A model generated the notes under the pieces. That model worked only from the letters and a program-made list of their open reading frames with translations, ran no database searches and was not told the origin of the DNA. Positions 1 to 64,000 of a DNA stretch of 64,000 nucleotides are shown piece by piece (positions within the stretch are counted from its first letter, which is position 1; each line of letters opens with the position of its first letter). The translations under genes were made by a program, and so were the position numbers. This DNA comes from Chelatococcus asaccharovorans (GTDB lineage: Bacteria > Pseudomonadota > Alphaproteobacteria > Rhizobiales > Beijerinckiaceae), in contig NZ_QJJK01000020.1 in NCBI RefSeq assembly GCF_003201475.1, forward strand, positions 1 to 64,000, read 5' to 3'.

Positions 1-85
1 ATGAACGTTCATCCGGGTGCTCCGGTTAGGGTTGGTGCTTCGCAACCCCAGCCTCACATCCCGGCCCCGGATGAACAACCTTCAT
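1..85. repeat. Large imperfect palindrome at the window edge
   Basis: Positions 1-17 (ATGAACGTTCATCCGGG) are nearly the reverse complement of 66-85, apart from a few extra bases in the right arm. Inside, GGGTTG (29-34) pairs with CAACCC (43-48) around an 8-nt loop. The result is a nested two-stem element. It may continue left of the window. It could be a repeat-family member or the terminator of a gene outside the window; no T tract is visible. Confidence 0.45.
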
Positions 86-96
86 AGCTTCGACAC

Positions 97-162
97 CTAG
101 AGCAAATCCCGCGTGGATTGAATCCGCTGAGTCAATCCAAGCCGGTGAATTTGCTCGTCTAG
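97..162. repeat. Palindromic repeat, CTAGAGCAA family
   Basis: It begins CTAGAGCAAATCC and ends with a degenerate inverse (AATTTGCTCGTCTAG). GGATTGA (115-121) pairs with TCAATCC (132-138). The right half (GGATTGA...CCAAGCCGG...TTTGCTC) matches the right half of the element at 6242-6349, so both belong to one family of small palindromic intergenic repeats. No coding potential. Confidence 0.6.
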
Positions 163-170
163 TTATAACG

Positions 171-211
171 CCTCACCGATCGGGATGGCCGGGACAAGCC
201 CGGCCATGACG
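171..211. repeat. REP-like palindrome, copy 1 (GGCCGGG/CCCGGCC)
   Basis: This 41-bp sequence is the exact reverse complement of 333-373. Its core is ATGGCCGGG, a 5-nt spacer, then CCCGGCCAT, which can form a strong stem. With copies 2 and 3 it brackets the GIY-YIG gene. Palindromes of this type are widespread between genes in Rhizobiales and give rise to spurious 'MAGLVPAI' reading frames. Confidence 0.8.
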
Positions 212-332
212 GGGATTGTGCTGGAAAGGCCATTGGCCGCTCGGGCGAACGCGAGGCGCTCACACTTGCACCGCCATCGGCCGCGCTTGATCTCTGATCC
301 AATCGGACGGGCGGTCATGCCTTCGCTTTAAG

Positions 333-373
333 CGTCATGGCCGGGCTTGTCCCGGCCATCCCGATCGGTGAGG
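333..373. repeat. REP-like palindrome, copy 2, inverted, just before the GIY-YIG gene
   Basis: Exact inverted copy of 171-211. It ends 30 bp before the ATG of the GIY-YIG gene, so it lies in that gene's leader or promoter. A hairpin here could affect expression of the nuclease. Confidence 0.8.
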
Positions 374-403
374 CTGTACGAGACGTGCTTCGGGGGGAGC
401 CGA

Positions 404-691
404 ATGAAACAGCCTTGCGTCTACATTCTCGCGAGTCGTCCAGGGGGAGCGATCTATGTCGGCGTCACAAGCCATCTTGCTCGCCGCATTTGGGAACACA
501 GACAAGGTCTCGCAGACAGCCACACCAAGCGTTACGGCATCACTCGGCTCATCTACTACGAGCAGTACGATCGAATGATGGACGCGATCCAGCGTGAACG
601 CACCATGAAGCACTGGCCACGGGTTTGGAAGACGCGGCTGATCGCTTCCATGAATCCGGAATGGCGCGACCTCTACGATGACCTCGCGTAG
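404..691 (+). CDS. Small GIY-YIG nuclease-domain protein flanked by palindromes
   Basis: A 95-aa protein that is essentially one GIY-YIG domain. The motif halves are CVYILAS (about residues 5-11) and AIYVGVTSHLARRIWEHR (about 16-33), with the catalytic-type Arg in the RR pair, followed by a conserved YY.EQY segment and a WKxxLI tail typical of the UPF0213/YhbQ type. The ATG at 404 is preceded by a GGGGGGAG ribosome-binding site, so longer frames starting at 347 or 337 are rejected because they begin inside the upstream palindrome. GIY-YIG enzymes cut one DNA strand; small free-standing ones have no agreed role. No other gene is co-oriented with it. It lies between oppositely oriented copies of the same palindrome (333-373 and 699-734), a context that suggests a link between nuclease and repeat. 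Function as a repeat-mobilising enzyme is inference only. Confidence 0.85.
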   Translation: MKQPCVYILASRPGGAIYVGVTSHLARRIWEHRQGLADSHTKRYGITRLIYYEQYDRMMDAIQRERTMKHWPRVWKTRLIASMNPEWRDLYDDLA

Positions 692-698
692 AGCATTG

Positions 699-734
699 CC
701 GATCGGGATGGCCGGGACAAGCCCGGCCATGACG
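699..734. repeat. REP-like palindrome, copy 3, just after the GIY-YIG gene
   Basis: A 36-bp exact match to the inner part of copy 1 (from CCGATCGGG to CCATGACG), in opposite orientation to copy 2. It starts 7 bp after the GIY-YIG stop codon and ends 34 bp before the lepA stop codon, so it may also act as a terminator for both convergent genes. Confidence 0.8.
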
Positions 735-768
735 TCCGATTCTTTTCGGAATGCGAAGAGGTTCCCCC

Positions 769-2574
<1,806 letters not shown>

Positions 2575-2743
2575 GCTCGGCACATAGCAGTGCGCTTCGG
2601 CCGCGCCAAGAGGGAAGGCGCTGCAGCGCCGCAAAGAACGAAGTAAAATCACGGGTTGAGCCGCTTTGCCGCGTTGGTTCGAGTTACGCTCAAGCTCGCC
2701 GCCGTGCTATGACGGGACGCGCGAACAACCGGATGACGTGACG

Positions 2744-3286
2744 ATGACGTGTGAAACATCAGGCGTAGCTGTGCGATCGGTTGCGCCAGCGGAGGCTGAA
2801 GCACGCGCAAGCGAACTCGCCGATCTCCTGGTCGATGCGGTGGCGGGTGGCGCATCCGTCAATTTCCTGGCCGACTTCACCCATGAAGACGCGCTGGCCT
2901 TCTGGCGGGGACAGTTCGCAGGCCTTGCGGACGGCTCGCGGCGCCTGTTCGTGGCCGACGATGGCCAGCGCCTTCTTGGAACCGTGGTGCTGACTTTTGC
3001 GCCGCAACCCAATGCGCCGCACCGCGCCGAGATCGGCAAAATGCTCGTCCATTCGGATGCACGGCGCCAGGGCCTCGGTGCGCGCCTTCTCACGGCCGCC
3101 GAACAGGCGGCGCTCGCCAACGGCCGCACGCTGCTGCTGCTCGATACGGCAAGCGGCAGCGCCGGGGAACAGCTTTACCGCCGCTGCGGCTGGACGGAAT
3201 ACGGTGTCGTCCCCGACCACGCCCATACTCCTGACGGCGTACTCGCGCCGACGACCTTCTTCTTCAAGCACCTCACTGCGCGCTGA
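2744..3286 (+). CDS. GNAT family N-acetyltransferase
   Basis: 180 aa. The acetyl-CoA pyrophosphate loop is visible as RRQGLGARLL (about residues 105-115), preceded by the beta4 strand KMLVHSD, and the C-terminal part (LYRRCGW..YGVVPD) is a typical GNAT end. Substrate unknown; family members acetylate amines on antibiotics, amino acids or proteins. The ATG at 2744 (MTCETS) is preferred over 2666, whose extension is low in conservation and rich in S/P/R. The gene is convergent with hrcA, with 3 bp between the stop codons, and divergent from lepA. Confidence 0.85.
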   Translation: MTCETSGVAVRSVAPAEAEARASELADLLVDAVAGGASVNFLADFTHEDALAFWRGQFAGLADGSRRLFVADDGQRLLGTVVLTFAPQPNAPHRAEIGKMLVHSDARRQGLGARLLTAAEQAALANGRTLLLLDTASGSAGEQLYRRCGWTEYGVVPDHAHTPDGVLAPTTFFFKHLTAR

Positions 3287-3289
3287 CGC

Positions 3290-4390
3290 TCAGGTCCGCC
3301 GGGCCTCGAGCAGGCTCGAGACGAGCTTCGCCGTGTAGTCCACCATGGGCACGATGCGGGCATAGTTGAGCCGGGTCGGGCCGATGACCCCCACGACGCC
3401 GACGATGTGCTGCGAGCCGTCGCGGAAGGGCGCGGCGATCATCGAGGAACCGGACATCGAGAACAGCTTGTTCTCCGAACCGATATAGATGCGCACGCCT
3501 TCCCCCTGCTCGGCCCGCGCGAGCAGATCGATGACCTCCTTCTGCGTCTCGAGGTCGTCGAACAGGAGGCGGATGCGCTCGAGATCCTCGGCGGCGCGCA
3601 GATCATCGAGGAGGTTCGCCTGCCCGCGTACGATCAGCTGACGGCTGTCGGCCGGGCCGACGGAGGTGGCAAGGCCAGCCTCCACAAGCCGGGCGGTAAT
3701 CGCGTCAAGCTCGCGCTCCATCGCCTCGCGGGCGCGCTGGATCTCGCGCTTGGCATCGGCGAGCGTCCGGCCGCGGATATGGGCATTGAGGAAATTGCCG
3801 GCCTCGATCAGGGCTGCGGTCGGCAGTCCCTGCGGCAGATCGAGCACCCGATTTTCCACCTTGCCATCTTCGGCCACCATGACGACGAGCGCCTTGCCGG
3901 GGTCGAGGCGAACGAATTCAATGTGCTTGAGCGGTGCATCCTGCTTGGTGGTGACGACCACGCCCGCGCCGCGCGACAGGCCGGACAGCGCCGACATGGT
4001 CTGGCCGAGCGCCGCATCCAGGGACGATTCGGCGCCATGGGCCTTGACCTCCGCCTCGATGCGGGCGCGATCCTCCTTGCCGAGATCGCCAATCTCCAGA
4101 AGCGCGTCCACGAAGAAGCGGAGCCCGCGCTCGGTCGGCAGCCGGCCCGCGCTGGTGTGGGGGGAATAGAGCAAACCCGCATGTTCCAGGTCGGCCATCA
4201 CGTTGCGCACGGAGGCCGGCGACAGGGACATCGGAATGATCCGCGACAGGTTGCGCGACCCAACCGGCTCGCCCGTCGCGAGGTAGCTCTCGACGATCTG
4301 CTTGAAGATCTCACGGGAGCGTTCGTTGATATCCACGAGCACGCCCTTGCCTTCAGCCTCGGAGAGAGGGGGGCTTAATGGTGCACCCAT
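3290..4390 (-). CDS. hrcA: Heat-inducible transcription repressor HrcA
   Basis: 366 aa. An N-terminal winged-helix region ([27 protein letters not shown], about residues 20-45) is followed by the ligand/GAF-like HrcA domain, which includes [17 protein letters not shown] and the terminal [19 protein letters not shown] signature. HrcA represses groESL-type operons by binding the CIRCE inverted repeat and needs GroEL for activity. I see no CIRCE element in this window, so its targets are presumably elsewhere, and dnaK here appears to use an RpoH-type promoter instead. Start chosen at ATG 4390 (MGAPLSPPL); the frame is open further upstream. Divergent from rph with a 240-bp shared regulatory region. 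Confidence 0.96.
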
Positions 4391-4490
4391 ATGCTGTCTC
4401 GACCTTCCATCCTGCCATGCGGTCGCGACGCAGTATGCCGCGAACCCGGTCTTTAGATTATGGTGATGGATGGGGGGCAAACACAAGCGG

Positions 4491-4504
4491 TGCCCGATCG
4501 GGCA
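4491..4504. promoter_or_regulatory. Perfect 14-bp palindrome between hrcA and rph
   Basis: TGCCCGATCGGGCA is self-complementary and lies in the divergent hrcA/rph intergenic region, about 100 bp from the hrcA start. It could be an operator for a dimeric regulator. It does not match CIRCE. Confidence 0.3.
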
Positions 4505-4556
4505 GCCCGATCATCCACCACGGCGGCAGGTTGCGATCAGCTCGGCCATGCCATCG

Positions 4557-4573
4557 GCTTGCGTGTCGCAAGC
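4557..4573. promoter_or_regulatory. Inverted repeat GCTTGCG-TGT-CGCAAGC before rph
   Basis: Perfect 7-bp arms with a 3-nt centre, about 57 bp upstream of the rph start. It could be an operator or a leader hairpin. The CTTG half also resembles the -35 element of alphaproteobacterial heat-shock promoters, but no convincing -10 follows. Confidence 0.3.
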
Positions 4574-4630
4574 GCTGCTTCTAGAAGCTGCTTTCGGCAG
4601 CGTTCTGGCTGCCCAATGGGAGATTGTAGG

Positions 4631-5344
4631 ATGCGGCCCTCCAAACGCGCTCCGGACGAATTGCGCAAAGTCACCCTGGAGCGGGCGGTCGCACGCTACG
4701 CCGAGGGCTCATGCCTCGTGAAATTCGGCGACACCCATGTCCTGTGCACGGCTTCTCTCGAAGAGCGCCCCCCGATGTGGGTGCGTGGCTCCGGCAAAGG
4801 CTGGGTCACCGCCGAATATGCGATGCTGCCGCGCGCGACCCTGGAGCGCACCCGCCGTGAGGTGACCGCCGGCAAGCCTTCCGGCCGGACCCAGGAAATC
4901 CAGCGCCTGATCGGCCGCTCCCTGCGGGCGATCGTCGATCTCGGCGCCCTTGGCGAGCGCCAGATCACCATCGATTGCGACGTCCTGCAGGCGGACGGCG
5001 GCACGCGCACCGCATCCATCACCGGCGCCTGGGTCGCACTGCATGATTGCCTCGCCTGGATGCGGGCCCGCTCGATCATCGCAACCAATCCCCTGAAGGA
5101 TCACGTTGCGGCCGTATCCTGCGGCATCTACAAGGGCCAGCCGGTGCTCGACCTCGACTACCCCGAGGATTCCGCCGCCGAGACGGACGCCAATTTCGTC
5201 ATCACCGGTGCCGGCGGCATCGTCGAAATCCAGGGGACCGCGGAGGGCACGCCCTTCTCCGAGGACGAGCTGCTCGAACTGCTCAAACTCGCCAAGCTCG
5301 GCACCACCAAGCTGGTCGACCTGCAGAAAATGGCGGTGATGTAG
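4631..5344 (+). CDS. rph: Ribonuclease PH
   Basis: 237 aa, the usual length. A phosphorolytic 3'-5' exoribonuclease that trims tRNA 3' ends and forms a hexamer of dimers. Visible signatures include [12 protein letters not shown] at the start, [25 protein letters not shown], the phosphate-binding [15 protein letters not shown] (about residues 85-100) and [19 protein letters not shown]. Start at ATG 4631, preceded by GGGA. rdgB begins 3 bp after its stop, a common pairing that suggests one transcript. Confidence 0.97.
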
Positions 5345-5347
5345 TCC

Positions 5348-5989
5348 ATGGGTCTCTCTCCGGCGCGTCCCCTCACCTCGCCGCTCGTGATCGCCACGCA
5401 TAATGCCGGCAAGCTTCGGGAAATGCGCGAGCTCCTGGCGCCCTTCGGCATCGAGGCGCGCTCGGCCGGGGAACTCAACCTGCCGGAGCCGGACGAGACC
5501 GGCACGACCTTCGCGGAAAATGCCGCGATCAAGGCACGGGCGGCGGCGAAAGCGACGGGCATGCCATCCTTCGCCGATGATTCCGGCCTATGCGTCGCCG
5601 CCCTCGACGGCGCACCGGGCATCTTCTCCGCGCGCTGGGCCGGCCCGGACAAGGATTTCGCCGCCGCCATGGCACGCATCGCGCATGAGCTCGACATCCG
5701 GGGCGTCGCTCCTGCCGACCGCAGGGCTCATTTCGTCTCGGCACTCGTCATCGCCTGGCCGGACGGCCACGAGGATCTGTTCGAGGGGCGGGTGTTCGGA
5801 ACGCTCGTACCGCCGCGCGGCACGCTCGGTTTCGGCTATGATCCGATATTCCTGCCGGACGGCCATGACCGAACGTTCGGTGAAATGGCGAGCGCTGACA
5901 AACACGGCTGGAGCAAGACGGGCGCACTGTCCCACCGCGCGCGCGCCTTCGCGAAGCTGGCTGAGGCCTGCCTGCCGTCGATCGACTGA
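5348..5989 (+). CDS. rdgB: XTP/dITP diphosphatase (RdgB/HAM1 family)
   Basis: 213 aa. It hydrolyses non-canonical purine triphosphates (dITP, XTP) to monophosphates, keeping them out of DNA and RNA. Visible: the N-terminal substrate loop [13 protein letters not shown] (about residues 14-26), [14 protein letters not shown], the metal-binding [25 protein letters not shown] and the C-terminal [10 protein letters not shown]...TFGEM...K...SHRARAF. It follows rph by 3 bp without a clear own ribosome-binding site, so it may be translationally coupled. Confidence 0.96.
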
Positions 5990-6019
5990 CTGAGGTGCGC
6001 GGCTGACGACGCGGCCTTG

Positions 6020-6040
6020 ATCCCTCCCCTCAGGGGAGGG
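6020..6040. terminator. GGGGAGGG palindrome, possible rdgB terminator
   Basis: CCCTCCCC, TCA, GGGGAGGG forms a strong 8-bp stem 31 bp after the rdgB stop. No T tract follows, so Rho-independent termination is uncertain. The same motif recurs at 6177-6206 and 46886-46910. Confidence 0.45.
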
Positions 6041-6176
6041 TGGCGCCGCAGGCGCCGGGTGGGGTCCGCCTTGGCGCCTCCCGAAAGGCGATACGGCTTT
6101 TGCCGCGATCTCTCGCGAATGAAACAATTCTGGGTGCGCGGGCACGGGAACCCCACCCGACCTCGCTGACGCGAGG

Positions 6177-6206
6177 CCACCCTCCCCTGAGGGGAGGGAT
6201 CGGCGG
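6177..6206. repeat. GGGGAGGG palindrome, second copy, inverted context
   Basis: CCCTCCCC, TGA, GGGGAGGG, followed by ATCGGCGG. That flank also follows the copy at 46886-46910. With 6020-6040 it encloses 6041-6176, which also carries short inverted segments (GCCGGGTGGGGT and CCCCACCCGAC). Confidence 0.6.
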
Positions 6207-6241
6207 TGGCGCTTGCGTTCGAGCCATGCGACAGCGCGGTG

Positions 6242-6349
6242 CTAGAGCAAGTCCGTCTGTTGCGGACTTGGCGTCACTCCAAAATCGACGAGCATATTCA
6301 CCGGCTTGGATGGTATCAGACGATTCCATCTAAGCCGGATTTGCTCTAG
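6242..6349. repeat. Complete CTAGAGCAA-family element with terminal inverted repeats
   Basis: 108 bp bounded by CTAGAGCAA (6242-6250) and its exact inverse TTGCTCTAG (6341-6349). Inside are two more hairpins: CAAGTCCG with CGGACTTG around a 7-nt loop, and CCGGCTTGGATGG with CCATCTAAGCCGG. No reading frame. The two-hairpin form with terminal repeats is what a MITE-like or REP-doublet element looks like. Partial relatives lie at 97-162 and 28995-29024. Confidence 0.7.
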
Positions 6350-6433
6350 GCCAAGCACTGCCGGTGATCACAGGTTCGCTCCCCGCCTCGTTGGCCCTTG
6401 CGCTGCGGCACGCTTCGCGGCAAAGCATGGGGC

Positions 6434-7594
6434 ATGATGCATCCAACAGCGGACGCCGGCTTCGGTGTCTATGTGCACTGGCCGTTCTGCGCCTCGAAAT
6501 GCCCCTATTGCGACTTCAACAGCCATGTCCGCCATGCGCCGGTGGATGAGGCGCGTTTCGTCGCGGCCTTTGCCACGGAAATCGCCCACCGTGCCGAACT
6601 CGCGCCGAAGCGCACGGTCACCTCCATCTTCTTCGGCGGCGGCACGCCATCGCTCATGCAGCCCGCCACCGTCGGCGCCATCCTGGATGCCATCGGCCGG
6701 CACTGGCCGGTGGACGCGCATGTCGAGATCTCGCTGGAGGCCAATCCGACCAGCGTCGAGGCTGAACGCTTCCGCGGCTACCGGGCGGCCGGTGTCAACC
6801 GGGTGTCGCTCGGCGTGCAGGCCATGAACGACGCGGATCTCAAGGCGCTGGGCCGCCGGCACACGGCAGAGGAGGCCATGGGCGCGGTCGGCATCGCCGC
6901 CTCTATCTTCGACCGCTTTTCCTTCGATCTGATCTATGCGCGACCGAACCAGACGCCGGCTGCCTGGGCAACGGAGCTCAAGGAGGCGATCGCCCGCGCC
7001 GCGGAACATTTATCGCTCTATCAGCTCACCATCGAGCCCGGCACGTGGTTCCATAAGCTGCACCAGGCAGGCAAGCTCGTGGTGCCGGACGATGAGGTGG
7101 GACGCGCGCTCTATGATGTGACGCAGGACGTCTGCGCCGCGCGCGGCCTGCCGGCCTACGAGATCTCCAACCATGCCGCCGCCGGGGCCCAGTGCCGCCA
7201 TAACCTCGTCTACTGGCGCTATGGCGAATATGCCGGCATCGGCCCCGGCGCCCATGGCCGCCTCGTCACCGGCCAGGGCCGGCTCGCCATGGAAACCGAG
7301 CTCGTGCCCGAGACCTGGCTCGCGCATGTGGAGAAGCGCGGGCATGGCCTGGTCGACGTCGAGGTGCTGTCCCAGGAGGCCCAGGGCGACGAATATCTGT
7401 TGATGGGCCTCAGGCTCAAGGAAGGGATCGATCCCATGCGCTATCGCGCCTTGTCGGGCCGCACGCTCGATCCGCAGCGCATCACCGACCTCGTGGAACA
7501 CGGCATGATCGAATGCCATGCGAACGGACGGATCTCCGTCAGTCCGGCCGGTTTCCCCGTGCTCAACGCCGTCGTGGCCGACATCGCGGCCTGA
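6434..7594 (+). CDS. hemW: HemW-type radical SAM heme chaperone
   Basis: 386 aa. The radical-SAM motif CASKCPYCDF is visible at about residues 19-28, followed by IFFGGGTPSLM and the HemW C-terminal domain with the YLLMGLRLKEGID signature. HemW binds heme and delivers it to respiratory enzymes; it is often mis-annotated as coproporphyrinogen oxidase HemN. It lacks the longer N-terminus of HemN, which supports HemW. Tandem ATGs at 6434 and 6437 are both possible starts; the upstream extension to 6398 was rejected. In many bacteria it lies directly after rdgB, as here. Its stop codon abuts the stop of the convergent lipoprotein gene with no gap. Confidence 0.93.
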   Translation: MMHPTADAGFGVYVHWPFCASKCPYCDFNSHVRHAPVDEARFVAAFATEIAHRAELAPKRTVTSIFFGGGTPSLMQPATVGAILDAIGRHWPVDAHVEISLEANPTSVEAERFRGYRAAGVNRVSLGVQAMNDADLKALGRRHTAEEAMGAVGIAASIFDRFSFDLIYARPNQTPAAWATELKEAIARAAEHLSLYQLTIEPGTWFHKLHQAGKLVVPDDEVGRALYDVTQDVCAARGLPAYEISNHAAAGAQCRHNLVYWRYGEYAGIGPGAHGRLVTGQGRLAMETELVPETWLAHVEKRGHGLVDVEVLSQEAQGDEYLLMGLRLKEGIDPMRYRALSGRTLDPQRITDLVEHGMIECHANGRISVSPAGFPVLNAVVADIAA

Positions 7595-8869
7595 TCAGCT
7601 ATCCGGCTTCAGCTCGCGTGGCGCCGGGCTCACCGTCACCGCTGCGCCGTTGCGGATCTCGAGCACGGCCAGCGCACGCTGGTTTGTGCCGTCCGGCAGG
7701 AACCGGAACACCCCGTCAGCTCCGGCGAAGCCTGACGGATTGGTCAGGACTTGCTCGCTGAAACGCTGCGACCCCTGGGTGCGGACCAGCGCGGCGGCCA
7801 GCGAAACGGCATCGTAACTGAGGCTGGCGATCCGCACCGGCTCCGCGTTGTAGCGCGCGGAATAGCGGCGCGCGAAAGCGGCGAATCCCGCTGAATCAGG
7901 CGCAGCGAACCAGCCTCCCTGCATGGTGGGCAAGGCCAGCACCTGCGGGTCATTCCAGATGCCCGTGCCGACGAGCTTGACGCGGCTGCCGTTGACGCCG
8001 GCGGTCTGCAGTGCTTGCGCCGCTGATGCCAAGCTTGACCCGCCGTCGGGGAGGAAAATGGTGTCAACCTGCGGATTGGCGCCCGATGCGATCGCAGCCA
8101 CCTTCTGGGCCGCCTCGCGCATGCGCGCGTTGTCGGTCGGGAACCGCTCGACGAGACCGACCTGGACGCGCGCCGAAGCGGCCGCCGTCCGGAAGGCGGC
8201 TTCCGCGACCGTGCCATAGGCCGTATCGGGCACGAAGGCCGCGAAGGACCGGCGCCGCTGCTGCGCCGCGAAGGCGACGATGCGGCTGATTTCGGTCTGC
8301 GGCATGAAAGACAGGAGATAGACGCCGCGCGACGCGACATTGGCGTCCGTGGAGAAGGCAATGACCGGCTTGCCCGCCGGCTTTGCCACCTGGGCGACGG
8401 CCTGGACTTCCGCCGCGAAAAGCGGGCCGATGATCAGTTCGGCGCCTTCCGCGACCACGGCCTGCGCCGCGGCGCGCGCGCCTTCGGCCGTGCCGCGGGT
8501 GTCCTTGACCAGGATCTGCAAATCGGGATTGTTGAACTCGGAATAGGCGAGCTCGGCCGCATTGCGCAGCGACTGGGCGGCCTGGCCGCCCTGGCCGGAG
8601 GCGGACAGCGGCAAGAGCAGGGCCACCTTGACCGCCCCCTGACCGATCACCGTGCCGGGCACATTGCTCGAACCGAGTGTCGGGCCCCCCTCACCGCCGC
8701 CGACAAGGCCGTTCAATCCCCCTGAACAGGCCCCGAGCATGGCGCAGACGGCGACGGCGCCGAGGCGCGGCACCCATCTGCGGGTCACGGGTGAAGTCCG
8801 CGTGAGAAGCGGTGCGAAAGTGTCTTTCAGGCTGCGCAACACCGGCAAATCCTTGAATATCCCTTTCAT
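7595..8869 (-). CDS. LpoA-like lipoprotein, penicillin-binding protein activator family
   Basis: 424 aa. A lipoprotein-type signal with a basic n-region, a hydrophobic stretch and the lipobox LGAC near residue 53 is followed by a G/S-rich linker. Then comes a periplasmic-binding-protein fold (KVALLLPLSASG at its first strand, ILVKDTRGTAEGARAAAQ, ELIIGPLFAAEV, PVIAFSTD). This matches the LpoA C-terminal/LppC family of outer-membrane activators of PBP1A; alphaproteobacterial members lack the long N-terminal TPR half. Start at ATG 8869 because a GGGA site precedes it; the ORF opens further upstream. Divergent from rsmI, as is common for this family (rsmI-yraN-gshB neighbours). Confidence 0.85.
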   Translation of the reverse strand: MKGIFKDLPVLRSLKDTFAPLLTRTSPVTRRWVPRLGAVAVCAMLGACSGGLNGLVGGGEGGPTLGSSNVPGTVIGQGAVKVALLLPLSASGQGGQAAQSLRNAAELAYSEFNNPDLQILVKDTRGTAEGARAAAQAVVAEGAELIIGPLFAAEVQAVAQVAKPAGKPVIAFSTDANVASRGVYLLSFMPQTEISRIVAFAAQQRRRSFAAFVPDTAYGTVAEAAFRTAAASARVQVGLVERFPTDNARMREAAQKVAAIASGANPQVDTIFLPDGGSSLASAAQALQTAGVNGSRVKLVGTGIWNDPQVLALPTMQGGWFAAPDSAGFAAFARRYSARYNAEPVRIASLSYDAVSLAAALVRTQGSQRFSEQVLTNPSGFAGADGVFRFLPDGTNQRALAVLEIRNGAAVTVSPAPRELKPDS

Positions 8870-9051
8870 TGTCCCGTTGAGAGCGTGGTCGGATACCCTC
8901 CGGGGCCTATAAACCATAAAAGCAACCGCGAGCGAATCACTCAAGCTTCGAGAGTGATAGTAAACAGCTTCTTCCCATACCCCGCATATCGACTATCGTG
9001 GCCATACCCTGCGCAGACCAATGCAGGGCTTTCAGACTTGGAGACCTGAGC

Positions 9052-10026
9052 ATGAACGGCGAGCGACCCGCGCCCCAGCAACAAGGCCCTCGCCAACGCA
9101 CACCCAGCTTCACCGCCTTCGGTCTCGCCGCCGAAGCGGAAAAGCTCAATCCGGGCCTGCATCTCGTCGCGACACCGATCGGCAACCTGAAGGATATTTC
9201 CTTCCGCGCCCTCGCGACACTCGCAGCGGCCAATGCGATTCTCGCCGAGGATACCCGCGTCACCAAAACGCTGCTAGCCCATTACGGCATCTCTACACCG
9301 CTCATGGCCTATCACGAGCATAATGCCGCGCAGATGCGCCCCCAGATTCTCGCGCGCCTGAGGGCGGGCGAAGCGCTGGCGCTCGTCTCCGACGCAGGCA
9401 CCCCGCTTGTTTCCGATCCCGGCTACAAGCTCGTCGCATCGGTTCTCGAGGAAGGCATCGCCGTGACGAGCGTGCCCGGCGCCTCGGCCGTGCTGACCGC
9501 GCTCGTCGTCTCCGGCCTGCCGAGCGATCGCTTCTTCTTCGAGGGGTTTCTGCCGCAGAAGAGCGCGGGCCGCCGCAGCCGCTTCGCGGCCCTGGCCGCG
9601 GTGCCGGGAAGCCTCGTGTTCTTCGAATCGCCGCGCCGCTTGGCGGCCATGCTGTCCGACGCTGCCCATGTGCTGGGCGACCGGCCGGCGGCGGTGGCGC
9701 GCGAACTGACCAAGCTGTTCGAGACCGTGCGGCGCGGCACATTGGCGAGCCTCGCGCAGGAGTACGAGGCGGAGGGCCCGCCGAAGGGTGAGATCGTCGT
9801 CATCATCGGGCCGCCCGATGCCAGCGGCGAAAAGGGCGCCGCCGGTGACCTCGACGCCCGGATCGCGGCGGCGCTCGAGATCCATTCCCTCAAGGACGCC
9901 GCGACCGTTGTCGCCGCCGATACCGGCCTTCCCCGGCGCGAGGTTTATGCGCGGGCGCTCACGCTGGCGGCCGGTGCCAAGGCGAGCCCCGAAAAGGCCG
10001 GCCCCGAGACCGACGAGGACGCATGA
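9052..10026 (+). CDS. rsmI: 16S rRNA (cytidine-1402 2'-O)-methyltransferase RsmI
   Basis: 324 aa. A tetrapyrrole-methylase fold with the RsmI signatures [19 protein letters not shown] (about residues 36-54), [28 protein letters not shown], and [21 protein letters not shown]. It methylates the ribose of C1402 in the ribosomal P site. Start at ATG 9052 with a GGAG site 9 nt upstream. The stop overlaps the yraN start by 4 nt (ATGA), so the two are translationally coupled. Confidence 0.96.
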
Positions 10027-10403
10027 CCGCGGCTGCGCCCCGACAGCGCCTCACCTCCCACCGGCGCGGATTGGGCGGCGAACGGCTGGCCGCGCTCCTC
10101 CTGATGGTCAAGGGCTATCGGATCGTCTCTCGCCGCTACGCGGCACTCGGCGGCGAGATCGACCTCGTCGCCAAGCGCGGCCGTACGATCGCCTTCGTCG
10201 AGGTGAAGGCCCGCCGCGACCTGGACGACGCCCGCGTCGCCATCACCCCGGACAAGCGGCGCCGCCTTGCGCGGGCCGCGCGCCACTGGCTGTCGCACAA
10301 TCCCTGGGCCGTCGGCATGACCCTGCGCTTCGATGCGGTCTTCGTGGCGCCGCGCCGCCTGCCGCGCCATCTCGCCAACGTCGCGTCGCTGGCGACCGAC
10401 TGA
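10023..10403 (+). CDS. yraN: UPF0102 (YraN) endonuclease-like protein
   Basis: 126 aa. It has the UPF0102 pattern: [13 protein letters not shown], a YR.LARRY-like segment ([24 protein letters not shown]) and FVEVKAR, which is the restriction-endonuclease-like E...D...EVK core. The family is a predicted nuclease of Holliday-junction-resolvase type with no settled role. It overlaps rsmI by 4 nt and precedes gshB by 107 bp. Confidence 0.92.
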
Positions 10404-10510
10404 GGGTTGAAAAGCGCGTGCTTCTCCACACTTGCCTTGCGCGATGAGCGCGCGCATGGATCACGCAGCATCGATCTTGCAGCGAGGGACTATGTCATGA
10501 GGGCAATGCC

Positions 10511-11464
10511 ATGAGCCGGGCGTCGCAATTGCGGGTCGCCGTGCAGATGGACCCCATCGAGCGCATCAACGTCGCCGGCGATACGACCTTCGCGCTGCTG
10601 CTCGAAGCCAAGGCCCGCGGCCATCAGCTTTTCTACTACACCCCCGAGCGGCTCTCGATGACCGGCGGCACCGTCACCGCCGCCATGCAGAGCCTCGATG
10701 TCAGGGATGTCGCGGGGGATCATTTCACGCTGGGCGACTTGGAACGCCGGGCGCTCGCCGATGTGGACGTCGTCCTGCTGCGGCAGGACCCGCCCTTCGA
10801 CATGGCCTATATCACCTCCACCCACCTCCTGGAGCGCGTGCATCCGAAGACGCTGGTGGTGAACGATCCGACCTCCGTGCGCAACGCGCCGGAAAAGCTC
10901 TTCGTCACCGAATTCCCGCAGTTGATGCCGCCGACCCTGATCACCCGCGACAAGGCGGAGATCGAGGCCTTCCGCGCCGCGCACGGCGAGGTGGTCATGA
11001 AACCGCTGCACGGCCATGGCGGCGCAGCCGTCTTCCGCATCGCCCAGCCCGATGCCAATTTCGGCTCGCTGTTCGATCTGTTCTCCACCACCTTCCGCGA
11101 GCAGTGGGTGGTCCAGCGTTTCCTGCCGGCCGTTTCGCGGGGCGACAAGCGAATCATTCTCGTCGACGGCGAGGCGCTCGGCGCCGTCAACCGCGTCCCC
11201 GCCGATAACGACATCCGTTCCAACATGGTGCGGGGCGGCGCGGCGGCCGCGACCGATCTGACGGAGCGCGAGCGCGAGATCTGCACGACGATCGGCCCGT
11301 CGCTCAAGGCCCAAGGCCTCGTCCTCGTCGGCATCGACGTCATCGATGGCTACCTCACGGAAATCAACGTGACCTCGCCAACCGGCATCCGCGCCATCAA
11401 ACGGCTCGGCGGGCCGGATCTCGCGGTCTCCGTCTGGGATGCCATCACCACCCGCCTCGGCTGA
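10511..11464 (+). CDS. gshB: Glutathione synthetase
   Basis: 317 aa, the standard prokaryotic GSH-II length. It joins gamma-glutamylcysteine and glycine using ATP. ATP-grasp signatures are visible: [25 protein letters not shown] at the N-terminus, [36 protein letters not shown] and the metal-binding [25 protein letters not shown] site precedes the ATG by 7 nt. It is co-directional with rsmI-yraN and probably in the same operon. Confidence 0.97.
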
Positions 11465-11570
11465 CGAGGGATCTGATCTCGATCAATGTTGCGCATGTTG
11501 GCCAAGCCTAGACTTCGCCTTGCGCCTGCCCGTTCTGCGGCGGGGGCAGCAGCGAGGAAAGGGAAGCGCG

Positions 11571-12152
11571 ATGCCGCGGCGTATTGTCATCATTCAAGGC
11601 CATCCGGATCCGGATGAGCAGCGGCTGTGCCGGGGCTTGGCGAATGCTTATGGCGAAGGCGCGCGCGAAGCGGGCCATGAGGTCACGTTTGTCGACCTGG
11701 CCTCTCTCGACATTCCCTTTCTGCGCAGCCAGTCGTCCTTCGAGAATGATCCTGTGCCGCCGAGCCTCAAGCCGGCACAGGAGGCCATTCTCGCCGCCGA
11801 ACATATCGTGATCGTCTTTCCGCTCTGGCTCGGCACCATGCCGGCCCTCGTCAAGGCCTTCCTGGAACAGGTGATGCGGCCGGGCTTTGCCTTCGGCTAT
11901 GACAAGGGCGTGCCGAAGACCAATCTTTCAGGCCGCTCTGCCCGCCTCGTCGTGACCATGTCGATGCCGGTCATGGCCTATCGCTGGTGGTATTTCGGCC
12001 ACGGATTGAAGGCCTTGCAGCACAATATCCTGCGTTTCGTCGGGATCGGCCCCGTTCGCGAGAGCCTGTTCGGGATGGTCACCGGAGTAAGCGACGCAAC
12101 CCGGCGCGGATGGCTGGACACCATGCGCGCCCTCGGCCGGCAAGGCGCCTGA
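11571..12152 (+). CDS. NAD(P)H dehydrogenase (quinone)-type flavodoxin-fold protein
   Basis: 193 aa. The Flavodoxin_2 pattern is present: IVIIQGHPDPDEQRLCRGLANAY (FMN phosphate loop), a central HIVIVFPLWLGTMPALVKAFLEQVMRPGFAF and a late GHGLKALQHNILRFVGI. The family covers NQO/KefF/MdaB quinone reductases and general NAD(P)H-dependent FMN reductases. ATG 11571 has a GAGGAAAGGGA ribosome site; the frame is open back to 11439 inside gshB but that is overlap. Placement after gshB suggests thiol or quinone-stress functions, but the acceptor cannot be told. Confidence 0.85.
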   Translation: MPRRIVIIQGHPDPDEQRLCRGLANAYGEGAREAGHEVTFVDLASLDIPFLRSQSSFENDPVPPSLKPAQEAILAAEHIVIVFPLWLGTMPALVKAFLEQVMRPGFAFGYDKGVPKTNLSGRSARLVVTMSMPVMAYRWWYFGHGLKALQHNILRFVGIGPVRESLFGMVTGVSDATRRGWLDTMRALGRQGA

Positions 12153-12168
12153 CGGAGAATGCCCGCGG

Positions 12169-13149
12169 TCAGGCGACGGCAGGCGTTTTCGGCTCGAACC
12201 GGCAGAGATCGCGAATAAGGCAGCGCCAGCATTCCGGCTTGCGCGCCTTGCAGACATAGCGCCCGTGCAGAATGAGCCAGTGATGGGCGTGGCGCCGATA
12301 GCGTTCGGGGATGATGGCCTCGAGCCCGAGTTCCACCTCGAGCGGGGTCTTGCCGGGTGCCAGCGGAATGCGGTTGGCAACCCGGAACAGATGCGTGTCG
12401 ACGGCGATCGTCGGTTCGCCGAAGGCGATGTTCATCACCACATTGGCGCTCTTGCGGCCGACGCCGGGCAGCGTCTCCAGCGCCGCCCGCGACATCGGCA
12501 CCTCGCCGCCGAATGTCGCGATGAGGTCGCGCGACAGGCCGATCACGTTCTTCGCCTTGGCGCGGAACAGGCCGATCGTCTTGATATGATCACGCACCTT
12601 GTCTTCGCCGAGGTCGAGCATCTTCTGCGGCGTATCGGCGATGGCGAACAAGGCGCGCGTCGCCTTGTTCACGCCGACATCGGTCGCCTGCGCCGAAAGC
12701 ACCACCGCCACGAGGAGCGTATAGGCGTTGACATAGTCGAGCTCGCCCTTGGGCTCCGGATCGACCCGATGAAACCGGTGGAAAATCTCCTCGACGACAG
12801 CGGGGTCGACCACCGGCGCCTTGGCTGCCGGCGCCTTGGACACCGGCGCCTTGGATACCGGCATCTTGGATACCGTCTTGGGTTTCGTCGCCTTTCGCGT
12901 CGGACCCTTGGGTGTCGTCGCCTTGGGTGTCGTCCCGGCCAGCCCACCGCGCGCGGCTGACTTCGCCTTGGCCTTGGGCCCAGCCCTGGCCTTCACCTTG
13001 GCCCCGGCCTCGACCTCAAGCTTGGCCTTGACGTCAGCCTTGGCCTTGCTCCGGCGGCCGCCAGACCAGGCCGAAGGCCTCGTCGCATCAACGGTTCCGA
13101 CGTCGTCCTGCGACGCCCTCCCCGATTTTTGTTTGTCGCCCACAGCCAT
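12169..13149 (-). CDS. nth: Endonuclease III (DNA glycosylase/AP lyase) with long Lys/Ala/Pro tail
   Basis: 326 aa. The catalytic core occupies about the last 215 residues: the helix-hairpin-helix LPGVGRKSANVV with the catalytic Lys, VDTHLFRVANR with the catalytic Asp, and the 4Fe-4S cluster CKARKPECWRCLIRDLC (C-x6-C-x2-C-x5-C). It removes oxidised pyrimidines. About 110 residues of Lys/Ala/Pro/Thr repeats precede the core (units such as SKAP), encoded partly by a 15-bp tandem array at 12811-12870. Many Rhizobiales Nth proteins have a shorter basic extension. ATG 13149 was chosen; a TTG at 13185 and an internal ATG at 12864 are alternatives, the last removing most of the tail. Confidence 0.92.
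   Translation of the reverse strand: MAVGDKQKSGRASQDDVGTVDATRPSAWSGGRRSKAKADVKAKLEVEAGAKVKARAGPKAKAKSAARGGLAGTTPKATTPKGPTRKATKPKTVSKMPVSKAPVSKAPAAKAPVVDPAVVEEIFHRFHRVDPEPKGELDYVNAYTLLVAVVLSAQATDVGVNKATRALFAIADTPQKMLDLGEDKVRDHIKTIGLFRAKAKNVIGLSRDLIATFGGEVPMSRAALETLPGVGRKSANVVMNIAFGEPTIAVDTHLFRVANRIPLAPGKTPLEVELGLEAIIPERYRRHAHHWLILHGRYVCKARKPECWRCLIRDLCRFEPKTPAVA
12811..12870. repeat. Four 15-bp tandem units inside nth
   Basis: Units start at 12811, 12826, 12841 and 12856 (CACCGGCGCCTTGGC, TGCCGGCGCCTTGGA, CACCGGCGCCTTGGA, TACCGGCATCTTGGA). In the nth frame each encodes a five-residue block of the K/A/P/V/S type. The repeat preserves the frame, so copy-number change would lengthen or shorten the tail without breaking the enzyme. 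Confidence 0.85.
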
Positions 13150-13282
13150 CCGACGCTTATACTGTCTGGCAGTTTGAATGGACAAGGCCAGGACAACGGA
13201 GAGGCTCGGCGGTTGCTCCCGCCGGGCCGTCCACCTCTCGATGACAGCCCATGATCAGCCCCCCACGCCAGCGGAGCCTGCC

Positions 13283-13810
13283 ATGATCGCGGAGCCGCCC
13301 TTTCCCACGGACCGGGAACCAGCACCGGTCGCAGGCGTCGACTACGAAAAGCCGGTCTTTTCCGCGGTCATCACGCCCCATCGCTCGCTTGGCCCGAACG
13401 GCTTCCGACTTCTGATCGCGCTGCTGTGCGCCGCGAGCATCGTCTCGAGCCTGCCCTTCGTCATCATGGGGGCCTGGCCGGTCGCCGGCTTCTTCGGCCT
13501 CGATCTCATCGCCCTCTACATCGCCTTTCGTGTGAGCTTCGCCCGTGCGGCCGCTTTCGAGGAGATCATCCTCAGCCCGATCGAGCTTCTGCTGCGTAAA
13601 GTGTCGCACCGCGGTCGCCATGACGAGTGGCGTTTCAACCCGCTCTGGACCCGCCTGGAACGCGATGTCCATGCGGAATTCGGGGTCCAGAAGCTCGCCC
13701 TGGTGTCACGCGGGCAGAGGGTGACGGTCGCACACGAATTGCCGCCCGAGGAAAGGGCGAAATTCGGCGACGCGCTCGGCAGGGCCCTGGCGGATATCAA
13801 GCGCGGCTGA
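13283..13810 (+). CDS. DUF2244 family membrane protein
   Basis: 175 aa from this start. Two adjacent hydrophobic helices (FRLLIALLCAASIVSSLPFVIMGAWPVAGFFGLDLIALYIAFRV) are followed by a cytoplasmic beta-rich region (FEEIILSPIELLLRKVSHRG...EWRFNPLWTRLE..) and a C-terminal helix ending LGRALADIKRG. This is the DUF2244 pattern, found next to nth or cytochrome oxidase genes in alphaproteobacteria; function unknown. ATG 13283 has a GGAG site 6 nt before it; ATG 13241 (14 codons longer) has none and is the alternative. Divergent from nth. Confidence 0.82.
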   Translation: MIAEPPFPTDREPAPVAGVDYEKPVFSAVITPHRSLGPNGFRLLIALLCAASIVSSLPFVIMGAWPVAGFFGLDLIALYIAFRVSFARAAAFEEIILSPIELLLRKVSHRGRHDEWRFNPLWTRLERDVHAEFGVQKLALVSRGQRVTVAHELPPEERAKFGDALGRALADIKRG

Positions 13811-13818
13811 TTGATCCC

Positions 13819-14781
13819 TCACGGACGCGCCGCCTTTTTCTTCTCGGGCGTCACGGCAAGCCGGGCATCGACCGCAACGACCCGCGCGGCTGTCACCCGC
13901 TCCGCGCAGAAGCCGTGGCTCACCTCGCCCGCATAGTCACGGCAGAGCATCTCCCGTTCGGATGAGAAGCCAGCCTGTTCGGCCGCGGCCTCACGCAGTT
14001 CATTGCCGGAAAGCCTTTTGAGCAGGCTGCGGAACTTGTCGCGCAGATTGCGTTCCTCCCGGCTGCGGCGGCGCTCGATGTCCTTGGCCTGGGCGATGAG
14101 GGCTTGGGCCTGCGGCCCCCACAGGCCGCCGATGCGGCCCTGGCAATCCGCAGCAGAGAAGGTGCAGCTGGCTTCGTGGTTTGCGACCAGCACCGCCCCT
14201 TCGAGCACGTCGAAAGCCACGGGACAGATGGGAGCCGCGAGCTGGTAACGCGGCATGCCCAGCGGCGCGCCGAGATAGGTGAGCGCCACAGGCTCGCTCA
14301 TGCCGAGCTCCACGGCGCAGGCGTGCCCTGGATCCGAAATCTGGGTGCCCTCCACCCGCAAGCGGGCCGCAAAGCTCGTGTCATCGACCCTTTCAATGAC
14401 CAGACGCCCGCTGTTGCCGCCTTGAAAAAGGGGGGCGCCGATGACCGTGTGTGCCACGGCCGCGCGCGTGGTTGGCGCCGTCGCGGGGCGCGCAGCCTGC
14501 GGCCGGGCAGCGGCGGGCGGGCGGGCCTCGCGAAGGATTTCCTGTTTGACACCGGCCGGTGTCGGCGGCTGGGCACCGGGCAAGACAAGCGCTTGGCCAC
14601 GCGCCTCGAGGGGCGTCAAGGCGGCCGTCCCGCCGAGAAAAACTGTGGACACCACCTGGAGAAAGAAGAATGGGATATGCGACCCCGGTGCCGCATACGG
14701 CGCCGGCCACGCCGCTCCCCCCGGACGCCAAAGCCGTCCATCAGCAAACTTGCTGCCCAATGCCACCACCCAAACCCACAC
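13819..14781 (-). CDS. Putative exported protein of unknown function
   Basis: Up to 320 aa; not recognised. A hydrophobic stretch (IPFFFLQVVSTVFLGGTAALT) resembles a signal peptide, followed by an Ala/Pro-rich linker. Then comes a domain that begins with VIGAPLFQGGNSGRLVIERVDD, contains several Cys (ACAVELG, APICPVAFDVL, CTFSAADCQGRIGGLWGP) and ends in a basic helical region (ERRRSREERNLRDKFRSLLKRLSGNELREAAAEQAGFSSEREMLCRDYAGEVSHGFCAERV). The Cys pairs and RE..C..Y/C pattern recall DUF1311/LprI-like secreted proteins, but only weakly. The start is uncertain: no in-frame ATG exists upstream of the signal, only GTG codons (14781 and 14655) without good ribosome sites. Convergent with DUF2244 and divergent from dnaK. 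Confidence 0.6.
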   Translation of the reverse strand: MWVWVVALGSKFADGRLWRPGGAAWPAPYAAPGSHIPFFFLQVVSTVFLGGTAALTPLEARGQALVLPGAQPPTPAGVKQEILREARPPAAARPQAARPATAPTTRAAVAHTVIGAPLFQGGNSGRLVIERVDDTSFAARLRVEGTQISDPGHACAVELGMSEPVALTYLGAPLGMPRYQLAAPICPVAFDVLEGAVLVANHEASCTFSAADCQGRIGGLWGPQAQALIAQAKDIERRRSREERNLRDKFRSLLKRLSGNELREAAAEQAGFSSEREMLCRDYAGEVSHGFCAERVTAARVVAVDARLAVTPEKKKAARP

Positions 14782-14883
14782 TGATTGTTAGGCTAGCACG
14801 CGAATCAGCCCTTGCGAACACGGCAACGAGCGCCCACTTTTCAATCAATTCAAAGATCGGGCGCCTGCCTCCTCTCCAGCCCG

Positions 14884-14915
14884 CTTGCGAGCTGTGGAAC
14901 TGGTCCTTATATACG
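14884..14915 (+). promoter_or_regulatory. Alphaproteobacterial heat-shock (RpoH) promoter of dnaK
   Basis: CTTG (14884-14887), 18 nt, then CTTATATACG (14906-14915). This fits the published alphaproteobacterial heat-shock consensus CTTG-N17/18-CYTATNTNNG at every fixed position. It predicts transcription from about 14922 and a leader of roughly 120 nt before the dnaK ATG. Confidence 0.75.
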
Positions 14916-15043
14916 CGGCCGATGTGCGATTAGCTGAAACCAGGCTGAGGACGCTTGTCTGTCGTCAGCCGAGATGTGTTGAGCCATGGGCCAGGTCGCT
15001 TCGGGATCTGGCGCCGGTCTGCTTGAAAGTGAGGGATCACTCC

Positions 15044-16960
<1,917 letters not shown>

Positions 16961-17022
16961 GTTCCGGACCATGCGAGGCATGCAGCGTGCTGACACCCTG
17001 GAGAAGCCTCTAGCTTGAGCAT

Positions 17023-17052
17023 TTGGCGGGTGGGTTCCTCCCCATCCGCCAA
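17023..17052 (+). terminator. Hairpin 62 bp after dnaK
   Basis: TTGGCGGGTGGG pairs with CCCATCCGCCAA over 12 bp with one G-T pair and a 6-nt loop. No T run follows, so it may be a partial terminator or an mRNA-stabilising 3' structure that lowers dnaJ relative to dnaK. Confidence 0.5.
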
Positions 17053-17104
17053 TATCAGTTGGCGCGGCGCTTCGCATCAGGCGGCGCCTCGGCCCGCCGA
17101 TCTC

Positions 17105-17173
17105 CTGCTGGAAAGCCTCCTGCTGAAAACCTTCTTGCTGGAAAAGCCTCTGAAAAGCCTCTTGCCGGAACGC
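17105..17173. repeat. Imperfect 15-16-bp tandem array between dnaK and dnaJ
   Basis: Units: CTGCTGGAAAGCCTC (17105), CTGCTGAAAACCTTC (17120), TTGCTGGAAAAGCCTC (17135), TGAAAAGCCTC (17151), TTGCCGGAACGC (17162). No gene covers it. It is one of several 12-18 bp arrays in this window. Confidence 0.7.
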
Positions 17174-17360
17174 ACGAATAGCGCCAGAAGCACTGGAATG
17201 GTGGTGAACACCCGTCCAGGGGCCGGATACAAGGGGCGTGTGATTGCCTCTGATGGATTATGCAACATGACGACAACCGTGCCCGTGATGCCTGCGCGTG
17301 TCAGCGACCCGCATCGGGCAGGCCGCAAGAAAGGTTTGGCCGTGAGCAGGAGAGCCTGGC

Positions 17361-18506
17361 GTGGCTAAGCTCGACTACTACGAGGTGCTCGCCGTCGAGC
17401 GCAGCGCATCCGATGGGCAGATCAAGGCGGCTTTTCGCAAGCTCGCGATGCAGTTCCATCCGGACCGCAACCCGGGCGACCATACGGCCGAGTCCAAGTT
17501 CAAGGAAATCAACGAAGCCTACGACGTTCTGAAGGACCCGCAGAAGCGGGCGGCCTATGACCGCTTCGGGCATGCCGCCTTCGAGCAGGCCGGTGCCGGC
17601 GGAGGGCCAGGCTTCGGTAACGACTTCTCCGATTTCATGACCGACATCTTCGATACCTTTTTCGGAGATGCGCGCGGTGGCGCCCGCGGGGCGCGCTCGG
17701 CCAGCGGGCGGGAGCGCGGCGCGGACCTGCGCTACAACCTCGAGATCACGCTCGAGGATGCCTTCACCGGCAAGACCGAAACCATCCGCATCCCGACGAC
17801 GACAGCCTGCACCACCTGCAGCGGCAGCGGCGCAAAGCCGGGCTCCAAGCCAAGGCAATGCTCGACCTGCGGCGGCGCCGGCCGCGTCCGAGCCGCCCAA
17901 GGCTTCTTTTCCATAGAACGCACCTGTCCGGCTTGCCAGGGACGCGGCGAAGTCATCGACGACCCCTGCCCGGATTGCAGCGGCGCCGGCCGCATCACGC
18001 GTGAACGCAGCCTGTCGGTCAACATTCCGGCCGGCGTCGAGGACGGCACGCGCATCCGCCTGACCGGCGAAGGCGAGGCCGGCCTGAGGGGCGGGCCCTC
18101 CGGCGACCTCTACATTTTTCTGTCCATCAAGCCGCACCCGCTGTTCCAGCGCGACGGCGCGGATCTCTTCTGCCGGGTGCCGATCTCCATGGTGACGGCG
18201 GCGCTCGGCGGCGCCTTCGAGGTGCCGACCGTAGAGGGCAAGCAGCACAAGGTGGAGGTGCCCGAGGGTACCCAGACGGGCAAGCAGTTCCGCCTCAGAG
18301 GCAAGGGCATGCCCATCCTGCGTTCGCGCGACACGGGTGATCTTTACATCCAGGTCGTCGTTGAAACGCCACAGAAGCTCACTAAACGTCAGCGTGAACT
18401 CCTCGCGGAGTTTGACCAGGAGTCGTCGCGCGACACCCATCCCGAAAGCGCGGGTTTCTTCTCCCGCGTGAAGGACTTCTTCGAGGGGCTGAGCGGATCT
18501 GCGTGA
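17361..18506 (+). CDS. dnaJ: Molecular chaperone DnaJ (Hsp40)
   Basis: 381 aa. J domain [12 protein letters not shown]...HPDRNPGD (HPD at about 33-35), a G/F-rich segment, then four zinc-binding repeats [24 protein letters not shown] and CPDCSGAG, and the C-terminal substrate domain. It delivers clients to DnaK and stimulates its ATPase. The start is GTG at 17361, with AGGAG 9 nt upstream. It is followed after 45 bp by the PmtA-like gene. Confidence 0.98.
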
Positions 18507-18551
18507 GAGTCCCAGTAGCATTCTGTAGACCGTCATCCCGGTTATCTTAGA

Positions 18552-19217
18552 ATGTCCGAGTGCTTAGTCAGCATTGGCGCAGCCAGCGAGGATGGTACCC
18601 CCGTGTTTCAACACAGTCTCCGCAACGCCAGCAGCCCTGCCCGCATCGAAGATGAAGCGCGCTTTCTGAAATCCTGGGTCGAGAATCCGTTGCGTACCGG
18701 CGCTGTCAGCCCGTCGGGCCGCCATCTCGCCCGCACGATGGCCGCCTACATCGATCGTGACATGGCAGGCCCCGTCATCGAGCTCGGACCGGGGACCGGA
18801 CCGGTGACCGAAGCGATCCTGAAACATGGCGTTCCAGAGGAACGGCTCATCCTGGTCGAATTCAACCCGGATTTCTGCAAGCTCCTGCGACTGCGCTTTC
18901 CCAAAGCGACCGTCGTACAGGGCGATGCGTATGGCCTCAGGCGCACCCTGCAGTCGGTGGTGACCGAACCGGCCGCGGCCGTCGTTTCCGGCCTCCCGCT
19001 CTTTACCAAGCCCCTGCCTATGCGCCGCGCGCTACTCGACGAAACCTTTGCGCTGATGCATCGCGGAGCGCCCTTCATCCAGTTCACCTACGCGACTGTG
19101 CCCCCCATTCCCAAGAAAGGCGCCGGCTACACGGCCAAGGGCTCGGCACGCATCTGGTGGAACCTGCCGCCCGCACGCGTGTGGGTCTATCGCCGCGACG
19201 CCGAAACAAGAGCCTAG
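18552..19217 (+). CDS. pmtA: PmtA-like phospholipid N-methyltransferase (class I SAM)
   Basis: 221 aa. An amphipathic N-terminal segment (EARFLKSWVENPLRTGAVSPSGRHLARTM) precedes the SAM-binding motif VIELGPGTGPVTEAIL (about residues 74-89), then acidic loop LVEFNPDF, VVQGDAY and VVSGLPLF. This order and the KSWVENPLRTGAVSPS signature match rhizobial PmtA, which methylates phosphatidylethanolamine towards phosphatidylcholine. The same pattern also occurs in rRNA dimethylase-like proteins, so substrate is inferred. Position directly after dnaJ also occurs in other Rhizobiales. ATG 18552 lacks a strong ribosome site. Confidence 0.8.
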   Translation: MSECLVSIGAASEDGTPVFQHSLRNASSPARIEDEARFLKSWVENPLRTGAVSPSGRHLARTMAAYIDRDMAGPVIELGPGTGPVTEAILKHGVPEERLILVEFNPDFCKLLRLRFPKATVVQGDAYGLRRTLQSVVTEPAAAVVSGLPLFTKPLPMRRALLDETFALMHRGAPFIQFTYATVPPIPKKGAGYTAKGSARIWWNLPPARVWVYRRDAETRA

Positions 19218-19626
19218 GGCAAGTCTGCCTTGGATGGCAGCGAAATCCTTTCGCAGCACGGCTCCGGGCCGATGCGCCTGGCGATCCTATCCGAGCCGCA
19301 TCGTCATTCAAGGTGGGGAAGCGAATCCTTCCCCATCCGTCCCGTTGCGGGCGACACGGCCCTGCCATGGCGAACGCCCGCCATCACCAGACTGGAACTC
19401 AAACTTATTCCAAAGTATACTTTTTAAGATTTTCTTATTTCAAAACCATAAGCTCGCTTGAAGGCAAACGATATGCTCTAACATTTTAGATCTTGAACCG
19501 CCTTCGCTCACTGCAAAACGCTGGGAACTTTCGCGATTTGTGAATCATTTTGCGCTGGACAGCAGGCGCGGAAAGGTTAACATACAACCAACGATTGCTT
19601 CATCCAATTTATTGCCGAGCGATAAT
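19218..19626. other. 409-bp spacer turning AT-rich before the ParA-like gene
   Basis: The first 160 bp is GC-rich and holds a hairpin (19315-19334). From about 19390 the sequence becomes markedly AT-rich (runs such as ACTTTTTAAGATTTTCTTATTTC), unlike the rest of the window. Short frames here are not supported. A promoter for the next gene probably lies in the AT-rich part, but I cannot place it with confidence. Confidence 0.55.
19315..19334 (+). terminator. Hairpin GGGGAAG/CTTCCCC after the PmtA-like gene
   Basis: Perfect 7-bp arms with a 6-nt loop (CGAATC), about 98 bp after the stop codon. No T tract. It marks the end of the GC-rich part before the AT-rich patch. Confidence 0.35.
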
Positions 19627-20409
19627 ATGAAAACTTATATTTGTGTAGCTCATGCGGGTGGGCAGGGGAAGACGACTGTTGCCCAACTCCTTTTTCGTAA
19701 CATTTTACGTAAGAACTCGAAGTACAACCTGGTCTCGGCTGATTTCGTCGATGACACCGGCCGCTCGAAGATCGGAAAGTTCTATCCCGATCAGGTCGAC
19801 GAGTTGGGGACAGGCGCGCGCCTGATCGCCGCAAAGTTGGAGAACGACCCCAACGCGGCGCTGCGTTACTGGGACAAATTCGGCACGATCCTCATGCGTG
19901 GGAGCGCCGTCATCGATGTCGGCGCCAATGTCGTTTCACTCCTGAAACAATGGGCTCATCACCGCAGCGCCTTCCGCGTGTTGCAGATGTCGAACGCTCC
20001 GCCCAGCGAAATCCTCCTCGTCTGCAAGGCCGAAAAACACGCCATCGAAGACGTGGCGGAGCTGGTCAGCACCATAGCCGACAACAAATTCATCCCCTAC
20101 GAGCATGTCACCGTCGTGCTGAACGAAGTCGGCGGTTCGTTCGGGCGAATCGATGTCAGATCCGTCATAAAGGAGGCTGCGCCCGACGCCTCCGTTCGCT
20201 TCGTCTCCCTGCCGCGCTGCACCTCCGAGCTTTGGACCCAGTTGGAGCAAACCAACACGCCGATCGACCGGGCGTTGGAGATGTCGGATCGCGAAATCTC
20301 GGAAACATTCGGCACGGATATCTGGAGCGCGACCGCGGGTCTCGCCGATCTCAAATCCTGGGTGACAAGCGTGGACAAGGAATGGAAGAACGCCGGCATC
20401 TTCAAATAG
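19627..20409 (+). CDS. Orphan ParA/MinD/TraL-like P-loop ATPase
   Basis: 260 aa from MKTYICVAHAGGQGKTTVAQLLF. The Walker A is GGQGKTT (about residues 11-17), of the SIMIBI type but with Ala in place of the usual signature Lys before GG. GSAVIDVGANVVSLLKQW is a Walker A'/switch-like strand, and EILLVCKAEKHAIEDVAELVSTI and HVTVVLNEVGGSF follow the fold. The C-terminus has SLPRCTSELWTQLEQTNTPI. This resembles conjugative TraL-type or ParA-like ATPases but has no ParB, relaxase or parS-like neighbour. ATG 19627 was chosen; the in-frame start at 19540 lies in AT-rich DNA. It sits alone between the pmtA-like gene and pyrF with AT-rich upstream sequence, which suggests acquisition by transfer. Confidence 0.65.
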   Translation: MKTYICVAHAGGQGKTTVAQLLFRNILRKNSKYNLVSADFVDDTGRSKIGKFYPDQVDELGTGARLIAAKLENDPNAALRYWDKFGTILMRGSAVIDVGANVVSLLKQWAHHRSAFRVLQMSNAPPSEILLVCKAEKHAIEDVAELVSTIADNKFIPYEHVTVVLNEVGGSFGRIDVRSVIKEAAPDASVRFVSLPRCTSELWTQLEQTNTPIDRALEMSDREISETFGTDIWSATAGLADLKSWVTSVDKEWKNAGIFK

Positions 20410-20718
20410 CAGGCGCGCCGCGCGCCATATTGCAAAGGCGCGGGTGCGTAGCATGTCAAAGGGCCGCGGCGCCCGCCCCTGATCCATCCGGGCCGCCTTT
20501 CCCATCCGCCGATCCACATGGATCCGCCGGTACGGCATCACGCTGAAATGCTGCAACCAGCCGGCTTGCGGCAACCAGCCGGCTCGCGCCGCCTGCGGCC
20601 TCACCATTTGCTTGGGCCGCGGGTAATACCATAGACAGGCCATCTTATTTTACTTCGACAGACGAACGACCGGCGTGTAAACAGCTGGCGCATCCACGCG
20701 AACAGGGAAGCGCCAGCC
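20410..20718. other. 309-bp spacer before pyrF
   Basis: It contains the two-unit 18-bp direct repeat at 20553-20588 and otherwise nothing I recognise. The GGGAAG before the TTG start of pyrF is at 20704. Confidence 0.5.
20553..20588. repeat. 18-bp direct duplication upstream of pyrF
   Basis: GCAACCAGCCGGCTTGCG (20553-20570) is followed at once by GCAACCAGCCGGCTCGCG (20571-20588), one mismatch. Each unit also contains an internal AGCCGGCT palindrome, so a dimeric protein site or slippage product are both possible. Confidence 0.7.
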
Positions 20719-21465
20719 TTGACCATCGCGCCTCAGTCACCCCCCTCCCCGAGGGACCGACTCATCGTCGCCCTTGATCTGCCAAGCGTTGCCGATGCCG
20801 AGCGCATGGTCGATCAGCTCGGCGACACCGTCACATTCTACAAGGTCGGGCTTGAGCTCGCCTTTGCCGGCGGCCTGCCATTTGCTGCAGCCCTCGCCCG
20901 CTCGGGCCGCCAGGTGTTCCTCGACCTCAAGCTCCACGACATCCCGACCACTGTCGAACGCGCCACACGCCAGGTCGCCGATCTCGGCGCCACCTTCCTG
21001 ACCGTCCATGCCTATCCCCAGACGCTGGCCGCCGCCGTGCGCGGCCGGACCGGGCATGAAGGCGCAACGGGTCTCACGGTCCCGCGCGGCCTGCAGATCC
21101 TCGGCGTGACGGTGATGACGTCCTACAGCGATGCCGATCTTCGCGAGGCCGGCTACGCCGAGGGCGTCAGCTTGACCGTTGCGCGGCGGGCGCGCCAGGC
21201 CGAAGCGGCCGGCGCCGATGGCCTGATCATTTCCGCGGAGGAGGCAGCCCGCATCCGCGGTCTCGTCGGCCCGCGCCTGCAGCTCGTCACGCCCGGCATC
21301 CGCCCCGCGGGAACCCCAAACCAGGACCAGAAGCGCGTCATGACGCCGGGGGATGCCATCCGCGCCGGGGCCGACTATCTGGTCGTGGGTCGGCCTGTCA
21401 CGGCAGCGGCGGACCCGGCAGCGGCGGCGCGGGCCATCATCGCCGAAATTCAAGCGGCCAGCTGA
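20719..21465 (+). CDS. pyrF: Orotidine 5'-phosphate decarboxylase
   Basis: 248 aa, slightly long because of a 12-residue lead. The last step of UMP synthesis. Visible: [10 protein letters not shown] at the first strand, the catalytic [16 protein letters not shown] (Asp/Lys/Asp tetrad region, about residues 70-85), VTVMTS, and the phosphate-binding LVTPGIRP and [10 protein letters not shown]. The start codon is TTG at 20719 with GGGAAG upstream; no suitable ATG exists. Eleven bp later DUF1330 begins, so the two are co-transcribed. Confidence 0.96.
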
Positions 21466-21475
21466 GGACAGGACG

Positions 21476-21763
21476 ATGCCCAAGGGCTATATGATTGCGC
21501 GCGTGACCGTCACCAATCCCGAGGCTTATGCCGAATACGTGGCGCTCGCCTCCGAGGTGATCAGGGCCTACGGCGGCAAACTTCTGACGCGCGGCGGCCG
21601 GACCGAGCTGCTGGAGGGCGAAATGAGGCCCCGCAACGTGGTGATCGAGTTCGAGACCTACGAAAAGGCGATCGCCTACTACAATTCGCCCGAATATCAG
21701 CGGGCCAAGAAGGCCCGCGAGAACGCCGGCGTCGCCGACATGATCGCGGTCGAGGGTGTATAA
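21476..21763 (+). CDS. DUF1330 domain protein (ABM superfamily)
   Basis: 95 aa. The DUF1330 pattern is clear: KGYMIARVTVTNPEAYAEYVALASEVIRAYGGKLLTRGG, PRNVVIEFETYEKAIAYYNSPEYQRAK, ending in DMIAVEGV. The fold is a dimeric alpha-beta barrel; no established reaction. An AGGACAGGA site precedes the ATG. It lies 10 bp after pyrF and 57 bp before dapB. Confidence 0.92.
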   Translation: MPKGYMIARVTVTNPEAYAEYVALASEVIRAYGGKLLTRGGRTELLEGEMRPRNVVIEFETYEKAIAYYNSPEYQRAKKARENAGVADMIAVEGV

Positions 21764-21820
21764 GCCCGCGCGGGATCTTCAGCAGGCCGGCTCAGGGTTT
21801 CAGAACAAGGAGAACCGGGG

Positions 21821-22636
21821 ATGAGCGAATTGCGCCTCGTCGTCGTTGGAGCAGCCGGCCGCATGGGACGGATGCTGATCAAAACCATCAGCGAGACCGC
21901 CGGCGTGCGCCTCTCGGGCGCCATCGAGCGAAGCGGCAGCGAGGTGCTCGGCCAGGATGCGGGCCTTCTCGCCGGTGTGGGCACCCTCGGCGTCCCGGTC
22001 ACCGACGATCCGCTCGCGGCCTTCGTCGCGGCGGACGGCGTGCTGGACTTCACGACGCCTGCGGCAACCATTGCCTTTGCCGGTCTCGCAGCCCAGGCCC
22101 GTATCGTCCATGTGGTGGGCACCACGGGCCTCGACGAGGCTGACCTTGCCAAGCTCGAGGCCGCGTCCCGCCATGCCGTCATCATCCGTTCCGGCAACAT
22201 GAGCCTTGGCGTCAACCTTTTGGCCGCTTTGGTCGAGCGCGTTGCGCGGACACTCGGCCCGGAGTTCGATATCGAAGTGGTGGAAATGCATCACCGCATG
22301 AAAGTCGATGCGCCGTCGGGCACGGCGCTGATGCTCGGCGAGGCGGCCGCCAAGGGACGCGGCATCACGCTGAAGGACCACGCCGATCGGGGCCGCGACG
22401 GCATAACCGGCGCGAGGCACGCGGGCGCCATCGGCTTCGCCGCCCTGCGCGGCGGCACGGTGATCGGCGAGCACAGCGTGATCTTTGCCGGTGCCGGCGA
22501 ACGCATCGAGCTCTCCCACAAGGCCGAGGATCGCAGCCTCTTCGCGCATGGCGCGCTGCGGGCCGCCCTCTGGGGCCACGGCAAGAAGCCGGGCCTCTAT
22601 GGCATGGCGGACGTTCTCGGCATCGCCGCAATCTAG
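21821..22636 (+). CDS. dapB: 4-Hydroxy-tetrahydrodipicolinate reductase
   Basis: 271 aa. Catalyses the NAD(P)H-dependent step of the diaminopimelate/lysine pathway. Visible: the nucleotide loop [12 protein letters not shown] (about residues 8-19), [13 protein letters not shown], and the signature [21 protein letters not shown] with the catalytic His pair and Lys. The C-terminal end [24 protein letters not shown] is also typical. AAGGAG precedes the ATG. A palindromic repeat follows before gpmA. Confidence 0.97.
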
Positions 22637-22689
22637 GGCAGGTCCGGCGCAATCAAATCGACCGGACAGGCTCGGCTTCCTTGTTTTCA

Positions 22690-22740
22690 CACAATTCCGG
22701 ACGCAGAACCGCTGCACATTTCCGCTGGAATTGCTTTAGC
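22690..22740. repeat. CAATTCCGG-GGAATTG palindromic repeat, copy 1
   Basis: CAATTCCGGACGC...GAACCGC...TCCGCTGGAATTGCT: the ends are inverse to each other (CAATTCC and GGAATTG). It shares most of its length with 29072-29120. It lies between dapB and gpmA, ending 23 bp before the gpmA ATG, so it is in the gpmA leader. Confidence 0.75.
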
Positions 22741-22762
22741 GTATCAGTGAAGGAGACATCGC

Positions 22763-23383
22763 ATGGAGCGGCTGCTCGTCCTCGTTCGGCATGGCCAGAG
22801 CGACTGGAATCTCAAGAACCTGTTCACCGGCTGGAAGGATCCCGATCTCACCGAGCAGGGTGTGCGCGAGGCGACAAGCGCCGGCCGGCGCCTGAAAGCG
22901 CTTGGCCTGACGTTCGATATCGCCTTCACCTCGGTCCTGACGCGCGCGCAGCACACCAACAGCCTGATCCTTGGCGAAATCGGACAGCCGGACCTTCCGA
23001 CGATTCGCGACCAGGCGCTCAACGAACGCGACTACGGCGACCTCTCCGGCCTCAACAAGGATGATGCGCGCGCCCGCTGGGGCGAGGAACAGGTGCATAT
23101 CTGGCGCCGGTCCTACGATATCGCGCCGCCCGGCGGCGAGAGCCTGAAGGACACCGCCGCCCGTGTGCTGCCCTATTACATCACGGAAATCCTGCCGCGC
23201 GTGCTGCGCGGCGAGCGTGTGCTTGTGGCGGCCCACGGCAACAGCCTCCGGGCCCTCGTCATGGTGCTCGATCGCCTGACACCCGCCACCATTCCGAGCA
23301 TGGAACTCGCCACCGGCGTGCCGCTTGTCTATCGCCTCAAGGCCGATTCGACCGTCGAGAGCAAAGAGGTGCTGGAGGGGTGA
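22763..23383 (+). CDS. gpmA: 2,3-Bisphosphoglycerate-dependent phosphoglycerate mutase
   Basis: 206 aa, the short form found in alphaproteobacteria. Interconverts 3- and 2-phosphoglycerate. Visible: the phosphohistidine motif [12 protein letters not shown] (His at about residue 10), [24 protein letters not shown], the second catalytic His in [14 protein letters not shown], and [23 protein letters not shown] precedes the ATG. The stop overlaps the alkB start by 4 nt (GTGA). Confidence 0.97.
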
Positions 23384-24039
23384 CGGGTCAGAGGGGGACA
23401 GGGGCGCTCGCCATCCGGGACGGGGTGACCTATCATCCCGGCTATCTCGGCGCGCAGGAGCAGGGCGATCTCGTCGCGGCGCTGCGCGCGATCCTTGAGG
23501 CGGCGCCCTTCTTTGTCCCCCGCATGCCGCGTACAGGCAAGCCTTTCTCGGTGCGCATGAGCAACTGCGGCTCTCTCGGCTGGGTTTCGGACGAACGCGG
23601 CTATCGTTACCAGCCGACCCATCCCGACACCGGCCTGCCTTGGCCTGCCATGCCGGAGCGCCTGTTGCGGGCCTGGCGGGACCTTGCCCCCGGCGCGCCC
23701 CCGCCGGAGGCCTGCCTGATCAATTATTACAATACGGGTGCGCGCATGGGCTTGCACCAGGACCGGGATGAGGACGATCTCGTGACGCCGGTTGTCTCGC
23801 TGTCCCTAGGGGATACGGCCGTCTTCCGCATCGGCGGCACCAGCCGGCGCGATCCCACCACATCGCTGAAGCTCGCATCCGGCGATGCCCTCGCTTTCGG
23901 CGGTCCGGCGCGGCTCGCCTTCCACGGCATCGACCGCATCCTCGCCGGATCCTCGACCCTCCTCGGCGGACCGCCGCTCGCCGGCGGCCGCATCAACCTC
24001 ACCTTGCGGCGTGTCAGTCCCGCGACGCGGGAACACTGA
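23380..24039 (+). CDS. alkB: DNA oxidative demethylase AlkB
   Basis: 219 aa. A Fe(II)/2-oxoglutarate dioxygenase that repairs N1-methyladenine and N3-methylcytosine. The iron ligands are visible as MGLHQDRDE (HxD) and the later LAFHGIDRI (distal His), and the 2-oxoglutarate Arg lies in [19 protein letters not shown] is a further family signature. The start is GTG at 23380, overlapping the gpmA stop. glnD begins 2 bp after its stop, so gpmA, alkB and glnD look co-transcribed. Confidence 0.95.
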
Positions 24040-24041
24040 TC

Positions 24042-26858
24042 ATGGCGCGCGCTCCGGCTGATTCCGTCCAGGCTGCAATTACCACGCTCCAGGCCAATTG
24101 TGGCAGTGATGCGAATGCCCTGCGCAGCGGCCTGGTCACCTATCTCAAGCTCATCCACGAACGCGGCCTCGCCCATGCGGAAGAGCGCCTGCTGGCGGAG
24201 CGAGACGGGCTGGCCTGCGCCCATCGCCTGTCCGCAACGATGGATAAGATCATCAGCATCGCCTTCGGGGTGGTCACGCAGCTCCTGCATCCACAACCCG
24301 AGGCGACCGGGACCGCAACGCTGGCGATCGTCGCCGTGGGGGGCTATGGCCGCGGGACGCTGGCCCCCGGCTCGGATGTCGACATCCTCTTCATGATGGG
24401 CTCGCCCGGCAAGCCGAAAAGCGGACTGCGTTCCCGCAACGGCCAAGGCCCCGCCGTGTCGCAGACAGCCTGGAGCGAGCGTGTTGTCGAGACCCTGCTC
24501 TACGTGCTCTGGGACCTGAAGCTGAAGGTTGGCCACGCCACGCGAACCGTTGACGAATCCATCCGCGAGGCCACCAACGACCTCACCATTCGCACGGCGA
24601 TCCTGGAGGCACGCCATCTCGTCGGCGACAAGGGGCTGTTCGATGAGCTGGTCACGCGCTTCGACAAGGACATCGTCAGCGGCACGGCGCCGGCTTTCGT
24701 CGAGGCGAAGCTCGCCGAGCGCGACGCCCGGCTGCATCGCGCCGGCACATCCCGTTACGTGGTGGAACCGAACGTCAAGGACGGCAAGGGCGGTCTTCGC
24801 GATCTCAACACCCTGTTCTGGATCGCCAAATACACCTATCGCGTACGCGACGCGAAGGAGCTCGTCACGGCGGGATTGTTCACCCAGGATGAATTTGCGC
24901 TGTTCCAGCGCTGCGAATCCTTTCTCTGGCGCGTGCGGTGTCACATGCATTTTGTGACCGGGCGAGCGGAGGAGCGCCTCTCGTTTGACCTGCAACCGCC
25001 GATCGCCCTGCGCAACGGCTATATCGCCCATGGCGGGCTCTCGGCCGTCGAGCGCTTCATGAAGCGCTATTTCCTCACGGCAAAGGACGTCGGCGACCTG
25101 ACGGCGATCGTCTGCGCGGCGCTGGAGGCGCGCCATGCCAAGCCCCGTCCGGTGCTCGACCGCTTCGTCAGCCGCCTGCGCAGCCGCCGCAACTACCGGA
25201 CGCTGGAATCCCGCGACTTCATCCTCGACAACAACCGGATCACGGTCGCCAGCAACGAGGTCTTCAAGCGCGATCCCGTCAACCTCATCAGGCTCTACTG
25301 GCTTGCCGACCGCCACAGCTATGCCATTCATCCCGATGCGAGCCGGCTCGCGACGCGGTCGCTGGCCCTGATCGACCGCTCGGTCCGCAACGATACCGAG
25401 GCCAACCAGCTGTTCCTTGATGTCCTGACATCCCACAACGCGCCTGAAGTCGTCCTGCGGCGCATGAACGAGTCCGGCGTCCTCGGACGCTTCATTCCGG
25501 AATTCGGCCGCATCGTCGCGCTGATGCAGTTCAACATGTATCACCACTACACGGTGGACGAGCATCTCCTGCGTGCCGTGGGCGTGCTTGCGGATATCGA
25601 TGCCGGCCGGTCGGATGCCGAACATCCGCTGTCGGGTGAGATCATCGGCACCATTCAGAACCGGCGGGCGCTCTATGTCGCGGTTTTTCTCCACGATGTC
25701 GCCAAGGGGCGCCAGAGCGATCACTCCACCGGGGGTGCGCGCGTCGCGCGCAAGCTCGGACCGCGCTTCGGCCTGACCCCGGCCGAGACGGAAACCGCGG
25801 CCTGGCTGGTGGACAATCATCTCCTCATGTCCATGGTCGCGCAGAGCCGGGACATCAACGATCCCTCGACCATCCGCAGCTTCGCCGGCACCGTGCAGAC
25901 CATGGAGCGGCTCAAGCTGCTCCTCGTCCTCACGGTCTGCGATATCAAGGCGGTGGGCCCGGGCGTCTGGAACGGCTGGAAGGGCGAGTTGCTGCGCAGC
26001 CTCTATTACGAGACGCAGATCGCGTTGACCGGGGGTCACGTCTCGGCAAGCCGCAACGAGCGTGTCAGCGCCGCCCAGGCGGAATTGCGCCAGGCCCTGC
26101 CGGACTGGACGGGCGCCGAATTCGCCGCCTATGCCGCGCGGCATTACGCGCCCTACTGGCTCAAGGTCGATATCGCGCGCAAGATCCAGCATGCCAGGCT
26201 CATTCGCCGGGCGGAGGAGACCGGCGAGACCACCGTCACCACGGTGGAAACCGATGGCTTCCGTGGCGTCACGGAGCTCGTGGCCGCAGCCCCCGACCAT
26301 CCGCGTCTCCTCGCCATCCTCACCGGCGCCTGCGCGGCGGCCGGCGGCAACATCGTCGACGCGCAGATCTTCACGACGACCGATGGCCTGGCGCTCGACA
26401 CCCTGGTGATCTCACGCGCCTTCGACCGGGACGACGACGAACTCAGACGCGGCGAGCGGATCGCGCAGGCCATCAAACGCGCCCTGACCGGGGAGGTGCG
26501 GATCGCGGATCTGGTCGCATCACGCCGGCCGAAGAAGGATCGCAGCCGCACCTTCCATGTGCCGACCGAGGTTATCGTCGATAACAGCCTGTCCGACCGG
26601 CATACCGTGCTCGAAATCTCCGGGCTGGACCGCCCGGGGCTTCTTTATGACCTGACGACGGTGCTCAGCCAGCTCAATCTGAATATTGCATCGGCCCATA
26701 TCGCCACCTACGGTGAGAAAGTCGTCGACGTCTTCTATGTCACAGACCTCACCGGCGCGAAGATCGACAACACCAACCGTCAGGCTGCCATCCGGCGCGC
26801 GATCGAGCGCATCTTCCTGGATGACGACGGGGACGATGCCATCAGCAAAACCGGATAA
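24042..26858 (+). CDS. glnD: PII uridylyltransferase/uridylyl-removing enzyme GlnD
   Basis: 938 aa. The nitrogen sensor that modifies PII proteins. Domain order: nucleotidyltransferase with GGYGRGTLAPGSDVDILF (residues 100-117), a GlnD PII-uridylyltransferase helical region, an HD hydrolase domain with HHYTVDEHLLRAVGVL and FLHDVAKGRQSDHS (roughly 500-620), then two ACT domains (VAAAPDHPRLLAILTGACAAAGGNI and LEISGLDRPGLLYDLTTVLSQLNLNI) that sense glutamine. Full length with all expected motifs. Placed 2 bp after alkB and 107 bp before grpE. Confidence 0.98.
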   Translation: MARAPADSVQAAITTLQANCGSDANALRSGLVTYLKLIHERGLAHAEERLLAERDGLACAHRLSATMDKIISIAFGVVTQLLHPQPEATGTATLAIVAVGGYGRGTLAPGSDVDILFMMGSPGKPKSGLRSRNGQGPAVSQTAWSERVVETLLYVLWDLKLKVGHATRTVDESIREATNDLTIRTAILEARHLVGDKGLFDELVTRFDKDIVSGTAPAFVEAKLAERDARLHRAGTSRYVVEPNVKDGKGGLRDLNTLFWIAKYTYRVRDAKELVTAGLFTQDEFALFQRCESFLWRVRCHMHFVTGRAEERLSFDLQPPIALRNGYIAHGGLSAVERFMKRYFLTAKDVGDLTAIVCAALEARHAKPRPVLDRFVSRLRSRRNYRTLESRDFILDNNRITVASNEVFKRDPVNLIRLYWLADRHSYAIHPDASRLATRSLALIDRSVRNDTEANQLFLDVLTSHNAPEVVLRRMNESGVLGRFIPEFGRIVALMQFNMYHHYTVDEHLLRAVGVLADIDAGRSDAEHPLSGEIIGTIQNRRALYVAVFLHDVAKGRQSDHSTGGARVARKLGPRFGLTPAETETAAWLVDNHLLMSMVAQSRDINDPSTIRSFAGTVQTMERLKLLLVLTVCDIKAVGPGVWNGWKGELLRSLYYETQIALTGGHVSASRNERVSAAQAELRQALPDWTGAEFAAYAARHYAPYWLKVDIARKIQHARLIRRAEETGETTVTTVETDGFRGVTELVAAAPDHPRLLAILTGACAAAGGNIVDAQIFTTTDGLALDTLVISRAFDRDDDELRRGERIAQAIKRALTGEVRIADLVASRRPKKDRSRTFHVPTEVIVDNSLSDRHTVLEISGLDRPGLLYDLTTVLSQLNLNIASAHIATYGEKVVDVFYVTDLTGAKIDNTNRQAAIRRAIERIFLDDDGDDAISKTG

Positions 26859-26902
26859 CGGCATATCCACGTCGATAGGGGGCAAGGCATGCCAGACAAA
26901 TG

Positions 26903-26933
26903 CTTGATTTTTGGGCCGTCTGACCTGATATCA
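26903..26933 (+). promoter_or_regulatory. Possible heat-shock-type promoter of grpE
   Basis: CTTG (26903-26906), 17 nt, then CCTGATATCA. This resembles CTTG-N17/18-CYTATNTNNG but has an extra G in the -10 box and lacks the final G. Much weaker than the dnaK promoter, but it sits in the right place, about 35 bp before the grpE start. Confidence 0.35.
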
Positions 26934-26965
26934 CCGGTGACAAACACTCAACAGCTACGAGAGCC

Positions 26966-27601
26966 ATGACCCAGACGCCGCCCCGCCCCGAGCCGGTTGA
27001 CGCCGACAAAGACGCCAACGCCGTGGAAAGAGACGAAACGCTTGCGGGCCACGTGCAAGACGAGATTGCCGCCGAGGCGGCGGCCATCGCCGCGCTCGAG
27101 GCGGAGAAGCGCGAGCTGAAGGACAAGCTCCTGCGAACGCTGGCCGAGATGGAAAATCTGCGGCGGCGCACCGAGCGGGAAATCGCCGATGCACGGGCCT
27201 ATGGCATCACGAGCTTCGCGCGCGACATGCTGACGGCCGCGGACAATATCCGCCGCGCCATCGAAACCATTCCCGAGGACGTCCGCGCGCAGCCCGATAA
27301 CCCGGTCAAGCCGTTCCTCGAAGGCATCGAACTGACCGAGCGCGATGTGCTCAAGACCCTTGAGCGTCATGGCGTTCGCAAGATCGATCCGATCGATCAG
27401 AAATTCGATCCGAACCTGCATCAGGCGATGTTCGAGGTCGAGGACCTGAGCAAGCCCCACGGCACTGTTGTGCAGGTGATCCAGTCAGGCTTCGTGATCA
27501 GCGATCGCGTGCTGCGACCGGCGCTTGTGGGTGTATCGAAGGGCGGCCCCAAGGTCCCGACCGGCAACGGCACCGATACGGATCCGACAACCGGCCAGTG
27601 A
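26966..27601 (+). CDS. grpE: Nucleotide exchange factor GrpE
   Basis: 211 aa. An acidic N-terminus and a long coiled coil (AAIAALEAEKREL..LLRTLAEMENLRRRTEREI, about residues 35-75) are followed by a four-helix/beta domain with FARDMLTAADNIRRAIE, the signature ...KIDPIDQKFDPNLHQAMFEVED and VVQVIQSGFVISDRVLRPALVGVSKG. It releases ADP from DnaK. Immediately downstream are a short tandem array and an intrinsic terminator. Confidence 0.97.
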   Translation: MTQTPPRPEPVDADKDANAVERDETLAGHVQDEIAAEAAAIAALEAEKRELKDKLLRTLAEMENLRRRTEREIADARAYGITSFARDMLTAADNIRRAIETIPEDVRAQPDNPVKPFLEGIELTERDVLKTLERHGVRKIDPIDQKFDPNLHQAMFEVEDLSKPHGTVVQVIQSGFVISDRVLRPALVGVSKGGPKVPTGNGTDTDPTTGQ

Positions 27602-27615
27602 ACGGCCTTGGACCG

Positions 27616-27671
27616 TCGCCAATCGGGCCCTCGCCAATCGGGCCCTCGCCAAGAGCCCTCGCCAAGAGCCC
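27616..27671. repeat. Tandem duplications just after grpE
   Basis: TCGCCAATCGGGCCC occurs twice (27616-27630, 27631-27645), then TCGCCAAGAGCCC twice (27646-27658, 27659-27671). The second unit is a shortened form of the first. Non-coding, 15 bp after the grpE stop. Confidence 0.8.
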
Positions 27672-27714
27672 TTTGATCGTCTGGCGACGCGGCTTGCAAC
27701 TGCATCAATTAAGG

Positions 27715-27762
27715 AAAAGGCCGTCTGCGATGAACCCGCGACGGCCTTTTCTTTCGTTTTGA
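27715..27762. terminator. Intrinsic terminator between convergent grpE and an exported-protein gene
   Basis: AAAAGGCCGTC (27715-27725) pairs with GACGGCCTTTT (27740-27750) and is followed by CTTTCGTTTT. On the other strand the stem is followed by CCTTAATTG. The stem is perfect over 11 bp, so it can serve both strands, though the T tract is better for grpE. Confidence 0.85.
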
Positions 27763-27802
27763 TCCGGCGGTTGCCGGCGCGGCCCATCCTGGCCGTCGAT
27801 GT

Positions 27803-28771
27803 TCAATCCTTGGTCTTCTCGGGTTTCGGCGCGATGCCGTCACGGATCGTCTCGAAACGCGCGAGCATCTTCTTCTGGTCCCGCTCGCGCGACATGGCGA
27901 TCAGGCGGATATAGCGCGTCGTATCGAAGCGGATGGCCTGCATGACGAAGACCTTGTCCTTGGTCTCCGAATCCTGGGCGGTCGCGGTGATCTCGTGCCA
28001 CGGCACATTCTGCAGCGTCAGATTGCGCGCACTCTTGATCTCCGGGGCGATGATACTGGCCAGGCCACTGAAAGCCTGACGCGCGAAGCGATCCTGATCA
28101 AGCGTGCCGGGGATGGCGCCATCGCCCGAGGCGACGATGACAATGGGTTGCTCGGCACCTTTGATGCTGTCCTTCGGGCCGTCCGTCATCAGGAGGCCGG
28201 TGCCGGCCAGGACACGCGAAACGCGAAAGCCGGCCTGTTTGCCGAGCGAGAAGGGAAGCGCCGCGACCTGCTCTTCGATCGGCGGAGGCTTGCGGAAAAC
28301 GAGACTTTTCAGCGCCGTACGAACCGTCTCGTCGCTGTAGGTGCTGGAGGACTCGTCAGGAACCTGGACCGTGACAACGGCAGTGGCAAGCGGCGATGAG
28401 GCCACCAGCACCCATTTCTTGATGAGATGCGCGCCTGCCTGCTGCTGGGCGCTCACAAACAGCGCCTTGGCACCCGCGAGGGTCCAGTCTTCGCGTTTGA
28501 CCGCGGTCAATCCCTGCTTTGCCATGTGGTCGACCTTCAACCCCTCGACCACGCGGGGATAAGCATCGGTCGGCAGTTCGGTCATCAGGATGGCAGCGCC
28601 CGATGCCTCATCCTCGAAGCCGAGGAAGTTCTTGGCCTCCCGCATCTCGCCGGGCGGCGTGATGCCGACGTTCAATCCGGATGGAAAAACAGGATCAGCC
28701 GCACGCGCGGACGAGGCGAAGGCCGCAAGAACAAAAGCAAGAAGCACAGTGGCAACCGATTGTCGCATCAT
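27803..28771 (-). CDS. Exported protein of unknown function
   Basis: 322 aa. A clear Sec signal peptide (MMRQSVATVLLAFVLAAFASSARA, cut before AD), then a soluble domain: FPSGLNVGITPPGEMREAKNFLGFEDEASGAAILMTELP, a middle DETVRTALKSLVFRKPP and a C-terminal TTRYIRLIAMSRERDQKKMLARFETIRDGI. No family recognised; the layout recalls periplasmic PsbP/Mog1-like proteins found in Rhizobiales but I cannot confirm it. ATG 28771 has GAGGG 8 nt upstream. ATG 28794 is a possible alternative adding a basic n-region. The frame stays open to 29098 only because it runs back into a palindromic repeat. Confidence 0.75.
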   Translation of the reverse strand: MMRQSVATVLLAFVLAAFASSARAADPVFPSGLNVGITPPGEMREAKNFLGFEDEASGAAILMTELPTDAYPRVVEGLKVDHMAKQGLTAVKREDWTLAGAKALFVSAQQQAGAHLIKKWVLVASSPLATAVVTVQVPDESSSTYSDETVRTALKSLVFRKPPPIEEQVAALPFSLGKQAGFRVSRVLAGTGLLMTDGPKDSIKGAEQPIVIVASGDGAIPGTLDQDRFARQAFSGLASIIAPEIKSARNLTLQNVPWHEITATAQDSETKDKVFVMQAIRFDTTRYIRLIAMSRERDQKKMLARFETIRDGIAPKPEKTKD

Positions 28772-29116
28772 TCGGGGTACCCTCTTTTCGTCCATCCCGC
28801 CCCCTCGTCTTCCCGCGAAGCGAATGGTGTGATGCACGCTCAATATGGCGACAACGCGATTGATGGCATTCATCCCGCGCCGTCCTTGGCGCGGATCACG
28901 CACAAGCGCACTGAGGTTGCTCGACAAATCCGACCTGCATGGAATCGCCTGATGCCATCCGGGACTATGAATTGTCTCGTCACGTCTTAAGTGAAGCAAG
29001 TCCGCAACAGACAGAGTTGCTCTAGAATTTAAGCCCGTCTTCCCTTGAGCCTTTCCGGCGAAAACCAGCACGCAATTCCGGACGCGGAACCGCAACACAC
29101 ATCCGCTGGAATTGCT
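28772..29116. other. 345-bp spacer between the exported-protein gene and uppP
   Basis: Both neighbours read on the minus strand. The spacer contains a CTAGAGCAA-family fragment (28995-29024) and the CAATTCC repeat (29072-29120). The remainder shows no recognisable signal. Confidence 0.55.
28995..29024. repeat. Fragment of the CTAGAGCAA-family element
   Basis: GCAAGTCCGCAACAGAC followed by AGAGTTGCTCTAG. The first part is the inverse of GTCTGTTGCGGACTTG in the complete element at 6242-6349, and the end matches its TTGCTCTAG terminus. The internal part is deleted. Confidence 0.6.
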
Positions 29117-29120
29117 CTAA
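29072..29120. repeat. CAATTCCGG-GGAATTG palindromic repeat, copy 2, overlapping the uppP stop
   Basis: GCAATTCCGGACGCGGAACCGC...TCCGCTGGAATTGCTCTAA, closely matching 22690-22740. Its end (CTA at 29117-29119) supplies the TAG stop codon of uppP on the minus strand, so the repeat abuts or has invaded the gene's 3' end. Confidence 0.75.
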
Positions 29121-29920
29121 CCGAAGACGATGAGCCCGGCGAGCCCCGCGGCGCCAACCACGATACGCCACCACGCGAACAATGCAAAACCGTGACGGCT
29201 GACATAGTCAAGCAAGGTCCGGACCACGAACAGGCCCGACAGAAAGGCCATGACAAAGCCGATGGCGACGAGCCCGATGTCGTGGGCATCGAGCAGGCGG
29301 TAGTTCTTGTAGAGATCATAGGCGAAGGCGCCCGCCATGGTCGGCATCGCCAGGAAGAAGGAGAACTCCGTCGCCGCACGCTTGTTCGAGCCGAGCAGCA
29401 TGGCCCCGACAATCGTGGCGCCGGAGCGAGAAACCCCCGGAATCATGGCAAGGCATTGGAAGAAACCGATCTTCAACGTCATGCTGAGCGGAAATTCCGA
29501 TATGTCGCGATAGCGACCGCCAAGTCCCCGTTGATCGACCACCATCAGGATGAAGCCGCCGACGATGAGACTGACGCACACGATCCACGGATTGAACAGC
29601 ACCTCCTTGATGAAACTATGGGCAAAGGCGCCAATCACCATGGCCGGCAGGAAAGCGACGAGCACGCCGAGGACGAAGCGCTGCACCGCCGGATCATGCG
29701 GCAATTTGGTCGCGATCGTGACCAGGCGGTGGAAGTAGACGGAAACGATGGCGAGAATAGCGCCGAGTTGCACCAGGACCTCGAAGGTTCGCCCCTTCGA
29801 TTCGAAGCCGAGGAAATGACCGAGAAGGAGGAGATGCCCGGTCGAAGACACAGGCAGAAACTCTGTCAGGCCCTCGACAAGGCCAAGGATAGCCGCCGAC
29901 ACGACATCGTACGTATTCAT
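29117..29920 (-). CDS. uppP: Undecaprenyl-diphosphate phosphatase (BacA/UppP)
   Basis: 267 aa, polytopic membrane protein. Recycles the undecaprenyl carrier for peptidoglycan. Signatures: [22 protein letters not shown] (about residues 10-31), [14 protein letters not shown], and the hydrophobic C-terminal helices. Start ATG 29920 ([13 protein letters not shown]) with GGGA upstream; the open frame to 29989 was rejected. It is the last gene before a divergent boundary with fzlA. Its stop codon lies in a palindromic repeat. Confidence 0.95.
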
Positions 29921-30388
29921 CGCTGATCCCACGATCCGAGACTGCGCACCGTCCCCGAGCCGAGCCCGCCGGGCGCACCAAAGTCGCAAGGACCTGCTGG
30001 ATCAGATTCCCGCAAGACGTCATTTCACCGCAGCCCAGCGGCTAACATCTTAGGACCGATGCCATAATTTCGCTTCATGAGGCGGCTTCATGGCATACGA
30101 TTGACCGAAGCGGTTCGGGATCACGACAGGACCTTGGTCCACGCTCGAGATGCGTTGTGAGCCTGCTGTCGTTAGCGAAGCCTTAATGACAACACGGGAA
30201 AGGCCGGCACAGCCGGCAAAACGAGTTGTTCGCCATTTTTTGGAGTTTTATACGAGACCCGTGCTGATCGCGAATGTCCTCCACGAGAATATGCCGAGCC
30301 GCCACGGCTGTTTCCGTCATGCGCTGTCAGGCCGTCGAATCCACAGATCGTCATTGCCGCCCAACCTGCTGATCGCGTGACCAACTCC
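29921..30388. other. 468-bp divergent region uppP/fzlA
   Basis: Promoters for both genes should be here. A candidate for fzlA is at 30226-30254. An open frame from 30150 to 30380 on the plus strand has no recognisable features and runs into fzlA. Nothing else is seen. Confidence 0.5.
30226..30254 (+). promoter_or_regulatory. Possible sigma-70-type promoter for fzlA
   Basis: TTGTTC (30226-30231), 17 nt, TATACG (30249-30254), inside a locally AT-rich stretch (GCCATTTTTTGGAGTTT). The match is moderate; leader would be about 130 nt. Confidence 0.35.
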
Positions 30389-31081
30389 ATGGCGACCTTC
30401 CATCATTATCCCTTCTGTCCCCAGTCGCGCTTCATTCGCCTCGTCCTCGGCGAAATGGGCATTGCGCCTGCTACCGTCGAGGAGAAGCCCTGGGAGCGGA
30501 GCCAAAGCCTGCTGATGATCAATCCGGCGGGGCACCTGCCCATCTTCGTCGAGGAACAGGGGCTCGCGGTGCCCGGGGCGGCCGTGATCGCCGAGTATCT
30601 CGACGAGACGCGTGGCCTGGGTCTCGACGGCCGTCGCCTTCTGCCCGACCATCCGGCTGATCGCGTCGAGGTTCGCCGCCTGATGGAGTGGTTCCTCGTC
30701 AAATTCTTCGAGGAGGTCTCGGCCTATCTCGTCACCGAGAAGATCTACAAGCGCTTTATGAAGGCGGAACTGGGCGGTGGCCCCCCCGATATGGCCGCCA
30801 TTCGCGCTGGCCGTAGCAATGTGCGCTATCACCTGCAATATATTGGCTTCCTGATTGGCAAAAGGAACTGGCTCGCCGGGCCGGATTTGACTTATGCAGA
30901 TTTGGCGGCGGCGGCCCATCTGTCCTGTGTCGACTATCTCGGTGATGTGCCCTGGGAAGAGGATGAGACCGCCAAGGCATGGTACGCGCGCGTCAAATCG
31001 AGGCCGTCCTTTCGCGCCCTGCTGACGGACCGGGTGCCGGGCATGGCGCCGGCGGCCCACTACGAGGATCTCGACTTCTAG
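30389..31081 (+). CDS. fzlA: FtsZ-binding GST-fold protein FzlA
   Basis: 230 aa. Glutathione-S-transferase fold: thioredoxin-like N-terminus (ATFHHYPFCPQSRFIRLVLGEMG), NPAGHLPIF with the cis-Pro, AVIAEYLDET, and a GST C-terminal domain ending RPSFRALLTDRVPGMAPAAHYEDLDF. The conserved HY.DLDF tail is a mark of FzlA, the alphaproteobacterial division protein that binds FtsZ filaments and is needed for constriction; it is not a detoxifying GST. ATG 30389 matches the usual FzlA start; GTG 30377 is the alternative. Adjacent to queG, an arrangement I associate with other Rhizobiales. Confidence 0.85.
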   Translation: MATFHHYPFCPQSRFIRLVLGEMGIAPATVEEKPWERSQSLLMINPAGHLPIFVEEQGLAVPGAAVIAEYLDETRGLGLDGRRLLPDHPADRVEVRRLMEWFLVKFFEEVSAYLVTEKIYKRFMKAELGGGPPDMAAIRAGRSNVRYHLQYIGFLIGKRNWLAGPDLTYADLAAAAHLSCVDYLGDVPWEEDETAKAWYARVKSRPSFRALLTDRVPGMAPAAHYEDLDF

Positions 31082-31131
31082 AGGCGCCGGCAGGCACCGG
31101 CGTGAGGGAGCGCTCTGCCGCACGCCCGGCT

Positions 31132-32370
31132 ATGAGCCTCAGAGATGCCTTGGTCGATCGCGCCCGGCAGATGGGCTTCGACGACGTCCGCATCACCAGC
31201 CCCGACGCCATCCCGCACGCTCCTGAACACCTCGCGGCCTGGCTCGAGGCGGGCTATGCCGGGAGCATGACCTGGATGGGCGAGACGCCGGAGCGTCGAT
31301 CCGATCCGCGCGCGCTGTGGTCCGAGGTGCGTTCGGTCGTGATGCTCGGCATGAATTACGCCCCCTCCAGCGATCCCCTCGCCTCACTGGCTATGAGAGA
31401 CCGCGCGACGATTTCGGTCTATGCCCGCAATCGTGACTATCACGACGTCATCAAGGGCAAGCTCAAGCAGGTGGCGGGCTTTCTCGCGTCGGCCGGCGGC
31501 GCGGACGTCAAGGTCTTCGTCGATACCGCGCCTGTCATGGAAAAGCCGCTCGCCGAAGCGGCCGGCCTCGGCTGGCAGGGCAAGCATAGCGTGCTCGTGT
31601 CGCGCCAGTTCGGCAGCTGGCTCTTCCTCGGTGCGATCTTCACCACCGCCGAACTGCCCTTCGACGCGCCCGGCACCCCGCTATGTGGCAGTTGCCGGCG
31701 TTGCCTCACCATCTGCCCGACCGCGGCATTCCCGGCGCCTTATCAACTCGACGCGCGACGTTGCATTTCCTATCTCACCATCGAGCACAAGGGGCCGATC
31801 GACCGGGCGCTGCGTCCGCTGATGGGCAACCGCGTCTTCGGCTGCGACGATTGCCTTGCTGTCTGCCCCTGGAATAAATTCGCCGAGGCAGGCCGCGAGG
31901 CCAAGATCGTCGCCGGCGCGGACTATCGCGCCCCTGCCCTGACGGAGCTCGCGCAACTGGACGATGCCGCCTTTCGGCTGCGCTTTGCCGGCTCGCCCGT
32001 GAAGCGCACCGGACGCGACCGCTTCATGCGCAATGTGCTGATCGCGATCGGCAATTCCGGCGATCCCGCGATGGTCCCCGTCGCTGGCGAAAAGCTCACG
32101 GAGGACAACCCGCTCGTGCGCGGCGCTGCCGTTTGGGCCCTTTCCCGTCTCCTGCCGGCTGCCACCTTCGCGGCTCTCGCGCCCCGCTATATGATGGGCG
32201 AGCCCGACGAGAGCGTCATGGCCGAATGGAACGCCGGCTTGGAAGAGGGCTTGGCAGAGAACTTGGCAGAGAGTTTGGATCAGGAACGCCAGGTGCCTGC
32301 CCCTCGGGAGATCAGGCAAAGCGCGGTATGCGTCACCAGACCCAGTGAAAAGGCCGGAAAACGCCCATGA
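31132..32370 (+). CDS. queG: Epoxyqueuosine reductase QueG
   Basis: 412 aa. Cobalamin- and 4Fe-4S-dependent last step of queuosine synthesis on tRNA. Visible: GSMTWM, YARNRDYHDVIKGKL, two clusters CGSCRRCLTICPTAA and CDDCLAVCPWNKFA, and HEAT-like C-terminal helices. The C-terminus carries an unusual repetitive segment (LEEGLAENLAESL), encoded by 12-bp tandem units at 32236-32283. ATG 31132 lacks a strong ribosome site; GTG 31102 is in frame and possible. Overlaps the next gene by 4 nt. Confidence 0.95.
   Translation: MSLRDALVDRARQMGFDDVRITSPDAIPHAPEHLAAWLEAGYAGSMTWMGETPERRSDPRALWSEVRSVVMLGMNYAPSSDPLASLAMRDRATISVYARNRDYHDVIKGKLKQVAGFLASAGGADVKVFVDTAPVMEKPLAEAAGLGWQGKHSVLVSRQFGSWLFLGAIFTTAELPFDAPGTPLCGSCRRCLTICPTAAFPAPYQLDARRCISYLTIEHKGPIDRALRPLMGNRVFGCDDCLAVCPWNKFAEAGREAKIVAGADYRAPALTELAQLDDAAFRLRFAGSPVKRTGRDRFMRNVLIAIGNSGDPAMVPVAGEKLTEDNPLVRGAAVWALSRLLPAATFAALAPRYMMGEPDESVMAEWNAGLEEGLAENLAESLDQERQVPAPREIRQSAVCVTRPSEKAGKRP
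32236..32283. repeat. Four 12-bp tandem units in the queG 3' end
   Basis: GGCTTGGAAGAG, GGCTTGGCAGAG, AACTTGGCAGAG, AGTTTGGATCAG, each encoding a four-residue L-x-E-x type block. In-frame expansion of a non-conserved C-terminal tail. Confidence 0.75.
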
Positions 32371-33269
32371 GACTCTTCGTATTTGGCCTCGGCTTTTCTG
32401 CGCAGGCCTTTATCAGGCAACACCGTGCGCAGTTTTCCGCAATCGCCGGCACCGTCCGCAGCGCCGGCAAAGCCACAGCGTTGACGCCGCTCGGCGTGGA
32501 GGCCCTGAGCTTCACTGGCACCGAAGCGGCTGAGCCGGCCATTTCCGCCTGGCTCGCCAAAGCCGATGGCGTGCTCGTCAGCGTGCCGCCCGGCGCCGAC
32601 GGTTGCCCTGCGCTACGCGCCTTCGCGCCCGAGATCACCACCTCCCGCACCATCCGATGGATCGGCTACCTTTCGACCGTCGGCGTCTACGGCGACCATG
32701 GCGGTGCCTGGGTGGACGAGACTTCCGCCCTCCTCACCCACAATACCCGCTCGCTCCTGCGCATCGAAGCGGAGAGGTCCTGGGCGACCCAAGCCGCAAC
32801 CGCGGGCCACGCGCTCGATATCCTCCGCCTGCCCGGCATCTACGGGCCTGGACGCAATGCGCTGGTCGACGTCGCCGAAGGCCGCGCACGCCGGATCGCA
32901 AGGCCAGGCCAGGTCTTCAACCGTATCCATGTGGATGATATCGCCGCAACGCTTGCGACCCTGACCGCGCGTGCAGCCGGAGGGCCGGCAGAGCCGAGGA
33001 TCGGCATCTACAACGTCAGCGACGACGAACCTGCCCCGCAGGGCGATGTCATCACCTACGCCGCAAGTCTCCTGGGGATTGCGCCTCCGCCTGAAACGAC
33101 GCTGGAGGAAGCCGGACTTTCGCCCATGGGATTGAGTTTCTGGACAGAGAACAAGCGCATTGCCAACGCCAGGCTCAAAGCCGAACTTGGCATCCAGCTC
33201 GCCTATCCCAACTACCGCATAGGGCTCGATGCCCTGTTTGCCGCCGGCGAGGGCCGCCCGACCGCTTGA
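32367..33269 (+). CDS. NAD(P)-dependent epimerase/dehydratase-family (YeeZ-like SDR) protein
   Basis: 300 aa. The N-terminal nucleotide strand LFVFGLGFSAQAFI has a degenerate GxGxxx motif (GLGFSA), then IGYLSTVGVYGDHGGAWVDET, where STVGVYGD is the typical YeeZ-like active region with the Tyr in VYGD, and LRLPGIYGPGRNALVDVAEG. Atypical (extended) SDR of unknown substrate. It overlaps queG by 4 nt (ATGA) and is probably translated with it. Convergent with the OlsB-like gene 21 bp away. Confidence 0.85.
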   Translation: MRLFVFGLGFSAQAFIRQHRAQFSAIAGTVRSAGKATALTPLGVEALSFTGTEAAEPAISAWLAKADGVLVSVPPGADGCPALRAFAPEITTSRTIRWIGYLSTVGVYGDHGGAWVDETSALLTHNTRSLLRIEAERSWATQAATAGHALDILRLPGIYGPGRNALVDVAEGRARRIARPGQVFNRIHVDDIAATLATLTARAAGGPAEPRIGIYNVSDDEPAPQGDVITYAASLLGIAPPPETTLEEAGLSPMGLSFWTENKRIANARLKAELGIQLAYPNYRIGLDALFAAGEGRPTA

Positions 33270-33290
33270 TCAAGGGGGCGGACGCTCGCC

Positions 33291-34274
33291 TCAGGCCGAC
33301 TGCCGGTTGGCCGTCGCGCCGAAATGCTCGATATAGCGAGGGTTGATGGTCGGGACCGGCAGCATGACGAGGACGTCCGTCGTCCCGAACTGCCGGTCGA
33401 TGACAGCCCCCTCCCCGAACGTCGCGCCAAGCCGAAGGTAGCCCTTCACCAGCGGCGGCAGGCTGTGGAGCGCGGCTTTGGTATCCAGGCCCGCGGCCGG
33501 CATCCTGTCCATCGTCACGAAGCGCTCCGACAGGGCCCGCACGCGCCAGGGCTCCGGCGACAACGCGTGGTGATGCAGGAAGCTCAACGGCATCGCGAGA
33601 CGTTTCGGGTCCGTGCCCTCAAGGCTCGCACATCCGAACATGACGTCGATGCGGTGATTGCGGACATAGGTCCAGATGCCATACCACAGCAATTCCACGG
33701 TGCGCTTGTTGCGATAAGGCTTCAGAACACAGGAACGGCCAAGCTCAAGGAAGCGCAGATGCGGATTGCTCTCGGTCAGCTTGGTGATCTCGAACTCACC
33801 GGCCGTGTAGAAACCGAAATGGCGATCCGCAACCTCCTGGCGCAGGAGGCGATAGGTTCCGACAACCTGCGGAGCGGCCGTGCGGAAGGGACGGCGCGGC
33901 GCATCGTGGTCCAGCACGAGCAGATGGTCGCAGATGGCATCATAGTCGTCCACGTCACGCCGCGCGATCATCGAGGCGGCATTGGGAACAGCCGACATCT
34001 CGTCATAGAAGACGCGGTAACGCAGGCGTTGCGCCTGTTTCAGTTCTTTCTTGGTCGTCGCCAGCCTCACCTCGAGGGAGCCCATGCGACCGAGAACGGG
34101 CTCGCCATGATTGGACAATGACGCGGATGGCAGGCGCCCGACACTCCAGTTGCCAGGCGTCCAGTTGGACGGTGTCCAGGTTGACGGCAGGAATTTGCCG
34201 GCTATGGCGCCCAAAGCCCCCGCAGGTACTTTGTCTGCCCATGCCTTCTTCGATTGAAGGGGACCCTGGACCAT
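33291..34274 (-). CDS. OlsB-like acyl-ACP-dependent N-acyltransferase (GNAT, Acetyltransf_5)
   Basis: 327 aa. The core EVRLATTKKELKQAQRLRYRVFYDEM, RDVDDYDAICDHLLVLD, VVGTYRLL and FYTAGEFEI, LELGRSCVLKPYRNKRTVELLW matches the family that includes rhizobial OlsB, which makes lyso-ornithine lipid, and hemolysin-like acyltransferases. The protein is longer than OlsB by an N-terminal region that includes a TWTPSNWTPGNW repeat encoded by a 15-bp array. ATG 34274 has GAGG 9 nt upstream; ATG 34295 is an alternative. Possible PlsC-like OlsA partner not seen in the window. Substrate is inferred. Confidence 0.8.
   Translation of the reverse strand: MVQGPLQSKKAWADKVPAGALGAIAGKFLPSTWTPSNWTPGNWSVGRLPSASLSNHGEPVLGRMGSLEVRLATTKKELKQAQRLRYRVFYDEMSAVPNAASMIARRDVDDYDAICDHLLVLDHDAPRRPFRTAAPQVVGTYRLLRQEVADRHFGFYTAGEFEITKLTESNPHLRFLELGRSCVLKPYRNKRTVELLWYGIWTYVRNHRIDVMFGCASLEGTDPKRLAMPLSFLHHHALSPEPWRVRALSERFVTMDRMPAAGLDTKAALHSLPPLVKGYLRLGATFGEGAVIDRQFGTTDVLVMLPVPTINPRYIEHFGATANRQSA
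34146..34190. repeat. Three 15-bp tandem units in the OlsB-like gene
   Basis: CCAGTTGCCAGGCGT, CCAGTTGGACGGTGT, CCAGGTTGACGGCAG (34146, 34161, 34176). On the minus strand they encode the TWTPSNWTPGNW segment of the N-terminal extension. Confidence 0.8.
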
Positions 34275-34593
34275 TCTGATTAACCTCGGTTTCATCCGAC
34301 ATCGCCGGCGATTCGCGGGCGATCTAAGTCCCACCAAGCCGACGCATGCTATGCTTTCTACACTGTTGTGACAATGACATGTCGGCCGTGGGCGCCGTCC
34401 CGGCCACAGCCTTGCAGAGGCGCGTTCCGCTGCCGGCCGCGCAAAGATTCCTTGAGATTTTTTCGTTGAATTGACGCCAGGATTCGCAGCCTTCAGCTCA
34501 AGCCGGATCCAAGCCGGCGGGCGGTAGGCGGGGGCTTTCCTCACGAGGCTGTGCGTCAACGCACATCAGCCCATGCGCATCCAACGCGCGTGA
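34275..34593. other. 319-bp spacer between the hybrid kinase and the OlsB-like gene
   Basis: Both genes read on the minus strand; the promoter at 34346-34374 lies inside. The part near the kinase stop is GC-rich without a recognisable terminator. Confidence 0.5.
34346..34374 (-). promoter_or_regulatory. Sigma-70-like promoter of the OlsB-like gene
   Basis: On the minus strand TTGTCA (34374-34369), 17 nt, TAGCAT (34351-34346). The -35 box matches five of six consensus bases and the -10 four of six. Expected leader about 65 nt before the ATG at 34274. Confidence 0.5.
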
Positions 34594-36696
34594 TCACATG
34601 ACCTCACGCTGCTGCCGCGCCGGCAACCATGCCTTCAGCTTCGCGCGGTCCAGCGGCTTGGCGAGAAAGCCATCCGCGCCGGCACTGAGCGCCGCCTGCC
34701 GATCCTCCGTGAAGGCATTGGCCGTCAGCATCACGATCGGAAGGCGCTTCTCGCTGTCGCCCCCCACCTCCAAAGCACGGATCTGCCGGACCACCTCGAG
34801 CCCATCCATCTCCGGCATGCGCACGTCGAGCAGGGCGAGATCGTAAGCCGGCATGCGGCCCGCCAGCATCCCCTTGGCAAATCCAAGGGCACGGCGGCCG
34901 TCACGCGCCCAGTCGACCTTGGCGCCAAAATGTTCAAGCGCCTTCAGGGTAAGAAGTGCGTTGATCTCATTGTCCTCGGCGAGGAGGACACGGGCGGTCT
35001 GGCCTGTTGTCTGCAAGCCCGCCACCATGCGCTCCGCCGCAAGGGCGTTCTGATGCTGAACGGGTTCGCCGGAAACCCATCCGTCGATCTGCTGAAAGAG
35101 CGAACGCGAACGCACGGGCTTGATCAGGAAGACGTCGAAGCCGGCCGCCGATGGCAGGCCGATATCCCGCCGTTCGAAGGGCGAGAGCAGAATGATCGTA
35201 CGCCATGCGCCTGCCTTCCGGGCGGCGGCGGCCAGCCGGCGCGCCCGCTCGTCCCCAAGGGCATAGTCGATGATCGCGATGTCGACCCCCTCCGCCATCG
35301 CGGATATCGCCTGCTCCTCAGCCCCAAGGACCGTCAGGGACCCGCCCGCAGCCGTGAGCTGCGCAGCCAGGAACGGAGCCTCAAAAGGCGAGTCCGCAGC
35401 AATCAGAATGCGCTGCCCCGCCAAGTCAGGCCGCTCGATTGCATCAGCAGGGTCGGTCTCCGGTGCAGCCTCGAGAGGAAGATCGACCGAGAAGGTCGAA
35501 CCCTTGCCGAGCACGCTCTCGACGGAAATGGTGCCATTCATCCCCTCGGCGATGCGGCGGCTGATGGCAAGGCCAAGCCCCGTGCCCCCCTGACGCCGCC
35601 CTGACGGCTCGTCCACCTGCTCGAACTCGCCGAAAATGTCCTGCAGCCGAGACGCCGGAATGCCCGTGCCCGTATCGAGCACGCTGATGCGAAGCCGCCC
35701 CTCCCCAGCGAGCTCGGCGCGGATACCGACGCCGCCCCTGTCCGTGAATTTCACCGCATTGCCGGCGAGATTCATGAGAACCTGCCGCAGGCGATCGGCA
35801 TCCCCCATGATGCGGACCGGAACGTCCTCCGCGATATAGGCGGCAATTTCGACATCCTTGCCCTGGGCGCGCGGCGCCAGAAGCTCCACCACGCTCTCGA
35901 CGAGAGCACGCAGGTTGAACGGCGCCCGTGTCAGCTCCATCTTCCCCGCCTCGATCTTGGAAAAATCGAGAATCTCGTCGATGAGCGACAGCAGCACGTC
36001 CCCGGACGTGCGGATGGCGCGGACATAGGTGGCCTGTTCGGGATCGAGTTGGGTCTCGCCGAGGAGATCGGCCATGCCGAGGATGCCATTCAACGGCGTT
36101 CTCACCTCATGGCTGACAGTGGCCAGGAAGCGGGATTTGGCGACATTGGCAGCCTCGGCCTTGCGCCGTCCCTCCTCAAGCGCCCGCTCGGAGATCAAGC
36201 GATCGGTCTCGTCCCGGCCGATCAACTGCCATTCGGGGCCGCGCGAGGTTTCTATGGCTGTCTCATCCCAGGCAATCCAACGCATGCCCTGCGCCGTCTC
36301 GAGCTCCGCCTCGATTCGCTCGCTCCGCGCTGCGCCGTGACCGGACGGCGCAATCTCCTTTATCACCATGCTCAGTGGCGCGCCCTTGAGGTCCTCACGC
36401 TCGTAGCCCATGAGCTTCGCAAAGGCTTCATTGGCGTATGTGATCCGGCGATCGCCGTCATAGCGGAGAATGAATTCGCTCCTCACCTCGGCAAGGCTTC
36501 GATAGCGCGCCTCGGACGCAAGAAGGGCCTGGTTGCGGCCGACGAGCGCGATGATCTCGGCTTCGGCAACGGCCAGGCGGCGGGCCATAACGCGGCGAGC
36601 ATGATAAGCCAGCGCTATCAACGTGGCCGCTACCACAACTATCGCTCCCCCGAGCCACGGGCTGAGCCAGATCATGTTGAACGCGTCAGTCGTCAT
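34594..36696 (-). CDS. Membrane hybrid sensor histidine kinase (PAS-HisKA-HATPase-REC-REC)
   Basis: 700 aa. One N-terminal transmembrane helix (about 13-31), a PAS domain (about 61-165), HisKA with VSHEVRTPLNGILG (phospho-His at about 196), HATPase_c with NAVKFTD, DTGTGIP and GGTGLGLAISRRIAEGM, then two receiver domains. The second (about 575-690) is complete: VLLAEDNEINALL, LALLDVRMPEMDG, MLTANA, AKPLD. The first (about 430-545) keeps IIDYALG but has only ILIAADSPFEA at the acidic pocket, so it may be inactive. No HPt domain is present, and no response-regulator gene lies next to it. Stimulus unknown. ATG 36696 preferred over the 28-codon extension. Confidence 0.9.
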   Translation of the reverse strand: MTTDAFNMIWLSPWLGGAIVVVAATLIALAYHARRVMARRLAVAEAEIIALVGRNQALLASEARYRSLAEVRSEFILRYDGDRRITYANEAFAKLMGYEREDLKGAPLSMVIKEIAPSGHGAARSERIEAELETAQGMRWIAWDETAIETSRGPEWQLIGRDETDRLISERALEEGRRKAEAANVAKSRFLATVSHEVRTPLNGILGMADLLGETQLDPEQATYVRAIRTSGDVLLSLIDEILDFSKIEAGKMELTRAPFNLRALVESVVELLAPRAQGKDVEIAAYIAEDVPVRIMGDADRLRQVLMNLAGNAVKFTDRGGVGIRAELAGEGRLRISVLDTGTGIPASRLQDIFGEFEQVDEPSGRRQGGTGLGLAISRRIAEGMNGTISVESVLGKGSTFSVDLPLEAAPETDPADAIERPDLAGQRILIAADSPFEAPFLAAQLTAAGGSLTVLGAEEQAISAMAEGVDIAIIDYALGDERARRLAAAARKAGAWRTIILLSPFERRDIGLPSAAGFDVFLIKPVRSRSLFQQIDGWVSGEPVQHQNALAAERMVAGLQTTGQTARVLLAEDNEINALLTLKALEHFGAKVDWARDGRRALGFAKGMLAGRMPAYDLALLDVRMPEMDGLEVVRQIRALEVGGDSEKRLPIVMLTANAFTEDRQAALSAGADGFLAKPLDRAKLKAWLPARQQREVM

Positions 36697-36802
36697 GCCG
36701 TTGCCGTATTCCAAAGGGAATTCGGCAGAGTATTGCCGCGGGACATTGATAATGCATTGTCGTAATTGCTGAACACGCAATTAAGCTTATCAATCAAATG
36801 TG

Positions 36803-38341
36803 TCATGCAGCGGCCGGGACGCGATCAAGGACTGAGCGGTACGATAGTGCCTCCGCGAGATGAACATGCCTCAAATGAGAGACGCCGTCGAGATCAGCAA
36901 GTGTTAACGCCAGTTTCAAAACGCGGTGATAGCCACGCGCGGTCAGTTTCATGGCATCGGCCGCCTGCCGCAGCAGCGTGAGTCCGGCCTTGTCCGGCCG
37001 GGCGATGTCGTCGAGAACGGCGGCCGGGCAGGCCGCATTCGTCGTGATTCCATCGAGCCCCAGGGCCCGGTAGCGCTCCTCCTGACGCCGTCGGGCTGCG
37101 GCCACACGCCGCGCGACCTCCGCGGAGCCTTCCGCGGCCGGCGGCCGGATCAGGTCGGCCGCTGTCACCGCCGGCATTTCGACGACAAGATCGATGCGAT
37201 CGAGGAATGGGCCGGAGAGCCGTGCCTGGTACTGCGCCATGCAACGCTCGTTGGGCTGGCGTCGGCAGGCATAGCCGGGCTCGGTCGCACGCCCGCAGCG
37301 GCAGGGATTCATGGCCGCGATGAGCTGGAAGCGGGCGGGATAGACGACGCGGTGATTGGCCCGAGAAATCAGGACTTCCCCGGCTTCCAGCGGCTGCCGC
37401 AGGCTGTCGAGCACCTGTGGCTGGAATTCCGGCAGCTCATCCAGGAAAAGCACGCCCTGATGCGCCAGCGAGACCTCGCCAGGCCGCGCATGGAGCCCCC
37501 CACCGACGAGTGCGGCCATGGAGGCCGAATGGTGCGGGGCACGGAACGGGCGCCGATCGGTCAAGGTGCCCCCGGCCAGAAGACCTGCGACCGAATGGAT
37601 CATGGAAACGTCGAGCAATTCGCGCGGACCGAGCGGCGGCAGGATCGACGGCAGGCGCTGCGCCAGCATCGACTTGCCGGCCCCCGGCGGGCCGCTCATC
37701 AACATGTTGTGGCCGCCCGCCGCAGCGATTTCGAGCGCCCGCTTGGCCGTCTCCTGTCCCTTGATCTCGCGCAGGTCCGGCAGAGGGCCCGACGGCTGCG
37801 CCACCGCCGGCTGCGGGCGCGACAGAACCTGTGTACCCTTGAAATGATTGGCGAGCTGGATGAGCGAGAGCGGCGCGATGATCTCACCATCGCGGCTCGC
37901 CCAGGCGGCTTCGGCACCGCAGGCCGCCGGGCAGATCAACCCTTGCCCACGGCCGTAGGCGCCAATGGCCGCCGGCAGGACCCCGGATACCGCCGTGATC
38001 GTGCCGTCGAGCGCCAGTTCCCCAAGGACGGTGAAACTCGACAGGGCATCATCCGGGATCGCACCGATCGCGGCCATGATGCCGAGCGCGATGGGCAGAT
38101 CGTAGTGCGAGCCTTCCTTGGGGAGATCGGCCGGAGCCAGATTGACGGTGATGCGCTTGGCGGGCAAGGCCAGCCCTGACGCAATCAGGGCGGAGCGCAC
38201 GCGCTCGCGGGATTCCGCGACCGCCTTGTCCGGCAATCCGACGATCGTAAAGCCGACGGTCCCCGGTGCGATCTGCACCTGCACATCGACCGCGCGCGCA
38301 TCAATCCCCTCGAGCGCGACAGTCGCGACCCGCGTCACCAT
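36803..38341 (-). CDS. comM: YifB/ComM family Mg-chelatase-like AAA+ ATPase
   Basis: 512 aa. An N-terminal Lon-protease-like domain (VGLPDKAVAESRERVRSAL, GSHYDLPIALGIMAAIG), then AAA+ with Walker A MSGPPGAGKSMLA and Walker B VLFLDELPEF, RQPLE and PCRCG, and a C-terminal Mg_chelatase_C domain ending YRSVLDRV. ComM is a hexameric helicase that drives branch migration in natural transformation and is also widespread in bacteria without known competence. A GGGGGAGCG site precedes the ATG. Confidence 0.93.
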   Translation of the reverse strand: MVTRVATVALEGIDARAVDVQVQIAPGTVGFTIVGLPDKAVAESRERVRSALIASGLALPAKRITVNLAPADLPKEGSHYDLPIALGIMAAIGAIPDDALSSFTVLGELALDGTITAVSGVLPAAIGAYGRGQGLICPAACGAEAAWASRDGEIIAPLSLIQLANHFKGTQVLSRPQPAVAQPSGPLPDLREIKGQETAKRALEIAAAGGHNMLMSGPPGAGKSMLAQRLPSILPPLGPRELLDVSMIHSVAGLLAGGTLTDRRPFRAPHHSASMAALVGGGLHARPGEVSLAHQGVLFLDELPEFQPQVLDSLRQPLEAGEVLISRANHRVVYPARFQLIAAMNPCRCGRATEPGYACRRQPNERCMAQYQARLSGPFLDRIDLVVEMPAVTAADLIRPPAAEGSAEVARRVAAARRRQEERYRALGLDGITTNAACPAAVLDDIARPDKAGLTLLRQAADAMKLTARGYHRVLKLALTLADLDGVSHLRHVHLAEALSYRSVLDRVPAAA

Positions 38342-38446
38342 TCCACGCTCCCCCGTGGCAGCACGGACGTCCCCCGACGTCCTTCAGCCGATCCTATGCA
38401 GGAGTGAAGCCAGCATCAAGGATGGTGACGGGCGGATGTCACACAA

Positions 38447-41227
38447 TCAGGCTCCGTCCGCGGCCGCCTTTTTCAGCCGATAGAGCGCCTCCAGAGCCTC
38501 ACGCGGTGTCATCTCATCCGGCTCGATCCCCGCAAGGGCCTCACGCAGTCGATCCGGACCGGCCACGGCGGAGGCTTTGGGGGGCGCCACCTCCTTCAGC
38601 GTGGCGGCGAAGAGCGGCAAGTCGTCGATGAGCGCCGCCACGGGCGTCTCCCGCTCGGTCTTCTCAAGCTGGTCGAGCACCTCGCGCGCCCTTGCGATCA
38701 CCGGAGCAGGCAGGCCGGCGAGCTTCGCCACCTGGATGCCGTAGCTGCGATCGGCCGCCCCCGGCACCACCTCATGCAGGAAGACGACGTCGCCATGCCA
38801 GTCCGTGACACGCATGGTGGCGTTGCTGACATGGGCGAGGCGATCGGCGAGCGCGGTCAACTCGTGATAGTGGGTCGCGAAGAGGGCGCGGCTGCGGTTG
38901 ACCGCCTCCAGATGTTCGACGGCCGCCCAGGCGATCGACAGTCCGTCGAAGGTCGCCGTGCCACGGCCGATCTCATCGAGGATAACCAGGGAGCGCGGCC
39001 CCGCCTGATTGAGGATGGCGGCCGTCTCGATCATCTCCACCATGAAGGTCGAACGGCCCCGCGCCAGGTCATCGGCGGCACCGACGCGCGAGAACAGGCG
39101 GTCGACGATGCCGATGCGCGCTGCCCGCGCAGGCACGAAGGCGCCCATCTGCGCCAGCACGACGATCAGCGCGTTCTGGCGCAGATAGGTCGATTTACCG
39201 GCCATGTTGGGCCCGGTGATCAGGGTGACCGCGCCGACCCCGCCGCCCGGCGCGGAGAGGTCGCAATCATTGGCGACGAACGTGCCGCCGCTCGCCTTCA
39301 ATGCCGCCTCGACGACGGGATGGCGGCCCCCCTCGATCCGGAAGGCGAGACTGTCGTCGACCTCCGGCCGGCACCAGCCGAGATCGGCGGCAAGATCCGC
39401 GAGGCCGGCGGTCACGTCGATCAGCCCGAGCGCATCCGCCGCGCGTTTGATCGGCTCGGCATGCGCGACCACCGACCCGACCAATTCGTCGAAAACCGCC
39501 AGTTCCAGGCGCACCGCCCGGTCGGAGGCCGAGGCGATCTTGGCCTCCAGCTCACCAAGCTCCACCGTGGAGAAACGCATGGTGCCGGCCATGGTCTGGC
39601 GGTGCACGAAGAGTTCATTCAAGGGCGGCTTGAGAAAGTCCTCACCCGCCGCTTGCGGCACCTCGACGAAATAGCCGAGCACGTTGTTGTGCTTGACCTT
39701 CAGCGTCCGGCAGCCCGTTTCGCCGACATACCGCGCCTGGAGCGCGGCGATGAAGCGGCGGGAATCGGCCTGCAACAGCCGCGCCTCGTCGAGGGCCGGC
39801 AGATGCCCGGCGCGCACGAAGCCGCCGTCCCGCTTCAGGAGCGGCAGATCGTCGGCCAGCGCCCCCTGGAGATCATGGGCCAGTTCGGGCGCGAGACCGG
39901 CCAGGGCCTTGGCGGCACGGGCAAGTTCCTCAGGCCGGTCGGCCGCAGCCGGCAGACCGCCACCTTCCTCGCCGTCCTTTTCCGCCAGGAGTTCGGCAAT
40001 GACGCCGGCCACGCTGAGCCCGTCGCGCAGCGCGGCGAGGTCGCGCGGCCCGCCGCGACCGAGCGTGAGGCGCGACAGCGCCCGCGCCATATCCGGCGCC
40101 GCGCGCAGCCGGCTGCGCAGCCCCTCGCGCAGGAAAGCGCGCGTCACGAGATAGGACACGGCGTCGTGACGCGCGCGAATGACGGCAAGATCCGTCGACG
40201 GCCCGGCCAGCCGCTCCGCGAGAAGCCGTCCACCGGCTGATGTCAGCGTGCGGTCGACGGCGGCCAGAAGGCTGCCGCCGCGCTCGCCGGACAGGGTGCG
40301 TGTGAGTTCGAGATTGGCGCGCGTCGCGGCATCGATGAGAAGCGTGCCCCCCACGGCCTCCCGCGTGGGGGGCGAGAGCGGCGGGCGCGAGCCGAGCTGG
40401 GTGCGGTCGACGTAGCCGAGGACGAGCGCGGCCGCTGCCACCTCCGTCCGCGTAAAAGCCCCGAAGGCATCGAGGCTGGCGACACCGAAATAGTCCTTCA
40501 GCCGGCGGTCGGCGGACGCCGCATCGAGCCCGTCACGGGCCATCGGCGTGATGGATGTGCGGATCTCGCGCCACAATGACGCGAGCTCGGGATCGTCGAG
40601 GAGCGCGTCCGGCACCAGGAGCTCGCGCGGATCGAGGCGCGCAAGCTCGGCCGCAAGCTGCCCCGCCTCCACTTCGGCCACGGTGAAGCGGCCGGTCGAG
40701 ATATCGATGGCGGCGAGCCCGTAGACGAAGGCCTGATCGCCGACGCGGCGGCGGGCGACGGCGACGAGCAGATTGGCGCGCGCGGGATCGAGAAGGCTCT
40801 CCTCCGTGATGGTGCCCGGCGTCACCAGGCGCACCACGCCGCGCGCCACCACCGACTTAGCCCCGCGCTTCTTGGCCTCCGCCGGATCCTCGGTCTGCTC
40901 GCAGACAGCCACGCGGTGGCCTGCGGCAATCAGGCGCTGGAGATAGTCTTCCGCCTTCTCCACCGGCACACCGCACATCGGGATGTCTTCGCCGAGGTGC
41001 TTGCCGCGCTTGGTCAGCACGATGCCGAGCGTCCGCGATGCGATTTCCGCATCCTCGAAGAACAGCTCATAGAAATCGCCCATCCTGTAGAACAGGAGGC
41101 AATTGGGATGCGCGAGCTTGATCTCGGTATATTGAGCCATCATCGGTGTCACGCGCGCGTCTGCCGCCGCGGCGACCGGCTTGCTCGCTTCATCCGGCTT
41201 TGCTTGATATGCGAATGGCCCATTCAT
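38447..41227 (-). CDS. mutS: DNA mismatch repair protein MutS
   Basis: 926 aa. N-terminal mismatch-binding domain begins [41 protein letters not shown] (the FYE mismatch reader is at F-Y-E), followed by connector, lever and clamp. The ATPase has Walker [47 protein letters not shown], and Walker [17 protein letters not shown], then the C-terminal HTH. The frame remains open for 300 codons upstream of ATG 41227, but that part runs antisense through maeB and is not conserved, so the start is [10 protein letters not shown]. Divergent from maeB with a 156-bp gap. Confidence 0.97.
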
Positions 41228-41383
41228 GGCCGGACCGTAGCAAAGCCGCGATCGGCTTTCATCGCCCTGGCATGACACTTTTGAAGGAAACAGTGGAGAA
41301 CGCGCCTTGAGCGCGCAACGCCACCTGCGTAAGGTCGCGCTCCAGCCGGGAAGAACATCGAACGGGAGGTCTGAACAATCCAC

Positions 41384-43666
41384 ATGAACGACAAAAAGCG
41401 AACGGCGCGTCCGACATTTACCGATCAGGAAGCCCTGCAGTTCCACTCCCAAGGCCGTCCCGGCAAGCTTGAAGTCGTCGCCACGAAGCCCATGGCGACC
41501 CAGCGCGATCTGTCGCTCGCCTATTCGCCCGGCGTCGCGGTACCCGTGCGGGCCATCGCCGAGAACCCGAGCCTTGCCTTTGACTATACGACGCGCGGCA
41601 ACCTGGTGGCCGTCATCTCGAACGGCACCGCCATCCTCGGCCTCGGCAATCTCGGCGCGCTCGCCTCGAAGCCCGTCATGGAAGGCAAGGCCGTCCTGTT
41701 CAAACGGTTCGCCGATGTCGATTCCATCGACCTCGAGGTCGATACGGAGGACGCCGAGACCTTCATCAACTGCGTGCGGTATCTCGGGCCATCCTTCGGC
41801 GGCATCAATCTTGAAGACATCAAGGCCCCGGAATGTTTCATCATCGAGGAAAAACTCCGCGAGCTGATGGACATCCCGGTCTTCCACGATGATCAGCACG
41901 GCACCGCCATCATCGCCGCAGCCGGTCTCCTGAACGCGCTGCACCTCACCGATCGCGACGTCAGCAACACCAAGCTCGTCGTCAATGGCGCTGGCTCTGC
42001 CGGCATCGCCTGCATCGAGCTTCTGAAGGCCATGGGCTTTGCGCCCAACAACGTCATTCTCTGCGACACCAAGGGCGTCATCTACCGCGGGCGTACCGAG
42101 GGGATGAACCAGTGGAAATCCGCCCACGCGGCAGAAACCTCTGACCGCACGCTGGCGGACGCCCTGCGCGGGGCGGATGCGGTCTTCGGGCTATCCGCCA
42201 AGGGCGCCCTGACCATGGACATGATCGCGAGCATGGCGCCGAACCCGATCATCTTCGCAATGGCCAATCCCGACCCGGAGATCACGCCGGAAGAAGTCTC
42301 GTCGGTCCGCGATGATGCCATCATGGCCACCGGCCGTTCGGACTATGTGAACCAGGTCAACAACGTCCTCGGTTTTCCCTATATCTTCCGGGGCGCGCTC
42401 GATGTGCACGCAACCACCATCAATATGGAGATGAAGATCGCCGCAGCCGAAGCGCTGGCGGCGCTGGCCCGCGAGGACGTGCCGGACGAGGTGGCAGCCG
42501 CCTATCAGGGCGCGCGTCCGCGCTTCGGCCGTGACTACATCATTCCCGTGCCGTTCGATCCGCGCCTCATCCACGTCATCCCGCCGGCCGTCGCGCAGGC
42601 GGCGATGGACACCGGCGTCGCCCGCCGGCCGATCACCGACATGCACGTCTACAAGGCGCAGCTGTCCGCACGGCGTGATCCCGTGGCAGGGACGCTCAAC
42701 CGCGTGTTCGAGCGGGTGCGCCGTTCGCCGAAACGCGTCGTCTTCGCCGAGGGCGAGGAGGAGCAGGTCATCCGCGCTGCCGCTTCTTTCGTCAATCAGG
42801 GCCTCGGCACCGCCATTCTGGTCGGCCGCGAGGACCGCGTGCGGGAGACCGCCTCGCTCGCCGGCATCGATCTCAGCGGCCGCAACGGCATCGAGATCCA
42901 CAACGCGCGGCTCTCCCATCGCAACGCGGTCTACGCGCAGTTCCTCTACGAGCGGCTGCAGCGCGAGGGCTACCTGTTCCGCGATTGCCAGCGCCTGGTG
43001 AACCAGGACCGCAACCATTTCGGGGCGGCCATGGTCGCCATGGGCGATGCCGACGCCATGGTGACCGGCGTCACCCGCAACTACTCCATCGCCCTGGAGG
43101 ACGTGCGCCGCGTCGTTGACGTGAAGCCGGGACATCGCGTCATCGGCGTGTCGATCGCGCTGGCGCGCGGCCGCACCGTCCTGGTGGCCGACACCGCCAT
43201 CACCGAGATGCCGAACGCGCAGGAACTCGCCGATATCGCCGTCGAGGCCGCCGGCGTCGCAAGGCGCCTGGGCTACGACCCGCGCGTCGCGCTGCTGGCC
43301 TTCTCCACCTTCGGCCATCCCAAGGGCGAGCGCTCGGCGCGGGTGCAGGAGGCCGTGCGTCTCCTCGACAAACGCCGTGTCGATTTCGAATACGACGGCG
43401 AAATGGCGGCGGACGTCGCGCTGAACCGCGACCTGATGTCGGTCTACCCGTTCTGCCGCCTCACCGGCCCCGCCAATGTGCTGGTGATGCCGGCGTTCCA
43501 CTCGGCATCGATCTCGACCAAGATGCTGCAGGAGCTTGGCGGATCGACCGTGCTCGGCCCGTTGATCGTCGGTCTCGACAAGGCCGTGCAGATCGTGCCG
43601 CTGGGCGCCAAGGACAGCGACATCGTCAATATGGCGGCGCTTGCGGCCTACAACATCGGCGGCTGA
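41384..43666 (+). CDS. maeB: NADP-dependent malic enzyme with phosphotransacetylase-like domain
   Basis: 760 aa. The malic enzyme half has [38 protein letters not shown], the nucleotide loop [16 protein letters not shown] and [10 protein letters not shown]. The C-terminal half (from about residue 435) is a phosphate acetyltransferase-like domain: [29 protein letters not shown] and [23 protein letters not shown]. In this family the PTA-like part is regulatory, not catalytic. It converts malate to pyruvate, making NADPH. A strong hairpin follows. Confidence 0.97.
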
Positions 43667-43693
43667 ACGCCACATTATGCCGACATCTAAACA

Positions 43694-43716
43694 ATGGCCG
43701 GGCACTGCCCGGCCAT
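43694..43716. terminator. Hairpin after maeB, sequence related to the GIY-YIG palindrome
   Basis: ATGGCCGGGC, ACT, GCCCGGCCAT: perfect 10-bp arms, 27 bp after the maeB stop and 26 bp from the stop of the convergent doxX gene. Only a weak T tract follows. The arms share ATGGCCGGG...CCCGGCCAT with the repeats at 171-734. Confidence 0.65.
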
Positions 43717-43742
43717 CGTCGTTTCGCGCGATACGCGTGAGG

Positions 43743-44216
43743 TCAGAGCTGGCGTCCGATGGCACGGTCGACTGAGAGTGCGCCGCCGCCGCGCGCGATG
43801 ATGCTGAGCAGCATCGCCGACCACAGGATCGATTTTTCCGAGCCCATATAGCCCTGCCCCAGGACGACCCAATGGAAGTAGATCGTCACCAGGAGGATGA
43901 TGAGGGCCACGATCGCCGCCGGCCGCGTGAGAAATCCAAGGATCAGCAGGACGCCCGTACCGAACTCGCTGAACGAGAGCAGCGGTGACCACAAGGCACC
44001 CGGGACGAAGCCGATGCGCTCGACCATCGCCACCGCCCCGAAAGGATCAAGAACCTTGCCCCAGCCGTGGGCCACCAGCGCGATGCCCGTGACGATCCGC
44101 AAAATCACATCCGCCGGAACCGCCAGAGCGGCCCACAGCCCCCCAAGGGCCGGCATGACAAGCCCGCCGGCTCTCGTCCGGGATGGATTCGTTCGCGAAA
44201 TCTGGTCAACCGCCAT
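43743..44216 (-). CDS. DoxX family membrane protein
   Basis: 157 aa with four predicted helices. The DoxX pattern is visible: ILRIVTGIALVAHGWGKVLDPFG, ...ERIGFVPGALWSPLLSFSEFGTGVLLILGFLTRPAAIVALIILLVTIYFHW, and a last helix. Members are linked to quinone or thiosulfate oxidation and to redox-stress complexes, but function here is unknown. ATG 44216 has an excellent AAGGAGG site 9 nt upstream, so the 25-codon longer frame is rejected. Confidence 0.9.
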   Translation of the reverse strand: MAVDQISRTNPSRTRAGGLVMPALGGLWAALAVPADVILRIVTGIALVAHGWGKVLDPFGAVAMVERIGFVPGALWSPLLSFSEFGTGVLLILGFLTRPAAIVALIILLVTIYFHWVVLGQGYMGSEKSILWSAMLLSIIARGGGALSVDRAIGRQL

Positions 44217-44313
44217 GAATGCGCCTCCTTGCGCGCTCGTCCGTGAAAGAGATACGGCAAGCATAACGGCGATGGGGCGCTGAAATTTCAAGATCAGATG
44301 ATAGAACCTCCGA

Positions 44314-44334
44314 CGCTATGGCATCACCATAGCG
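44314..44334. promoter_or_regulatory. Perfect hairpin CGCTATGG-CATCA-CCATAGCG between helicase and doxX
   Basis: 8-bp arms and a 5-nt loop, about 100 bp upstream of the doxX start and 123 bp after the helicase stop, both on the minus strand. It has no T tract. It could be an operator for doxX or a 3' end of the helicase transcript. Confidence 0.35.
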
Positions 44335-44457
44335 TGAAGATGTGGGAAAACCATGCGGGGTCAGCGCATAGATTTAAATGAAACCAATCCGTGGTGCGAT
44401 CTATACGGATTACTCTCATAGCGGCTGCGCAATGGCCGGCCGCAACATTGAACAAGT

Positions 44458-45549
44458 CTAGGAAACGATCGTAATGCGCTCGGCGGCCCGGGTCAGGCCC
44501 GTATAGAGCCAGCGGCTGGCGTGCTCGCGGAAGGCGAAGGCCTCGTCGAAAAGCACCACGTCGTCCCACTGCGAGCCCTGCGCCTTGTGCACCGTGAGCG
44601 CGTAGCCATAGGTGAACTCGTCGGCGTTGCGGCGGATGGCGAAGGGCACGCTCTCCTCCTCGCCCTCGAAGAAGGCACGGGGCACGCTGACCTCGGTGGT
44701 GCGCCGCACCGTCTCGTCGTCCGGCGTCACGTCCATCTTGACGAGGCCCTTCGCCTCGCCCTTGAGCTGCTTGATGAGCCAGGTGCCGCCGTTGAACAGC
44801 CCCTTGGTCTTGTTGTTCTTGAGGCAGACGAGCTTCTCGCCGGCGGCCGGCATCGCATCCCGGAAGCCGAGGAGCGAGCGCATGCGCGCGTTATACATCC
44901 GGCGCGTCTTGTTCATGCCGAGCAGCACCTGATCGGCACGCATCACGGCCGGCGCATCGATGTCGCGGCGGGAGATCACCCGGCTCTCGCCGAACTGGCC
45001 GTGGGACAAGCTGCCGCCTTCGCGCACGACCATCGACATGTGGATGATCGGATTGTCGCGCGCTTGGCGGTGCACCTCGGTCAGCATCATGTCCGGCTCG
45101 GCCTCCGTGAAGAACCCACCGCCCTTGACTGGCGGCAGCTGCGCGGGATCGCCCAGGACGAGCACGGGAACGCCGAAGGAGAGGAGATCGCGCCCCAGCT
45201 CCTCATCGACCATGGAGCATTCGTCGATGATGATGAGCGCGGCATCGGCGGCCGAGCTCTGCCGGTTGATGACGAAGGACGGCCCCTCCTCCTTCGAGCC
45301 GCGCGAGCGGTAGATCAGGCTGTGGATGGTGGTCGCCCCCTCGCAGCCCTTGGACCGCAGCACCGAGGCGGCCTTGCCGGTGAAGGCGCCGAAGGCGACG
45401 TCTCCGTCGATGCCCTCCGCAATATGGCGCGCCAGCGTCGTCTTCCCCGTGCCGGCATAGCCGAACAGCCGGAAGACCTGGGAATCGCGACGCTTCAGCC
45501 ATGCGGCGACTTCCTTCAAGGCATCATCTTGTTGGGGCGACCAGCTCAT
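44458..45549 (-). CDS. Stand-alone RecD/Dda-like superfamily 1 DNA helicase
   Basis: 363 aa. Walker A FGYAGTGKTTLARHIAEG (about residues 29-46), Walker B ALIIIDECSMVDEELG, motif III GDPAQLPPVKGGGFF, motif IV-like TEVHRQA, and C-terminal motifs V/VI TYGYALTVHKAQGSQWDDVVLFDEAF and WLYTGLTRAAERI. It has the core SF1B helicase without the long N-terminus of RecD2 or the RecBCD partner domains, close to phage Dda in layout. Role in replication or recombination is unknown. ATG 45549; the open frame continues to 46302 only because it is antisense to mepA. Convergence of a housekeeping helicase next to mepA may be chance. Confidence 0.9.
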   Translation of the reverse strand: MSWSPQQDDALKEVAAWLKRRDSQVFRLFGYAGTGKTTLARHIAEGIDGDVAFGAFTGKAASVLRSKGCEGATTIHSLIYRSRGSKEEGPSFVINRQSSAADAALIIIDECSMVDEELGRDLLSFGVPVLVLGDPAQLPPVKGGGFFTEAEPDMMLTEVHRQARDNPIIHMSMVVREGGSLSHGQFGESRVISRRDIDAPAVMRADQVLLGMNKTRRMYNARMRSLLGFRDAMPAAGEKLVCLKNNKTKGLFNGGTWLIKQLKGEAKGLVKMDVTPDDETVRRTTEVSVPRAFFEGEEESVPFAIRRNADEFTYGYALTVHKAQGSQWDDVVLFDEAFAFREHASRWLYTGLTRAAERITIVS

Positions 45550-45825
45550 AATGTGCTCACACGAATGGCTCAGGATGGACAATGACTGTGGTGAAAGCCG
45601 GGAAAGCGCATAGGTTGCCCGGAGGAATTGCAAGGATCGTGGCTGATCGTCATAGAATGCAGGCGGCCTGCAGAAAAGCCCACGCCTTGCAATCGAAAAA
45701 AAGGCATAATTATCAGTCAATTGCCGAGCGACCACCACTGATGACGGCGGTCGGCGCAGGAGGATGATTCGGTACGGCCACCGTCGTTTCGCCCTGGGAA
45801 TCGGCTGCGGAAGGAGTGCTTGCGA

Positions 45826-46812
45826 ATGACGACGACGCCGTTTCAGCCAAAGGGGAGCCAAGGCGCAGGTCGCGCGTTCAAACCGCTGGCGCTCGCCGGC
45901 CTTCTCATCGTGCTGACCTCGCTCATGGGTGGCCATCCTGCTCGGGCGCAGGAGAATGCGGCCCAGGAGGCTGCCCGCCGGAAGGCTGCGTTGGCCAAGC
46001 TTCCTGCAGATGCGGCCCAGCGGCGCTTCGGCACCATTCCGCTGCCGTCGGCCGGACAGGCCGCCGTCTTCGGCTTCTATTCTCTCGGCTGCCTCGCCGG
46101 CGGCGTCATGCTGCCGCCCGACGGGTCGACCTGGCAGGTCATGCGTCTGTCGCGTAATCGCAATTGGGGCCACCCCGCTCTCGTTGAGTTTCTGCAGAAC
46201 TTCGCCGCCAAGGTGCCATCGACCACCGGCTGGCCGGGCATCCTTGTCGGCGACATGGGCCAGCCACGCGGCGGGCCGATGCTGACAGGCCATGCCTCCC
46301 ACCAGATAGGCCTCGATGCGGACATCTGGCTGACCGCCATGCCGGCAGGACGTCTCAGCGCAAGCGATCGCGAAGAGGTATCAGCCATCAATATGGTGAG
46401 AAGCGACTGGAACGATATTGATCCGTCGCGCTGGACGGCGAGCCACATGGCCCTCCTGAAGACGGCCGCCTCCTTCCGGCAGGTGGAACGGGTCCTCGTC
46501 AACCCCGCCATCAAGCGCGCGCTCTGCCGGGATGCAGGTTCGGACCGCCGCTGGCTTTCGAAGATCCGGCCTGCGCCCGGTCACAACTATCATTTCCACA
46601 TCCGCCTCGCCTGCCCGGCGGGCGAGACCGCCTGCCGCCGGCAGGCACCGCCACCGACGAACGACGGCTGCGGGGCGGAGCTCGACTGGTGGTTCAGCGC
46701 CGAAGCGCGCCGGCCGAAGCCCCACAAGCCCGCACCACCCCTGATGGTCGCCGACCTGCCGGCGCAATGCCGCGCCGTGATCGACAGCGCGGCAGCGGCG
46801 GCGAAGAACTGA
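45826..46812 (+). CDS. mepA: Penicillin-insensitive murein endopeptidase MepA
   Basis: 328 aa. Sec signal (PLALAGLLIVLTSLMGGHPARA, cut near AQ), then the LAS-type metallopeptidase domain: LTGHASHQIGLDADIWL with the zinc ligands H...D, ...INMVRSDW, and the HNYHFHIRL motif. MepA cuts D-Ala-mDAP cross-links in peptidoglycan. AAGGAG lies 9 nt before ATG 45826. Convergent with the UPF0114 gene; a strong palindrome separates them. Confidence 0.95.
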   Translation: MTTTPFQPKGSQGAGRAFKPLALAGLLIVLTSLMGGHPARAQENAAQEAARRKAALAKLPADAAQRRFGTIPLPSAGQAAVFGFYSLGCLAGGVMLPPDGSTWQVMRLSRNRNWGHPALVEFLQNFAAKVPSTTGWPGILVGDMGQPRGGPMLTGHASHQIGLDADIWLTAMPAGRLSASDREEVSAINMVRSDWNDIDPSRWTASHMALLKTAASFRQVERVLVNPAIKRALCRDAGSDRRWLSKIRPAPGHNYHFHIRLACPAGETACRRQAPPPTNDGCGAELDWWFSAEARRPKPHKPAPPLMVADLPAQCRAVIDSAAAAAKN

Positions 46813-46885
46813 AGGTCCGCACTTGTGCCTGTGTCGTCCCCGCGTCCTGGTTCCCGCTGTCTTGGATCGTTTGGACGCCGGCCTT

Positions 46886-46910
46886 GATCCCTCCCCTCAG
46901 GGGAGGGATC
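46886..46910. terminator. GGGGAGGG palindrome between convergent mepA and UPF0114 gene
   Basis: GATCCCTCCCC, TCA, GGGGAGGGATC: perfect 11-bp arms, followed by GGCGG as in the copy at 6177-6206. A bidirectional terminator or repeat-family member. The stop of the UPF0114 gene is 23 bp away. Confidence 0.65.
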
Positions 46911-46932
46911 GGCGGCGCACATGTGAGTTCAC

Positions 46933-47430
46933 TCAGTGCTTCTCGGCAGCGATCCGGTCGGTCAGCGCGAGAATGATGCCGGAGCCGACGAAAACGACGT
47001 GGATGCCGACCAGCCACATCAGCTCGCGGTCGCTGACATTGCCCACATTCATGAAGGCCTTCAGGAGCTGGATGGCCGAGATGGCGACGATCGACGACAT
47101 CAGCTTGAGCTTCAGGCCGGAGAAGTCGATCTTCCCCATCCATTCCGGCCAGTCCTTATGCTCGTTCGCATCGATCTTCGACACGAAATTCTCGTAGCCG
47201 GAAAAGATCACGATCACGACGAGCGAGCCGGTGAAGGTCAGGTCCACCAGACTGAGGATGCCGAGAATGATGTCGGATTCCTTGCTGGAGAACACCATGG
47301 GCAGGAAATGAAGGAGCTCCAGCATCGTCTTGATCAGGAGGCCGACGAGCCCCAGGACAAGGGCGACATAGAAGGGCGCAAGCAGCCAGCGGCTTGCAAA
47401 CAGAAAACGCTCCAGCGCTCTCTCGATCAT
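46933..47430 (-). CDS. UPF0114 (YqhA) family membrane protein
   Basis: 165 aa, three to four helices. The TIGR00645 pattern is clear: ERFLFASRWLLAPFYVALVLGLVGLLIK, ...ILGILSLVDLTFTGSLVVIVIFSGYENFVSKID, GLKLKLMSSIVAISAIQLLKAFMN. Function unknown. ATG 47430 has GGAG 5 nt upstream. A terminator-like hairpin ends just before this ribosome site, which may make its expression dependent on read-through from msrA. Confidence 0.92.
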   Translation of the reverse strand: MIERALERFLFASRWLLAPFYVALVLGLVGLLIKTMLELLHFLPMVFSSKESDIILGILSLVDLTFTGSLVVIVIFSGYENFVSKIDANEHKDWPEWMGKIDFSGLKLKLMSSIVAISAIQLLKAFMNVGNVSDRELMWLVGIHVVFVGSGIILALTDRIAAEKH

Positions 47431-47444
47431 GACGTCTCCATCAT

Positions 47445-47474
47445 AAAAGGGGCCGCCACATGGAGTGGCGCCCC
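47445..47474 (-). terminator. Intrinsic-type terminator of msrA in the leader of the UPF0114 gene
   Basis: On the minus strand GGGGC-GCCAC, a TCCAT loop, GTGGC-G-GCCCC (one bulged base), then TTTTATG. The T run ends about 3 nt before the GGAG ribosome site of the UPF0114 gene, so the hairpin is either the msrA terminator or an attenuator. Confidence 0.6.
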
Positions 47475-47653
47475 CTGAAATTTCGTAACCAGCCACCCGG
47501 ACCCTGCTTTCGGCCCGAACTATGTAATCCACGTGACGCCGGAGCCAATCCGTCTTGGGCTGAATCAGCCGATTCTACCCAAGTTATTGAACAAGATATT
47601 AGATCTGCGCGCGGACTGCGAAACGGCGCAAATCCGCGACGCCCTGACGTGTC

Positions 47654-48304
47654 CTAGGCCGCGACACCGGTTCCGATGGCGCAGCTGACGCCCGTCCCGC
47701 CAAGGCCGCAGTAGCCGGCCGGGTTCTTGGCCAGATACTGCTGGTGGTAGGCTTCAGCGAAATAGAACGGCGGGCGCTCGGCGACCTCCGTCGTGATCGG
47801 CGGATAGCCGGCGAGCCGCAGTGCCTCACCAAAAGTCCGCCGTGTCGCCTCGACAAGCGCGAGCTCGGCCTCACCGGTCACATAGACCGCCGAACGGTAC
47901 TGGGTGCCGATGTCGTTGCCCTGCCGCATGCCCTGGGTTGGATCATGGTTCTCCCAGAACACGCGCAGCAGGCTGGCGAGGTCGACGCCCTTCTCATAGA
48001 CGACCTGGACGACTTCCGTATGCCCGGTCAAGCCTGTGCAGACCTCCTCGTAGGTCGGGTTGGGCGTGACGCCACCCGCGTAGCCGACGGCCGTGACATA
48101 GACGCCGGGCAGGCTCCAGAACTTTCGCTCGGCCCCCCAGAAACAGCCCATCCCGAACAGCACCTGCTTGCTGCCCTCGGGATAGGGACCCGCCAGGAAA
48201 TGGCCGTTCACAAAATGCGTCTGGGCCGTCTCAATGGGCTCGGGCCGGCCCGGCAGCGCCTCATTGGCACCGGGCAGGGTCGATGATTGACGAAACAATC
48301 CCAT
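47654..48304 (-). CDS. msrA: Peptide methionine sulfoxide reductase MsrA
   Basis: 216 aa. It reduces methionine-S-sulfoxide. The catalytic [13 protein letters not shown] (Cys at about 59) and [30 protein letters not shown] are visible, with the resolving Cys in the terminal [17 protein letters not shown] 48304 with GGAG 8 nt upstream; the longer frame was rejected. A small membrane-protein gene lies 64 bp upstream on the same strand, and UPF0114 downstream after a terminator-like hairpin. Confidence 0.96.
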
Positions 48305-48368
48305 GATGCTTCTCCTCATGCCCGACATGTGGGAATGCTCGCCATGCCGGGCGAGGTCCCATGAGCCC

Positions 48369-48689
48369 TCATCGCAAGGGTTTGAACAGAAACGGATCCG
48401 CTGGCCGCCGGCCGAGCCACAACAGCAGAACACCCAGGATGGCCCCAACGGCTGAGGTCGGCAAGGTCAATACGTTGTCGACGACAGCGCGCTGGACCGC
48501 CTCAGGAAGATGCGTGCCCATCCACGGCAGGAATTGCGGAAACAGGGATGGCAAAGCGGCCTGCAGCGTGTTGGCGAGGGGCGTGGAGGCGAACTCGCTG
48601 TTGGCAATGCCCCGCGCGCCATCGATGACGAAAGCGACGAAGCCGCCGGTCAAGATGACAAAGCCGATGAAGCGCAGCAGTGCACGCAT
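48369..48689 (-). CDS. Small inner-membrane protein of unknown function
   Basis: 106 aa. Two hydrophobic helices: [27 protein letters not shown] near the N-terminus and [17 protein letters not shown] near the C-terminus, joined by a soluble loop with ...[39 protein letters not shown]. No domain recognised; this type of small protein recurs in Rhizobiales and is often mis-named PetM-like. ATG 48689 was chosen; GGAGG lies 14 nt upstream, further than usual. It probably shares a transcript with msrA. Confidence 0.65.
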
Positions 48690-48828
48690 TCGCGAGACAT
48701 CATCCTCCAGACGACTTCCGACGCATCGCGCCGGCCTCCGCCGCTGATCCAGCCAATCCGGCCGCATGACCGGATATGTCCAGATCTAACGATGCGCGGC
48801 GGGGGTCGCAAGAGGCAGCCTGCCCGCA

Positions 48829-49860
48829 TCACGCGAGCATGTCGCGCACCATGGGAACAACCTTGCTGCCGTAGAGCTCGATGCTCCGCATGAGCTTGTC
48901 ATGCGGCAGGGGCCCCGCACTGTACTTCATGTCGAAACGGGCGATGTCGAGCGCCTTCGCGGTTGCCGCGATCTTCCGCGCGACCGTCTCAGGGGAGCCC
49001 ACGTAAAGCGAGCCACGCTCCACCTCCTGCCTGAACTCATCCTCGCCCATGGGCGGCCATCCGCGTTCCGCCCCGATCTGATCGCGCATCCGCTTGTAGT
49101 CGGGGAACAGCTCCTCCTGCGCCTGGCTGTCGGTATCCGCCACATAACCGGGCGAATGCACGCCGATGGGCGGCAGCGGCTGTTGCAGCTGCTGGCAGGC
49201 CCGCCCGTAAAGGTCGACATAGGGGCGGAACCGCTTGGGATCCCCGCCGATGATGGCGAGCATCAGCGGTAGGCCATAGCGCGCGGCGCGCACCACTGAT
49301 TCGGGGCTGCCGCCGACGCCGATCCAGGTCTTGAGCGGCCCCTGCTCGACCTCAGGGTAGACACGCTGATTCGTGAGCGGGGCACGCGTGGTGCCCTGCC
49401 AGGTCACGGCGTCCTGCTTCAGGAGCGCCACGAAGAGATCGAGCTTCTCCTCGAACAGTCGCTCGTAGTCCTTCAGTTCATAGCCGAACAACGGGAAGGA
49501 TTCCGTGAACGAGCCACGACCGAGGATGACCTCGGCCCGCCCCTTCGACAGCGCGTCGACCGTCGCGAAGCGCTGGAACACACGGACGGGATCGTCCGAG
49601 CTCAGGACCGTGACGGCGGAGCCGAGCCTGATATGGCTGGTGCGGGCGGCGATGGCCGCGAGCACCACCTCCGGCGCCGATATCGCAAAATCGGCCCGAT
49701 GATGTTCGCCGACGCCGATGAAGTCGATGCCCAGCTGGTCCGCAAGCACCGCCTCGTCGACGAGATTGCGGATGACCTCGGCCTGCGCCAGCAGCGAGCC
49801 ATCCGCACGGCGCGTCACGTCGCCAAAGGTATCAAGTCCGAGTTCCAGATGCGCTGCCAT
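48829..49860 (-). CDS. Luciferase-like (LLM class) flavin-dependent oxidoreductase
   Basis: 343 aa TIM-barrel FMN/F420-type monooxygenase. Visible: LGLDTFGDV, DFIGVGEHHRADFAISAPEVVLAAIAARTSHIRLGSAVTVLSSDDPVRVFQRFATVDALSKGRAEVILGRGSF, and GVGGSPESVVRAARYGLPLMLAIIGG. The subfamily is probably the 'alkanal monooxygenase-like' YhbW type; substrate unknown. No reductase partner lies nearby. Just upstream of its start is a 15-bp tandem array (49921-49995). Confidence 0.9.
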   Translation of the reverse strand: MAAHLELGLDTFGDVTRRADGSLLAQAEVIRNLVDEAVLADQLGIDFIGVGEHHRADFAISAPEVVLAAIAARTSHIRLGSAVTVLSSDDPVRVFQRFATVDALSKGRAEVILGRGSFTESFPLFGYELKDYERLFEEKLDLFVALLKQDAVTWQGTTRAPLTNQRVYPEVEQGPLKTWIGVGGSPESVVRAARYGLPLMLAIIGGDPKRFRPYVDLYGRACQQLQQPLPPIGVHSPGYVADTDSQAQEELFPDYKRMRDQIGAERGWPPMGEDEFRQEVERGSLYVGSPETVARKIAATAKALDIARFDMKYSAGPLPHDKLMRSIELYGSKVVPMVRDMLA

Positions 49861-50562
49861 AGTTCCCTGCCAATCGTTCCGCTTGCCGCATCAGCTCCGG
49901 ACGGCCAAAGCCAAGGCGTGTTTCCGAGTCCCGCGTTTCCGAGTCCCGCGTTTCCGAGTCCCGGGTTTCCCAGTCCCGGGTTTCCCAGTCCATTGAGCAA
50001 AGCAGGTAATGTCGATCGGCTTGAAGTAAAGGCCTGAAACGCTCCAGGACCTTGCATCCATGCTTAAGAGACCTTGCGCCCACGCAATACAACGCGCGAC
50101 GTCTCATGGCGCAGCAGCCGTCGTCACACAAGAAGCCCTCCCCGACCAGGCTCGCGCGTTCGGCCGGACGCCCCGACGCATGCGCGTATTCACGCGCGAT
50201 CTGCGGTATTAATATATCACGTAACAATATCCATTTTCAAAAATAAGACGAAAATAGCTCTTTTTAAGATCAATATACGCCCGCCATCCTCCATATCCAT
50301 TTCTTGCGAGAACTGTTCATAAGCCAATGACTGCACGGCAGGCAGCGCAGGATGCGACGCGACACTCCCGTATGACACGTACTGGATCGCGGCAACGGGC
50401 GCCGCGGCGCACAATGACCGTGCCGTTACTTCGCGATCTTGCCTGGCAACGGTCCTGCAGCAGCTGCGCCCCGCAATATGATCCCCGAAGCATAATGCGG
50501 GTACCGGCGCCTTGCTTCGACCGGGAAATGCGTTCGAACATGTAAACGAGGGACAGATGGCT
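49861..50562. other. 702-bp divergent spacer with a tandem array and an AT-rich block
   Basis: It holds the five-unit array (49921-49995) and, at about 50205-50290, an AT-rich block (TATTAATATATCACGTAACAATATCC and similar) that probably carries the transporter promoter. Candidate small frames on both strands are low-complexity or unsupported. No gene is called here. Confidence 0.55.
49921..49995. repeat. Five 15-bp tandem units upstream of the LLM oxidoreductase
   Basis: TTTCCGAGTCCCGCG twice, TTTCCGAGTCCCGGG, TTTCCCAGTCCCGGG, TTTCCCAGTCCATTG (starts 49921, 49936, 49951, 49966, 49981). Divergence increases towards the right end, as if new units were added on the left. 61 bp from the LLM start codon. 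Confidence 0.9.
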
Positions 50563-51948
50563 ATGACCCAAGCTGCTCAATCCAGACCAATCCATGTGGT
50601 TCTAGCCAGTCTCATCGGGACCGCCATCGAGTGGTACGATTTCTACATTTATGGAATAGCGGCAGCACTTGTTCTCGGTCCCCAGTTTTTCCCGGACATG
50701 TCTGAAACATCGGCGATGCTTGCAGCCTTCGCGACCTTCGGGGTCGGCTTCATTGCACGGCCGATCGGCGCAGCCCTCTTCGGACATTATGGTGACCGGG
50801 TGGGACGAAAGAAGGCACTGGTCATTTCATTGATGTTGATGGCCGCCGGCACATTCGCAGTCGGCCTCCTGCCCAACTATGCGAGTATAGGTGTCGCCGC
50901 ACCGGTGGGACTCGTGTTGCTACGCTTCATTCAGGGACTGGGAATTGGCGGCGAATGGGGCGGAGCCGCGCTGATGACCGGCGAATATGCGCCGCCCAAG
51001 CGGCGCGGTCTCTATGTGAGCTGGACCCAGTTCGGCAGCCCGGCGGGCCTGCTTCTGGCGAACGGTGTGTTCCTCGGCGTGCGCGGAATGATGGACGCCG
51101 AACAGTTCGCCGACTGGGGTTGGCGCATTCCCTTCCTGCTGAGCCTGGTGCTGATCATTGTCGGATACGTCATCCGCCGGACGTTGCGTGAAACGCCTGT
51201 TTTCGAGAAGGCGCAGAAGGAAGGACGCGTCGAGCAGCTGCCCCTAGCCGTCGTTTTCCGTCGATATAAGCGGCCACTTTTCCTGGTGGCCGGCGCCTAT
51301 ATACTGAACAATACTGTCTTCTTTATCGTAACAACCTATACGATCGCCTATGCGAGGAGCCTGTCCACCCTCGGCAATACAACGCATATTGCTCTGGTGG
51401 CGCAAATCGTGGGTGGGCTCACCCTCGCCGTCGGCGTCGTCGTGTTCTCATGGCTCTCCGACAGCATCGGCCGCAAGCGCGTGATCCTGCCGTTCTATTT
51501 CGGCTGGATGCTCTGGATCTGGCCGATGTTCTGGCTCATCGACCTTGGCACCCCCGCCGCCTTCATCACCGCCATCGCGATTGGTACATTCATGACCTCC
51601 GCCTATGGCCCGCTCGGCGCATTCATGCTGGAACAGTTCGATACCCGCGTCCGCTACACCGGCGCGGGCGTCGGCCAGCAGCTTGGATCCATCCTCGGCG
51701 GCGGCATCGCTCCCATGGTCGCCGTCCAGCTTAACGCCATCGGTGGCATCACAGCCGTGCAAGGCTATGTCGTCGCCGTTGCGATCATCAGCGCCGGTTG
51801 CGTCATGATGCTGCGCGAGAGCGCAGCCTTGACCGCAGATCAGCTCGACGACCACGCCGTGCCGCTTGCGCCGCGCGTGGACGTGGCCGTCGGCTCGGAG
51901 GAGATCGCCAGCGTGCCGCTCGCCCTGCAGACGGAAACGGCGGGATAG
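50563..51948 (+). CDS. MHS-family MFS transporter (metabolite:H+ symporter)
   Basis: 461 aa, 12 helices. The opening VVLASLIGTAIEWYDFYIYGIAAALVL and FFPDMSETSAMLAAFATFGVGFIARPIGAALFGHYGDRVGRKKALV are hallmarks of the MHS subfamily (ShiA, ProP, KgtP). Further: RFIQGLGIGGEWGGAALMTGEYAPPKRRGLYVSW and a second ...SDSIGRKRV loop. Substrate not predictable; family members import organic acids, osmolytes or shikimate. ATG 50563 has GAGGGA 9 nt upstream; ATG 50557 is too close to that site. A palindromic repeat follows the stop. Confidence 0.92.
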   Translation: MTQAAQSRPIHVVLASLIGTAIEWYDFYIYGIAAALVLGPQFFPDMSETSAMLAAFATFGVGFIARPIGAALFGHYGDRVGRKKALVISLMLMAAGTFAVGLLPNYASIGVAAPVGLVLLRFIQGLGIGGEWGGAALMTGEYAPPKRRGLYVSWTQFGSPAGLLLANGVFLGVRGMMDAEQFADWGWRIPFLLSLVLIIVGYVIRRTLRETPVFEKAQKEGRVEQLPLAVVFRRYKRPLFLVAGAYILNNTVFFIVTTYTIAYARSLSTLGNTTHIALVAQIVGGLTLAVGVVVFSWLSDSIGRKRVILPFYFGWMLWIWPMFWLIDLGTPAAFITAIAIGTFMTSAYGPLGAFMLEQFDTRVRYTGAGVGQQLGSILGGGIAPMVAVQLNAIGGITAVQGYVVAVAIISAGCVMMLRESAALTADQLDDHAVPLAPRVDVAVGSEEIASVPLALQTETAG

Positions 51949-51959
51949 CGCATTTTCGA

Positions 51960-52003
51960 GCGAAGTGGACACCGGTTCGCGTGAAGACAATGCGTAGAAA
52001 CAA
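51960..52003. repeat. GCGAAGTGG-family intergenic repeat, copy 1
   Basis: GCGAAGTGGACACCGGTT, then CGCGTGAAGACAATGCGTAGAAACAA. It shares GCGAAGTGG, CCGGTT, GCGTGA and GACAATGC with 58053-58095. It lies between the convergent transporter and ABC gene ends and is followed by a GGTGAACCGG/AATTCACC inverted segment. Confidence 0.65.
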
Positions 52004-52059
52004 TGACTTAAAGAATATCAGGTGAACCGGAATTCACCGGATATGCTTTAAGTCCGCGT

Positions 52060-53829
52060 TCAGGCCGTCTTCAGGCCGACGGCTGGCTCCTGCGGTCGCG
52101 CCGTTGAAAGGCTGCCGGATGGCTGGCGATCAGACGCGAGATCGACGCGCCTGAGGGGGCCGAGCCCTGCCGGCTCGCGATGCGCCACGACGACGAAAGT
52201 CGTCAGCGGCAACATCTCGCGCAGAAGAAGAAACAGCTCGCGTTCGGCCTGCGCATCCAGGGCGCTCGTTGGTTCGTCGAGAAAGGCCCAGTTCGGGCGC
52301 ATGGCAAGCAGGCGCGCGATCATCAGGCGCTGCATCTCCCCGCCTGAGAGGCCAAGCGGCTTGTCCCTGTGCTCGGTCTCCGAGGCAAAGGGTGGCGAGC
52401 CGAGCCGATGCGCCAGGCCGACCTTGAAGCCGACCTTGGCCAGCACGTTCTCGATCCATCCCGGCGGAAACTCCCGCGGATCGTTGGGATAGACGGCGGC
52501 CGCCGCGAGGTCCCCGAACGGCAGATACGGCCTCTGCGACAGGAAGAACGGCGCATCGAGCGGCGTGGCGATGCGGCCCTCGCCATGCGGCCAGAGCCCA
52601 GCGATCGCCTTGAGAAGCGTCGACTTCCCCACACCCGAGACACCACTGAGCCAGATGCATTCGCCGCGCGTGATATGGAGATCCGGCAGGTGGACGAGCA
52701 CGCGCCCCTCCGGGTCCCGCACGATGACCTCGCGCAGCGTCACGCTGTCACCCGCCGTGCGCACGTGCTCGAAGGCTGAGCGGTGGCCTCCCTGCGCGTC
52801 CGCCGCTCGCAGGAAATGGCTGAGGCGCGAAGTCGTCGCGGCGAGTTCCGCTAGATCCCTATAGGAAAAAATGAACCAGGACAGGGTCGTCACCACATTG
52901 GAGAACGCATTGGCGATCTGCATCAGGCCGCCGAGCGTCAGCTTCCCCGCCAGAAAGGCCGGCAGCGCGAGGAAAAGCGGAATGCGCAGCACGGTCGCCA
53001 TATAGGGGCGCGTGAAAAGGCCCAGGACAAACTCGCGCCCGATAAGGCGCCGCCAGTTGTCGATGATCCGGCCGAAACGGCCCTCGAACTGCCGCCTCTC
53101 CGCAGCCTCACCGCCGGCCAGGGCCACTTCGTCAGAAGCTTCACGCATGCGCACAAGCGAGAAGCGAAAATCAGCCTCCCGCTTCTGTTGCTCGAAACTC
53201 AGCCGCTTGAGCGGACGCCCCAGGACATGGGTCATCAGACTGCCGATGGCGACATAGATCGGCGCGGCCCACACCATATAGCGCGGAATTTCCACGAACG
53301 TACCGGCGATCGTGAAGGCGAGCGGAAAGGTGCTCAGCGTCCAGAGCAAGGTCACATAGGAAAAGAGGGCAATGATGTTGCCGGCGACATCAAGACCTTC
53401 CTGGGTGAATTTCTCCACGAAGATACGGCAATCGTCGGCGATACGCTGGTCGGGATTGTCGATTTTTCCGTCGTTTGCAAGATGCCAGTAGTTCTTATGC
53501 GCCAGCCACCGGTCGAGCGACGCCGACGTCAAAGCCCGCCGCCACCGGATCTGAACGATCTTGCGGAGATAGCTGGCGATGAGAAATACGCTCGCGCTCG
53601 CGCCGATGATCACGAAGAAGGCGCCCACCTGGCGAACGGCCGCGCCCGCATCGAGCTTCTGGAGCGCGTCATAGAAGGATGCGTTCCAGGCGATCAGCTT
53701 TAGGTTGATCTGGATCGAGACGATATTCAGCAGGAACACGCCGACAAAGACGGCAAGCCCAACCTTGCCGCCCGGTCCCTTGACGGCGAGGCTGACCAGC
53801 CACGCCATCTCGCGGATGAGGCGGATCAC
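52060..53829 (-). CDS. Fused ABC permease-ATPase of the SbmA/BacA-Rv1819c type
   Basis: 589 aa. An N-terminal six-helix membrane domain of the ABC_membrane_2/SbmA type (LAVFVGVFLLNIVSIQINLKLIAWNASFYDALQKLD, the conserved N-x-x-FYDALQ motif near residue 50, RWRRALT..LDRWLAHKNYWHL, NPDQRIADDC), then an ATPase: Walker A SGVSGVGKSTLLKAIAGLWP, signature LSGGEMQRLMIARLL, Walker B WAFLDEPTSALD, H-loop VVVAHRE. Relatives import peptides, cobalamin or very-long-chain compounds (Rv1819c, YddA, BacA). It is the last gene of the heme-type operon, overlapping the ChaN gene by 4 nt, so it may carry heme or its product across the inner membrane. Confidence 0.9.
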   Translation of the reverse strand: MIRLIREMAWLVSLAVKGPGGKVGLAVFVGVFLLNIVSIQINLKLIAWNASFYDALQKLDAGAAVRQVGAFFVIIGASASVFLIASYLRKIVQIRWRRALTSASLDRWLAHKNYWHLANDGKIDNPDQRIADDCRIFVEKFTQEGLDVAGNIIALFSYVTLLWTLSTFPLAFTIAGTFVEIPRYMVWAAPIYVAIGSLMTHVLGRPLKRLSFEQQKREADFRFSLVRMREASDEVALAGGEAAERRQFEGRFGRIIDNWRRLIGREFVLGLFTRPYMATVLRIPLFLALPAFLAGKLTLGGLMQIANAFSNVVTTLSWFIFSYRDLAELAATTSRLSHFLRAADAQGGHRSAFEHVRTAGDSVTLREVIVRDPEGRVLVHLPDLHITRGECIWLSGVSGVGKSTLLKAIAGLWPHGEGRIATPLDAPFFLSQRPYLPFGDLAAAAVYPNDPREFPPGWIENVLAKVGFKVGLAHRLGSPPFASETEHRDKPLGLSGGEMQRLMIARLLAMRPNWAFLDEPTSALDAQAERELFLLLREMLPLTTFVVVAHREPAGLGPLRRVDLASDRQPSGSLSTARPQEPAVGLKTA

Positions 53830-54740
53830 GATCGGGAGCCCTCTGCAGGAGCCGTCGCGGGTGTTGGTCGTTTGGCCCGCCAGGAATTCGGCGGCTCGGG
53901 CCGGTCCAGACGAAAGATCGCATCGGCTATGCCGGCAACCGCACCAAGGTCCTGTGTGTCTGCCTCGCTCGGCAACAGGACCGATACATCGCTGATATCG
54001 AGGTCCCGCAACTGGTAGGGTGTGCCATGCCCATATTCCAGATGCCCCCGGCCGATGATCCCGACGACAAGCGCGATCGGCCGCTCCGCGAGCGCTCGCG
54101 CGATATTGCAGGCGAAGGCGCGGTCCCAGGTCTGCTGGGCGCGGACGAAACGGTCGAAGGCGGGATCGTCGGCGCTTTGCGCCATGCCGTTCGGACCGCC
54201 CGCGCGGCCGCCCCCCACCAGGTTGAACAGATGCTGCCGGTAAGCCGCTGTCGCCGGCGCGGAGGGCGTCAACCCGTCGCGCTCATCCTCCGGGATTGCC
54301 TCCCAGCCTTCCTTGCCGACCCGCGTCACGAGGGGACGATAACAGTTCAAGGCCAGCATCGGCACCTTTTGCTGGCGGCAGAAATGGAAGATCGGCAGGT
54401 AGAGCGCGGGATCGAAACCCCACACATCATACCATTCCGACCGGACCAGGAAGGTCTCGGTATCCATCTCGCCATCGACCCAGGCGTCGAGCACAGGCTG
54501 AAGGCGGCGTGGAAACATCTCGAACCCGACCGCCAGGCCGGCGTTGAGCATGTGCAGGAAGGCGAGGACATGGAGCTGCCAGCGATGAATCTCCGCGACA
54601 TCATGCGTCTCGCCGAGCAGCACCGCGCGCCGGAAGGCCGCCTTCTGCAACAGTTGCCGCTGGTCCGTGAGCTGCCCGCTTTCGGGATCGAGCCATGTCC
54701 CCCGGGGATGGGGAACGACATGCACCTCGGAGTTCGTCAT
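53826..54740 (-). CDS. ChaN-family (Tiki-like) heme-associated protein
   Basis: 304 aa. The ChaN/DUF399 signature is visible near residue 40: AVLLGETHDVAEIHRWQLHVLAFL, then VGFEMFPRRLQPVLDAWVDGEMDTETFLVRSEWYDVWGFDPALYLPIFHFCRQQKVPMLALN, and later VVGIIGRGHLEYGHGTPYQL with the conserved GxGHxxxG. ChaN of Campylobacter binds two hemes at its dimer interface and is linked to iron-regulated uptake. Unlike many members, no lipobox or signal peptide is visible at this start (MTNSEVHVVPHP), which would make it cytoplasmic. Overlaps the ABC gene by 4 nt and follows the HmuS-like gene by 17 bp. Confidence 0.85.
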   Translation of the reverse strand: MTNSEVHVVPHPRGTWLDPESGQLTDQRQLLQKAAFRRAVLLGETHDVAEIHRWQLHVLAFLHMLNAGLAVGFEMFPRRLQPVLDAWVDGEMDTETFLVRSEWYDVWGFDPALYLPIFHFCRQQKVPMLALNCYRPLVTRVGKEGWEAIPEDERDGLTPSAPATAAYRQHLFNLVGGGRAGGPNGMAQSADDPAFDRFVRAQQTWDRAFACNIARALAERPIALVVGIIGRGHLEYGHGTPYQLRDLDISDVSVLLPSEADTQDLGAVAGIADAIFRLDRPEPPNSWRAKRPTPATAPAEGSRS

Positions 54741-54757
54741 CGCCTTGAGCCCGATGT

Positions 54758-55489
54758 TCAGAATCGTGAAAAGACGGCTGCCGGCCCGCGAACGCTGAGA
54801 CCGATCAGCTCGCCCGCGGCATTCTCCGCGTCCAGCGCGACCGCGTCGCCCTCGTTGCGACGGCGCCAGCCGGCGACCGACCCGCCGCGCAGGTGGAGGT
54901 GGAAATCCGGCTGCATGACGTTGATGAAGCCCATGCCGGGCTTCACGGCCGCCACGATGCCCTGCCAGTTTTGCACGACGCCGGGACGCGTGAGGGTGAT
55001 CGAGATCGGCTCCCCGCCCGCGCGCGCGGCCTCGAAGGCGAGCGTGCCGGGATCGCCCTCCTCGAGGGTTGCCGGCTCGCGGGCCGGCTTCTCAGCCTCC
55101 GGCAGAGCTACCCCGCTGCCGAGCGGTGCGAGGCCGCGGTCGAAGGGCTCCAGGCCCGCCATACCGATGATGCTGAACAGCACCGCGCCGCCGGCATCCT
55201 GAAAGTCGAGCCGCGGCAGGACCATCTCCTGCATGCGTCCCGAACGGTCGACCACCACGGAGGCGATCTCTGCGACAGCAATGCGCGCGTCATGCGCGGC
55301 GCCGCGACAAATGACCGTATCGCCCGCGATGGAAACGGCCTCGACAGGGCCGATGCGCTCGTGCGTGGCACCGCCATGCCGGGTTGTGAGCATGACGCTG
55401 CCCATCTCGGGCAGGCGGCGCAGCACGGCGACAGCATCGCTGCCAAGGGACGCGCGGCTTAGCGTATCGATCGTCGTCATATCAGGCAT
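54758..55489 (-). CDS. hmuS: Short HmuS/HemS-like heme-handling protein
   Basis: 243 aa. Two similar halves: VMLTTRHGGATHERIGPVEAVSI resembles the HemS start (VMxLTRN..HExxG), and the second half has VVQNWQGIVAAVKPGMGFINVMQPDFHLHLRGGSVAGW, where NVxxPxFxLHLR is a hallmark of HemS/HmuS/ShuS. These proteins bind or degrade heme in the cytoplasm. Known members are about 340-360 aa, so this is a shortened form. ATG 55489 or 55480 are the two possible starts; the longer open frame to 55816 is antisense to the receptor. It begins 11 bp after the TonB receptor stop. Confidence 0.65.
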   Translation of the reverse strand: MPDMTTIDTLSRASLGSDAVAVLRRLPEMGSVMLTTRHGGATHERIGPVEAVSIAGDTVICRGAAHDARIAVAEIASVVVDRSGRMQEMVLPRLDFQDAGGAVLFSIIGMAGLEPFDRGLAPLGSGVALPEAEKPAREPATLEEGDPGTLAFEAARAGGEPISITLTRPGVVQNWQGIVAAVKPGMGFINVMQPDFHLHLRGGSVAGWRRRNEGDAVALDAENAAGELIGLSVRGPAAVFSRF

Positions 55490-55500
55490 CCATCTTTCAA

Positions 55501-57834
55501 TCAGAAATCGACCTGGGCGCTGAGCTTGAAGGTACGGCCCGGCGCGGTCTGCAACTCGAGGGGATTGGTGATCGCCTGCGCCGTCGTGCTCGTGCGCGCG
55601 AAGGTATAAGGCAGCGGTCCCTTGAAGTAACGCTGGTCGAAGATGTTGAGAACACCCGCGCGCAGCGTGATCATCTCGGTCGGCTTCCAGTTCACGTAGC
55701 TGTCGAACACCATGTAGCTGGACGGACGGAAGAGATCGGTGGAACTCGCGCGGGTTACGCCCTGACCGAAGGTACTGATGACTTCCGCCTGCAATCCCCA
55801 GTCCGGTCGCATCCACTTCAACCCCACCGTTCCATTGAACGGCGTCGCGCCATCATAGGGCACCATCGGATCGCCCGCCTGATAGCGCTGATCCCCATGC
55901 TGATAGGAGGCGGACGCATTCACGGCCCAGTTGTCGTGGAACTGCCATTCGCCGAAGGCTTCGATACCCCAGATCTTCACAGCCGACAGGTTACGATAGG
56001 TGTAGTCGTTCGTGCCCGGCGGATTGTAGAAATTCTGGATGAAGTCCTTGTAGTCGGCATAGAAGCCGCCGATCGAGAACCACGCACGATTGAATTGGCC
56101 GCGGAAGCCGCCCTCGTAGGACTGGACGCTTTCCGGCTGCAGGTTGGGGTTCGGAATGAGATTGAAGGAGACGCCCGGCGATGACGTATAAAGCTGCTGC
56201 GCGGTCGGCATCTTGAAGCCTTCCGCATAGCGCGCATAAACGGAATAGTGGTCCGTGAGCTTGAAGATCGCACCGATCTGCGGGATAAGCTTGCTGGATT
56301 CAGACTTACTTGGCGTGATGCCATCCGTCTCGATATAATAGGCGTTCGTCTTGGGATCGATTGCGTAATTCGCCCAGCGCACGCCCGGCGTGATCAACAG
56401 GCGCCCATCGAGCAGGCTGATCTCATCCTGCAGATAGAAATCGGCGCGGGTCGTGTCGGCATTCGAAAAGCTGGCGCTGCGCGTATAGGTCGACCGCCCG
56501 GTCGTCAGATTCTTGACGAGGCTGTCGCGATAGTATTCCGCGCGCGTATAGTCACCTTGGAAGCCATAAGTCAGCGTATGTCGGCTGGAGCCGAGATTGA
56601 ACTTCGACGTCAGCTGTATATCAGCCTGCCAGAACTCCTCGGAATATCCGAGATTATCCACTGTCACCTGATTTTGCTTTGACGCCAAAGTCTGAAGACG
56701 CTCGCTGTGAACATCGCGGCTTTGCGGCGAATAGGACAATTGCCAGTGTAGATTATCGAGGAAATTTACCCCGACATTCCAGTCGTGCGACAAGGACACG
56801 CGCTTGCGGGTCTGATCCTGGTTGCGGGGATATAACCCGTTGAAGGCCCCCGTCGACTGCAAACCGTAATCATACATCTGCCGGATGTTGTTCGAGCTGT
56901 CATAGAGCTCGCCGGTCAGCTTGAACTCGTGATCGGACGACGGGCGGAACACCAGCTTTGTCAGCATGTTCCAGGTCGTGCCGTCGAGCGGATTGAGGGT
57001 GTCGCAGCGAATGGCCATCGGCACGCGCGGGCAGCCCCAGAGGCCGCCATCCGCGCGCGCCTTGCTGAGCTTGCCCTCGTTGTAGGTGTTCTGGTTGACG
57101 AGGATGAGGCCCTGCAGGGTCGGCGTCAGCTGGAACGCCGCCATCGCGGTCTTCGAGAACGACTTGTTGAAACTGTCGTAGGTCGCCTGGATGCGGCCCG
57201 CGTAAGGCTTGTCCTTGCCTTTCAGGAGATCATCCGGATCAAGCGTGCGATAGGCGACGATACCGCCAAGGGCGTCCGCGCCCCAGAGCACGGACCCTGG
57301 GCCGCGCACGATCTCGACGGCCTTCAGGCCGGGAAAGTCGACGAAGCTGCGGTTGCCGTCGGTGATGCGCTCCTGGATGCGCGTGCCATCGACCTGCATC
57401 TGCACGCGATTGCCGCCAACACCGCGAATCGTGAAGCCGCCGAGATTGCCGAACGGATCCGTGCCGGATGTCTGGCGATCGACAGTAATGCCGGGCTGGT
57501 AACGCGCGAGATCCATGTTGTCGCGCGTCATGGTCTGGTCGAGCTGCTGCCGGGTCGTGACCGTCACCGTGCCCGGCACGTCGAGGACATTGGTCGGCTG
57601 GCGCGTGGCCGTAATGGAAATGGCATCGAGTTCGATGGTACCCGGCGGGACAATGGTTTCGCCCGCCGCAGTCTCCGGGGATGCATTGACCGGAGCGGCG
57701 TTGCCCTCCTGAACCGGCTGACGTCGCGCAGCATCGCGCGGCGTGCGTTGTGTCTCCTGCGCGCTCGCGCCTGCTGTCGCAAGAAGAACCGCCAGCACAC
57801 TGGCACTGGTGAGAAAACGAAAAATGGTGCCCAT
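55501..57834 (-). CDS. TonB-dependent heme/hemoglobin-type receptor
   Basis: 777 aa outer-membrane receptor. Signal peptide (SASVLAVLLATAGASA, cut before QE), a variable N-terminal linker, the plug LDAISITATRQPTNVLDVPGTVTVTTRQQLDQTM...GNLGGFTIRGVGGNRVQMQVDGTRI...VEIVRGPGSVLWGADALGGIVAY, and a barrel ending FKLSAQVDF with the terminal Phe. The FKMPTAQQLY...NPNLQPE stretch corresponds to the FRAP/NPNL region of heme receptors (HemR/HmuR/BhuR class), so heme or hemoglobin is the likely ligand. ATG 57834 with GGGGGCG upstream. First gene of a four-gene operon. Confidence 0.9.
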   Translation of the reverse strand: MGTIFRFLTSASVLAVLLATAGASAQETQRTPRDAARRQPVQEGNAAPVNASPETAAGETIVPPGTIELDAISITATRQPTNVLDVPGTVTVTTRQQLDQTMTRDNMDLARYQPGITVDRQTSGTDPFGNLGGFTIRGVGGNRVQMQVDGTRIQERITDGNRSFVDFPGLKAVEIVRGPGSVLWGADALGGIVAYRTLDPDDLLKGKDKPYAGRIQATYDSFNKSFSKTAMAAFQLTPTLQGLILVNQNTYNEGKLSKARADGGLWGCPRVPMAIRCDTLNPLDGTTWNMLTKLVFRPSSDHEFKLTGELYDSSNNIRQMYDYGLQSTGAFNGLYPRNQDQTRKRVSLSHDWNVGVNFLDNLHWQLSYSPQSRDVHSERLQTLASKQNQVTVDNLGYSEEFWQADIQLTSKFNLGSSRHTLTYGFQGDYTRAEYYRDSLVKNLTTGRSTYTRSASFSNADTTRADFYLQDEISLLDGRLLITPGVRWANYAIDPKTNAYYIETDGITPSKSESSKLIPQIGAIFKLTDHYSVYARYAEGFKMPTAQQLYTSSPGVSFNLIPNPNLQPESVQSYEGGFRGQFNRAWFSIGGFYADYKDFIQNFYNPPGTNDYTYRNLSAVKIWGIEAFGEWQFHDNWAVNASASYQHGDQRYQAGDPMVPYDGATPFNGTVGLKWMRPDWGLQAEVISTFGQGVTRASSTDLFRPSSYMVFDSYVNWKPTEMITLRAGVLNIFDQRYFKGPLPYTFARTSTTAQAITNPLELQTAPGRTFKLSAQVDF

Positions 57835-57889
57835 TGCGCCCCCGCCATACTTAAAATCGTCAGATGGCGGCATTAATCAATTTTACAGA

Positions 57890-57909
57890 GATTCTTCAAG
57901 CAAAGAATC
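57890..57909 (-). promoter_or_regulatory. Inverted repeat GATTCTT-N6-AAGAATC before the receptor gene
   Basis: Perfect 7-bp arms, 55 bp upstream of the receptor ATG, in AT-rich sequence. It could be an operator for an iron regulator. It does not match the Irr (ICE) or RirA consensus as I know them. Confidence 0.4.
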
Positions 57910-58052
57910 CGCCTTTTTCTTACATTTACCTTTTAACTCTTCTCGATTTGAATAGTTATACATTTTAAGTCAAATTAGAATAGTGAAAATATTTATCGGT
58001 GCGCAGGCCACGGGCTCCGTAGCCATGGCGATCAGTCCAGGGGGATGGGCGC

Positions 58053-58095
58053 GCGAAGTGGGCGCCGGTTGCGTGATGACAATGCATGGAAACAA
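58053..58095. repeat. GCGAAGTGG-family intergenic repeat, copy 2
   Basis: GCGAAGTGGGCGCCGGTT, GCGTGATGACAATGCATGGAAACAA; see 51960-52003 for the shared blocks. It lies upstream of the receptor gene. Confidence 0.65.
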
Positions 58096-58414
58096 AGACC
58101 TCGAGCCCGTCCGGTGACCCGAAGTTCAGCGGACTTGTTCCGGCTCGCACCCTCCCCTCGGGGTTCCCGCTCAAGGCCGACGATGACGCAGGCGGCGGGC
58201 AGGCGATTCAAAGGGGTCGAAAAAGGGTCCGGCGCGTTGCATCAAGGGGATGCTTCCGCGGGGCCGATCAACCCCTGAACGATCAACGGGGTTTATCGAA
58301 AAGCTGCTCAAAGGTCTGTTCTTAAGATCTCAAATAATAATAATGAACATCTCGGGCACGAGGGGGTAACGTCTTCCCTGCAGAAGAGGCTGCCACCCGA
58401 AGCGCGCGCCCCGG

Positions 58415-59206
58415 CTATTGCGCCAGGAAGCCGCCATCCACGGGCAGGGTGTGGCCAGTGATCATCGCCGCGCCGGGACCGGCAAGAAAGACGATCGCCG
58501 CGGCGACGTCCTCCGGCTCCGCCAGACGCTTCAGCGGCGTCATCGCCTCGATACGCGCCACCAGCTCGGGCTGCGCCAGGAGGGGGGCGATGAAGGGCGT
58601 GTTCACATAAGTCGGCGCCACGCCATTGACCCGGATTCCATGGGGCGCCCATTCCACCGCCAGGGCGCGCGTCATATTGACGATGGCGCCTTTGGTCGTC
58701 TGGTAGGAGATGTTGGGATAGAGGCCGCCGCCAGAAAAGCCCATGATCGACGCGACATTGACGATCGCGCCGGCAATACCCGCCGCGATCATGTGGCGCG
58801 CCGCGACCCGTGCGCAAAGAAAGGTGCCGGTCATGTTGACCGCCACCACCTTGTCCCAGTCGGCCATGGTATGCTCGAGAGCCGGCTGACGGATGGCAAG
58901 GCCCGCGCAGTTGACGAGGATATCGATGCGCCCTTCCCGCGCCATCACATCCGCGAAGGCCTGGTCGACCTGTCGCTCATCGGTGATATCGGCCTGGACT
59001 GCGAAATGCGCGCCGGCGCCGAGGCTCGCGAGCACGCCGGCTGCAACGGGCGCACGGTCGAGCACGGCAACCGTAGCGCCAGCCTCCGCCAGGGCCTTGG
59101 CGGTCGCAAGACCGATGCCGCTCGCGCCGCCGGTGACGATCGCGACCCGGCCATCGAGCGGCTTCCCCGCCTCCGTCACAGGCTCACGCCCAAGGTTTTC
59201 ACCCAT
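58415..59206 (-). CDS. Classical SDR oxidoreductase in the tetronate operon
   Basis: 263 aa. TGGASGIG nucleotide loop (about residues 25-32), NCAG, catalytic Ser in VASIMGFSGGG, Tyr/Lys in SYQTTKGA (Y-x-x-x-K), and the C-terminal GHTLPVDGGFLA. NAD(P)-dependent alcohol or sugar dehydrogenase; substrate unknown. Its start overlaps otnI by 31 nt, so it is co-translated with the pathway and may oxidise or reduce a feeder sugar acid. It is the last gene of the operon. Confidence 0.9.
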   Translation of the reverse strand: MGENLGREPVTEAGKPLDGRVAIVTGGASGIGLATAKALAEAGATVAVLDRAPVAAGVLASLGAGAHFAVQADITDERQVDQAFADVMAREGRIDILVNCAGLAIRQPALEHTMADWDKVVAVNMTGTFLCARVAARHMIAAGIAGAIVNVASIMGFSGGGLYPNISYQTTKGAIVNMTRALAVEWAPHGIRVNGVAPTYVNTPFIAPLLAQPELVARIEAMTPLKRLAEPEDVAAAIVFLAGPGAAMITGHTLPVDGGFLAQ

Positions 59207-59964
59207 CCCATCCCCGCGTCCGTCCCCGCTCGGGGCTTGTACTCCAGCCCCACCCAGCCGTCGTAGCCGAGGGTAGCGAGATGATCAAGGACAGCGCGAT
59301 AGTTGATCTCACCCTCGTCGGGCTCGGCGCGGCTCGGCACAGCGGCGATCTGCACATGGCCGATCACGGGCATGTAGCGGGTGAGCCTGCGCAGCACGTC
59401 GCCCTCGGTCGCGCCGACATGGTAGACATCGAACATCAGCTTGATGTTCGAGCGCCCTGCCTCCTCCTGGATACGCGCGGCCTCCGCCTGGGTGGCATAG
59501 AAATAGCCCGGCGCGTCATAGGGGTTGAGCGCCTCGAGGAGCAACGTCAGGCCGTGCGGGGCGGCCTTGTCGGAGGCTTCGCGCAGGTTCTTCACGAAGA
59601 CGCGCCCCGCCGCCTCCCGCGCCTCAGGCGGCACGAAGCCCGCCATGCAATGGATGGCCGTGCCGCCCGCCGCGAGGCAATAAGCGATGGACTGGTCGAC
59701 GGCCGCCTGGAATTCGGCCTCCCGCCCGGTGAGCGCGCCGAGGCCGTTCTCGCCGGCGCCGAGGTTGCCGCGCACGGTGTTGATGCCGAGCAGCTTCACC
59801 CCATGGCGCTCGCAGCGCGCCCTCACCGCGGCGGCCGGCGTGTCATACGGCCAGTGCAGCTCGACGGCCTTGAAACCGGCATGAGCCGCCGCGTCGATGC
59901 GCGCGAGGAGCGGCCGGTCGGGCCAGAGAAAGCCGAGATTGGCGGAATAGCGCAGCGTCGTCAT
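59176..59964 (-). CDS. otnI: 2-Oxo-tetronate isomerase (hydroxypyruvate-isomerase family)
   Basis: 262 aa TIM barrel of the AP_endonuc_2 fold. Signatures include YSANLGFLWPDRPLLARIDAAAHAGFKAVELHWPYDTP, LLEALNPYDAPGYF, LMFDVYHVGATEGDVLRRL, GHVQIAAVPSRAEPDEGEINYRAVLDHLATLGYDGWVGLEYKP. OtnI converts 2-oxo-tetronate to 3-oxo-tetronate. Close relatives are hydroxypyruvate isomerases (Hyi); the company of denD, otnK and otnC supports OtnI. Overlaps otnC by 4 nt and the SDR gene by 31 nt. Confidence 0.88.
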   Translation of the reverse strand: MTTLRYSANLGFLWPDRPLLARIDAAAHAGFKAVELHWPYDTPAAAVRARCERHGVKLLGINTVRGNLGAGENGLGALTGREAEFQAAVDQSIAYCLAAGGTAIHCMAGFVPPEAREAAGRVFVKNLREASDKAAPHGLTLLLEALNPYDAPGYFYATQAEAARIQEEAGRSNIKLMFDVYHVGATEGDVLRRLTRYMPVIGHVQIAAVPSRAEPDEGEINYRAVLDHLATLGYDGWVGLEYKPRAGTDAGMGWVKTLGVSL

Positions 59965-60608
59965 TTCAGGGCGAACCTCGCGTTCAACTGGTCGATCTGG
60001 CCTTGATCAAGGCTGCGCACGGCAAGCCCGCGCGTGATGACGAGGAGCTTGGCGGTCTCCTCCAGTTCTTCCGCCGCGAAGACGGCGCTGTCGAGCGAGG
60101 TGCCGGCCACCACCGGCCCGTGATTGGCGAGAAGCACCGCCGCATGGGCCCCGGCGCGCGCTGCGACGAGCGGCGCCACATCGGCCGAGCCAGGCGCGGT
60201 ATAGGGCAGCACCGGCACGCGCCCGACGCGCATCACCACATAGGGCGTGATCGGCGTGATCGCGTCCTCCGGGTCGACATCGGCAAGGCAGGACAGCGCG
60301 GTGGCATAGGTCGAATGCAGATGCACCACGGCACCCGTCGCCGGCCGCGCCTCATAGAAGGCCCGATGCAGCGGCAATTCCTTGGTCGGCGCATCGCCCC
60401 CCACATGCCGCCAATCCTGATCGAGCTTGGAGATGCGCGCTGCGTCGAGAAAGCCGAAGCAGGAATTGGTCGGTGTGACCAGGAAGCCGTCTTCCAGCTT
60501 GACCGAGATATTGCCGGAAGAGCCCACGGTGAAGCCGCGCGCGAACAGCGAGCGGCCCCACATCGCGATCCGCGTCCTCAGTTGGGCTTCCGCCTCAAGC
60601 CCGCTCAT
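59961..60608 (-). CDS. otnC: 3-Oxo-tetronate 4-phosphate decarboxylase (class II aldolase family)
   Basis: 215 aa. Class II aldolase/adducin fold: LFARGFTVGSSGNISVKLEDGFLVTPTNSCFG, VVHLHSTYATALSCL (metal-binding H-x-H), LLANHGPVVAG and the later acidic EELEETAKLLVI. OtnC decarboxylates 3-oxo-tetronate 4-phosphate to dihydroxyacetone phosphate. Overlaps otnK and otnI by 4 nt each, in a tightly coupled operon. Confidence 0.9.
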   Translation of the reverse strand: MSGLEAEAQLRTRIAMWGRSLFARGFTVGSSGNISVKLEDGFLVTPTNSCFGFLDAARISKLDQDWRHVGGDAPTKELPLHRAFYEARPATGAVVHLHSTYATALSCLADVDPEDAITPITPYVVMRVGRVPVLPYTAPGSADVAPLVAARAGAHAAVLLANHGPVVAGTSLDSAVFAAEELEETAKLLVITRGLAVRSLDQGQIDQLNARFALK

Positions 60609-61861
60609 CGGGACGTCCCCATGACGTCGAGTGCCTTTGCGTAGAAATCGCTGGCGCCGAAATTGCCACTCTTCAGGGCAAGGCGGATGGACCGAGCCCC
60701 CGCCTCACCGGCGAGCGCCGGCACCCCCGGGTCGATCTCCGGTCCGATCGCGAGTTGCCGCACGCCAAGCGCCGCGACAACAGCCCCGGAGGTCTCGCCG
60801 CCGCCGACGGCGATGCATGTGACACCGGCAGCGACGAGCTCCTGAGCCAATGTCCCAAAGAAGCGCTCGATGGCGCCCGCGACGGCCTCGCGCCCGAACC
60901 TCTCCTGCGCCGCCTTCACGGCGTCGGGGTCAGCGCTCGAATGGACGATCGGCGCCTCATCCGCATGGCTCAGCACGAAATCCCGCGCGGCCGCGACCGT
61001 CACGTCCCCCGCCATCACCGCGTCAGGGCGAAGCGCGAAACCGGGATGGCCCTCCAAGTGCCGCGCGAGCTGTGCCAGCGAGGCGCGGGAGCAGGAGCCA
61101 GACAGCGCGACGCCCGGCCCGGAGAGCCCACTATAGGCTGTTCCTCCCGCGCCGAGCTTGCCCGCCTTGCGGAAATTGTCCGGCAGGCCGATGGCGATGC
61201 CGGAGCCGCCTGTGATCAGCCGCGCATCGGCAATGGCGGCGCCGATCGCCTTGAGGTCGTCGTCGGTGACCGCATCGACGACGGCAAGCTTGGCGGTCTT
61301 GCCGATCTCCGCCAGCGCCGCGCGAATGGCCTCGGCGCCCTGCCGCACGACCGCATAGGGAACGAGCCCGACCTCGCCCCTGGTCTGGCGCCTGAGCCAG
61401 CGGCGGATGTCCGGATCGGTCATCGGTGTCAGCGGGTGCTTCTCCATGCCGGATTCGTTGAGCAGACGATCGCCGACAAAGAGATGCCCCTGGTAGAGCG
61501 TGCGCCCCGTCGCGGGGAAGACGGGGCAGACCACCGCCACGCCCGCATCGAGCGCCGCGCTCAAGGCCTCTGCGACCGGCCCGATATTGCCTTCAGGCGT
61601 CGAATCGAAAGTCGAGCAATATTTGAAGAGGATCTGCCCGGCACCCTGGCGCTGCAGCCAGGCCAGCCCATCGAGCGATTGGCGAACCGCGTCGCCCGGC
61701 GCGATGGAGCGCGTCTTCAAGGCCACCACGCCGGCTTCCGCCGGCGCGACATCGCCCTCCGGCACGCCGACGTAGAGCGTCGTCGCCATGCCGTTGCGGG
61801 CGAGCATATTGGCGAGGTCGCTCGCACCGGTGAAATCATCCGCGATTGCGCCGAGCAGCAT
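60605..61861 (-). CDS. otnK: 3-Oxo-tetronate kinase (four-carbon acid sugar kinase, DUF1537)
   Basis: 418 aa. The family's N-terminal GAIADDFTGASDLANML (D-D-F-T-G motif), FKYCSTFDSTPEGNIGPVAEAL, VVCPVFPATGRTLYQGHLFVGDRLLNESGM and C-terminal CIAVGGGETSGAVVAALG with the nucleotide site. It phosphorylates 3-oxo-tetronate at O4. It begins 2 bp after denD on the minus strand and overlaps otnC by 4 nt. Confidence 0.93.
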   Translation of the reverse strand: MLLGAIADDFTGASDLANMLARNGMATTLYVGVPEGDVAPAEAGVVALKTRSIAPGDAVRQSLDGLAWLQRQGAGQILFKYCSTFDSTPEGNIGPVAEALSAALDAGVAVVCPVFPATGRTLYQGHLFVGDRLLNESGMEKHPLTPMTDPDIRRWLRRQTRGEVGLVPYAVVRQGAEAIRAALAEIGKTAKLAVVDAVTDDDLKAIGAAIADARLITGGSGIAIGLPDNFRKAGKLGAGGTAYSGLSGPGVALSGSCSRASLAQLARHLEGHPGFALRPDAVMAGDVTVAAARDFVLSHADEAPIVHSSADPDAVKAAQERFGREAVAGAIERFFGTLAQELVAAGVTCIAVGGGETSGAVVAALGVRQLAIGPEIDPGVPALAGEAGARSIRLALKSGNFGASDFYAKALDVMGTSR

Positions 61862-61863
61862 GA

Positions 61864-62868
61864 TCAGCCTCCGATGCGTCCGCCGAGCTCGTCCTCGACA
61901 TGGGCGCGGATGATATCATCGAAGGTGGCGTCCGCCTTGAAGCCGAGTTCAAGCGCGCGCCTGGCGTCGAAATCCTGCGCCCAGCCGTCGACGATTCGGG
62001 TGATCGTCTCGTCCGGCTCGGTGCGGATCAACGCCACCGCCTTGTCGCCGGCCAAGCGCCGCAAGGATTCGATTTCCTCGCCCACCGTCGCCGAGAGGCC
62101 GGGCATATTGAGGTTGCGGCGCCAGCCGAGCCGGGCGAGGTCCAGCGTGCCGGCATGGAGGAGGAAGCCCACCGCCGAGCGCGGGCTCGCGAACCAGTGG
62201 CGCACATCGGGTGAAACCGGCAGCACCGCTTCCTGGCCCACCAGCGGTTCGCGCAGGATGTTGGAGAAGAAGCCCGACGCCGCCTTGTTCGGCTTCCCCG
62301 GGCGGATGCAGATGGTCGGCAGGCGGATGCCGATGCCGTCGAAGAAGCCGCGCCGCGAATAGTCCGACAGCAGGAGCTCGCCGATAGCCTTCTGCGTGCC
62401 ATAGCTCGTCAGCGGTGCCGTGAAGAATTCGTCGCCGATCTTGTCCGGGAAGGGCGCGCCGAAGACGGCGATCGACGAGGTGAAGACGACGCGCGGCTTG
62501 TAGGGCTGATCGGGAGCATCCTTGCGCAACCCTTCCTGGCGGATCGCCTCGAACAGGTGGCGCGTGCCGTCGAGATTGATGCGATAGCCCTTCTCGAAAT
62601 CCGCCTCGGCCTCGCCGGAGACGATCGCCGCGAGGTGATAGATCACGTCGGGCCGCCCAGCTGCGAGGCGGGTCGCCGTTTCCGGCGCGGAGAGATCGAC
62701 CGTCAGCGTCTCGGCCTTGCCCGGAAAGCCCTCCGGCGCCGCGGGTGCGACGACATCGGCCAGCGTCAACTGCGTGATCGCTTTCCCACCGAGGTGCCCT
62801 TCGGCGACGAGCTTGTCCGTGAGCTTGCGGCCGACCATGCCGGCCGCACCGATGATCAGAATATGCAT
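61864..62868 (-). CDS. denD: D-Erythronate dehydrogenase
   Basis: 334 aa extended SDR. GAAGMVGRKLTDKL (about residues 7-20), VIYHLAAIVSGEAEADFEKGYRINLDGT, FTSSIAVFG, and Tyr/Lys in TSYGTQKAIGELLL. RLPTICIRPGKPNKAASGFFSN and GPL-like end match the DenD family. It oxidises D-erythronate to 2-oxo-tetronate with NAD. First of four pathway genes; the ApnL-like gene precedes it by 51 bp. Confidence 0.92.
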   Translation of the reverse strand: MHILIIGAAGMVGRKLTDKLVAEGHLGGKAITQLTLADVVAPAAPEGFPGKAETLTVDLSAPETATRLAAGRPDVIYHLAAIVSGEAEADFEKGYRINLDGTRHLFEAIRQEGLRKDAPDQPYKPRVVFTSSIAVFGAPFPDKIGDEFFTAPLTSYGTQKAIGELLLSDYSRRGFFDGIGIRLPTICIRPGKPNKAASGFFSNILREPLVGQEAVLPVSPDVRHWFASPRSAVGFLLHAGTLDLARLGWRRNLNMPGLSATVGEEIESLRRLAGDKAVALIRTEPDETITRIVDGWAQDFDARRALELGFKADATFDDIIRAHVEDELGGRIGG

Positions 62869-62919
62869 GAGACCGTCCTCGCGAATCCGCTTGAGGTGAT
62901 TGATGGTGAAACGGCTTAG

Positions 62920-64000
62920 TCAGTTCAAACGAAAACGCGCAACCGCATAGGGGGCGAGCGTGCAGCGGGTGGCACCGCCCCCGCCCGCCATCGTCGCGAG
63001 GGCTTCGGCATCCTGTGTCGCCGCCATGAAGGTCCCGGCATCGAGAACAGCTTGTTCCGCAATGCTGCTCTCAAGATGCACGACCTGCTCGACGCCGGTG
63101 AGATTGGCGAGCCATAGCGCGATGCCGTCCGGCCGCTCCACGGCGATGCCCTGCACGGCGGAGGGATCGGAGAGGGCAACGCGACGCATGGCAGCGCCGC
63201 CAAGGCCCGCGAGCCCCTTGAGAACGTGGAAGACGGGAAAGAGCCCGCCATGATCGTCGAACCACGGCTGCGGCCAGGAGTGGTGCCGGTGGAGCACGCC
63301 GAAAGCCCCCGTGGTGCCGCCCAGGGTGATCGCAGAGGCGCCGCCGGCCGCAAAGCGCGCGAAGAAGCCCAGCGTCCAGGCCGCGCCGAGCAGCCCGCGC
63401 TGGCGGGGATCGTTGAAATTCATGGCCTGGCGGATATTGCCGGGATTGGCCATCGGTGCCTCGCCATAGGGGTTCATGCGCATGCCGATGGCGCTCGGGC
63501 CGACAGCCCACGGCGTGCCGGCGGCGATCGCCGCAGCCGACAGCGCCATGGCCGGCAAGGATTCCAGGCCCTCGGTGATGGAGTGGTCGTCGCCGGCATG
63601 GAGCATCGCCGTCGTCGTGAAGCTCACGAGATCGAGGAGGTCGCTCGGCGGGCGCTTGCGGTTGAGCTCGGTGAAATAGCTGAACATGCCGCCGCCGAGA
63701 CGCACGCCGGGAAAAGCCTTCCGGGCGGCGGCAAAGAAGTCGCGCGGCGGCGGCGCCGGCGGCCAGGGGCTGCCGGGCAAGGTGCATTTGAGATCGGGCG
63801 CGGGCGAAACGAGGACCACCGCGAAGGGCGAGCCGAGCGCCGCCACCGCGCGGCCGAGCGCGGCGAGTTCCTCGGCATAATCGTCGACGCCGACGATGAC
63901 CGCCTCCAGCCAAGGCTCCGCGCCGATCGCCTGCGCCGCTGCGGCCAGCCCGCGCAATGTCTCGCGATCGTGGCCGCGCCGGGGATCGTAGAAGCCCACC
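62920..64000 (-). CDS. C-terminal part of an ApnL-like (D-apionate lactonase-type) protein, truncated by window edge
   Basis: At least 359 aa; the gene continues beyond 64000, and the GTG at 63999 is not taken as the true start. The visible part is barrel-like: VRLGGGMFSYFTELNRKRPPSDLLDLVSFTTTAMLHAGDDHSITEGLESL, PWAVGPSAIGMRMNPYGEAPMANPGNIRQAMNFNDPRQRGLLGAAWTLGFFARFAAGGASAITLGGTTGAFG, then a beta domain (GIALWLANLTGVEQVVHLE). This resembles the TIM-barrel and C-terminal domains of the D-apionate lactonase (ApnL) family, itself similar to glycoside hydrolases. It sits 51 bp before denD. Whether it releases a sugar acid from a lactone or glycoside here is inference. Confidence 0.55.
   Translation of the reverse strand, partial: VGFYDPRRGHDRETLRGLAAAAQAIGAEPWLEAVIVGVDDYAEELAALGRAVAALGSPFAVVLVSPAPDLKCTLPGSPWPPAPPPRDFFAAARKAFPGVRLGGGMFSYFTELNRKRPPSDLLDLVSFTTTAMLHAGDDHSITEGLESLPAMALSAAAIAAGTPWAVGPSAIGMRMNPYGEAPMANPGNIRQAMNFNDPRQRGLLGAAWTLGFFARFAAGGASAITLGGTTGAFGVLHRHHSWPQPWFDDHGGLFPVFHVLKGLAGLGGAAMRRVALSDPSAVQGIAVERPDGIALWLANLTGVEQVVHLESSIAEQAVLDAGTFMAATQDAEALATMAGGGGATRCTLAPYAVARFRLN

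Follow-up and report, generated by a model that had tools for sequence, protein, structure and literature searches.

Inverted CGTC-tagged REP palindromes bracket a small GIY-YIG nuclease gene in Chelatococcus asaccharovorans and in other Pseudomonadota

The locus and its palindromes

The stretch of DNA analyzed here, which we refer to as the window, spans 64,000 nucleotides of the Chelatococcus asaccharovorans genome and carries on its plus strand, at positions 404–691, a gene for a GIY-YIG nuclease of 95 amino acids followed by a TAG stop codon, recognized through the Pfam family PF01541, an AlphaFold2 model, and a Foldseek search. The gene lies between two inverted copies of one palindrome, whose CGTC tags both point away from it: copy 2 (333–374, plus strand) is located about 30 bp ahead of the start codon, and copy 3 (699–734, minus strand) is inverted with respect to copy 2. 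Copy 1 (170–211, minus strand) has its CGTC tag at the right end and, when read on the minus strand, consists of CGTC, the 9-bp stem ATGGCCGGG, the loop CTTGT, the stem again, and CCCGATCGGTGAGGC. Copies 1 and 2, being inverted relative to each other, enclose a segment of 121 bp (212–332) that we call X. Outside the element is a neighboring ORF on the minus strand (769–2652) which, judging from its protein sequence, we take to be lepA, and that served as the anchor for comparing the same site in the genomes G001, G002, and G003.

A preliminary description of this locus had reported a perfect inverted pair of 41 bp; the positions given for it hold, but the pair measures 42 bp (170–211 and 333–374). 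The 36-bp third copy that had been placed at 699–734 was confirmed, with 100% identity to 176–211, and the spacing was also found to be right: 30 bp separate copy 2, when bounded at 333–373, from the ATG, and 7 bp lie between the stop codon and copy 3. All three copies read CGTC, ATGGCCGGG, CTTGT, CCCGGCCAT, and CCC, and fold as a hairpin; single-stranded DNA folding of 171–211 yielded −11.7 kcal/mol, with a z-score of −3.4. As had been described, no further copy of this length occurs in the 64 kb. A search with its 23-nt core, allowing up to three mismatches, returned three matches, all of them at the unit, whereas shuffled sequences gave a mean of 0.01 matches and none of 100 shuffles reached three. 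The hairpin following maeB (43694–43716), which had been thought to have related arms, does have the ATGGCCGGG stem in common with the palindrome. The loop of this hairpin, however, is CACTG, and the CGTC tag and CC tail are missing; it may be an ordinary terminator or else a degenerate relative.

Over the whole 7.25-Mb genome, the core is present in 20 exact copies and in ten further copies with one to three mismatches, and only the three copies in the window adjoin any of the three GIY-YIG homologues found in this genome. These genome counts, with their dispersed copies, rule out that the palindrome is private to this gene. In the same genome, three palindromes (L001–L003: ATGGCCGGGCTTTGTCCCGGCCAT and a variant of it) have a loop of 6 nt and exceed the usual core by one base, and dispersed REP dimers (L008, L010, L012, L017, and L031) are found within a MITE-like frame of about 160 bp, with inverted ends similar to CTAGGACCAATCGACATTC...GAATGTCGATTGGTCCTAG.

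The palindrome as a CGTC-tagged REP

Bacterial REPs have been sorted into GTAG- and CGTC-tagged superfamilies by Di Nocera, De Gregorio and Rocco (2013, PMC3733652), in whose main text the CGTC REPs are described as having a CGTC tag (or TGTC or CCTC), a stem of 8–9 bp beginning with AT, a loop of 4–5 nt, and a CCA-like tail, as occurring mostly in inverted dimers, and as including dRS3 of Neisseria and RPE-4 and RPE-6 of Rickettsia. According to the same text a dedicated transposase is apparently lacking for these repeats and is named as future work, and the term GIY-YIG has no occurrence in the main text of that paper (PMC3733652).

On the basis of its sequence, the palindrome of the window is a CGTC-tagged REP in all but its tail. 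The CGTC tag opens all three copies, each on its own strand, and both the stem (ATGGCCGGG, 9 bp) and the loop (CTTGT, 5 nt) fall within the definition of the class, as does the dispersal over the genome, where many of the 30 copies with up to three mismatches form inverted pairs. The tail in the window is CCC, CCA being the commonest among the relatives shown.

The enzyme

The preliminary description had also named a GIY-YIG gene of 95 codons; the gene at 404–691 is intact, and its 95-residue product matches PF01541 with 47.8 bits against a cut-off of 22.6; this is the sole Pfam match of the protein, and a search of NCBIfam with it gave no match. Residues Y7, G15, Y18, G20, R28, H32, E65, K69, W71, and N84 are among those invariant in 53 homologues. 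We take Y7, Y18, R28, H32, E65, and N84 to be the catalytic positions of GIY-YIG nucleases, with a Tyr-Tyr-Arg-His spacing that presumably resembles that of I-TevI. The AlphaFold2 model of the protein has a mean pLDDT of 93.3, and the nearest solved fold identified by Foldseek is 1zg2, the UPF0213 protein BH0048 (E = 2.8e-4), followed by weaker neighbors, namely EF2693, Slx1, and the GIY-YIG domain of UvrC, with E-values between 0.02 and 0.4 for 1yd6, 7cq3, and others. In ten homologue pairs, dN/dS ranged from 0.02 to 0.13, which indicates purifying selection, and therefore that the protein, and not only the repeat, is under selection. The distribution is patchy, with 37 of 60 genomes positive, the window's own included, and broken gene copies are present in G001, where the gene is frameshifted, and in G002.

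Strong purifying selection, the structural likeness of the modeled protein to branched-DNA nucleases such as Slx1, and the conserved location of the unit in Bradyrhizobium and Rhodopseudomonas, discussed below, would also suit a domesticated host enzyme that resolves or trims REP cruciforms, hairpins, or REP RNA, and that is kept beside the REPs for autoregulation. We regard such a role as very improbable, since the patchy distribution (37/60), the broken copies in G001 and G002, the presence of multiple copies per genome, and the shifting locations fit a selfish element better.

Bracketing of homologues by inverted palindromes

Genome searches for homologues were carried out within Pseudomonadota. 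Each locus was given a bracketing score, for which the 300 bp preceding the gene were matched locally to the reverse-complemented 300 bp following it and the best match was taken, with a threshold of at least 18, and loci near contig ends were left out (8 of 80 named loci, 1 of 63 from relatives, and 2 of 89 from the phylum). The set from relatives was assembled from 30 loci, which include one paralogue encoded in the window's own genome, and from 33 matches chosen from the list (20 strong, 13 weak), while the phylum set comprised 29 loci and 60 stretches (52 strong, 8 weak). The strong part of the phylum set includes three homologues with an internal stop, and the protein of L188 is that of one named locus.

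Sixty-two of the 72 named homologue loci were bracketed, compared to 5 of 2160 random positions, and so were 31 of the 49 strong homologues of the window's genome and its relatives (7 of 1860 random positions). In the phylum-wide sample, which was picked among the matches listed best first and hence leans toward the stronger homologues, bracketing was seen for 52 of 79, against none of 1740 random positions. Unbracketed at this threshold were 10 of the 72, 18 of the 49, and 27 of the 79, respectively; L118, the broken copy of G002, was scored as unbracketed in the relatives' set despite palindromes flanking it on both sides. When named loci and relatives were pooled, 93 of 121 homologues were bracketed, whereas only 4 of 533 other ORFs, defined by length alone, and 1 of 124 short ORFs from the same loci were, with a Fisher p of about 1e-81, a value that is overstated because the loci are kin to each other (seven of them represent one conserved site) and the counts are thus not independent trials. 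Neither of the two outcomes that the preliminary description had named as refuting the pairing was observed: in all three sets most homologues are flanked on either side by inverted palindromes, and other ORFs of these loci seldom are. Coincidence and ordinary terminators, as explanations for the bracketing, are ruled out by the ORF control together with the tree test presented in the next section.

The unit recurs in Alphaproteobacteria and in other Pseudomonadota; in its architecture, the gene sits between two inverted REPs with the tag outward and the CC tail toward the gene. A finder based on the tag, applied to 207 distinct proteins, located a tagged palindrome on both sides of 133 and on at least one side of 184. 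In the nearest palindrome pair, the tags pointed outward at 37 of 72 loci and in the opposite direction at 8, and in a later set of 99 these numbers were 64 and 15. Both paralogues in the window's genome are bracketed by inverted copies of a different palindrome, GTCATCCCCGGCG...GGGAAGGGGATCCA. Among six records, of 33 matched, in a plasmid collection, four (A. lipoferum, S. meliloti, N. aromaticivorans, and Rhizobium CIAT894) show the homologue between inverted CGTC REPs, and the homologue of N. gonorrhoeae has dRS3-like repeats on either side; the Photobacterium record has no intact CGTC REP near the homologue.

A second, more distant GIY-YIG subfamily (L157, L160, L271, L274, and L275; also L154, L155, L162, and L163) is partly bracketed, in 5 of 13 cases in the relatives' set and 3 of 8 in the phylum set. 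Its flanking repeat is mostly of an unrelated type, CCTCATCCTGAGG...CCTCGAAGGATGAGG, which suggests that this subfamily and this repeat are another enzyme-repeat pair.

Palindrome class and protein lineage

Palindromes were classified by loop and length into class A (CTTG-type loop of 5 nt), class F (4-nt loop such as GAAG), class L (long), class C (TTGCGAG type), and class S (other short palindromes). When these labels were placed on a FastTree phylogeny of 207 homologues, 174 of which carried a class label, the class changed 25 times, compared to a mean of 73 and a minimum of 65 in 300 shuffles, on a tree built without careful support values. Protein lineage, in other words, matches palindrome class. 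When labels were exchanged only among genes of one genome, in the 11 genomes of mixed class, the number of changes never came down to 25 in 3000 shuffles (minimum 26), and this result rules out host phylogeny alone as the reason for the match.

At the level of genomes, a clear coupling between REPs and gene is seen for one REP class, class F, only. In the phylum test (66 genomes with the gene and 14 without, with labels that derive from part of each genome's homologues), class-F REPs were commoner in genomes with a class-F gene, both against other gene-bearing genomes (p = 9e-5) and against gene-less ones (p = 9e-5), and they were zero in 13 of the 14 genomes without the gene. No coupling between the number of class-A REPs and a class-A gene was seen in the phylum set (0.15 and 0.10). 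Among the 60 relatives, where labels cover part of the homologues, the values for class A were 0.16 when genomes carrying other GIY-YIG genes served as the comparison and 0.021 relative to genomes that lack a strong homologue, and they became 0.085 and 0.010, respectively, with the broken G001 gene counted. There are also REP-rich genomes in which the gene was not detected, namely G057, with 26 class-A REPs, and G088, with 77 class-F REPs.

Presence, absence, and inversion at single sites

Filled and unfilled sites, which the preliminary description had proposed to look for, do exist in relatives. At the lepA site, G000 and G001 share the arrangement REP-X-REP-GIY-REP, G003 has a solo REP between two flanks that both match, and G002 has neither the unit nor a solo REP; the solo REP of G003 may reflect either a loss by recombination between direct REPs or an older state. 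Window positions 170–365 align to the minus strand of the same-genus genome G001 with 87% identity, and positions 333–734 to its plus strand with 89%, and the 121-bp X segment (212–332) is inverted in G001 relative to the window. The unit is thus present or absent, and parts of it are inverted, at single sites. In Ancylobacter, L079 has REP-GIY-REP, and in the syntenic L074 a short spacer lies between the same two inverted REPs. In the S. meliloti gap between gltA and lpxB (L293, 1616–2474) we found a cluster of CGTC REPs with a full GIY-YIG gene and a REP-flanked remnant of the 3' end of another; in Sinorhizobium K101 the gap, upon inspection, contained REP-like sequence and no gene. Free REP dimers exist as well, along with derivatives of the unit that lack the gene or carry an internal deletion.

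In Azospirillum, A. lipoferum 4B has a REP dimer, the GIY-YIG gene, and a second REP dimer between sufB and sufC. Four relatives, out of 23 Azospirillum records with a match, were compared at this site and are unfilled: sufB and sufC are separated by 55–129 bp with no CGTC REPs in A. ramasamyi, A. oryzae, Azospirillum sp. B510, and A. thermophilum. The lack of a CGTC REP in these four unfilled sites suggests a joint arrival of REPs and gene. Such a finding bears on the possibility that the gene is a homing-type parasite, for which REPs that spread by other means are the target, so that the gene would be copied into a REP or REP dimer by break repair. GIY-YIG chemistry is used by homing nucleases, and the Ancylobacter site where the same two REPs occur with and without the gene, the solo REP of G003 as opposed to the filled unit, the excess of REPs over genes in the genome, and the weak tracking of the gene by class-A REP numbers are all in keeping with it. 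We nonetheless consider a parasite of this kind unlikely, given the REP-less Azospirillum sites and the fact that class-F REPs go with class-F genes and are missing from nearly all of the gene-less genomes.

A different situation was encountered in Magnetospirillum, where a unit of 510 bp recurs with 82–94% identity at places that do not match in their flanks and is bounded by a terminal inverted repeat (TIR) of about 25 bp (AGAGCCGTTGGGACTA...). Direct duplications of 9–10 bp, located inside terminator-like hairpins, accompany four of these units (L059, L066, L077, and L287); L282 has no clear duplication, L093 and L283 are truncated, and in L087 the REP-gene-REP part is inverted inside the TIR frame. 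One genome has three copies of the unit and a gene-less fourth place with a REP dimer. The Magnetospirillum-type TIR element (AGAGCCGTTGGGACTAAGTGTGTTT) was also seen in a terminator-like hairpin at L289, where it carries a REP dimer, the others (L059, L066, L077, and L287) carrying a REP-GIY-REP cassette. It could be argued from these units, with their TIR and duplications and with a REP dimer in place of the gene at the fourth site, as well as from the TIR-like frame around several dispersed dimers of the window's genome, that REP-gene-REP merely travels within TIR transposons or MITEs that a DDE transposase mobilizes, the REPs being hairpin insulators or terminators. This passenger role, however, appears quite improbable to us, as no such TIR was noticed, without a systematic search, at the window unit or at most of the other flanks inspected, and as it leaves unexplained both the match of class and lineage within genomes and the mostly outward tags. 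What the TIR and duplications of Magnetospirillum and the TIR-like frame of the window-genome dimers do suggest is that some of the movement may be due to other transposases.

In Bradyrhizobium and Rhodopseudomonas, finally, the unit is kept at one conserved site, next to genes that we presume to be murB and murC, and such conservation indicates that the unit is often inherited rather than jumping.

A candidate partner for the CGTC REPs

The same bracketing is found in many proteobacteria, which makes the GIY-YIG enzyme a strong candidate for the partner that the CGTC REPs are missing. The explanation that we favor, and that we hold to be reasonably probable, is a two-part, REPtron-like system in which CGTC REPs are combined with a dedicated small GIY-YIG nuclease that takes the place of RAYT. 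Under this explanation, the nuclease would recognize its cognate REP when the latter is extruded as a hairpin and might cut it at or beside the foot of the stem, after which the break would be repaired from another REP or from another REP-gene-REP copy. Repair of this kind could spread the gene between REP sites and keep the palindromes alike, and would leave behind solo REPs, dimers, and inversions. That the nuclease cuts the REP and drives movement is inferred. GIY-YIG enzymes hydrolyze DNA with no covalent intermediate, and for this reason a strand transfer similar to that of HUH enzymes is unlikely, and repair from a REP copy is the simplest route of spread. Arrival of a whole unit at a site without REPs, as in Azospirillum, would need a further step, which in Magnetospirillum is probably supplied by a transposase that uses the TIR.

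The element driven by a GIY-YIG enzyme that the preliminary description had put forward survives in part: the pairing of gene and palindrome is general, but the palindrome, rather than being private to the gene, belongs to a known class of REPs spread genome-wide, and some copies reside in TIR elements. More tentatively, and with somewhat more doubt than trust on our side, CGTC REPs including dRS3 of Neisseria and the RPEs of Rickettsia might make up a REP kingdom of their own, second and independent, in which short palindromes are multiplied by hydrolytic GIY-YIG hairpin nucleases through cut-and-copy. These would be mobile DNA of a type that a GIY-YIG enzyme drives outside introns, and the second subfamily would drive the unrelated repeats of the CCTCATCCTGAGG type.

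With the CGTC REPs as described in the main text of the 2013 paper (PMC3733652), the repeats studied here share the CGTC/TGTC tag, the stem of 8–9 bp that starts with AT, the loop of 4–5 nt, and the inverted dimers, and the CCA-type tail is the commonest among the relatives shown, with CCC in the window; the difference is that no dedicated enzyme is reported in that text, whereas here the REPs bracket a GIY-YIG gene. The parallel with REP/RAYT drawn in the preliminary description stands for layout, cognate specificity, and dimers. As in REP/RAYT systems (REPtrons and REPINs), inverted REPs flank the gene, each enzyme lineage has its cognate REP class, gene-less REP dimers are dispersed, and inheritance is often vertical. 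RAYT, however, is an HUH tyrosine transposase and its REPs carry a GTAG tag, while the enzyme of the window is a hydrolytic GIY-YIG protein and the tag is CGTC. Part of this RAYT background is also found in sections of PMC3733652. In the way it works, the unit would thus resemble a REP/RAYT REPtron without being one, as it has no HUH transposase and no GTAG tag.

Homing endonucleases of the I-TevI type resemble the window protein in their catalytic domain, with its conserved spacing of Tyr, Tyr, Arg, and His. Unlike them, this protein of 95 residues stands alone, has no separate DNA-binding domain, is flanked by REPs, and was not seen in an intron or intein; its ORF, next to lepA, is free-standing and has start and stop codons of its own, and as far as ORF and neighbors show, the unit is not an intron-encoded homing gene. 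The small UPF0213 GIY-YIG proteins, the N-terminal domain of UvrC, and Slx1 provide the solved folds nearest to the modeled protein, yet share about 19–29% identity with it, and are repair enzymes or proteins of unknown function; we know of no association of any of them with REPs.

A report linking GIY-YIG enzymes with REPs was not found among the matches listed in searches of open-access literature, a scope that leaves aside preprints and most subscription papers, so that an earlier report is possible. In PMC9465073, as far as the relevant passages show, both genes merely share one table, and PMC12306157 and PMC6006769 each cite the 2013 paper on CGTC REPs with no occurrence of GIY-YIG in their main text. 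The association between GIY-YIG genes and CGTC REPs is real, general, and, as far as searched, unreported.

REPs are common repeats of proteobacterial genomes, and an enzyme is known for the GTAG class. The existence of a lineage of small and intact nucleases inside CGTC REPs, with subclades that match REP classes, makes the question on the enzyme of these repeats raised in 2013 directly testable. If our explanation is true, it would add a second chemistry for REP-type mobile DNA, and it would provide a partner for the repeats of Neisseria and Rickettsia and a function for a small GIY-YIG family that has none assigned.
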